Shown in pieces: positions 1-28,803 of a stretch of 28,803 nt of DNA. Each line of letters opens with the position of its first letter. Positions within the stretch are counted from its first letter, which is position 1. Below the pieces are notes generated by a model. The model had not been told where the DNA came from and ran no database searches. It saw nothing but the letters and a program-made list of their open reading frames with translations. This DNA is from a virus. Both the position numbers and the translations under genes were made by a program. The DNA lies in IMG/VR virus record IMGVR_UViG_3300030085_003915, positions 3,923 through 32,725 of that record; one strand, written 5' to 3'.

Positions 1-307
1 GACTACGTGTGAATCCCATATGTAAATACTTCTTTGCCATATCAGCACCTACGAAGTCACCTTGTTCTATATACTCTAAAAACTTTATGTAAATTAGGTT
101 ACACGATAGTTGAGCTTCTTCAGGAGTTTTGAATCTCCACAATGGATATAATTCTGATTTGTATGGTTCACAAGTCAATACACCTTGTTGTCCTCTACCT
201 ATTTTATATAGGTGTGGATTCTTACGATAATCTATATTTGATTTCCACTTATAATTACCAAAGTCAAAATCTACATATGATGGTTTTATTTTATTTTCAT
301 TGTCCAT
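1..307 (-). CDS. DUF4385-family protein, partial (C-terminus beyond left edge)
   Basis: The gene starts with ATG at 307 and stays open to the window edge, giving about 102 residues. The fragment holds runs I associate with DUF4385: 'DYRKNPHLYKIGRGQQGVL', 'EPYKSELYPLWRFKTPEEA' and 'DFVGADMAKKYLHMGFTRS'. That family is short (about 140-170 aa), of unknown function, and occurs in bacteria and tailed phages. The N-terminus is complete and the missing part is probably about 40-60 residues. It overlaps the upstream zinc-ribbon gene by 22 bases, so the two are probably translated from one mRNA. The family call is from remembered motif resemblance and no function is inferred. Confidence 0.8.
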   Translation of the reverse strand, partial: MDNENKIKPSYVDFDFGNYKWKSNIDYRKNPHLYKIGRGQQGVLTCEPYKSELYPLWRFKTPEEAQLSCNLIYIKFLEYIEQGDFVGADMAKKYLHMGFTRS

Positions 308-798
308 TTACGTAATCTCTTTGGTAGTAATTCGAAATGATTGATTTCTTCTAACATCTTAGATTTGTTACCTAATGATATCTTGTCAGTATTGAATAAT
401 TCTTTGAGCCATTTGATAGTATTTGTATAACCATTGTCTTTGTAATATAGTATAGTTTTGTTATATAGTGTATCAGAGTCCATAAGCTTAATTGTACAAA
501 CATCTTTAACAGGTTTCTTTTCAGGTTTAGGATTGTATAGATTATGATAGTATTGTTCTAACCACTTATCCCAATCACCTGATGATTTACCCACACGAGT
601 TTTACCAGTACTACGTCTGTCCATACGTTTAAGATTATTAGAAGCTGTCTTACTTACGGGTTGAACATAACCACCTGTCTTGTGTGGATAAACCGTGTGA
701 GCGGAGTAAGGTTCTACTTCACTACAATCTAAACATTCTGTATAACCTAATTGATATCGTTGGTCACTTATGATAGTTTCACACTTCTTACATTCCAC
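286..798 (-). CDS. small zinc-ribbon phage protein, unknown function
   Basis: 170 residues. The start is GTG at 798, overlapping the stop of the HAD phosphatase gene as TAGTG, which implies translational coupling. Near the N-terminus are two Cys pairs, CKKC (residues 3-6) and CLDC (about 22-25), the spacing of a small zinc ribbon. The middle is basic (KRMDRRSTGKTRVGKSSGDW), and the C-terminal half looks helical and ends in a basic tail (KRLRKWTMKIK). Zinc ribbon plus basic surface suggests nucleic-acid or protein binding, but nothing identifies a partner. I do not recognise the gene. It precedes the DUF4385-type gene. Confidence 0.75.
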   Translation of the reverse strand: MECKKCETIISDQRYQLGYTECLDCSEVEPYSAHTVYPHKTGGYVQPVSKTASNNLKRMDRRSTGKTRVGKSSGDWDKWLEQYYHNLYNPKPEKKPVKDVCTIKLMDSDTLYNKTILYYKDNGYTNTIKWLKELFNTDKISLGNKSKMLEEINHFELLPKRLRKWTMKIK

Positions 799-1190
799 TA
801 AAAGTCACCATCAACCACAAGAAATACATCATTGATATCTACGTGTTCATCTAACATATCTTTTTTTAAAACCCAATCTGGCGTGAAGTGATTAGTTTCT
901 GAATCTCTCATAACTAATTTATGAAATGGGATGTTGTGATTAGTTAACCAAGAACGTGTAGTACGTTCGGTTCTATTAGACCTACCTGAAAAGATGAAGA
1001 TATTAAATCCTTGTTCAGCAAACAACTGAGCCATCTTAACAACAGGTGGGTTAGGTTCGTCTAACTTAATATTAGATGGGTCAAAGAATTTCTTCCAATC
1101 TAATTTACCGTTAGGTTTAGTTGAAACTTCTCGTCTCTTATCAATAAGAGCAAGAGTTCCGTCAAGGTCGAATATTATTGTATTTTTCAT
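798..1190 (-). CDS. HAD-superfamily phosphatase, polynucleotide kinase 3'-phosphatase type
   Basis: 130 residues. HAD motif I is FDLDGTLA at residues 8-15 (nucleophile Asp and acid/base Asp). Motif II lies in 'IFIFSGRSNRTERTTRSWL', the SGR..R..T pattern of the T4 polynucleotide-kinase C-terminal phosphatase and relatives. A Lys-bearing motif III follows (LKKDML), and the acidic motif IV is VVDGD at the extreme C-terminus. In this family motif IV is usually DDR followed by about 15-20 residues; here the protein stops directly after it. The expected role is removal of 3' phosphates from nucleic-acid ends during repair, without a kinase domain. The initiator ATG sits 5 bases after a perfect TATATT -10 box, so the mRNA may be leaderless. 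Confidence 0.8.
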   Translation of the reverse strand: MKNTIIFDLDGTLALIDKRREVSTKPNGKLDWKKFFDPSNIKLDEPNPPVVKMAQLFAEQGFNIFIFSGRSNRTERTTRSWLTNHNIPFHKLVMRDSETNHFTPDWVLKKDMLDEHVDINDVFLVVDGDF

Positions 1191-1195
1191 ATCTG

Positions 1196-1225
1196 AATAT
1201 AATAAATAATTTATATATAAGTCAA
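1196..1225 (-). promoter_or_regulatory. sigma70-like promoter P1 upstream of the HAD phosphatase
   Basis: On the minus strand, TTGACT (1225-1220) and TATATT (1201-1196) are separated by exactly 18 bases, with GCACT immediately before the -35 element. The same extended -35 (GCWCTTGACYT) recurs at 7.5, 7.7, 7.9 and 12.3 kb. The predicted transcription start falls on or within a base or two of the ATG at 1190. The surrounding 100-base gap holds nothing else recognisable. Confidence 0.75.
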
Positions 1226-1290
1226 GTGCTTTTTTTACTTTCTTGATATTTATCTACGATAAAACGAAAAAGGGAAACTAATAGGGCGTC

Positions 1291-1530
1291 TCAATTTAAC
1301 TCAGGTTTTAATTCATACTCATCTAATATTTTAAAAGTAAGTATCCATTTCATATCATCACCCTCATCCCATTCTTCATATGAATCCAATACACAAGTAT
1401 CAGTAGTCATTCTTTTTATAACATCTTCTTGTTGAGATTCTCTATTACATACAACCACTATCTTATCACCTTCCGATTTTACGTACAAGAAATTATCAGC
1501 TTGATTATATATTATATTGTCTTTCATCAT
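1291..1530 (-). CDS. hypothetical small acidic phage protein
   Basis: 79 residues, acidic and Trp-containing, with no motif that I recognise. The start is one of two adjacent ATGs (ATGATG at 1530-1525) overlapping the stop of the membrane-protein gene upstream. The sequence alternates hydrophobic and charged residues (NFLYVKSEGDKIVVVC, then MKWILTFKILDEYEL), consistent with a small beta-rich fold. It is the last gene before the 100-base gap containing promoter P1, so it probably ends an operon. Coding status rests on its fit into the overlapping gene chain. Confidence 0.65.
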   Translation of the reverse strand: MMKDNIIYNQADNFLYVKSEGDKIVVVCNRESQQEDVIKRMTTDTCVLDSYEEWDEGDDMKWILTFKILDEYELKPELN

Positions 1531-1874
1531 ATTTTATCTATTGTGTTTGATACGTTTAAGAGTATTATGGCTAAAGATAATAACAACGATATCCATATTT
1601 TAAAACTAGGTAACTCTTTTAAAAATATAGCTGTTAGTATTCCAAATGTTATTGTTCCTAACCCAAATGCTAATGGCCTTATTGCCCAATAATTACCAAA
1701 GTGTTCATATGATAATTTAGTAGAATAATAAAATAAAAATGATATTGGAATACCACCCATCACTATCCACCACATAGATTTAGCCCATTCCCATTTGAAT
1801 TGAGCGTTCATATGTAACCAAGCTATAGCATTACCTATGAGAGACATCAATATAACCAATACTAATTTATTCAT
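1527..1874 (-). CDS. small multi-pass membrane protein, DMT/SMR-like
   Basis: 115 residues with four probable membrane segments, at about 3-20, 34-52, 66-86 and 93-110. The last two helices with a connecting 'FLKELPSFKIWISLLL' resemble the end of EamA/SMR-type drug-metabolite transporters, where a helix ending in G..LF.E is followed by a short loop and a final helix. Length suits the small multidrug resistance class, but I cannot see the conserved membrane Glu of that family in helix 1, so the transporter assignment is tentative. The start overlaps the upstream stop as TAATG. It is likely an inner-membrane protein of the infected cell with unknown substrate. Confidence 0.7.
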   Translation of the reverse strand: MNKLVLVILMSLIGNAIAWLHMNAQFKWEWAKSMWWIVMGGIPISFLFYYSTKLSYEHFGNYWAIRPLAFGLGTITFGILTAIFLKELPSFKIWISLLLSLAIILLNVSNTIDKI

Positions 1875-2071
1875 TACTTCCCTTGAAATGTTATACCAGC
1901 GTTAGCGATTAATTGTTCAAAACTATAAGATGATAAATCATCAGTATTTTCTATTGGTTTTAAATCTTCAAAGAAGTCCAATATCCATTCATAATCAGCG
2001 TTATTAAATGCTATAAGTATGTCTGTTATATCACCATCGGTTATGACAAATCTACGATTTTCAATTTTCAT
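1874..2071 (-). CDS. hypothetical small acidic protein
   Basis: 65 residues, acidic (many Asp/Glu), no membrane segment, no recognised motif. Both ends are stop/start overlaps of the TAATG kind: with thioredoxin upstream at 2071 and with the membrane protein downstream at 1874. This tight coupling is the main evidence that it is translated. The DITDILIAFNNADYEWILDFFEDL stretch probably forms one or two amphipathic helices. Function unknown. Confidence 0.65.
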   Translation of the reverse strand: MKIENRRFVITDGDITDILIAFNNADYEWILDFFEDLKPIENTDDLSSYSFEQLIANAGITFQGK

Positions 2072-2313
2072 TACAAACTATTTAACATTTGTTGTTTTGA
2101 AACAGCACCCATAACTCTGTTTACCTCTGAACCGTTTTCTTCTACAACTACAGTTGGTACAGAACGAACATTGTATTTCTGTGCTAAATCTGGTGATTGG
2201 TCTACATCTATAAACTGTACAGAGTGACCCTCTCCAGCTATTTCATTCATAACAGGTTTAAAGACCTTACAAGGCCCACACCAAGTTGCTGAAAAGTATT
2301 TCATTGTTTTCAT
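2071..2313 (-). CDS. minimal thioredoxin / glutaredoxin-like protein
   Basis: 80 residues. The active site is SATWCGPCKVFKP at about 8-20, with the redox pair Cys-Gly-Pro-Cys, and the cis-proline loop is VRSVPTVVV near residue 51. It is shorter than canonical thioredoxin (about 105 aa) because the first beta-alpha unit is missing, as in many phage mini-thioredoxins. It should reduce disulfides in the infected cell's cytoplasm; phage thioredoxins commonly serve ribonucleotide reductase, but no reductase gene lies in this window. The start (ATG 2313) overlaps the stop of a 26-residue ORF upstream as TAATG. Confidence 0.9.
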   Translation of the reverse strand: MKTMKYFSATWCGPCKVFKPVMNEIAGEGHSVQFIDVDQSPDLAQKYNVRSVPTVVVEENGSEVNRVMGAVSKQQMLNSL

Positions 2314-2393
2314 TATTTACTCCAATAATAATATTTGTGTGTTATTGTTGTATTCTTTGTAGCATAAGGAACTACAATTTTATATCTAATCAT
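2313..2393 (-). CDS. 26-residue ORF preceding thioredoxin
   Basis: ATG at 2393 is preceded at good spacing by AGGA, and the reading frame ends in TAATG overlapping the thioredoxin start. The peptide is basic and beta-prone (begins MIRYKIVVPYATKN, ends HKYYYWSK). It fills what would otherwise be a 96-base gap in a region with almost no gaps. It could be a true microprotein, or a leader that couples ribosomes to thioredoxin translation. Confidence 0.45.
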   Translation of the reverse strand: MIRYKIVVPYATKNTTITHKYYYWSK

Positions 2394-2409
2394 AAATATG
2401 TCCTAACTT

Positions 2410-2640
2410 TTAAACCTCTTCCCCGTATAAAGAAAACTTTTTTATAGTTGGTGGTTTCTCTACACCGTCTTCAATATACACTTTACCTACTTTAGCATCT
2501 ATAAAGAACTGTGTCGCTTTATGTACTACAAATATCTGATTTAAACAATCAGTTAGACTACCAAACACAATATCACTATCTTCATTTATTAGAGCCCATC
2601 TATCACCAGGTGGTACTCTTTCTGCTACTAATTCTTTCAT
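2410..2640 (-). CDS. hypothetical small phage protein
   Basis: 76 residues, soluble, no recognised domain. A strong AAGGAG Shine-Dalgarno sits 8-9 bases before ATG 2640. The order of elements (INEDSDIVFGSLTDCLNQIF, then KVGKVYIEDGVEK) suggests a compact alpha/beta fold. It lies between the methyltransferase gene upstream and the 26-residue ORF. Function unknown. Confidence 0.65.
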   Translation of the reverse strand: MKELVAERVPPGDRWALINEDSDIVFGSLTDCLNQIFVVHKATQFFIDAKVGKVYIEDGVEKPPTIKKFSLYGEEV

Positions 2641-2652
2641 TTTATTTTCTCC

Positions 2653-3306
2653 TTAAAAAAATTCATCTATGTTATGTTTGTATCTCAATGGTTTATCGAA
2701 CGACCACAACATAGTTTTGTCAGTTCTATGATAACACTTATAGTTACGAATTAAAAAAGGTAAGTTATCTACCGAGTAACCTTCTTGATGAATACCTCTA
2801 TTATCTATTTTTATTTTTCTATCTTTTCTAGCGAATATCCATATACCTTTACCGGTTTTTGTTGTTTTGTCAAATACAATAAAGTCTTTTTCATATGACT
2901 TCATATCAACTATAACTTCACTATGCCCTGGGTCGTCTATAAACGCTGGAGCATGTGGTAGAGGAAAAGTCCAAACAACATTCTTACTTATTCTACAAAC
3001 CTCATCAACAAATGTTTTCATATATTTTTGTGGTATGTGTTCAAGTGTTTCAGAACACCAAACCCAATCCCACTCTTTATCTTTAAATTTTGTGCCTTCT
3101 ATTACGTCTTGACAATAGTCAACTCTATCACCAGGTCTAATATCTAAGTTTCTATATTTTGTACATCGAGTTTGTAGTACACCCTTATATGGTGCAGTGC
3201 TTCCACCACCTATGTCAAGTATTGATTTGGCACCTCGTGGTGGTAGATATGTTAAAAAATAACGAATTACGTTCTCTACATTTTTATGACCACTTACGTC
3301 AATCAT
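2653..3306 (-). CDS. class I SAM-dependent methyltransferase
   Basis: 217 residues from ATG 3306, chosen because GAGG lies at good spacing before it and the upstream gene ends at 3309; an in-frame extension to 3339 would add 11 residues. The SAM-binding motif I is SILDIGGGSTAPYKGVL at about 28-44, a later acidic strand end is NLDIRPGD, and motif IV/post-IV is 'WVWCSETLEHIP', the typical SETLEH pattern of Methyltransf_11-like enzymes. The substrate is not evident: nucleic acid, sugar or small molecule are all possible. The C-terminal 80 residues are basic and may form a substrate domain. Confidence 0.75.
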   Translation of the reverse strand: MIDVSGHKNVENVIRYFLTYLPPRGAKSILDIGGGSTAPYKGVLQTRCTKYRNLDIRPGDRVDYCQDVIEGTKFKDKEWDWVWCSETLEHIPQKYMKTFVDEVCRISKNVVWTFPLPHAPAFIDDPGHSEVIVDMKSYEKDFIVFDKTTKTGKGIWIFARKDRKIKIDNRGIHQEGYSVDNLPFLIRNYKCYHRTDKTMLWSFDKPLRYKHNIDEFF

Positions 3307-3308
3307 AG

Positions 3309-3563
3309 TTATTCTTCCTCTCCTTCTGGAAAATCCCAATATCTTTCTATCTTATCTTCAACAGATATATTATCATCCCCTGTGTAATCGATACCATAAT
3401 TAAAATAATCATTAATATATCTTTGTATATCACTAGAATTAATGTATAAACCTGTAAGATACTCTCGTGGATGAGTTCTTCGATTCTCTACATTATCTTT
3501 CTGCATTCGTTTGAATATATAATCACCTAATAAATTAATGTTACTCATCACAAATTCAGACAT
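3309..3563 (-). CDS. hypothetical small protein
   Basis: 84 residues from ATG 3563, overlapping the upstream stop as TGATG. Rich in Asn, Tyr and acidic residues, ending in an acidic tail (PEGEEE). No membrane segment and no known motif. It sits immediately upstream of the methyltransferase and its last codons carry that gene's Shine-Dalgarno (GAGGAAG), so the two are co-translated. Function unknown. Confidence 0.6.
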   Translation of the reverse strand: MSEFVMSNINLLGDYIFKRMQKDNVENRRTHPREYLTGLYINSSDIQRYINDYFNYGIDYTGDDNISVEDKIERYWDFPEGEEE

Positions 3564-3814
3564 CAACTGCTCTTCATACTATGTATATCTTCAATTAAAT
3601 ATTCATCACCCATCGTATCAATAAATGTCTTAGGTAAGTCTTCGTCAGCACATTGTGATAACTTACCGTGATTAACCATACTAACTGTACCAGGTACTCT
3701 TTCTGGTGGACACTCACTTAAATCACAACTATCCCATTGTACCTCAACATCACCAATACCAACAATAGGTTTTGATTCATTCATTGTGTATAACTGAACT
3801 AACTTAAACTTCAT
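3563..3814 (-). CDS. hypothetical small protein with four cysteines' worth of spacing unlike a zinc finger
   Basis: 83 residues starting at ATG 3814, with AGGAAG just upstream inside the preceding gene (11-base overlap). It has three Cys (two in SCDLSECPPERVPG and one in LSQCADEDLP), too few and too irregular for a clear zinc site. The acidic C-terminal half (DTMGDEYLIEDIHSM) suggests a soluble helix. Not recognised. Confidence 0.6.
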   Translation of the reverse strand: MKFKLVQLYTMNESKPIVGIGDVEVQWDSCDLSECPPERVPGTVSMVNHGKLSQCADEDLPKTFIDTMGDEYLIEDIHSMKSS

Positions 3815-4040
3815 CTTTCTTCCTATTCATTTCCTCAATAAAGTAATCGTGTTTAATAACGTGAGGTGGTTTACCTAAACTCTTTACGAAGTTATCCCAA
3901 GAGCCGTTAGCTATCTTCTCCTGCATCAGCTCTTGTATCTCATCCCAACTCATCCGTTTAATGGTATCCTTATACCATCCAAGTGTATCGTATTCTTCTT
4001 CTAGTAGTTCTTCTTCATCAAAAAATTTAAATTTACCCAT
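3804..4040 (-). CDS. hypothetical small acidic protein
   Basis: 78 residues with AAGGAT before ATG 4040. The N-terminus is strongly acidic (FDEEELLEEEYDTLGWY), followed by two probable helices (WDEIQELMQEKI and WDNFVKSLGK). An acidic mini-protein with paired helices could bind a host protein or mimic DNA, but this is only a composition-based thought. The gene is followed by an overlapping hypothetical and preceded by a membrane-protein gene after 16 bases. Confidence 0.6.
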   Translation of the reverse strand: MGKFKFFDEEELLEEEYDTLGWYKDTIKRMSWDEIQELMQEKIANGSWDNFVKSLGKPPHVIKHDYFIEEMNRKKDEV

Positions 4041-4056
4041 TTATATTTATCCTTTA

Positions 4057-4368
4057 TTATTTCTGTAATTTTTGTAGATATTCTGGTACATTCTGTTGTA
4101 TGTAATCTTGTATCACAAACGCTTCTACGAAGTGAGTCATCAACCAAAAGAAACTAAGTAATGGTACATATATTTTAAAGTTAAGATTTAATTCTGTTAT
4201 TCCTAGCCAAAGTAAGAATACCATTCCTATACTTTTAGTAAGAAAACTAATGGCAGTAAAACCTAGACTCATTACACTACCACGAGCTACTACAATATAG
4301 ATTCCAATAATCATATGAAGTAAGTTTAAGAAAATTGGTGCTAGTACACCTAATAAAAAATACATCAT
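4057..4368 (-). CDS. small membrane protein, weakly AtpI-like
   Basis: 103 residues with three to four hydrophobic segments, at about 2-26, 32-56 and 65-88, and a polar helical C-terminus (IQDYIQQNVPEYLQ). The pattern of a short polar loop with a Gly-rich turn (ARGSVMSLGFTAISF) followed by two helices recalls ATP synthase subunit I (AtpI-like) proteins, but I have no diagnostic residue for that family and would not name it. GAGG lies before ATG 4368, and its start overlaps the glycosylase stop (ATGATG). Likely inner membrane. Confidence 0.65.
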   Translation of the reverse strand: MMYFLLGVLAPIFLNLLHMIIGIYIVVARGSVMSLGFTAISFLTKSIGMVFLLWLGITELNLNFKIYVPLLSFFWLMTHFVEAFVIQDYIQQNVPEYLQKLQK

Positions 4369-4766
4369 TTGTTTACCTCTACTCTAAGATATTCAAGTAA
4401 AACCTTATCGGTTGGTTTTACACTAAAATTATTATTTTGAAATATGTCCCACGAGTCTTTAGCGTATTGTCCAATACCATACAACTCGTCTACTGAATTA
4501 AAACCATTTACGTAACCCTTACTCATCTTTATCAATGACTTGGCTCTCCTATTGTATAAACCTAACGGTTGTAGTAGTTCCGCTAACTCTGATTGATTTG
4601 CGTTCATCATATCTTTTGGTGTAGGATATCTCTTAAATAGTTCATCCCTAATCGTGTCCACCTGTTTCCTATTGGTTAGGTTCAGTAACATACAACAAGT
4701 CAACATCTTCCAACCGTCATCTTGATATATCTCTTGTAGTAGTGGTCGTATTATTTTTCTAATCAT
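4365..4766 (-). CDS. HhH-GPD DNA glycosylase, MBD4/thymine-DNA-glycosylase-like
   Basis: 133 residues. The pattern LLNLTNRKQVDTIRDELF, then LLQPLGLYNRRAKSLI, then ELYGIGQYAKDSWDIF, then PTDKVLLEYL matches the HhH-GPD fold as seen in the MBD4 catalytic domain. The helix-hairpin-helix ends in GIG, and the Asp of 'AKDSW' (about residue 105) is in the position of the catalytic Asp. Such monofunctional enzymes excise T or U mispaired with G. No 4Fe-4S cysteine loop is present, as expected for this branch. It lies next to uvsE, so the two form a small repair group. The start overlaps a tiny membrane ORF as TGATG. Confidence 0.8.
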   Translation of the reverse strand: MIRKIIRPLLQEIYQDDGWKMLTCCMLLNLTNRKQVDTIRDELFKRYPTPKDMMNANQSELAELLQPLGLYNRRAKSLIKMSKGYVNGFNSVDELYGIGQYAKDSWDIFQNNNFSVKPTDKVLLEYLRVEVNK

Positions 4767-4867
4767 CAGTCACCTTTTATTATATAGTATACACCACCAA
4801 TCCAACACCATATAGTAATAAACCCTAACAAATAAATTATAGGATTATCAATTAGATGTTGTATCAT
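4766..4867 (-). CDS. 33-residue single-pass membrane microprotein
   Basis: ATG at 4867 lies inside the end of uvsE, and the stop TGA overlaps the glycosylase ATG (TGATG). The peptide has one hydrophobic segment (IIYLLGFITIWCWIGGVYYI) and a short basic/acidic tail. It fills the 80-base gap between uvsE and the glycosylase, and a GGAG motif lies upstream. The chain of overlaps favours translation. Function unknown; similar tiny membrane ORFs occur at 6881 and possibly 8391-8512. Confidence 0.55.
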   Translation of the reverse strand: MIQHLIDNPIIYLLGFITIWCWIGGVYYIIKGD

Positions 4868-5804
4868 CGTGATGTAACTCCATATACTTTTTTACCGCTA
4901 GTTCTTTGTGTTTAGCTTCTACCATAATATCAACATCGTGACCATAGGTATCAATCTTATTGTAGATATAATCAGAGTGAGCTTGTGGTCTGATACTTTC
5001 ATCAAGTTGTTCTTCCCTACGACTCTCACTATAGTGAACAACTGGTACGATGTCGTCAGGCCAAGTAGATATAGCCATTTCTAACGCTTCTCTTTCGGAC
5101 AAATCACCAGTCTGAAATTGATGGTGGTGATAATCAAACACGATAGGTATACCAATCCTCTTGTACACACCCTCATATAAATCTCTAACTGAATACATAC
5201 TAGCTCTATCATCGTTCTCTACGGTGAGTCTACTCTTAACAGAATCAGGTAGTAACTCAAAGTTCTTACAGAAACGTTCCATAGCGGATTCCTTATCACC
5301 ATACGCTCCACCGATGTGAATGTTAATCTTGTTGTACGGTGTACGACTCAAGTCCATCATATCGAAAACGTCCCCGTGGTCGGTTAAGTCGCTAACACAG
5401 TTGGTCACAACGTGGGGATGAGGGGAAGTTAAGACGTTAAAAGGGCCGGGATGAGAGGTAAGTCTAAGGTTATGGGTCTTGGACATTTGACCCGTAGACC
5501 ATAAGTGCTTACGGATTTCCTCTATATCTGGCATATCGTCCCAGTCGTACTCCGATTTCCAGGGGGCAAGGTTTGAGGTTATTCGAAAGAATTGATAATC
5601 GTTAAGGATATTCCAAGAGACTATCTTCTCTAAGTCCTTACAATTATCAAGGGTCTTCTCACTTGCGTAAGACACTCCCCTACTATCAAACGTACGTCTT
5701 ATCATACTTCGACCTGTTGTTATTGGTTGTACTCCTCGTTCTTGTCCACCGTACTTCTGTGGATAAGATAACTGCATGTTAATACAAGCGTAACCTATAT
5801 TCAA
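4848..5804 (-). CDS. uvsE: UV damage endonuclease UvsE/UVDE
   Basis: 318 residues, family-typical length. UVDE enzymes are metal-dependent TIM-barrel nucleases that nick DNA 5' of UV photoproducts in the alternative excision-repair path. Motifs seen: MNIGYACIN at the N-terminus, 'LTSHPGPFNVL', 'NIHIGGAYGDK', the metal-binding 'RLTVENDD' Glu, 'PIVFDYHHHQF' and 'PVVHYSESR', with His and acid residues in the order expected for the metal cluster. The start is TTG at 5804, overlapping the upstream TGA, with GGAG 7 bases before. It is followed by a tiny membrane ORF and a DNA glycosylase. For a phage in sunlit water it is a plausible repair gene. Confidence 0.95.
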   Translation of the reverse strand: MNIGYACINMQLSYPQKYGGQERGVQPITTGRSMIRRTFDSRGVSYASEKTLDNCKDLEKIVSWNILNDYQFFRITSNLAPWKSEYDWDDMPDIEEIRKHLWSTGQMSKTHNLRLTSHPGPFNVLTSPHPHVVTNCVSDLTDHGDVFDMMDLSRTPYNKINIHIGGAYGDKESAMERFCKNFELLPDSVKSRLTVENDDRASMYSVRDLYEGVYKRIGIPIVFDYHHHQFQTGDLSEREALEMAISTWPDDIVPVVHYSESRREEQLDESIRPQAHSDYIYNKIDTYGHDVDIMVEAKHKELAVKKYMELHHDDTTSN

Positions 5805-5998
5805 GCTGATGCTCCTTTTGTTTTGATTAATATATCGTTAAAGTAAATCTCTTGTGCCTCATCCACTATATCTTGGAAGGCGTCTCCACTCAAGTTTTCC
5901 TTCCTACCCATCGTGCTCTGAATGTTATAGTGTTCAAGTATCATATCTATAATTATACTATCTATCGGTGAAGATGTAATCTTTTTTTTATCGCTCAT
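5801..5998 (-). CDS. hypothetical small protein upstream of uvsE
   Basis: 65 residues from ATG 5998 (MSDKKKITSSP...). An in-frame extension upstream to 6094 exists, but the internal start gives a soluble, well-composed protein and a short overlap with the upstream gene. The C-terminus encodes the GGAG used as uvsE's Shine-Dalgarno, and TTGA forms the overlap. Helix-rich (IDSIIIDMILEHYNI; FQDIVDEAQEIYFNDIL). No known family. Confidence 0.6.
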   Translation of the reverse strand: MSDKKKITSSPIDSIIIDMILEHYNIQSTMGRKENLSGDAFQDIVDEAQEIYFNDILIKTKGASA

Positions 5999-6236
5999 TC
6001 TTACGTATCCCAGCGTTGTGTAACATCTCATCAAGGGTAACGGAAGAAGAATCCCTACCCTCGTGGAAGTCATCAGCAAAATGTTTTCTTTCAAATTTAT
6101 CTATCCGTGTTTTAAGTTCATCTATGTTGAGAGAACCTGTGGGTAAATTGGTTAACACCCTGATGTACCTACCTAGTTGTTTATCGTCATCAAAGTAGTC
6201 ACACATTATCCGTAATGCTTCTATAATACTTAACAT
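5988..6236 (-). CDS. hypothetical small helical protein
   Basis: 82 residues from ATG 6236, chosen for the GGAGA seven bases before it; an in-frame start at 6302 would add 22 residues overlapping the upstream gene deeply. It opens with a helix (MLSIIEALRIMCDYFDDDKQL) and has an acidic/basic mix thereafter. No cysteine motif or membrane span. Not recognised. It overlaps the upstream gene by 38 bases and the downstream one by 11. Confidence 0.6.
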   Translation of the reverse strand: MLSIIEALRIMCDYFDDDKQLGRYIRVLTNLPTGSLNIDELKTRIDKFERKHFADDFHEGRDSSSVTLDEMLHNAGIRKNER

Positions 6237-6702
6237 TATACTTTCTCCATAGTTTATTATATTGTTCATAGTCCTTACCATTAGGATACCAATCCAAATC
6301 ATTAACTATAAATCTTATGTGGTCATCAACCAATTCGTAATCCGAATACTGATGGATATATCGACCATCCTTTGATTTAGCACCCTCTCTAAAACCCATC
6401 TTATCATAACCGTATTGGTTACAATACTTCTCAATTTGAGTCGATAACTTATTTAACTTACGAAGTATACCTTCACGAATCCAATACCTATCAATAACAT
6501 CCTTAGATAATCTCAATCTTGTAGTATTGTGTCGAGTATCTTTTAACCAAGCTGGATAACTTGTGGTCTCAACCCAACCTCTTAATTCCTTTATAGCATT
6601 TATCTTACTGTGGTTGTTGTATGCTTCGTCTATTCGTTCTTTTAGTTCAGGTGTTTTAAATACAAGTGTTAATAACTTTTCTATCTTTTCTTTTCTATCC
6701 AC
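6199..6702 (-). CDS. hypothetical phage protein, basic and helical
   Basis: 167 residues, starting with GTG at 6702 that overlaps the upstream stop as TAGTG. The N-terminal 30 residues are a charged amphipathic helix (KEKIEKLLTLVFKTPELKERI). The centre has a Trp-containing segment (LRGWVETTSYPAWLKDTRH), and the rest is Tyr-rich and basic. No catalytic motif that I can name. Composition suggests a nucleic-acid or protein-binding role, but this is speculative. Confidence 0.65.
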   Translation of the reverse strand: MDRKEKIEKLLTLVFKTPELKERIDEAYNNHSKINAIKELRGWVETTSYPAWLKDTRHNTTRLRLSKDVIDRYWIREGILRKLNKLSTQIEKYCNQYGYDKMGFREGAKSKDGRYIHQYSDYELVDDHIRFIVNDLDWYPNGKDYEQYNKLWRKYNVKYYRSITDNV

Positions 6703-6884
6703 TACACGCTTCTTAACTGATGTTCCTCAAGGGTGATTGTGAATTTATGAGTACCTACCGTCTGAGTGATTGTGTATAACCCATCCTCTATACTGTCTAC
6801 TTGATAAGGTGGGTCACCCATCTCCATAGTTCCTGGTTTTAACGGTATAACAAAATCACCAATCTTAATTTCTTTTCTACTCAT
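6702..6884 (-). CDS. hypothetical small SH3-like protein
   Basis: 60 residues from ATG 6884 (MSRKEIKIGDFVIPLKPG), with AGGA upstream at good spacing; the in-frame extension to 6932 encodes a membrane-like run that belongs to another frame. The sequence alternates short strands and turns (IKIGDFVIPL, PYQVDSIEDGLYTITQ, HKFTITLEEHQL), the pattern of a small beta barrel such as KOW/SH3. The start overlaps the upstream tiny membrane ORF as ATGA. Confidence 0.65.
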   Translation of the reverse strand: MSRKEIKIGDFVIPLKPGTMEMGDPPYQVDSIEDGLYTITQTVGTHKFTITLEEHQLRSV

Positions 6885-6991
6885 TTTAAGTATCCTATTA
6901 TAACTGTTAATAAAATAAATAACGCTATCCACTTAGGGATAAGGGTTACGATTAAATCTTTTGTTTGTTTGTCTATCACTTGTGATACCAA
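6881..6991 (-). CDS. 36-residue single-pass membrane microprotein
   Basis: This is read in the gap upstream of the SH3-like gene. Start is TTG 6991 or GTG 6979, and the stop is the TGA of an ATGA overlap with the next gene. It has a polar N-terminus (VIDKQTKD) and one hydrophobic span (LIVTLIPKWIALFILLTVII). The overlap and membrane pattern support it; the non-ATG start and absence of a clear Shine-Dalgarno weaken it. Confidence 0.45.
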   Translation of the reverse strand: MVSQVIDKQTKDLIVTLIPKWIALFILLTVIIGYLK

Positions 6992-6997
6992 TGTTTG

Positions 6998-7105
6998 TTA
7001 ATTCCCATAGGTGTAGGCATTGACCTCGACATGCGAATGGGTCAGAGCTGTGTGACAGAACGACATACTTCTGGATTCACGACTAATTAGTAGGGGTGGT
7101 GTCAT
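6998..7105 (-). CDS. 35-residue ORF of doubtful coding status
   Basis: ATG 7105 follows GGAGAGG (within the end of the 57-residue gene) by about 10 bases, and the frame stays open to TAA at 6998, seven bases before the next tiny ORF. Composition is odd (many Ser, His, Thr; begins MTPPLLISRESRS), so it may be chance. The DNA here also contains a short inverted pair, TGACC and GGGTCA about 18 bases apart. Confidence 0.3.
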   Translation of the reverse strand: MTPPLLISRESRSMSFCHTALTHSHVEVNAYTYGN

Positions 7106-7109
7106 TTTG

Positions 7110-7283
7110 TCAAGCCTCTCCAATCACCACACCAGCCTGTCTAAAGTAGTCCTTCACCCTTATCATCTGTGTTAACATCATCTCAAGTGTTTTATCATCG
7201 GCTTCCGTCAGTAACGACCCTACGGTCATATCGTGAACTATCTCCTTGAGTATTATATTGTCTAGTCGTTCTTCTGTTATCAT
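7110..7283 (-). CDS. 57-residue hypothetical protein
   Basis: ATG 7283 to TGA 7110. The peptide is well composed and helical (MITEERLDNIILKEIVHDMT, then DDKTLEMMLTQMIRVKDYF), with a short hydrophobic tail. GAGGT lies about 13 bases before the ATG and a perfect AAAAAGCTTTTT palindrome sits between. It is the first gene downstream of the structured RNA candidate and promoter P2, which suggests that the structured stretch is its 5' leader. Confidence 0.6.
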   Translation of the reverse strand: MITEERLDNIILKEIVHDMTVGSLLTEADDKTLEMMLTQMIRVKDYFRQAGVVIGEA

Positions 7284-7350
7284 AAAAAGCTTTTTACCTC
7301 ACCATTTTATTATAAGTATCTATATCTTTTACCTAACCACCAAATAATTT

Positions 7351-7477
7351 TGAGTCTCTAGGATTCGAACCTAGCCCTTATATCTCCACTACTCTAAAAT
7401 AGTAGAGGGGAAGTCCTCACGCTCCGTTGTTTGATACTATCGCTCGTGGGTTTGTGGTGTTTATCCTCTACTATTTA
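7351..7477 (-). ncRNA. structured RNA candidate with a tRNA-like T-arm
   Basis: Reading the minus strand from the start predicted by promoter P2 (about 7477), the transcript opens with AAATAGTAGAGG, which pairs perfectly with 7408-7397. The shorter anticodon-arm-like hairpin CTACT-ATTTTAG-AGTAG (overlapping the distal repeat) follows. Then comes CTAGG-TTCGAAT-CCTAG (7374-7358), a perfect 5-bp stem and 7-nt loop with the invariant TTC and A of a tRNA T-arm. No matching 5' acceptor strand (TGAGTCT) or D-arm is present, so this is not a complete tRNA. It could be a tRNA-mimicking leader, a decayed tRNA, or a tRNA 3'-end used for recombination. Confidence 0.45.
7397..7476. repeat. 12-bp perfect inverted repeat
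   Basis: AAATAGTAGAGG at 7397-7408 and its exact reverse complement at 7465-7476 enclose 56 bases. The distal arm coincides with the predicted transcription start of P2. In RNA the long pairing competes with the CTACT/AGTAG hairpin next to the T-arm, so two alternative folds are possible, as in a regulatory switch. Confidence 0.7.
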
Positions 7478-7483
7478 TACTTA

Positions 7484-7513
7484 AATATACTACATTTTTA
7501 CTATATAAGTCAA
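7484..7513 (-). promoter_or_regulatory. sigma70-like promoter P2 (structured RNA)
   Basis: TTGACT at 7513-7508 and TATATT at 7489-7484 with an 18-base spacer, preceded by GCTC. It lies just downstream of the stop of the 56-residue gene and points to the T-arm RNA and the following small genes. Predicted start is near 7477. Confidence 0.75.
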
Positions 7514-7521
7514 GAGCTATT

Positions 7522-7692
7522 TTAATTATTTTCAATATAGTGTATATCCACCATATCCTCTAGGTACTCCATCTCCTCAGATTCCTTCATATCTTGTATG
7601 GCCTGTTCACGGGTCTCATACACATCACCGTATCGGTCTTCTCCAACCACCTCTATCGTGTCACATTCATCTGAAACTAGTATATAACTCAT
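7522..7692 (-). CDS. hypothetical 56-residue acidic protein
   Basis: The start ATG 7692 has AGGAGA five bases before it; the longer frame from 7713 would read through that site. The protein is very acidic (KESEEMEYLEDMVDIH) and opens with MSYILVSDECDTIEVVGEDR. Promoter P3 lies 25 bases upstream, giving a short leader. A small acidic early protein under its own promoter is typical of phage host-takeover or anti-defence factors, but nothing specific can be claimed. Confidence 0.75.
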   Translation of the reverse strand: MSYILVSDECDTIEVVGEDRYGDVYETREQAIQDMKESEEMEYLEDMVDIHYIENN

Positions 7693-7716
7693 ATATTCTC
7701 CTTTAATTAACACCCT

Positions 7717-7746
7717 AATATAACGAATTTACACCACACAGGTCAA
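7717..7746 (-). promoter_or_regulatory. sigma70-like promoter P3 (56-residue acidic gene)
   Basis: TTGACC at 7746-7741 and TATATT at 7722-7717 with an 18-base spacer; GCTCT precedes the -35 element, as in the other sites. Start expected near 7710, leaving a leader of roughly 18 bases that carries the AGGAGA ribosome site. Confidence 0.8.
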
Positions 7747-7804
7747 GAGCTATTTTCAAAAAGTACTAGCTTTTTTAGTGCCCCCAGTCGTGGCAACAAA
7801 AGAC

Positions 7805-7834
7805 TTGACCCGTATAGGGTAAATTTCGTATATT
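7805..7834 (+). promoter_or_regulatory. plus-strand sigma70-like promoter P4
   Basis: TTGACC at 7805-7810 and TATATT at 7829-7834 are separated by 18 bases, matching the minus-strand sites except for the GCWC extension, which here reads AGAC. Start expected near 7841, about 12 bases before the ATG of the plus-strand gene at 7853. It is the only such site seen in this orientation. Confidence 0.6.
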
Positions 7835-7852
7835 ATAGGTGAGTGCCTACTT

Positions 7853-8053
7853 ATGGCCTATCCAAGCTTGTCTACTCAACCTATACAATATACAACAATT
7901 TGTCAAGAAAGTCAAGAGCTTTATTCTGGCTTAGGTAAAAAAATATCTTGTATTGGGATAATGAGGACTATCCGAGTGGACAAAATAGACAGGCTTGTCA
8001 CTTTGTCAGACAGAAAAAGGGTTAGGATTTACTACCCAACTGTGTCAAATTGA
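7853..8053 (+). CDS. hypothetical 66-residue protein on the opposite strand
   Basis: ATG 7853 follows an AGGTGAG ribosome site at about 9 bases and lies directly downstream of plus-strand promoter P4. The N-terminal half is Ser/Thr/Gln-rich. The C-terminal half (RTIRVDKIDRLVTLSDRKRVRIYYPTV) has strand-like alternation and a basic character. No family recognised. A minus-strand promoter (P5) lies inside the gene, so its expression may be affected by convergent transcription. It is one of very few plausible plus-strand genes in the window. Confidence 0.5.
   Translation: MAYPSLSTQPIQYTTICQESQELYSGLGKKISCIGIMRTIRVDKIDRLVTLSDRKRVRIYYPTVSN
7887..7915 (-). promoter_or_regulatory. sigma70-like promoter P5, inside and antisense to the plus-strand gene
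   Basis: TTGACT at 7915-7910 and TATATT at 7892-7887 with a 17-base spacer; GCTC precedes the -35 element. A second overlapping TTGACA lies at 7906-7901. Transcription would begin near 7880 and run leftward through the start of the plus-strand gene and P4, toward P3. Confidence 0.7.
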
Positions 8054-8056
8054 CAT

Positions 8057-8233
8057 ATGGAAAAAAAATTTCGGGCTACAAGGACGTGTAAGGGCATACC
8101 ACCCACTATAACAGGATATTCTGGATGGCCTCCAGATGAAAACCCTGTCAAAAGGTGGGATATTGTGGGTAATGGGGGGTTCAAGTGGAGAGGTGTGTTA
8201 CAAAGTGTTTATGTAAAGTTATCTCGATTGTGA
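8057..8233 (+). CDS. hypothetical 58-residue protein on the opposite strand
   Basis: ATG 8057 starts three bases after the preceding stop and the frame runs to TGA 8233. The protein is basic and Trp/Gly/Pro-rich: it begins MEKKFRATRTCKGIPPTITG, then YSGWPPDENPVKRWDIVG and GFKWRGVLQSVYVKLSRL. This composition is protein-like and unlike chance translation in AT-rich DNA. There is no clear Shine-Dalgarno, so it may depend on coupling to the gene before it. G-rich codon use (GGG, AGG) differs from the minus-strand genes. Not recognised. Confidence 0.5.
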   Translation: MEKKFRATRTCKGIPPTITGYSGWPPDENPVKRWDIVGNGGFKWRGVLQSVYVKLSRL

Positions 8234-8390
8234 GAAGGCTTATCCGTTTGAACCCTATACGAGTGTCAAAAACAAGAGATTATTTTTAAACGTGGGGAGG
8301 GATGTAGTTTAGAGAGCCTTTACACAAAAGGGTTTCTATAAGGGGTACGGGTTATCCCAAATCGGCGTCAAGAAGTGGGGTAAAAAAGTT

Positions 8391-8465
8391 TTAATGACTC
8401 TTGAGATAATGGATTAGATATATCCAATACAGGATACACAGGATGGTTAGGACAATTTCCACCAT
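8391..8465 (-). CDS. 24-residue hydrophobic ORF, doubtful
   Basis: ATG 8465 is preceded by AGGTAGG and encodes a peptide that is almost one membrane span (MVEIVLTILCILYWIYLIHY). It overlaps another tiny hydrophobic ORF upstream. In AT-rich DNA such peptides arise by chance, so this is a weak call. Confidence 0.25.
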   Translation of the reverse strand: MVEIVLTILCILYWIYLIHYLKSH

Positions 8466-8512
8466 ATCCTACCTGCAATGATAAGAATTATAAAAATTAA
8501 GATGTATTCCAT
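8447..8512 (-). CDS. 21-residue hydrophobic ORF, doubtful
   Basis: ATG 8512 to TAA 8447, with a single hydrophobic stretch (MEYILIFIILIIAGRIWWK) ending in basic residues. No good ribosome site. Its only support is resemblance to the better-supported membrane microproteins at 4766 and 6881. Confidence 0.22.
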   Translation of the reverse strand: MEYILIFIILIIAGRIWWKLS

Positions 8513-8571
8513 ATAGTTATCAAAACCTATGGGGGAAATCGTTTGGGGTTATATATAAGTATTGGGAAAAG

Positions 8572-8724
8572 CTATTTCTTCAGTTGTAAATTCAAGGAAT
8601 CTTGTTCGGTATATATCGTTTCATCTATCGGTCTTTCGAACTTGCCATTGTATCCAGCTATGTACGTATCCTCACATCCCCATATCAATAACAAGAGGAA
8701 ACCAAATTGACTACGGAGTTTCAC
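8572..8724 (-). CDS. 50-residue lipoprotein
   Basis: Start GTG 8724 is chosen because GGAGG lies 8 bases before it and the frame then opens with a textbook lipoprotein signal: MKLRSQFGFLLLLIWGC, basic n-region, Leu-rich core and lipobox ending at Cys17. An upstream in-frame ATG (8820) would bury this signal. The mature part is only 33 residues and polar (begins CEDTYIAGYNGKFERPIDE). It overlaps the upstream gene by 14 bases. Small phage lipoproteins include Rz1-type outer-membrane spanins and superinfection-exclusion proteins; the mature part is not proline-rich, so Rz1 is not favoured. Confidence 0.65.
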   Translation of the reverse strand: MKLRSQFGFLLLLIWGCEDTYIAGYNGKFERPIDETIYTEQDSLNLQLKK

Positions 8725-9040
8725 AGATGGGGCCTCCGTACGGTTTATATTGCTCTTCTTTAATGTAATCACCATCCTCATCCATATGACCCAATATTTT
8801 TGCAACATCATCTCCTTCATACCAACTATCTATGTAGTCCTCCACTAACCCTTCTTGCTCTACCTTTGGACTTTTCATTGGTCTTAGTAACTCCATATCA
8901 ACTAGACGCAGAATACTATTATACGTCTTATAATATATGATGTGACCAATGTTATACAAGACCTTGAAAATATTTTTGACTATTTGAGACACCACAACCA
9001 CCTCTTTATCAATCTCTTTATGCGACTGGGTTCTCTCCAC
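8711..9040 (-). CDS. hypothetical protein upstream of the lipoprotein
   Basis: Up to 109 residues. The first possible start is GTG 9040, but GTG codons at 8995 and 8992 follow AGAGG at better spacing and would avoid a long overlap with a 36-residue ORF, giving about 93-94 residues. It has a central amphipathic/hydrophobic stretch (IVKNIFKVLYNIGHIIYY) and an acidic C-terminal half (DYIDSWYEGDDVAKILGHMD). Not recognised. It may be membrane-associated at the inner face. Confidence 0.55.
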   Translation of the reverse strand: MERTQSHKEIDKEVVVVSQIVKNIFKVLYNIGHIIYYKTYNSILRLVDMELLRPMKSPKVEQEGLVEDYIDSWYEGDDVAKILGHMDEDGDYIKEEQYKPYGGPICETP

Positions 9041-9090
9041 ATCATTAAAAATAGCAAATCCCTATTCTTGGCTTCCTCTTGTTGTGTCAT
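8980..9090 (-). CDS. 36-residue basic, Trp-rich ORF
   Basis: ATG 9090 overlaps the stop of the secreted-protein gene as TGATG, a junction type seen throughout the window. The peptide has a polar start (MTQQEEAKNRD) and a strongly basic, Trp-rich end (REPSRIKRLIKRWLWCLK), like an amphipathic cationic helix. Too short to assign. The overlap argues for translation; alternatively the stop/start merely re-initiates ribosomes for the next gene. Confidence 0.4.
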   Translation of the reverse strand: MTQQEEAKNRDLLFLMMWREPSRIKRLIKRWLWCLK

Positions 9091-9401
9091 CACTCCACCT
9101 CCCACTCTATTGGGCTACCCAAGACGGTAAAGCTACTCTCGTTTATTTGCAAGATTTCAAAACTCAAGTCCTCCACGTAGTGGTGCTTGATTCGTCTTTC
9201 GGGCCATATGTTTATCCACTCGTCCAAGAGATTTGATGGCTTGATTCTCTCGAAGGGCTTTTTACCTTCGGAATCCGATAGGATTTCGGAGGATTTCCAT
9301 TTCAATGTTATCAATGTTGGGTTTGTTTTGTTTGGTGAAGTACCTACGATTGTGGTACATACTAGTAATAATAGAACTAATTTTTTTTTCATTCCTCTCA
9401 T
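9090..9401 (-). CDS. secreted small protein with signal peptide
   Basis: 103 residues from ATG 9401 (AGGA 8 bases upstream), or 100 from ATG 9392, whose context is duplicated 117 bases away. The N-terminus MKKKLVLLLLVCTTIVGTS is a Sec signal with basic n-region and Leu-rich core; a cysteine inside the core is followed by TT rather than a proper lipobox, so type I cleavage is more likely. The mature part (about 80 residues) has a Lys/Glu-rich segment and a strand-like end (LSFEILQINESSFTVLG). A periplasmic or envelope location in the infected host is inferred. Confidence 0.65.
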   Translation of the reverse strand: MRGMKKKLVLLLLVCTTIVGTSPNKTNPTLITLKWKSSEILSDSEGKKPFERIKPSNLLDEWINIWPERRIKHHYVEDLSFEILQINESSFTVLGSPIEWEVE

Positions 9402-9516
9402 TTTAATTTCCTAATCTAACGGTGTCGGGTACTTGAGGGTCTTACTCGGGTGTTCCCTCTATAATCATATATATAACGAAACTTTGTTTTATTAAAAATT
9501 TTTTTTCATTCCTCTC
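9382..9516. repeat. 18-bp direct repeat of a ribosome site plus start codon
   Basis: GAGAGGAATGAAAAAAAA (minus strand) occurs at 9399-9382, the start of the secreted-protein gene, and again at 9516-9499, directly after the ferredoxin stop. In the second copy the frame after the ATG ends after five codons (MKKNF). The 117-base period contains no other gene. This looks like a duplication or insertion that displaced the gene's original start. Confidence 0.7.
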
Positions 9517-9518
9517 CT

Positions 9519-9836
9519 TCACGAAATTTCATAGTCGTAAACTTCCTCAAATTCCTCCGTCTTCAACATCCTGATAGCGTCCCACGTTAACTTGGTACAT
9601 ACCTTAGCACATATCTGACAACCTATACACTCATCGAACCTAACTTGAACAGGTGGTATTGGAATGTTGTACTTGTCAGTCGGGACGGGTTCTATACAAT
9701 CCACGGGACAAAAGGGTACGCAGACTTGACATCCTGTGCAGTTATCCTCGTCTACTACGGCTATTAACTTTGGTTTTTTCTTTTTGTGATTTACTCTTTG
9801 AGCTGGGTCTGGAACTGATTTGTAATGGTCATACAT
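9519..9836 (-). CDS. bacterial-type dicluster ferredoxin (2x[4Fe-4S])
   Basis: 105 residues from ATG 9836, chosen because it overlaps the upstream stop as TAATG; a longer frame to 9956 only adds sequence antisense to gene logic. Two cluster motifs are complete: CTGCQVCVPFCPVDC (about 33-47) and CIGCQICAKVCTKL (about 72-85), both C-x2-C-x2-C-x3-C. A basic N-terminal extension (RVNHKKKKPK) and an acidic C-terminal tail (TEEFEEVYDYE) flank them. Such proteins carry low-potential electrons. Phage ferredoxins known to me are mostly 2Fe-2S plant type, so this is unusual cargo, probably host-derived. The electron partner is unknown. Confidence 0.9.
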   Translation of the reverse strand: MYDHYKSVPDPAQRVNHKKKKPKLIAVVDEDNCTGCQVCVPFCPVDCIEPVPTDKYNIPIPPVQVRFDECIGCQICAKVCTKLTWDAIRMLKTEEFEEVYDYEIS

Positions 9837-10120
9837 TATGGTTGAAACATATCCCATATGTGTTTGAAGAATAACCCTATAAAACCTGTACCCACTATAC
9901 CTCTCCACTTGGACGTGGATTTTCTGAATTGTGTATTTTGTTTTGTTTCCGCCCATAGACCTGTGTGTGGGTCAAACATATTATCCTTGATGAATTTTAA
10001 ATCTGTTCTGTTCTTCATATGTTCAGCTTCATTATGAATTTTTATTTCATTGATAGTATTCTTGATTGTATCTATCTTCTGATGTATTAAGTCAAATTCT
10101 TTTCTATCTGATTGATTCAA
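9836..10120 (-). CDS. coiled-coil protein with C-terminal membrane anchor
   Basis: 94 residues. The start is TTG 10120 with GGAG about 9 bases before. Residues 1-45 form a probable coiled coil (LIHQKIDTIKNTINEIKIHN), followed by a polar linker and a hydrophobic segment at about 74-92 (IVGTGFIGLFFKHIWDMF). Coiled coil plus one C-terminal span is seen in haemolysin XhlA-like phage lysis accessory proteins and in some small tail or membrane-remodelling proteins, but I cannot choose between these. Directly upstream of the ferredoxin with TAATG coupling. Confidence 0.65.
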   Translation of the reverse strand: MNQSDRKEFDLIHQKIDTIKNTINEIKIHNEAEHMKNRTDLKFIKDNMFDPHTGLWAETKQNTQFRKSTSKWRGIVGTGFIGLFFKHIWDMFQP

Positions 10121-10146
10121 GGGTGGTCTCCGTTTGTATATAAATA

Positions 10147-10725
10147 TTATTCCTCATCCTTTTCCACCCACACTTCTTCAAGTTTTTTACGTAATAGTGT
10201 AACATTTTTTGGTGTTGATAACATACGACCAGTTGGTTTAACTATATAGAAACAATTATAACATAGTAGATGTAAGTTCTCTAACGCATAATTACTTGAA
10301 TCACCATCAAGAAAACATATTAAGAACGGGCCTCTCATATCTGACTCTCTATAATCATCATAACCACAATTACTACATTCTTGTTTCAGATAACCGTCTC
10401 GCACTACTCTTTCTTGCAACTTCCAATGTGGATATTTCGGGTGTTTCCCCTCAAACAAATCTTGTATTTTAACACCCCACCCGGTATTACCTTTTGTTGT
10501 AATACCTTTACCACTTTGATTTTTATTACTTTCAAATAAGTCATACATCTTAGCGTATTTCTTAAATGTATTATAACTAACACCGAGATGCTTAGCAGCT
10601 GCTCTAATAGATAATGTACCTCTGATAGCCCATTCTATTCTACTCTTTGGTATTGGTTTACTTCTGAATGGATTCTTTTTCTTAGGTCTATTCTCGTAAT
10701 CTTGTAAGTCATTCAAATCAGACAT
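10147..10725 (-). CDS. HTH plus degenerate HNH (zinc-binding) protein
   Basis: 192 residues. Basic N-terminus (PKKKNPFRSKPIPKSR), then a helix-turn-helix at about 33-62 ('IRAAAKHLGVSYNTFKKYA'), a linker with 'NQSGKGI', and a C-terminal treble-clef with CSNC and CYNC pairs. In active HNH nucleases of this shape the motif runs ..HIDG..N....ENL.LLC..CH. Here it reads CFLDGDSSNYALENLHLLC followed by YNCFY: the Asn remains but both His positions are Phe. It is therefore probably a DNA-binding zinc protein rather than a nuclease. I recall similar HTH/CYNCYF proteins in other marine phages, without certainty. Confidence 0.75.
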   Translation of the reverse strand: MSDLNDLQDYENRPKKKNPFRSKPIPKSRIEWAIRGTLSIRAAAKHLGVSYNTFKKYAKMYDLFESNKNQSGKGITTKGNTGWGVKIQDLFEGKHPKYPHWKLQERVVRDGYLKQECSNCGYDDYRESDMRGPFLICFLDGDSSNYALENLHLLCYNCFYIVKPTGRMLSTPKNVTLLRKKLEEVWVEKDEE

Positions 10726-10727
10726 CT

Positions 10728-11390
10728 TTATCCCTTATACTCAGCTTTACAAACACTATATCTTTGTTCTGGTGTTACACCAATAAGTTCTACCTTGAAA
10801 TCTGGTAGGTATTGTTCCCAATCTTTAAGATTTATTCTTGGATGATTTTCACCACCACCCTCAAATATAGCTACTGAACCGTTTTTCATTTGGTTATTTA
10901 TAAATTTATTCTTGACAAGTAACTCATTGATATCACTCCAATAAAGCTGTGAGTTCATAGAGATAATATCAAAATCAAATGGATTACTAAGATAGTTGTT
11001 CCATCCTCTAACAAAGTCGCCTTCACTATCTCCTATTTCCACGTGTTCTGAATCTAATTGATTTAATTGTGTAGAAAAATCACTATTCTGATTGTTATAA
11101 TATAATTTACAGTAGTTATTACTCAATCCGTCTTCCCAAAAAGTTTTTAGGTATCTGTCTGACATACTTGAATCAGGTGAACAACCACACAGACCAAAAT
11201 CAGGTCTGACTGGAGTCCCTTGCTCTATGTGATTGTGTTGGAAGTAACTATGTGTTTTACCTTTTTTATTTATATCTCTTGTTGTAACTTCGAATGTTTG
11301 TGTGTATTGTAGATTTTCACCCAAATCGACAATAACATCTGGTTTAACCTTAGTTACGACATTTCTTATGCCATCATATATTTCATTCAT
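10728..11390 (-). CDS. hypothetical protein, possible Rossmann-like fold
   Basis: 220 residues, ATG 11390, two bases from the next gene. The N-terminus reads IRNVVTKVKPDVIVDLGENLQYTQTF and a central run is FDFDIISMNSQLYWSDINELL, with FEGGGENHPRI and VELIGVT later. A strand ending in DLGE followed by an acidic 'FDIISMNSQLYW' strand resembles degraded class I methyltransferase topology, but the Gly-rich loop is missing, so I give no enzyme call. It may act on glycans like the neighbours, or be unrelated. Confidence 0.6.
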   Translation of the reverse strand: MNEIYDGIRNVVTKVKPDVIVDLGENLQYTQTFEVTTRDINKKGKTHSYFQHNHIEQGTPVRPDFGLCGCSPDSSMSDRYLKTFWEDGLSNNYCKLYYNNQNSDFSTQLNQLDSEHVEIGDSEGDFVRGWNNYLSNPFDFDIISMNSQLYWSDINELLVKNKFINNQMKNGSVAIFEGGGENHPRINLKDWEQYLPDFKVELIGVTPEQRYSVCKAEYKG

Positions 11391-11419
11391 AAATAATTTA
11401 TTCCAATCTACCGACTTTA

Positions 11420-11644
11420 CTATTTTTCAATGTCAAGAGTCGTTCGTTCTTCTTCCCACCAATCATATTTTAAATGTTTCGTTATGGTTGGTTTTTCATT
11501 TACAATAAATAGTTTATCAAACTGTTCTTCATCTAATTTTTTTCTACCAGCAAAATAGATTTTAGCTTCATTTAAACCAAAATCGTTAGTGTTTACCACA
11601 TCAATTACATCATCATTATTTTTATTTTTTAGTTCATATATCAT
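11420..11644 (-). CDS. hypothetical small phage protein
   Basis: 74 residues from ATG 11644, three bases after the lipoprotein stop. Alternating polar and hydrophobic residues (YELKNKNNDDVIDVVNTND), then a segment EAKIYFAGRKKLDEEQFDKLF and an acidic, Trp-bearing tail (YDWWEEERTTLDIEK). No family recognised. It is followed by a 29-base gap before the next gene. Confidence 0.6.
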   Translation of the reverse strand: MIYELKNKNNDDVIDVVNTNDFGLNEAKIYFAGRKKLDEEQFDKLFIVNEKPTITKHLKYDWWEEERTTLDIEK

Positions 11645-11646
11645 AA

Positions 11647-12174
11647 TTAATCCAATACTATTTCAAAGGTTTCACTACCATTAAACCAATACGCTGTTAA
11701 AATTAAAGTGTCACCAATCATACTTCTAACTGGTGCTATCATATTATGAAGTTCTCCGTTATCACTAGAGTAACTCACTTGATTTGTTGTCGGTACTTCA
11801 AAACCATTAAACCAAGTAACATAGTTAGTATCATAATTTACATATTGTAACTCACTATTCAATCCTCTACTGACCACGTAACCGAGAGTGTCACCAATGT
11901 ACCAATACAAATTAGCGTCCCATTCCATCCAAAAACTCTCAACCCCGTATTCGTTATTATTTGTAATCTTACCTGTCACTCGGTGTAGGGTTTGCCACTT
12001 ATGTCTATCTAGTGTTAAGTGGTAATAACCATTTTTATCTTGATTGAGTCTTAAATCAAATTTAAGATTATAGTCGTAATTATTGTTATCCCCACAAGAT
12101 ATTAATAATATACTTATGAATATTGCACTAAGTTGACTTAGTGTTTTCTTGTAACTTTTTAGATATTTTATCAT
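11647..12174 (-). CDS. lipoprotein of unknown function
   Basis: 175 residues from ATG 12174, chosen because it gives a proper signal peptide (MIKYLKSYKK, then LSAIFISILLISC with lipobox LISC near residue 27) and has AGGAGAG upstream; an in-frame start at 12216 adds an atypical charged leader. After the cysteine comes an Asp/Asn-rich tether (GDNNNYDYN). The mature region is rich in Tyr, Trp and Asn with alternating strands (YGVESFWMEWDANLYWYIG), suggesting an all-beta sandwich. Anchored to the outer or inner membrane of the infected cell, it could block re-infection. The 5' end overlaps a 55-residue gene by 47 bases. Confidence 0.65.
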   Translation of the reverse strand: MIKYLKSYKKTLSQLSAIFISILLISCGDNNNYDYNLKFDLRLNQDKNGYYHLTLDRHKWQTLHRVTGKITNNNEYGVESFWMEWDANLYWYIGDTLGYVVSRGLNSELQYVNYDTNYVTWFNGFEVPTTNQVSYSSDNGELHNMIAPVRSMIGDTLILTAYWFNGSETFEIVLD

Positions 12175-12295
12175 TTTGTTTTTTATCTCTCCTTTTTTGG
12201 GTTTTATTTTTAACATTTATCTTTTCACGAACGTGTTCATTCTGAAGTTTTTCTTCAACTTCATCCCACTCTTCCCAATTGTGAACTGTTGGCAT
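12128..12295 (-). CDS. 55-residue highly charged protein
   Basis: ATG 12295 with AGGAGA eight bases upstream and promoter P6 immediately before it. The N-terminal half is acidic and Trp-bearing (MPTVHNWEEWDEVEEKLQNE). The C-terminal half is strongly basic (KINVKNKTQKRRDKKQND), with no hydrophobic core, so it is probably an extended helix or disordered. It overlaps the lipoprotein start, whose ribosome site it contains. The strong promoter and ribosome site make it a credible early gene although it is short. Confidence 0.65.
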   Translation of the reverse strand: MPTVHNWEEWDEVEEKLQNEHVREKINVKNKTQKRRDKKQNDKISKKLQENTKST

Positions 12296-12313
12296 TTTCT
12301 TTCTCCTAAGTTA

Positions 12314-12343
12314 AATATACGAATAAAAACATATACAAGTCAA
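12314..12343 (-). promoter_or_regulatory. sigma70-like promoter P6 (55-residue charged gene, lipoprotein)
   Basis: TTGACT at 12343-12338 and TATATT at 12319-12314 with an 18-base spacer, preceded by GCAC. Start expected near 12307, giving a leader of about 12 bases that begins at the ribosome site. The -35 element overlaps the stop codon of the 80-residue gene that follows the glycan cluster. Confidence 0.8.
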
Positions 12344-12582
12344 GTGCTTATTATTTTCCATTTTTCTAACTTGTCTAAAAATTTAGTGATTGTGTATGAT
12401 TTTTTGTGTTCATCAAGAATCTGAATAGATTCGAGTAGTTCTGGTTGTTGATTTATAATTCTATGTAGTATCATAAAACCAACCGATGGATAAAACGTAT
12501 CAAAACTTTCTTCTCCTAAAACATTTGTTTCGTAAAGGGTATCTTTTTCAGAATCCCCACTCAGTAATAAATAGTATGTCAT
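12340..12582 (-). CDS. conserved small phage-type protein at the end of the glycan cluster
   Basis: 80 residues, start ATG 12582 overlapping the glycosyltransferase stop as ATGA. Sequence begins MTYYLLLSGDSEKDTLYETN, then FDTFYPSVGFMILHRIINQQ, and ends with a helix (KFLDKLEKWKII). The YYLLxSGDxExDxxYETNVLG opening reminds me of a small hypothetical protein common in T4-like cyanophages, a memory I cannot verify here. No catalytic motif. It is probably transcribed with the glycan genes, since P6 starts just after it. Confidence 0.65.
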   Translation of the reverse strand: MTYYLLLSGDSEKDTLYETNVLGEESFDTFYPSVGFMILHRIINQQPELLESIQILDEHKKSYTITKFLDKLEKWKIIST

Positions 12583-13790
12583 TTTCTCAAAATCAAGTCT
12601 TTCTCATAAGTTTTAAGTGAATTAATATTAAATTTGAATATATCGTACTCCATATCACCCACTTCACCACTTTCTTGTAGTATCTCTGACAAATTCACTA
12701 TTGTCTGAAAATTATCAGAGTTTAGTTGATTACAATCAAATTCAACAATTATATCGTGACGTTTTGTTAAGTCATCATTACCATACATCTTTATTTTCTC
12801 GTCTAAGTCAAATGCTGTATTTGGTTGTTCTTCTTTTCTATATTCATGCATATAATCAGAACCATAGTCAAGATATATTTTACTACACCAAGGCTCTAAT
12901 TCTCGTAGTAAGTTTATATTACAATTATACGCTTTAAATCCAATATCATATTTTGGTGGTATTATAGGGTACATCATATCATCGTGTTTTACCATATGAC
13001 CCCATTTACGAATAAAGTTACGAGTAGACCTTAGATTCTGAGCTAACCACTCTGATGATTCTCTACCTTTCATAAAGACTTGACCTGCTGGATTCCTAAG
13101 TGCTCCATCCTTGAACCTACTACCTCTACAAGTCATATGATATACAAAACCTTGCCAAGTCTGAACTAAATCATAACCAGCTAACACGAATCTATTGAAA
13201 ATATCACTATCCTCTTTTGATTGTGGTGCATATAGTGGGTCGTGTCCATTTATTGCTTGAAAGTCTTCTTTGTATATAGCCCACGGAGCAAATATACCAC
13301 GAGTTGGTTTCTTTCCCGTATCTGTAATGTTCAAGTACTCAAATAATTTTTGTTCATCAAATTCTTCAGGTTCTATTCCAAAATCTTGTAATATCTTCTC
13401 TGGGCCATCTGGGTGTAAAGGTGGTTCTATCCTAGTAGCCGATACTACTGTTCCAGGTTTTATTAGTTTTAAAATTTGTTCATCAAGGTAAGGACAAGCA
13501 TACATATCAGCGTGATATATCATCACGATATCATTCGTAGCGTAGTTATTTACAAGAGTATCATAAAGTATTGTATGACCTAACCTATTAGGGCCTTCGT
13601 TACGATGTATCTTTACATTTGGGTCTTTCTTTACTATCTCTTGCATCCATTCCCAAGTACCATCGTCTGAGAAATCATCTGCCCAACATATCTCGTGATG
13701 TGAACCTAAGTTCTTTCTGATACTATCATATGACCACTTTAGGTATTTTAGATTGTTTCTACTTGGTTGAATAAAACTAATTGTTTTCAT
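12579..13790 (-). CDS. family 2 glycosyltransferase
   Basis: 403 residues. The GT-A N-terminal half is clear: FIQPSRNNLKYL (nucleotide-sugar strand), 'WADDFSDDGTWEWM' at about 36-49, NEGPNRLGHTILYDTLV, and the metal-site strand IVMIYHADMYACP with HAD in place of DxD near residue 93. A later 'APWAIYKEDFQAINGHDP' and SKEDSDIFNRFVLAGYDL match the acceptor-loop ED motif of GT2. The C-terminal 150 residues are an extra region of unknown role (YDIGFKAYNCNINLLREL). It is the last transferase in the cluster and overlaps the upstream dehydrogenase by 14 bases. Confidence 0.85.
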   Translation of the reverse strand: MKTISFIQPSRNNLKYLKWSYDSIRKNLGSHHEICWADDFSDDGTWEWMQEIVKKDPNVKIHRNEGPNRLGHTILYDTLVNNYATNDIVMIYHADMYACPYLDEQILKLIKPGTVVSATRIEPPLHPDGPEKILQDFGIEPEEFDEQKLFEYLNITDTGKKPTRGIFAPWAIYKEDFQAINGHDPLYAPQSKEDSDIFNRFVLAGYDLVQTWQGFVYHMTCRGSRFKDGALRNPAGQVFMKGRESSEWLAQNLRSTRNFIRKWGHMVKHDDMMYPIIPPKYDIGFKAYNCNINLLRELEPWCSKIYLDYGSDYMHEYRKEEQPNTAFDLDEKIKMYGNDDLTKRHDIIVEFDCNQLNSDNFQTIVNLSEILQESGEVGDMEYDIFKFNINSLKTYEKDLILRK

Positions 13791-14658
13791 CTATTACCGC
13801 TCTTCCTTTTAAATTTTCCCAATCTTTCTCTGGTCTTACTTCTAAATTAGTGTTCCATACTCCTTTTAGAGTATTCATATGTAAATCTAATGATTCACCA
13901 TAGTTTATTATAGCTTGTACATCCTTTGGAAAACAACTACCACCAAATCCTAATTTTCCGTCTGGACCTGGTACGTTCATATGAGAGTGACCTATTCTAC
14001 CATCTCTAATAAACCCATCTAGTGCGGTCTCCCAATCAACACCACTTTTTTCAGCTACTTGATACATCTCATTCAAAAATGATACTTTAGTAGCAAAGAA
14101 ACAATTATTCATATATTTTATTAATTCAGCGGTTTCAAAGTTAGTTCGTATTATCGATACACTTTCACCAAATCTATCTTTAAATAAATCCGATACTACT
14201 TCAGTTTTCCACGTATCTTTATAATCACCACATCCAAGTATAAATCTACTTTGATTTATAAAATCAAACTTAGCACTTCGTTCTGTTAGAAACTCTGGAT
14301 TAAATACTATTCTTATGTTACTAAATTCTCTTTGTAATTTTCGTGTTGTACCAGGTGTCACGGTTGACCTTAACAATACCACATTATCATCACGTTTATT
14401 AACATCTGAAATATCTTGTAGAACTTGTCTAACTATATCTAAATTCATTGAACCATCTTTATTAGATGGTGTTGGTACTGACAAAAATATAATATCAGAT
14501 TCATTAACAGTTTCTTCTAATGAATGTAGTGACTTGGACGGGTCTTTATCATACACTCTAACTTCAGCATCACAACCCGTGTTTGGTGAAAATCCAAACT
14601 CTACAGCAGAACCTACAAATCCTCTTCCAATTATTCCTATCTTTTGCTCTAATTTCAT
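13777..14658 (-). CDS. UDP-glucose/GDP-mannose dehydrogenase family, short form
   Basis: 293 residues. The NAD-binding loop is GIIGRGFVGSAVEF (GxGxxG at 11-16). Central motifs are 'FLSVPTPSNKDGSM', 'RSTVTPGTTRKL', 'FNPEFLTERSA' and 'YMNNCFFATKVSFLNE' (Lys of the active site). The catalytic Cys is in GFGGSCFPKD at about 242. Family members oxidise the sugar C6-OH to a carboxylate with two NAD and are usually 390-450 aa; the C-terminal UDP-binding domain is missing here, the frame ending about 50 residues after the Cys. Either the enzyme works as a minimal form or the C-terminus has been lost. Start/stop ATGA overlap with the upstream gene. Confidence 0.85.
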   Translation of the reverse strand: MKLEQKIGIIGRGFVGSAVEFGFSPNTGCDAEVRVYDKDPSKSLHSLEETVNESDIIFLSVPTPSNKDGSMNLDIVRQVLQDISDVNKRDDNVVLLRSTVTPGTTRKLQREFSNIRIVFNPEFLTERSAKFDFINQSRFILGCGDYKDTWKTEVVSDLFKDRFGESVSIIRTNFETAELIKYMNNCFFATKVSFLNEMYQVAEKSGVDWETALDGFIRDGRIGHSHMNVPGPDGKLGFGGSCFPKDVQAIINYGESLDLHMNTLKGVWNTNLEVRPEKDWENLKGRAVIDENN

Positions 14659-15626
14659 TTAATTGTTTCCTTAACTAGATTTAAAAAATTATCAATTTTA
14701 TTTTGTCTCATATCCTCACACTCCACATCAACATACGGGATTACGTTTGGATTCATCATATAGTAGTAATTTTTTATGTTTTTATTTCCATTTTCATCTT
14801 CCCAAAACTTTTCTCTTAAATCTGATTTATTATAGAGATAAGTTATTGTTGTTTTTTGAAATAAATTTAATATTAAGGTTGAACCACCACTTATACCTAT
14901 AAACTTATCAGCGTTGGCAAATAGACTTAATTGTACTTCATTATAGGTTAACTCAGGGTTATTTGATACCACGTCATCTAACAATATGACATCTTCAAAA
15001 TGAGTAGTTAAATCATAATCTGAAATAAAACCACCACCCTCAACTTCATTTACAAGGTTTTCTTTATTGAACACGGTGTTCATTTCATTTTGGTCTAATG
15101 GAAATTCGTTGTTTTTTGGTCTTTTGTAAATAACCTTATAACCTTGATTAGTCAAATATGAAAACATCTCGTATAAACACGGTAAACTAAAATAACCCAC
15201 TGGCGGTTGACCGTGTTCCCAATTATATCTATTTGCAATAACTATGGTTGGTTTATCAAATATAAACTTATCATTTTTATATTGTTCAGAAAAGTTAGGC
15301 ATCTTCCACTTTTCGTAGTTCAGTATCCCTATACCATTTGGAGCATTATAGAATGACTCCCAGTGTTCCCATTCATCTTTAAATAATTTAGCATCTAATT
15401 GTGTTCCATAAATCCAGGGATTTGGTAAGGATTGCATATTAGCTGCATTATTATCAATAGTTCTGTGGTCATATTTTTCTTCTACATTATCACAGAAATA
15501 ATAAAAAGGTTTCATACCTTGAGTTGTGACCACTTTTTCTAACTCACCTCTTTCGTGTAACCAATATGCATATGGTAACGCTAAAGCTAGTTCACAACCA
15601 AATTCTGGATTACAATCTACAATCAT
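14655..15626 (-). CDS. probable GT-B glycosyltransferase
   Basis: 323 residues. The N-terminus reads MIVDCNPEFGCELALALPYA, and the C-terminal half has FANADKFIGISGGSTLILNLF, a pattern like the nucleotide-sugar binding GG(S/T) loop at the end of heptosyl-, fucosyl- and related GT-B folds. No family can be named. Context supports a transferase: it lies between the sugar dehydrogenase and a CapD-like dehydratase, overlapping both by four bases. It could also be a capsule-modifying enzyme of another type. Confidence 0.6.
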   Translation of the reverse strand: MIVDCNPEFGCELALALPYAYWLHERGELEKVVTTQGMKPFYYFCDNVEEKYDHRTIDNNAANMQSLPNPWIYGTQLDAKLFKDEWEHWESFYNAPNGIGILNYEKWKMPNFSEQYKNDKFIFDKPTIVIANRYNWEHGQPPVGYFSLPCLYEMFSYLTNQGYKVIYKRPKNNEFPLDQNEMNTVFNKENLVNEVEGGGFISDYDLTTHFEDVILLDDVVSNNPELTYNEVQLSLFANADKFIGISGGSTLILNLFQKTTITYLYNKSDLREKFWEDENGNKNIKNYYYMMNPNVIPYVDVECEDMRQNKIDNFLNLVKETIK

Positions 15627-16465
15627 ATCATTTCCTCTAGTTCTTTAATAGTGTATTGTTCTATTTCATTGGTGTACGAACCACCTTCAACAATTCTTTC
15701 GTGTAAATTCTCGTTCGGTTGTAACCCTATTTCTTTTACTGATAATTTACTACCTTTTGGTAAATACTTGTTGGACATAGCTTCTAGTAGATTTCCCATA
15801 GACGCTGATTTTATGTCCTCAAAATATGGTGTTGAATCATTTGATTTTTCTAAACAATTAAAAATCATATCAACAGATTGTTTTTTAGTCATAAAGAATC
15901 GTGTAGCCGTAGGTTCTGTAATAATAACTTCTTCATTGTTTTTGATTCTACTCTTCCACTTTTCTAAAACAGAATCTACAGAGTAAATTACATTTCCTAA
16001 TCTTACAACCCTATATTTTGTGTCTGGATTAATTTCTTCAAATTCGTTAAATAATCTTTCCATTAAAAACTTTGTAGCTCCGTAATTACCTGAAACTTGT
16101 ACTACTTTATCAGAACTGACTCCTAGTACAAAATCTACATCTAGTGATTCAACTAAAACATTCATAGAACCAAGAATATTTGTGTTAACTGATTCAATAG
16201 CTCCTCCTGATTGCATACCTTGTGCTAAAGCTGTAAGATGAAATACACCTCTCACACCTTTCATAGCTTCTCTAACACGTTCCTTGTCAAGTATGTCACT
16301 AACTAATATTTCTATTTTATACTTCTCTTGTAGTTTCTTTAACTTTTCCTCTGTACGAGATAGGACTAATACTTTACCACCCATCTCAATTATTCGTTTA
16401 CATAACTCATCACCTACGACACCCGTTCCACCAGTCACTAAATACTTTTCACCCTTTATTATCAT
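15623..16465 (-). CDS. CapD/PseB-like extended SDR (nucleotide-sugar dehydratase or epimerase)
   Basis: 280 residues. GGTGVVG at about 12-18 binds NAD(P). The SDR pair is seen in VSSDKVVQVSGNYGATKFLMERL (Ser, then Tyr and Lys), and VVRLGNVIYSV, TRFFMTKKQSVDMI and a near-C-terminal 'LQPNENLHERIV' follow the Polysacc_synt_2 layout of UDP-GlcNAc 4,6-dehydratases/5-epimerases. It is shorter than typical (about 330) and some loops are reduced. It is a divergent paralogue of the gene at 17724-18710, which keeps the family motifs better, so a second, distinct sugar product is possible. Confidence 0.75.
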   Translation of the reverse strand: MIIKGEKYLVTGGTGVVGDELCKRIIEMGGKVLVLSRTEEKLKKLQEKYKIEILVSDILDKERVREAMKGVRGVFHLTALAQGMQSGGAIESVNTNILGSMNVLVESLDVDFVLGVSSDKVVQVSGNYGATKFLMERLFNEFEEINPDTKYRVVRLGNVIYSVDSVLEKWKSRIKNNEEVIITEPTATRFFMTKKQSVDMIFNCLEKSNDSTPYFEDIKSASMGNLLEAMSNKYLPKGSKLSVKEIGLQPNENLHERIVEGGSYTNEIEQYTIKELEEMI

Positions 16466-17724
16466 ATCGAGTCAAATCCCTTCAATTCATCATAGGTATC
16501 AACAACCTGAATCGTTGGGAACGCTATAAGATATTTAAACTTTTTGAATTGTGTTTTTTCTATTATCATTTTTGAATAATTCCATGCAAATATAATTAAC
16601 AAATCAACATCACTATTTTTAAGTGTTTCGACATCAACAATCGGTATATCTGTATTGGCTATATATCTACCACATCTTTCAGGTGATTCATCTACTATAA
16701 ACTTAACAATATTTGAATTTAAATCTGTTAAGTTACAAAACATATTAGCTCTACCAGAAGCTCCATAACCAGCAATAGTGTGATTTTTTTGTAACTCCTT
16801 TATCGTATCATTAAAACTATTGATGTGATTTCTAACATCTTCACCATAACTTCGTAAATATTCAACATTAGCTATAGTCTTGGATTCTAACTCAATTCTA
16901 TCTAAAACTTTTTGTGATTTATTAGGATACCAAATACTTGTATATGAACTCTTCTTTGTAACTGTCACTCTGATAGAACCTGAATGAATTGGTATCTCTT
17001 CAAAATCAACTACTGTCATACCATATTTCTGAAACAAATTATCTAACCCTGTAATTGAGTGATAGTATATGTGTTCGTGGTAAATATTGTCCCATTGTTT
17101 ACCATCAATTAAACTTTGTAAGTAGTGAACTTCAAATACGAAATCACCACCTGGTTTTAACACGTGTTTTATACCCCTAACAACACTTTGAATGTCAGGT
17201 ATATGTGCGAACGTGTTATTTGATAGAACTAAATCATACTTACTTTTAAATTCTTCACCACCAAATGTTTCATCATTAAAATATTCATCATAAACATTTA
17301 AACCTTTATCAACGGCTAACTTTACTATATTTTTAGCTGGGTCTACTCCTTCTACGTTAGCTCCTAGTTGTGATAGTGGTTCTAATAAAACTCCATCATT
17401 ACAACCTATTTCTAGTATGTTTAATCCCTCTACACCATACTTCTCATCTAAACCATAAGCAACATCTTTGAAGTGATTTGATAAACCGACAGAAGAGATA
17501 TACCTATAATCTTCAAATAAAATCTGAGGTTCAATAAATGAATCAGTTTGTACAAGACTACATTTTTTACAAAACAATAAGTTTAACGGATATTTATTTT
17601 CATTCTCTAGTTCTTCTTTCAATGGAAAAACACCAGCTAATGGTACTTTACCTAAACCAAGAACTGATAAGAAATCGGTCTCATCACATCCAGCACAATA
17701 TTTTCTTTTTTTATAACCTATCAC
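16462..17724 (-). CDS. sugar C-methyltransferase (three-domain, SAM-dependent)
   Basis: 420 residues in the layout of NDP-hexose C-methyltransferases (TylC3/NovU-like). N-terminal zinc domain with CAGC (9-12) and CKKC (about 52-55). Central SAM domain with 'LNILEIGCNDGVLLEPL' at about 101, LVLSNNTFAHIPD and 'VLKPGGDFVFEVHYL'. Then HEHIYYHSITGLDNLF, a signature of this family, and a C-terminal Rossmann-like domain with 'AGYGASGRANMFCNL' and KFIVDESPERCGRYI. The expected reaction methylates C3 or C5 of a 4-keto-6-deoxy sugar nucleotide, the kind of product made by the dehydratases beside it. It shares 1-base overlap with the dehydratase at 17724. Confidence 0.85.
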   Translation of the reverse strand: MIGYKKRKYCAGCDETDFLSVLGLGKVPLAGVFPLKEELENENKYPLNLLFCKKCSLVQTDSFIEPQILFEDYRYISSVGLSNHFKDVAYGLDEKYGVEGLNILEIGCNDGVLLEPLSQLGANVEGVDPAKNIVKLAVDKGLNVYDEYFNDETFGGEEFKSKYDLVLSNNTFAHIPDIQSVVRGIKHVLKPGGDFVFEVHYLQSLIDGKQWDNIYHEHIYYHSITGLDNLFQKYGMTVVDFEEIPIHSGSIRVTVTKKSSYTSIWYPNKSQKVLDRIELESKTIANVEYLRSYGEDVRNHINSFNDTIKELQKNHTIAGYGASGRANMFCNLTDLNSNIVKFIVDESPERCGRYIANTDIPIVDVETLKNSDVDLLIIFAWNYSKMIIEKTQFKKFKYLIAFPTIQVVDTYDELKGFDSI

Positions 17725-18710
17725 TAAATTACCCCAGAGTCTTGTAAAAATTTATATGTCTCTGAACTATCCATTAAAGAATCCTTAGAATTATATGACC
17801 ACAACTCATCATTTGTAGATTCAGTTCCAATTAAATAATTTTCGTGGTCTGTAGTTCTTAACCATTCCTCTTCGGATATCAGTTCCTCGTGTAATTTTTC
17901 ACCTGGTCTTATACCAACTACTTTAAGTTCAATTTTTGGTTCGGGTTCCCCATCATTTATAAATTCAAAAGTCAAATTGTGTTGTACTATTTTTTGTTTT
18001 ATAAGACACTTAGCTATATCTGTAACTTTCATAGCTTTAATTTTTGGTACCGCTATCTTACCGTGTGATTTCTCATAGTTGTAAGCCCAATCTATCAAGT
18101 CTGTAGCATCATCTAACGTCAATAAAAATCTTGTCATATCAAGGTGGGTTATTGGTAGGTAGTCTTGACCACTCTCCAACAAACTTTTAAAATACGGAAT
18201 AACGGAACCAGTTGATTCCAATACGTTTCCATATCTTACCATCACAACTTTCGTGTTATCAGAGGATTCAGCATAATTATAATATAATTTTTCACTAATA
18301 GCTTTACACATCCCGTAAATATTAATTGGCTTACAAGCTTTGTCAGTTGATACAAATATCAAAGTCTCTAACTTTTTGTATTCTTGTGTAACCTCAATTA
18401 AATTTTGGTGTCCAAGTATATTAGTTTTTACACTTTCTATAGCATTATCCTCACAAATTGGAACGTGTTTTAACGCGGCTGTATTGATAACCACATCTGG
18501 TTTAAATTTACTGAATGAGTTTTTTATTGAATTTTTATCTCTGATATCACCCAAGTAAGATTTTATTTTGGGATATTTTTTTAATAAATCAACGTGTTTA
18601 TGTTCATCTCTTGAAAAAATCATTATAGTATTTTTTTGATGATATTTTTTAATTAGTGTCTTTCCTAACGCACCAGTTCCACCAATTATTAATATTTTTT
18701 TATTCTCCAT
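17724..18710 (-). CDS. UDP-GlcNAc 4,6-dehydratase family (CapD/PseB/FlaA1-like)
   Basis: 328 residues from ATG 18710; an ATG three bases earlier is also possible but GGAG is better placed for this one. GGTGALGKTL binds NAD(P). Diagnostic runs: 'NTAALKHVPICEDNAIE', 'VSTDKACKPINIYGMCK' (catalytic Tyr and Lys), 'RYGNVLESTGSVIPYF', 'MTRFLLTLDDA' and GIRPGEKLHEELIS. These enzymes turn UDP-GlcNAc into a 4-keto-6-deoxy sugar, sometimes with C5 inversion, feeding pseudaminic, legionaminic or QuiNAc/FucNAc paths. The following C-methyltransferase could use the ketosugar. No aminotransferase with an intact Lys is seen in the window. Confidence 0.88.
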   Translation of the reverse strand: MENKKILIIGGTGALGKTLIKKYHQKNTIMIFSRDEHKHVDLLKKYPKIKSYLGDIRDKNSIKNSFSKFKPDVVINTAALKHVPICEDNAIESVKTNILGHQNLIEVTQEYKKLETLIFVSTDKACKPINIYGMCKAISEKLYYNYAESSDNTKVVMVRYGNVLESTGSVIPYFKSLLESGQDYLPITHLDMTRFLLTLDDATDLIDWAYNYEKSHGKIAVPKIKAMKVTDIAKCLIKQKIVQHNLTFEFINDGEPEPKIELKVVGIRPGEKLHEELISEEEWLRTTDHENYLIGTESTNDELWSYNSKDSLMDSSETYKFLQDSGVI

Positions 18711-19611
18711 CATTACTCCAAGTATTTTTTATATATTCTATGATATCACCCTTTGGTTTCCAACCCAAAACCTCTTGAGCTTTTGTATCGGTATTTAATG
18801 TCTCTCTCATCTCACCTGGTCTAGCTAGAATGTGTTCTTTTGGATAATCTCCAAACGCGTCAACCAATTCATTTATGGAATAATTTTTTCCATTACCTAA
18901 TTCAAAAGACTCTCCATTAATCGAACCATTACCAACATCTAATAAACCATCAGCACATCTAACTAAACCATCGACTATATCTCCAACGTAGGTAAAATCT
19001 CTTCTCTGTTCACCATCACCTGTAATGGTTAATGGTTTACCCTCCCTATGTTGTTTTTCGAATGTACCTAACACATTACAATAACTACCTTCAGTGGCTT
19101 GGTGTTCCCCATACACATTGTAAAATCTACATATCGACATAGGGACGTTAAATAATTTATTATAAAGAACCATTAATTCTTCATTCTGCCATTTACTGAA
19201 TGTATATGGATTAGCATAAACGTCACCACTACAAGATGATGAACCTGAGTATATGACAGGAGTCTTGTTCCTCTTAGCTAAATCTAAGACATTAATTGTT
19301 GCAACTGGACCAGATTTATATGTTGCTACGGGGTCTTTGAATGATGGTACTATTCTCGGTAACGCTGCAAGATGAAATATTAAATCAAAATTATCATCTC
19401 TCCAACGTGGGAAAGTATTAACATCAACATAAATACCAAGAATGTGTTCACTCGATAAGTCATTTTTATAATATTTACAACCATCAATATGATTTTCTTC
19501 TTTACCAGTTGAGTAGTTATCCACCGATGTCACATCGTGTCCGTCTTTAACTAATCTTTTAATTAAATTTGTACCGACAAAACCGGCACCACCTGTTACT
19601 AAGTATTTCAT
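18700..19611 (-). CDS. NAD-dependent epimerase/dehydratase, UDP-glucose 4-epimerase-like
   Basis: 303 residues. GGAGFVGTNL at 7-16 binds NAD, 'FHLAALPRIVPSFKDP' matches the family, and the catalytic set is SGSSSCSGD, then YTFSK (Tyr and Lys). 'YNVYGEHQ', 'TITGDGEQRRDFTYVGDI' and LGWKPK follow in the usual order. Length is typical. Substrate: 4-epimerase of UDP-Glc/GlcNAc is the default, WbpP/Tyv-like alternatives are possible. Overlaps the dehydratase start by 11 bases. Confidence 0.85.
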   Translation of the reverse strand: MKYLVTGGAGFVGTNLIKRLVKDGHDVTSVDNYSTGKEENHIDGCKYYKNDLSSEHILGIYVDVNTFPRWRDDNFDLIFHLAALPRIVPSFKDPVATYKSGPVATINVLDLAKRNKTPVIYSGSSSCSGDVYANPYTFSKWQNEELMVLYNKLFNVPMSICRFYNVYGEHQATEGSYCNVLGTFEKQHREGKPLTITGDGEQRRDFTYVGDIVDGLVRCADGLLDVGNGSINGESFELGNGKNYSINELVDAFGDYPKEHILARPGEMRETLNTDTKAQEVLGWKPKGDIIEYIKNTWSNDGE

Positions 19612-19612
19612 A

Positions 19613-20533
19613 TTAAGACCATACCCTTTTCCAATGTTTTATAAATTGTTCTTCTGAATAATATTTCTTATAGTTTTCTCGTGTAGAACTACTACACTCG
19701 TCATAAAAATCCTTATCCTTTAACTTACGAGCTATTTCTTTTGCTCTAACCACATCACCAAGTTCTACTGTGGTTTTTGGATGTAGTATTTTTTGAGTAT
19801 TTGAGTTAGAATACGCTATACAAGGTATTCCGTGAAAACTACAATTTAAATTAAATGTTCCTGCAGCTGCAGTACCTAATTGTACACCAACGTGGTATTG
19901 ACTAAGTGCATTTATCCACTCACTCCAATACATCCAATCTAAATGTTTGAATAAACCTTTCTCTTCTGTTTTCATTCTACCAGTAGTTATAGACGTTATA
20001 TCATCTGTTATCTCTAATGCTACTTGATATGAATCAAAACCACCATAATCTCTAACCCAATTACCACCAATTATAACACCATCACCCCACTCATCTCTTG
20101 GTCTAACATTATCTGTAATCATAACCGTAGGTAATAACTCGGTTCTTACATTCGTTATTCCATTATAGTATTTTAAATCTACATCGTTATGGCAGAAAAT
20201 TAAATCCATCTCTACTAAAAAATTAAAATACCATATCTGTTCATCTATCTCACTATCTTGCCAATAGTTGTAGTAACTTTCCTGCATAACAGTTACTTTT
20301 TTACAAACTCTTTTATACTGCTCTAACAGAGGATAATTAAGTAACGGTTTTCTTTTTTTAGGAATTATCATAACACCAACGTCATATAAATTATCAGGTA
20401 AACTACCAATTTTAGGTATTGGATGGTGTGTAGCATCAAGTGCACAAACCCAAGCTACATCCGTTCTCATATTAGGATGATTACGTGGTACTTTACCCTC
20501 ATAACCTGCTTCTGAAAAGAAACCTATTTTCAT
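19613..20533 (-). CDS. probable GT-B glycosyltransferase
   Basis: 306 residues. Starts MKIGFFSEAGYEGKVPRNHP. The second half contains 'GVQLGTAAAGTFNLNCSFHGIPCIAYS' and then LHPKTTVELGDVVRAKEIA, the donor-binding region pattern of GT1/GT4-type transferases, with small residues where a nucleotide would sit and an ELG at the expected Glu position. No transmembrane span. It lies between the PIG-L deacetylase (1-base overlap) and the epimerase (1-base gap). Family unknown, transferase role inferred from fold pattern and context. Confidence 0.65.
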   Translation of the reverse strand: MKIGFFSEAGYEGKVPRNHPNMRTDVAWVCALDATHHPIPKIGSLPDNLYDVGVMIIPKKRKPLLNYPLLEQYKRVCKKVTVMQESYYNYWQDSEIDEQIWYFNFLVEMDLIFCHNDVDLKYYNGITNVRTELLPTVMITDNVRPRDEWGDGVIIGGNWVRDYGGFDSYQVALEITDDITSITTGRMKTEEKGLFKHLDWMYWSEWINALSQYHVGVQLGTAAAGTFNLNCSFHGIPCIAYSNSNTQKILHPKTTVELGDVVRAKEIARKLKDKDFYDECSSSTRENYKKYYSEEQFIKHWKRVWS

Positions 20534-21180
20534 TAGTTATAACATCTTTCTATTTTAAAACTTTCAACAAAAGTCATATCTCTCTGTGAACATTGATAGT
20601 CTGAGTGGAAACTATTTATTGAGTTTTCGTCAAAATATGATTTTTCTTGTTGTGATTCAAACTTCAATAAAGCTTTTTTCTTAGCATACATTAACACGGC
20701 TCCAGTGTTTGTTGTGTCCTTAGTTAAATCTACATAAAAATTTGGAATCCAATTTTCTAATACACTCGGTGTTCTAAAAGTCACCAACCCACATCCAATT
20801 CTTCTAACTAAACCATATGAAGCTCTATTAACTTTTCTGTGTTCGAAGTGAGCATCTTCAATTGGTGGTGTACAAATAGAGTCAAAATCACTAATATTAA
20901 ATTTAGATTCAATCGTATTAATTAATTCATCTTCACTAATATCAGCTAAATGTTTTATAGGTAGAAAACTACCCTCAATGTTATCAATCTCTTTCCAAAT
21001 GTTTTCACACTCTGAGTGTCTATTTGTAGATGTAGAGTCATCAAAGTTACCACCCTCAGATAAAACTAATACGTGAAATTTAGTATTAGTATATTTCATA
21101 ATACTACCCAACATCCCATACTCGACATCATCTGGGTGAGCCGCTAAACACAAAACATTATCACAATTTAAAAACCTCAT
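20533..21180 (-). CDS. PIG-L/LmbE-family N-deacetylase
   Basis: 215 residues. Zinc motif 1 is AAHPDDVEYGMLGS (His15, Asp17, Asp18), and motif 2 is in PPIEDAHFEHRKVNR (about 106-120), giving HxxH-type ligands. PIG-L enzymes remove N-acetyl groups from GlcNAc-type sugars, as in GPI, mycothiol, bacillithiol and antibiotic biosynthesis. In glycan clusters they are often paired with acyltransferases that then attach another acyl group; here a beta-helix acyltransferase is directly upstream. Length fits the family. Confidence 0.88.
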   Translation of the reverse strand: MRFLNCDNVLCLAAHPDDVEYGMLGSIMKYTNTKFHVLVLSEGGNFDDSTSTNRHSECENIWKEIDNIEGSFLPIKHLADISEDELINTIESKFNISDFDSICTPPIEDAHFEHRKVNRASYGLVRRIGCGLVTFRTPSVLENWIPNFYVDLTKDTTNTGAVLMYAKKKALLKFESQQEKSYFDENSINSFHSDYQCSQRDMTFVESFKIERCYN

Positions 21181-21191
21181 ATTTTACTTCC

Positions 21192-22055
21192 TTATAACTT
21201 TATTGATTTGAATGGTTCTCCATTATAAATTTTGATTCCTCTTCTTCGTAAGTAATCTCTTAAATCTTCAGATACATCATTTACATAACCTTCAATTGTA
21301 CGCTCTTCTATATCATAAATAGTCTCAAAATGACTCTGATTCAAAAATATTTTTCCACTTTCGAGATGAAATTTACTTTTTTCATATCTAACTTTTATAC
21401 TACGAGTTATTTTTTTAAACTCACACAATTTAAGCCAGTCTTTGATTATATCCTCTATAATATTTGCTTTTTCATCTTGATTTAATTCTTTAGGATACAC
21501 ATTTTCTTTTATTACCTTACACGGTGAACCAGCTGCAAAACATCCATTTGGTAGACTTCTATTAATAATTGAATTGATTCCTATAACTACATCATTACCA
21601 ATAGTTACGTTAGGTAATACGATACTTCTTGCTGGTAACCAAACATTACTACCAATCTTGACTGGTCCAAAATCTGCTGGAAATCCTTGTAGAACATCTA
21701 ACCAAGCTCCGTGTGTCCAAATCATAACATCACCACCAATACCTGTATCATCACCTATCTCTACTTCCTCAGATGGATTAATAACCGTTCCCTCAAAAAT
21801 ACCAACGTGTTTACCAATCTTAACTCTTGAGTTAGGGCCGTAACACCCACCTCGTCCAATCTCGACTCGTTCGCACATAAACAAATATTCACCAGCTTCA
21901 AATGATGTGCAATTTATTTTAATGTCTTTTGTTAATACAGAATTATCACCAATATGTATTTTTTCTGGACAACGTATTTCTACATTGTCACCTATAACTA
22001 CATTTTTCCCAATCTGTAAATCCTCAGTCTCTAATATTGCGTTTTTACTTATCAT
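21192..22055 (-). CDS. left-handed beta-helix acyltransferase (hexapeptide repeat)
   Basis: 287 residues. N-terminal two thirds consist of hexapeptide turns ('IGKNVVIGDNVEIRCPEKIHIGDN', then IGKHVGIFEGTVI, EIGDDTGIGGDVMIWTHG, KIGSNVWLPARSIVL), ending with the AAGSPCKVIKE tail that closes these helices. The His in 'MIWTHGAW' is a candidate catalytic base. A separate C-terminal domain of about 100 residues follows. Acyl-CoA or acyl-ACP donor and a sugar acceptor are expected. Adjacent to PIG-L deacetylase, so remodelling of an amino sugar's N-acyl group is plausible; O-acetylation is the alternative. Confidence 0.85.
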   Translation of the reverse strand: MISKNAILETEDLQIGKNVVIGDNVEIRCPEKIHIGDNSVLTKDIKINCTSFEAGEYLFMCERVEIGRGGCYGPNSRVKIGKHVGIFEGTVINPSEEVEIGDDTGIGGDVMIWTHGAWLDVLQGFPADFGPVKIGSNVWLPARSIVLPNVTIGNDVVIGINSIINRSLPNGCFAAGSPCKVIKENVYPKELNQDEKANIIEDIIKDWLKLCEFKKITRSIKVRYEKSKFHLESGKIFLNQSHFETIYDIEERTIEGYVNDVSEDLRDYLRRRGIKIYNGEPFKSIKL

Positions 22056-23070
22056 TTTTGAATCTACCAGATTTCATTAATTTCATATCAGATGGACTAT
22101 AATATGGGCCTGGTCTTAATAATTTTAAATCATTATTAATCATTTTACGAACCATTTCTTCAAAAGATGTTTTTGGTTTCCATCCTAACTCTTCTTGAGC
22201 TCTTGTTGAGTCTCCTCTTAAATAAAAAACATCAGCTGGTCTCATATATCTTTCATCTTGTTTAACATATTTAGACCAATCATCAATTCCAACTTCTTTG
22301 AACGAAACATTTAAAAAATCTTCAAGTGTATGAAATTCACTTGTAGCTATAACATAGTTATTTGGTTCGTCTTGTTGTAACATCATCCACATAGCTTCAA
22401 CGTAATCTGGTGCATATCCCCAATCACGTTTGATATCTAAGTTTCCTAAAGTTATGTGGTCTTGTAACCCTAAATGAATTTTAGCAACACCATCTGTAAT
22501 TTTTCTTGTTACAAACTCTCTACCTCTTCGTTCTGATTCGTGATTGAACAATATACCACAAACATTAAACATATCATAAGATTCTCTGTAATTTATACTA
22601 ATCCAATGACCATATAGTTTTGCTACACCGTATGGTGAACGTGGATAAAAAGGTGTATTCTCATTAGCAAAATTTTCCATCTTACCAAACATTTCTGATG
22701 TTGAAGCTTGATAGAACTTTATATTTTTATTATACTGTCTAATAGCTTCTAACATTCTTAAAACACCAGACGCTGTAACTTTTGATGATTGTTCTGGTGT
22801 GTTCCAACTTTCTTTCACGAATGATTGTGCAGCTAAGTTATAAACCTCATCAGGGTCTGACTCCTCAAGTGCTCTAAGTAAAGAGTTTTGGTCGGTTAAA
22901 TCTCCCATTATAAACGTAACTTTACCCTCAAGATGAGAAGTGTTAACCCTATTTTTAGTAGAACATCTTCTCTCTAAACCAAAGACTTCATATCCTTTTT
23001 CTAATAGTAAATCGGCAAGATGACTTCCGTCCATACCAGTTATTCCAGTTATTAGTGCTCTTTTTTTCAT
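22045..23070 (-). CDS. gmd: GDP-mannose 4,6-dehydratase
   Basis: 341 residues, family-typical. The NADP loop is TGITGMDGSHLA (GxxGxxG, Gly9-Gly15). 'GDLTDQNSL', 'EVYNLAAQSFVKESW', the active site 'QASTSEMFGK' (Thr124, Glu126) with YGVAKLYGH (Tyr147, Lys151), 'LFNHESERRGREFVTRKI' and 'NLDIKRDWGYAPDYVEAM' are all diagnostic for Gmd rather than other SDRs. It converts GDP-mannose to GDP-4-keto-6-deoxymannose, the branch point for fucose, colitose, rhamnose and perosamine. The window also contains a ColD-like dehydratase and a Fcl/ColC-like reductase, so the product can be followed further. GDP-mannose must come from the host. Confidence 0.95.
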   Translation of the reverse strand: MKKRALITGITGMDGSHLADLLLEKGYEVFGLERRCSTKNRVNTSHLEGKVTFIMGDLTDQNSLLRALEESDPDEVYNLAAQSFVKESWNTPEQSSKVTASGVLRMLEAIRQYNKNIKFYQASTSEMFGKMENFANENTPFYPRSPYGVAKLYGHWISINYRESYDMFNVCGILFNHESERRGREFVTRKITDGVAKIHLGLQDHITLGNLDIKRDWGYAPDYVEAMWMMLQQDEPNNYVIATSEFHTLEDFLNVSFKEVGIDDWSKYVKQDERYMRPADVFYLRGDSTRAQEELGWKPKTSFEEMVRKMINNDLKLLRPGPYYSPSDMKLMKSGRFKNDK

Positions 23071-24068
23071 TGTATTGACTCCAATATATTTTTTAAATCA
23101 TTATACTCATAAAATTTATTTTGTCCTGTATGTAAACTATTTATATTGTGTTTTGATAGTTCCAACAACTTTTGAAATTTTATATTTTTTTTACTTATAA
23201 ATGAATGTGGATTATCTTCACTTTTTACATACAACCTTTTGTCTGGGTGTCTTCTAGCGTGAACGTGTAGTATATTTTTACAGACAAACTGAATAAAAGT
23301 ATTTCCTAGTATTTTTTCAGACATAATAGAGAGACCCTCATCGTCATTGTAAAGTAGACAAGATGGTATGTTTACACCACATTTTATTAAGTCTGATGAC
23401 AATACTAAACACGCTCCACTAATTTTAGGTCTATTTACATAAGTAAAATCAAACTCTTTAGCTTTACCATTTATCTCATTCATCTTTTCAATTGACATTG
23501 GTGATTTAGCTTGATTTGGATTTAAATGACCCGCATCATCATCAACAAAAACAACATCTTGATAATCAACGTGAACTAACGGGTCCCAAGAAGCGTCCCA
23601 CATTTTTCTATCAGAGAAACTTAATAAGTATCTATGTAAATTCTGTTCTTTAGCATATTCAGATAATGTCTCTATAACTTGAAACGCTTCTTTAGGAAAC
23701 AAACTATCTGTTTCACCCCACATAACATAATCCACTTTTTTACAATAGTCATAATTTAAATCTCTTCTATAATCTGTGTGGAAATAAAATTCGTCTTCAA
23801 CTATTTTTACATTAACGACATAACCCATATTTTTTATCGTATCAACTCCACTATGAAATTTATTCAATAATTCTTCTTTTGTTATCTTATCATAATCTAT
23901 TTGTTCAACTTTTTCAGATAAATTAAAGCACAAGTCTATAGTTACATTATCTTTATTATCCACAGTTTGTAACAAGTTTACAAGACCATCAATAAAGTCT
24001 TTATACATTTCAATTTCAAAGAACATTACGTGTGTTCCAATTACATATTTATTTTTTAATTTAGTCAT
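23067..24068 (-). CDS. probable GT-A glycosyltransferase
   Basis: 333 residues with a four-base overlap at the Gmd junction. A likely metal-site strand is DYVMWGETDSLFP near residue 115, and later 'VVFVDDDAGHLNP', 'ISGACLVLSSDLI' and NDDEGLSIMSEKILG resemble the acceptor region of GT2-like enzymes, including the ED/DDE acid. The N-terminus (KYVIGTHVMFFEIEMYKDFIDGL) is unusual. I assign a transferase from these acids and context but no family. Confidence 0.6.
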   Translation of the reverse strand: MTKLKNKYVIGTHVMFFEIEMYKDFIDGLVNLLQTVDNKDNVTIDLCFNLSEKVEQIDYDKITKEELLNKFHSGVDTIKNMGYVVNVKIVEDEFYFHTDYRRDLNYDYCKKVDYVMWGETDSLFPKEAFQVIETLSEYAKEQNLHRYLLSFSDRKMWDASWDPLVHVDYQDVVFVDDDAGHLNPNQAKSPMSIEKMNEINGKAKEFDFTYVNRPKISGACLVLSSDLIKCGVNIPSCLLYNDDEGLSIMSEKILGNTFIQFVCKNILHVHARRHPDKRLYVKSEDNPHSFISKKNIKFQKLLELSKHNINSLHTGQNKFYEYNDLKNILESIQ

Positions 24069-24834
24069 TTAATTCCCCGTAGAAATGTTCATATGTTTTT
24101 TTCATAAGATGGTTCGTAATTTTATTTTCTTTGTTGTTTGGTATAGCATTGTACTGATAAACCCAACCAACTTTTGTAAAAAGTAAGTCATCGGTAAGTA
24201 CTTCTTTTCTACTCATATCATTCATATTAAATTCATACGGTAATAACTTTAAATCTATATTATTACGATGGACTAACATATTAACTGGTGTTTGGTCTGT
24301 ACCATTAAAAAATGTATTCTGTAATTTAACTAGGTTATCTTGGTGTGTAAAGTAAAAACTTACTATGTCTTGATAAAATTGTTTGTGTTTTTTATTCACA
24401 ATCAAAAATCCTGCATCAAAATATTGTTCCCAAGGCATCATAAAACCATCAAATATATATTTTGAATAATTTTCAATCCCTCGTAAAACCCAATCCCAAC
24501 TACCATCAAATTCAACAGCACACATTTTATTATCGGTCATCTCAAAAAAGTTTGGACACTCTGGATGAACAATAGTGTCAGCGTCGACCATTAAAACTTG
24601 GTCATACTCAACCTCATTAGCATCCAATATATCAAACATATAATATCTCTGCCAACAGATTCCCATTTTATCATTTTCTAACACCAAATCATTAAGAACA
24701 AATAACTCACAATTATTTGTGTCACACCATTTTTTCCAACTATCTATTGAGTATTTGTAAGACTCTCTTCTACTACTAGCGTATCTACCATCTCCTTTAA
24801 TATCAACATCCAACATAAAAACTAAATTTTTCAT
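24061..24834 (-). CDS. GT8-like glycosyltransferase
   Basis: 257 residues. The DxD is in VLMVDADTIVHP (Asp84-Asp86), preceded by a nucleotide-binding strand and 'GICWQRYYMFDIL'. Downstream 'YFDAGFLIVNKK' and TDQTPVNMLVH follow the order of GT8/GT24-type retaining enzymes (DAG, then D/Q). No membrane span or signal. It lies between the epimerase (1-base gap) and the GT-A gene (8-base overlap). Confidence 0.75.
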   Translation of the reverse strand: MKNLVFMLDVDIKGDGRYASSRRESYKYSIDSWKKWCDTNNCELFVLNDLVLENDKMGICWQRYYMFDILDANEVEYDQVLMVDADTIVHPECPNFFEMTDNKMCAVEFDGSWDWVLRGIENYSKYIFDGFMMPWEQYFDAGFLIVNKKHKQFYQDIVSFYFTHQDNLVKLQNTFFNGTDQTPVNMLVHRNNIDLKLLPYEFNMNDMSRKEVLTDDLLFTKVGWVYQYNAIPNNKENKITNHLMKKTYEHFYGELND

Positions 24835-24835
24835 A

Positions 24836-25837
24836 TTATTTTTCTCGTTTCCAAAAGTCGTAAATACCCTTAGTCAATTCATAGTTAGACCAAAAGAATC
24901 TTTTTCTTTTTGGTTGTTTTTGTGCCCATTCCCACATTTTTGTTAGACCTTCTTCTAAATCTATCTTATGTTTAAAATCTAGTAAGTCGACAGATTTATC
25001 CCAAGTAGACCAAGCATACTTAACCTCGTGTCTTTGTTCTAAGTACTCTGGTTCTAAATCTGTATTGGTTACTTTTAATAAACTATCACACGCTTCGTTT
25101 ATTGTATATTCTTTTATACCACCAAGATTTATTATCTCACCAATACACTCATCATTTTGTGAAGCATTCCAAAGTGGTTTTATTGAATCATCTACATAAC
25201 TAAACGCTCTTTTTTGTTCTCCATCTCCAAAAATAGTGGGTCTCATATTATTGATAATCTGATACATCCAAATACCTAATACATTTCTATATTTGTCCCA
25301 TATATTTTGATTTTTTCCGTAAAAATTGTGTGGTCTAACTATTGTGTAGGGTAATCCGTGTTGTTCATATGCTATCTTTAAGTCTTGTTCTACAGCATAT
25401 TTAGCAATACCATAAGGGTCTATTGGAGCTTGTTTTAAACTCTCATCAAATGGTGGTTCATACTTATCTCCATACACGGACATTGAGCTAGCGAACACAA
25501 ATCTTTTTACATCATACTGAATACTTTTTGTTATTAAATTAGTTGAAACTATTAAATTATTTTCATAATTATACTTTCTAATAAATGGACTCAGTCCTTC
25601 AGCGGCGTAAGCTGCAAAATGGTAAACCACATCAGGTTTTTCTTTCTCAAATACCCCATTTACTTTTTCTAAATCCACTAAATCAAATTTATAAAATTTA
25701 ACATTTTTATTTACGTTTTCAATATAACCACCGCTCAAATCATCTATTCCAACTACTTCGTTGTTCGTGTTTTCTATAACCCAATCAGCTAATCTTGAAC
25801 CGAGTAAACCAGCTACACCTGTAATTAAATACTTCAT
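24836..25837 (-). CDS. NAD-dependent epimerase/dehydratase (GalE-like)
   Basis: 333 residues. GVAGLLGSRL at about 7-16 binds NAD, 'VYHFAAYAAEGLSP' is the AxxA-type motif, and the catalytic set is FASSMSVYGD followed by DPYGIAKYAVE. 'VRPHNFYGKN' and GDGEQKRAFSYVDD are conserved in UDP-hexose 4-epimerases and dTDP-glucose dehydratase relatives. The C-terminus (WEWAQKQPKRKRFFWSNYEL) is extended by about 20 basic residues. Likely a UDP-sugar epimerase; exact sugar unknown. Paralogue of the gene at 18700. Confidence 0.82.
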   Translation of the reverse strand: MKYLITGVAGLLGSRLADWVIENTNNEVVGIDDLSGGYIENVNKNVKFYKFDLVDLEKVNGVFEKEKPDVVYHFAAYAAEGLSPFIRKYNYENNLIVSTNLITKSIQYDVKRFVFASSMSVYGDKYEPPFDESLKQAPIDPYGIAKYAVEQDLKIAYEQHGLPYTIVRPHNFYGKNQNIWDKYRNVLGIWMYQIINNMRPTIFGDGEQKRAFSYVDDSIKPLWNASQNDECIGEIINLGGIKEYTINEACDSLLKVTNTDLEPEYLEQRHEVKYAWSTWDKSVDLLDFKHKIDLEEGLTKMWEWAQKQPKRKRFFWSNYELTKGIYDFWKREK

Positions 25838-26988
25838 TCGTTAATTCCTTCATTAATAATATGAGATACGAATTTTACTTCTTCTATAGTAAGTTTTGGG
25901 TGATTAGGAACATAAAATCCAAACTCATCAATGTCTGTTACATTTGGTAACTTCAAAATACCATATTTCCTTACGTAAAAAGGTTGTGTACCCATTGAAC
26001 CACAAATCATCGGTCTGACCTCAACCTCATTATCTCTTAACCTTTGAACTATCTTGTCTCTGTTAGGATGAATTACAGGATACGCGAAATTAGATGTAAA
26101 TGAGTCCTCTTGTGAGTTCGGTTTCCAATAATCATTTTTGACTACTGTTTGATAAAGATTGTAATTCCGTTGTCTCTTTCTTCCCCAATCATCTAGTTTA
26201 TCAATCTGTGTAAGTCCAATGTAAGCTTGTAAATCAGTTGACCTCATATTAAAACCAGAATGATAAAATGTATATAGTGAATTAAACTCTGTTACGTTCC
26301 ACTCCTTTTGTAACTTGACTTGAGTTTCTTCACTTAAATCTCTATCCCATCCGTGACTTCTTATTGACACTAACAATTCATATAATTTTTTATCATCCGT
26401 TGATATCAAACCACCCTCTATTGTAGAAATGTGATGACCAAAAAACGTAGAAAAACTGGACATACTACCAAATGTTCCAAGTTTTTTCCCTTTATACTCA
26501 CAACCCATTGACTCACAAGTATCCTCAAGTAATATTACATCATACTTGTTACATAAATCTACAATTTTGTCCATATTAGGGACAAGACCCAAAACAGATA
26601 CAAACATTAATACTGACGGTGATTGTTCTTTAAATATTTTTTCTAGGTGTTCTAAATCTGCTGATAAATCATTGAAGTTAGAGTCACAAAGTATTGGGTC
26701 TAATCCAAGTTGTATTACTGGTGCTAAATCAGTAGCCCACGCAACTGATGGTACTACAACTTTATTATTTTTTAGATAATCACCTTGTTGTAAAGCAGAC
26801 AACATCAAAAGATTAGCTGATGAACCTGAATTACAAAATACTGAATATTTTCGTCCTAACCATTTGGAAAACTTTTCTTCAAATTCTAAAGTTACAGGTC
26901 CCTTAGTTAATCTTGGATAAGTTTTTAACCAATCTACTAATCTATCTACGTCTTGATTATCGATTGTATCTTTGACTAAAGTTATCAT
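25834..26988 (-). CDS. colD: PLP-dependent 3-dehydratase, ColD-like (DegT/AHBA_syn fold with Lys-to-His)
   Basis: 384 residues of the DegT/DnrJ/EryC1/StrS fold: PLP-phosphate loop CNSGSSANL (52-60), 'LLEDTCESMG' with the pyridine-N Asp156, and the site normally carrying the PLP lysine, which here reads SFSTFFGHHISTIEGG. Counting back from the EGG, His185 occupies the Lys position. This substitution, with HH and TIEGG around it and a length near 388 aa, is the hallmark of ColD (GDP-4-keto-6-deoxymannose 3-dehydratase), which removes the C3-OH instead of transaminating. RfbH/E1 shares the His but is longer. AGGAG sits six bases before ATG 26988. Gmd and a ColC/Fcl-like gene flank it, matching the colitose path. 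Alternative: a dehydratase for another ketosugar. Confidence 0.8.
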   Translation of the reverse strand: MITLVKDTIDNQDVDRLVDWLKTYPRLTKGPVTLEFEEKFSKWLGRKYSVFCNSGSSANLLMLSALQQGDYLKNNKVVVPSVAWATDLAPVIQLGLDPILCDSNFNDLSADLEHLEKIFKEQSPSVLMFVSVLGLVPNMDKIVDLCNKYDVILLEDTCESMGCEYKGKKLGTFGSMSSFSTFFGHHISTIEGGLISTDDKKLYELLVSIRSHGWDRDLSEETQVKLQKEWNVTEFNSLYTFYHSGFNMRSTDLQAYIGLTQIDKLDDWGRKRQRNYNLYQTVVKNDYWKPNSQEDSFTSNFAYPVIHPNRDKIVQRLRDNEVEVRPMICGSMGTQPFYVRKYGILKLPNVTDIDEFGFYVPNHPKLTIEEVKFVSHIINEGINE

Positions 26989-27856
26989 AAACTCTCCTTA
27001 TACCATTTTCAAGTGAAGTAAATTCAAAATCTTTCATTACCGAAATAAGTTTAGATGAATCAACATCTTTTCTATATTGACCATCAGGTTTTGTGTTGTC
27101 ATAATTAATTTTTAGATTACCTTTTCCACAAGCTTCAATTCCTATTTTTGTTATCTCTTCTATAGAATGCACGTAATCTGGTGCTACATTAAAATTATCT
27201 ACCACGTCATTATCAATCATATATTTTATTACTCTGGCTAAATCTCCAGCGTACATAAACTGTCTTAGTGGTTTACCAGTCCCCCATATCTCTACACTAT
27301 CTTTAGCTTCGTGTATCTTCTTAATTAGTGCTGATACAAAATGACTATGATGTTCTTCGTATTTATCGTGTTCACCGTAAAGATTACAAGGAATTAAATA
27401 AGACCATTGTTTGTTATATTGTTTTTTATAAGAATCTATTTGAGTAGCCATACATCTTTTTGACATAGCATAAGCAAAATTATCAGGTGGTGGTGGCCCG
27501 TTAAATAAAAATTCTTCTTTCATTGGATACGTATCCATCACATCAGGGTAAATACAAGTACTTAGTATCGAAATCACTTTACCAACTTTAAATTGATGAC
27601 ATTTTCTCAAAACATTTGTATTAATCATTATATTTTCTTCGAGATAATCTACTGGATAAGTAATATTATCTAGTATTCCACCGACTCTTGAAGCTAAATG
27701 TATGACAATGTCTGGTCTAACTGAATACATTAATCGGTGAACTTCATAATTTTGAGTTAAATCACAATCTTTTGATGAAATATAAGTAGCTTCAGGTAAA
27801 ATATCTTGTAGATGTTTACCAACTAAACCACTTCCTCCTGTAACTAATATCTTCAT
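26957..27856 (-). CDS. GDP-L-fucose synthase/GDP-L-colitose synthase-like epimerase-reductase
   Basis: 299 residues. VTGGSGLVGKHL at about 5-16 binds NADPH. Catalytic residues are placed as in Fcl: Ser99 and Cys101 in LSTCIYPD, Tyr129 and Lys133 in YAMSK, then 'IPCNLYGEHDKYEEHHSHFVSALI' carrying the His expected for epimerisation. 'WGTGKPLRQFMYAGDLA' and KPDGQYRKD are diagnostic for the Fcl/WcaG/ColC branch. It epimerises C3/C5 and reduces C4 in the fucose path, or C5 and C4 in the colitose path; sequence alone does not separate them, but the adjacent ColD-like gene favours colitose. TAATG overlap with the upstream transferase. Confidence 0.85.
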   Translation of the reverse strand: MKILVTGGSGLVGKHLQDILPEATYISSKDCDLTQNYEVHRLMYSVRPDIVIHLASRVGGILDNITYPVDYLEENIMINTNVLRKCHQFKVGKVISILSTCIYPDVMDTYPMKEEFLFNGPPPPDNFAYAMSKRCMATQIDSYKKQYNKQWSYLIPCNLYGEHDKYEEHHSHFVSALIKKIHEAKDSVEIWGTGKPLRQFMYAGDLARVIKYMIDNDVVDNFNVAPDYVHSIEEITKIGIEACGKGNLKINYDNTKPDGQYRKDVDSSKLISVMKDFEFTSLENGIRRVYDNFSQRYNR

Positions 27857-28803
27857 TATCTACTCCATTTTATGTTTTTTATTTGTTCCATCACCGATGT
27901 AGTATCGTGATATTTTTTAACCGTTTTGTACGCATAATCTACAGCATTGTGTACCTTATTTGGGTTTTCTAAATAATCTCTAATTCTATGTTCTAAAATA
28001 TTTGGGTCATTAGTAGATGTCTCTGGCCACAATAATCTATGAGAACAATTTAATCCACCTATATTAATAACTCCTAATGCAGCACATTGCATAGCTTGAC
28101 TACCAGGCATATTACAATCTGGGTCAAGATTAATATGAAAAACACATTTAGACCATTTATCTATAAAGTCTCGTAATCTAAATTCATCTGGATTACTTTG
28201 TGATTGTGTTCTGTACGCTTCAACGTCTCTATCAACAAACTTTATATTATATTTATCTGAAATGTACCTTGAGAATTGTTCTGTGTTACTTCTTCTATTA
28301 TGTATGGGTGGTAAATAACAAAATAAAGAAAGTTCTCTTTCTTGTTTATAAAAAGTATCGTGAAAATAATTTACGTCCATCGGCATAGTAACTATACTAA
28401 ATTCAGTTCCTACTCTATTTTCCATATCTCTAAAAACACCCATTTCCATATTATATAAAACCACGGCATCACATTTTTTAAGAAATTCTATGTGTCTTAA
28501 ATAACCTGGATAGTCAAATGTAAACGAATGTTGTCCTGGTTGCCAGAGTTCTTTTATGTATCCAGCTATTTTAGCGTTAGGATATTTCTTTCTTACTTTT
28601 TCTATCGTACAATCTTCGTAATTCTTTGTAACTGTTAAGAATATGATATCAAAATCAATGTCTGGTAACTCTTTGTTTTCTTTAAGATAGTCATTCCAAT
28701 TTAAAAAATAACCCTCTTCAAACATAAATGGATATTGCCAATTAAACAAAAAAGAACCACCATTTTTACTATCAAAACTAAAAGTTGAATTAATAAATGG
28801 AGT
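27856..28803 (-). CDS. probable GT-B glycosyltransferase, partial (N-terminus beyond right edge)
   Basis: The reading frame is open to the window edge, giving at least 315 residues; a TTG at 28749 could be mistaken for a start but in-frame sequence continues upstream (STFSFDSKNGGSFLFNWQ), so the true start lies outside. C-terminal features: 'CVFHINLDPDCNMPGSQAMQCAALGVINIGG' resembles the donor-binding E/S..A...G..VI loop of GT4-type transferases, followed by a helical tail. A middle segment FSIVTMPMDVNYFHD is like the inter-domain linker. First gene of the visible glycan cluster; TAATG overlap with the following Fcl-like gene. Confidence 0.65.
   Translation of the reverse strand, partial: TPFINSTFSFDSKNGGSFLFNWQYPFMFEEGYFLNWNDYLKENKELPDIDFDIIFLTVTKNYEDCTIEKVRKKYPNAKIAGYIKELWQPGQHSFTFDYPGYLRHIEFLKKCDAVVLYNMEMGVFRDMENRVGTEFSIVTMPMDVNYFHDTFYKQERELSLFCYLPPIHNRRSNTEQFSRYISDKYNIKFVDRDVEAYRTQSQSNPDEFRLRDFIDKWSKCVFHINLDPDCNMPGSQAMQCAALGVINIGGLNCSHRLLWPETSTNDPNILEHRIRDYLENPNKVHNAVDYAYKTVKKYHDTTSVMEQIKNIKWSR

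Follow-up and report, generated by a model that had tools for sequence, protein, structure and literature searches.

The window, i.e., the whole stretch of 28,803 nucleotides analyzed here, is part of an 85.5-kb virus fragment that contains T4-like replication genes (DNA polymerase, clamp loader, DnaB-like helicase, SSB, and exonuclease), and the carrier is a marine T4-like phage. An uninterrupted open reading frame, complete from ATG to stop, occupies positions 25834–26988 on the minus strand. Its product of 384 aa belongs to the DegT_DnrJ_EryC1 family (PF01041, 222 bits in Pfam) and is predicted from this family match, its similarity to ColD, a structural model, and its position in a tree to be a GDP-4-keto-6-deoxy-mannose 3-dehydratase. 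Directly upstream on the same strand is a gene for a GDP-L-fucose-synthase-like (Fcl-like) epimerase/reductase (26957–27856), the end of which overlaps the start of the 3-dehydratase gene by 32 nt. At the other end the stop codon is overlapped by 4 nt by a UDP-glucose-4-epimerase-like SDR gene (24836–25837, minus), which is kept in locus L095 and shows no general linkage to the 3-dehydratase among 88 related viral loci. A gmd gene, encoding GDP-mannose 4,6-dehydratase (22045–23070, minus), lies 2.8 kb downstream of the 3-dehydratase gene with three genes in between; its product scores 410 bits against TIGR01472, for which the cut-off is 415 (E = 7e-123), and matches PDB 1rpn with E = 5e-111.

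The residue that normally forms the Schiff base with PLP in this family is His185 in the window enzyme (codon 26434–26436, minus strand). The motif reads FGHHISTIEGG, with G184, H185, H186, and E191, so that H185 and H186 stand six and five residues ahead of the glutamate, just as the initial annotation had counted for His185 from the shorter form GHHISTIEGG. In phmmer comparisons with solved structures the counterpart of H185 was H188 in ColD and, in E1, the first His of the AHHIT motif; in an alignment that included E1 as well as perosamine-synthase-like and other Lys-type proteins, H185 fell in the Lys column. The Lys-type members have their Lys in this same column, as in the perosamine-synthase-like protein of locus L181 (RKTITTGEGG) and in the paralogue of the virus itself (L002), and therefore no other Schiff-base Lys is implied. 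This second DegT gene, at record positions 41339–42421, reads NKKHISTGEGG and serves as an internal control for the column by sequence. Unlike the Lys-type aminotransferases with their internal-aldimine Lys, the window enzyme has no Lys aligned at or near the Schiff-base position by alignment or by inspection of the sequence, and an alternative Schiff-base Lys was rejected on this ground; the proposed comparison with ColD His188 and the E1/RfbH type thus matched H185 to the catalytic His and placed no Lys elsewhere. All 168 aligned His-type relatives, viral and cellular, have His at position 185, more than chance would give: they make up 89 of the 91 viral-side rows and all 79 scorable cellular rows, and the two rows that differ are the Lys paralogue and a duplicate entry of it. 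Position 186 varies among H, T, Q, and A in the same rows; the aligned set was partly picked by an HH pattern, and the HT, HQ, and HA members entered through the other pattern. The PLP-phosphate loop (S54-G55-S56-S57-A58-N59) and D156, the pyridine-N contact by homology (codon 26521–26523, minus strand), are also preserved in both the protein and the alignment, in agreement with the initial view that the remaining PLP contacts are intact.

With such residues the protein could still be an inactive leftover, or an aminotransferase using another lysine, since the DegT family consists mostly of aminotransferases and the cyanophage homologues are so annotated. This is highly improbable considering the lack of any Lys at or near the site, the invariance of His185, and the long conserved motifs of the protein family, which reach across phyla. 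Against six relatives (73–84% identical), dN/dS by the Nei–Gojobori method was 0.07–0.12, a rough ratio because dS was high (1.1–1.8). A value of about 0.1 indicates that the gene is maintained, and together with the intact reading frame it led to the rejection of decay.

The branch to which the enzyme belongs is that of ColD. Among solved structures the best match by sequence was ColD (2gms, E = 1.4e-58, phmmer against PDB), with 202 bits for ColD vs. 138 for E1. Structure prediction, as had been suggested, gave a confident AlphaFold (AF2) protein model (pLDDT 95.8, 33-row alignment), for which Foldseek returned ColD first (TM 0.88–0.90), followed by perosamine synthase and E1. In the tree, a quick search without bootstrap in which the supports are SH-aLRT values, the Lys types stood on one side (100) and the His types were divided into an E1/RfbH clade (97) and a ColD clade (97). 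In the latter, the window enzyme and E. coli ColD were joined by 32 further viral and 29 cellular rows; the perosamine-synthase-like proteins were in the outgroup. Since the His is common to the whole ColD and E1 clade, Lys gave way to His long ago, and the change is a shared one rather than a local switch. Thus, of the original statement that the replacement is a functional switch to C3 dehydration and not decay, the latter part is borne out by dN/dS and the intact reading frame, while a switch special to this gene is not.

The window enzyme shares with ColD of E. coli O55 (PDB 2gms/3b8x) the fold, the His at the Lys position, the PLP loop, the Asp, the CESMG motif, the lack of Fe-S cysteines, and the gmd and Fcl/ColC-like partners. 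It differs in being phage-encoded and in the residue before the catalytic His, Gly184 instead of Ser187, and the large clade containing it has E. coli ColD together with a Sulfitobacter homologue as its sister group. Identity to E. coli ColD is only 33% and the substrate could therefore differ. GDP-perosamine synthase (PDB 3bn1) shares the fold and, as judged from homology, the substrate GDP-4-keto-6-deoxymannose, but forms a Schiff base with Lys186 and carries out C4 transamination. E1/RfbH, the CDP-6-deoxy-4-keto-glucose 3-dehydrase (PDB 3bcx), resembles the window enzyme in fold, in having His for Lys, and in C3 deoxygenation, which is a prediction for the window enzyme, but has an N-terminal extension and four Cys for a [2Fe-2S] cluster. 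An iron-sulfur 3-dehydratase of this type acting on a CDP-sugar is suggested by the best NCBIfam match, RfbH, although at 211 bits it did not reach the curated cut-off of 423, and by the deposition of the homologue in cyanophage S-CAM7 as a CDP-sugar 3-dehydrase. However, the four-Cys segment is absent in the alignment, the only cysteines being at 52, 101, 146, 158, 163, and 329, and the PDB bit scores favor ColD. Moreover, the viral E1-type genes, a second large His-type class (L269–L317, with S-H68 as an example), keep the Fe-S cysteines in 46 of 49 cases and have neither gmd (0/49) nor an Fcl-like gene (0/49) nearby. An E1-type assignment is hardly conceivable, and was rejected on the missing cysteines and the separate clade. 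The E1 set came from a scan intended as Lys-type control, which yielded mainly E1-type His proteins and was therefore used as an E1 control; Lys-type loci were too few for a synteny test. The SDR neighbors of the E1-like class checked in two loci were dTDP-glucose 4,6-dehydratases and not CDP-glucose ones. By sequence, the protein is probably a ColD-like C3 dehydratase.

The neighboring genes point to the pathway in which it may act. The Fcl-like protein matches GDP-L-fucose synthase in PDB with E = 9e-62, has an Fcl-type fold and the invariant catalytic residues C101, Y129, K133, and H172, and scores 214 bits against NF047922, far below the curated GDP-L-fucose synthase cut-off of 500. From the PDB match, these residues, and the linkage it is predicted to be a ColC-like GDP-L-colitose synthase; its possible action as ColC on a 3-deoxy substrate is suggested by the genetic linkage, the solved reference being GDP-L-fucose synthase. 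Within about 5 kb of the ColD-type gene, an Fcl-like gene was present in 66 and gmd in 62 of the 88 related viral loci; in 37 the gene immediately upstream was Fcl, and in 26 the one immediately downstream was gmd. These synteny counts contain near-identical contigs and are therefore not independent. The neighboring gmd genes checked scored 380–566 bits against the Gmd model. The search of viral metagenomes that had been proposed initially gave at least 120 stretches with the motif, and among those listed with at least 1.5 kb on both sides gmd or Fcl was found in 43 of 52 loci. Conversely, a His-type DegT gene lies within 5 kb in 77 of the 80 closest viral relatives of the Fcl-like protein, and in two of the other three the DegT gene is cut off at the end of the locus. 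The trio also occurs on Streptomyces and Sulfitobacter plasmids, while some cellular relatives adjoin other 4,6-dehydratases or none. In S-CAM7 the trio is followed by a GT11 glycosyltransferase, which is likewise beside the cassette in L007; no GT11 colitosyl/fucosyltransferase gene was found in the 85.5-kb record. The homologues of S-CAM7 and the ACG-2014f cyanophages are phage-borne with adjacent gmd and Fcl, as is the window enzyme, and have the motif GHHMTTxEGG; they are 32–37% identical to it, and their Fcl belongs to the cyanophage Fcl branch.

One could argue that Gmd and the Fcl-like protein simply make GDP-L-fucose and that the 3-dehydratase serves a separate branch, as Gmd–Fcl pairs without DegT are present in cyanophages P-SSM2, S-SCSM1, S-SRM01, and S-SKS1. 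It is improbable in view of the 32-nt overlap and of the Fcl tree, in which the DegT-linked proteins formed one clade (99) on a long branch from the cyanophage Fcl without DegT; nearly all its members adjoin a His-type DegT gene, one row (L222), a short locus without DegT, having been labeled as linked by default.

The best reading is that the 3-dehydratase, Fcl-like, and gmd genes constitute a phage cassette of the GDP-L-colitose type, and the window protein is very probably the ColD-type 3-dehydratase of such a route, with Gmd and the Fcl-like protein as partners. Homology, catalytic-site residues, fold, synteny, and selection were observed, and from these we infer the reaction, the final sugar, and its biological use. 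ColD removes an oxygen from GDP-4-keto-6-deoxymannose en route to the rare sugar L-colitose, a sugar of bacterial O-antigens. The enzyme, chemistry, and pathway are already known, and the mechanism of ColD and E1 with the role of the His has been reviewed (PMC8987622), while that of the C3-dehydratases of C. jejuni is treated in PMC10440746. By homology with ColD, glutamate would first convert the bound PLP to PMP, which would condense to a ketimine at the C4 keto position of the GDP-4-keto-6-deoxy-D-mannose supplied by the neighboring Gmd. His185, being incapable of forming a PLP Schiff base, would act as the base/acid, taking the methylene proton of PMP with loss of the C3 hydroxyl, and hydrolysis would give GDP-4-keto-3,6-dideoxymannose, PLP, and ammonia with no iron-sulfur cluster involved. 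C5 epimerization and C4 reduction by the Fcl-like protein could then lead to GDP-L-colitose or a close 3,6-dideoxyhexose, which would feed glycosyltransferases of the cluster and allow the phage to change the surface of its host or the glycans that it carries itself.

It is possible, though clearly less likely, that a ColD-type 3-dehydratase here leads to another end product, such as a GDP-linked 3,6-dideoxyheptose, a 4-amino-3,4,6-trideoxy sugar, or, through a further cluster gene, a C-methylated 3,6-dideoxyhexose. C3-dehydratases of C. jejuni, 62–67% identical to ColD, act on GDP-6-deoxy-4-keto-heptose (PMC10440746); the cluster contains a TylC3-like C-methyltransferase and more SDR enzymes; and several relatives have a perosamine-synthase-like DegT gene directly upstream where no Fcl-like gene is present. 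On the other hand, the neighbor in the window is Fcl-like and tightly linked across viruses, and a search of the record, which is a fragment, revealed neither a phosphoheptose isomerase nor a GHMP kinase nor a sugar nucleotidyltransferase. No heptose route is therefore encoded in it, although the host could supply a heptose, and for want of the nucleotidyltransferase GDP-mannose must likewise come from the host.

The initial impression that a Lys-to-His member is unusual in a phage was not confirmed. The exact-motif DNA pattern GHHx[ST]TIEGG was found in at least 120 IMG/VR stretches, all 120 of those listed encoding ColD-type DegT proteins; a profile scan gave at least 583 confirmed relatives; and 70 sequenced phage records matched, mostly cyanophages, 54 of them named Synechococcus phages. 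A common phage gene labeled 'aminotransferase' or 'CDP-sugar dehydrase', under which names cyanophage homologues are already deposited, thereby gets a testable pathway from GDP-mannose to GDP-L-colitose, and the many natural His/Lys sister pairs offer material on the single-residue switch from transamination to dehydration. If the pathway holds, the complete branch leading to a rare surface sugar is present in many phage genomes, a matter of relevance to how competing phages are excluded at the surface, to receptor change, and to the glycosylation of virions. No description of phage-encoded colitose synthesis was found in the open-access literature searched, an incomplete coverage with few subscription journals. 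We give about even chances to the broader proposal that a dedicated colC-colD-gmd cassette, with a virus-specific ColC-like clade, has a major reservoir in large T4-like marine and freshwater phages and serves there to re-coat the host or virion with a 3,6-dideoxyhexose, and that sister loci with ColD and perosamine-synthase-like genes may make GDP-3-deoxyperosamine. To our knowledge, this sugar nucleotide is on record solely as a ligand in a crystal structure (PDB 3dr7).

Several other observations were made. A Lys-type DegT gene with the perosamine-synthase-like motif NKTITCGEGG is directly or closely upstream of the ColD homologue in L104, L110, L112, L120, L121, L129, L144, and L165, possibly a pair for GDP-3-deoxyperosamine; in L104 and L110 the 5 kb around it contain neither gmd nor an Fcl-like gene. 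Contig NZIO01000034.1 (L084), binned as Candidatus Pelagibacter, has an 81% identical gene start and an Fcl-like neighbor, and is probably a phage contig in a Pelagibacter bin, or else a hint to the host. In the window, a C-methyltransferase of the TylC3 kind (Methyltransf_13/14, 16462–17724) adjoins a PseB-like 4,6-dehydratase (17724–18713), perhaps for a branched C-methyl sugar; a UvdE-type UV-damage endonuclease homologue (PF03851) is encoded at 4848–5804 and a protein with a 4Fe-4S dicluster ferredoxin-type domain at 9519–9956. Outside the window, genes for a NeuB-like synthase, a Lys-type DegT protein, and a cytidylyltransferase-like protein are consecutive on the minus strand (L012:9426–12180), resembling a nonulosonic-acid pathway, with a Nol-like carbamoyltransferase beside them. 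Also outside it, record positions 61993–64800 (L013:11494–14301, minus) encode a 936-aa TonB-dependent-receptor-like protein with carboxypeptidase-regulatory, plug, and beta-barrel domains (phrog_5687, function unknown), which is odd in a tailed phage and hints at a Bacteroidota-like host.
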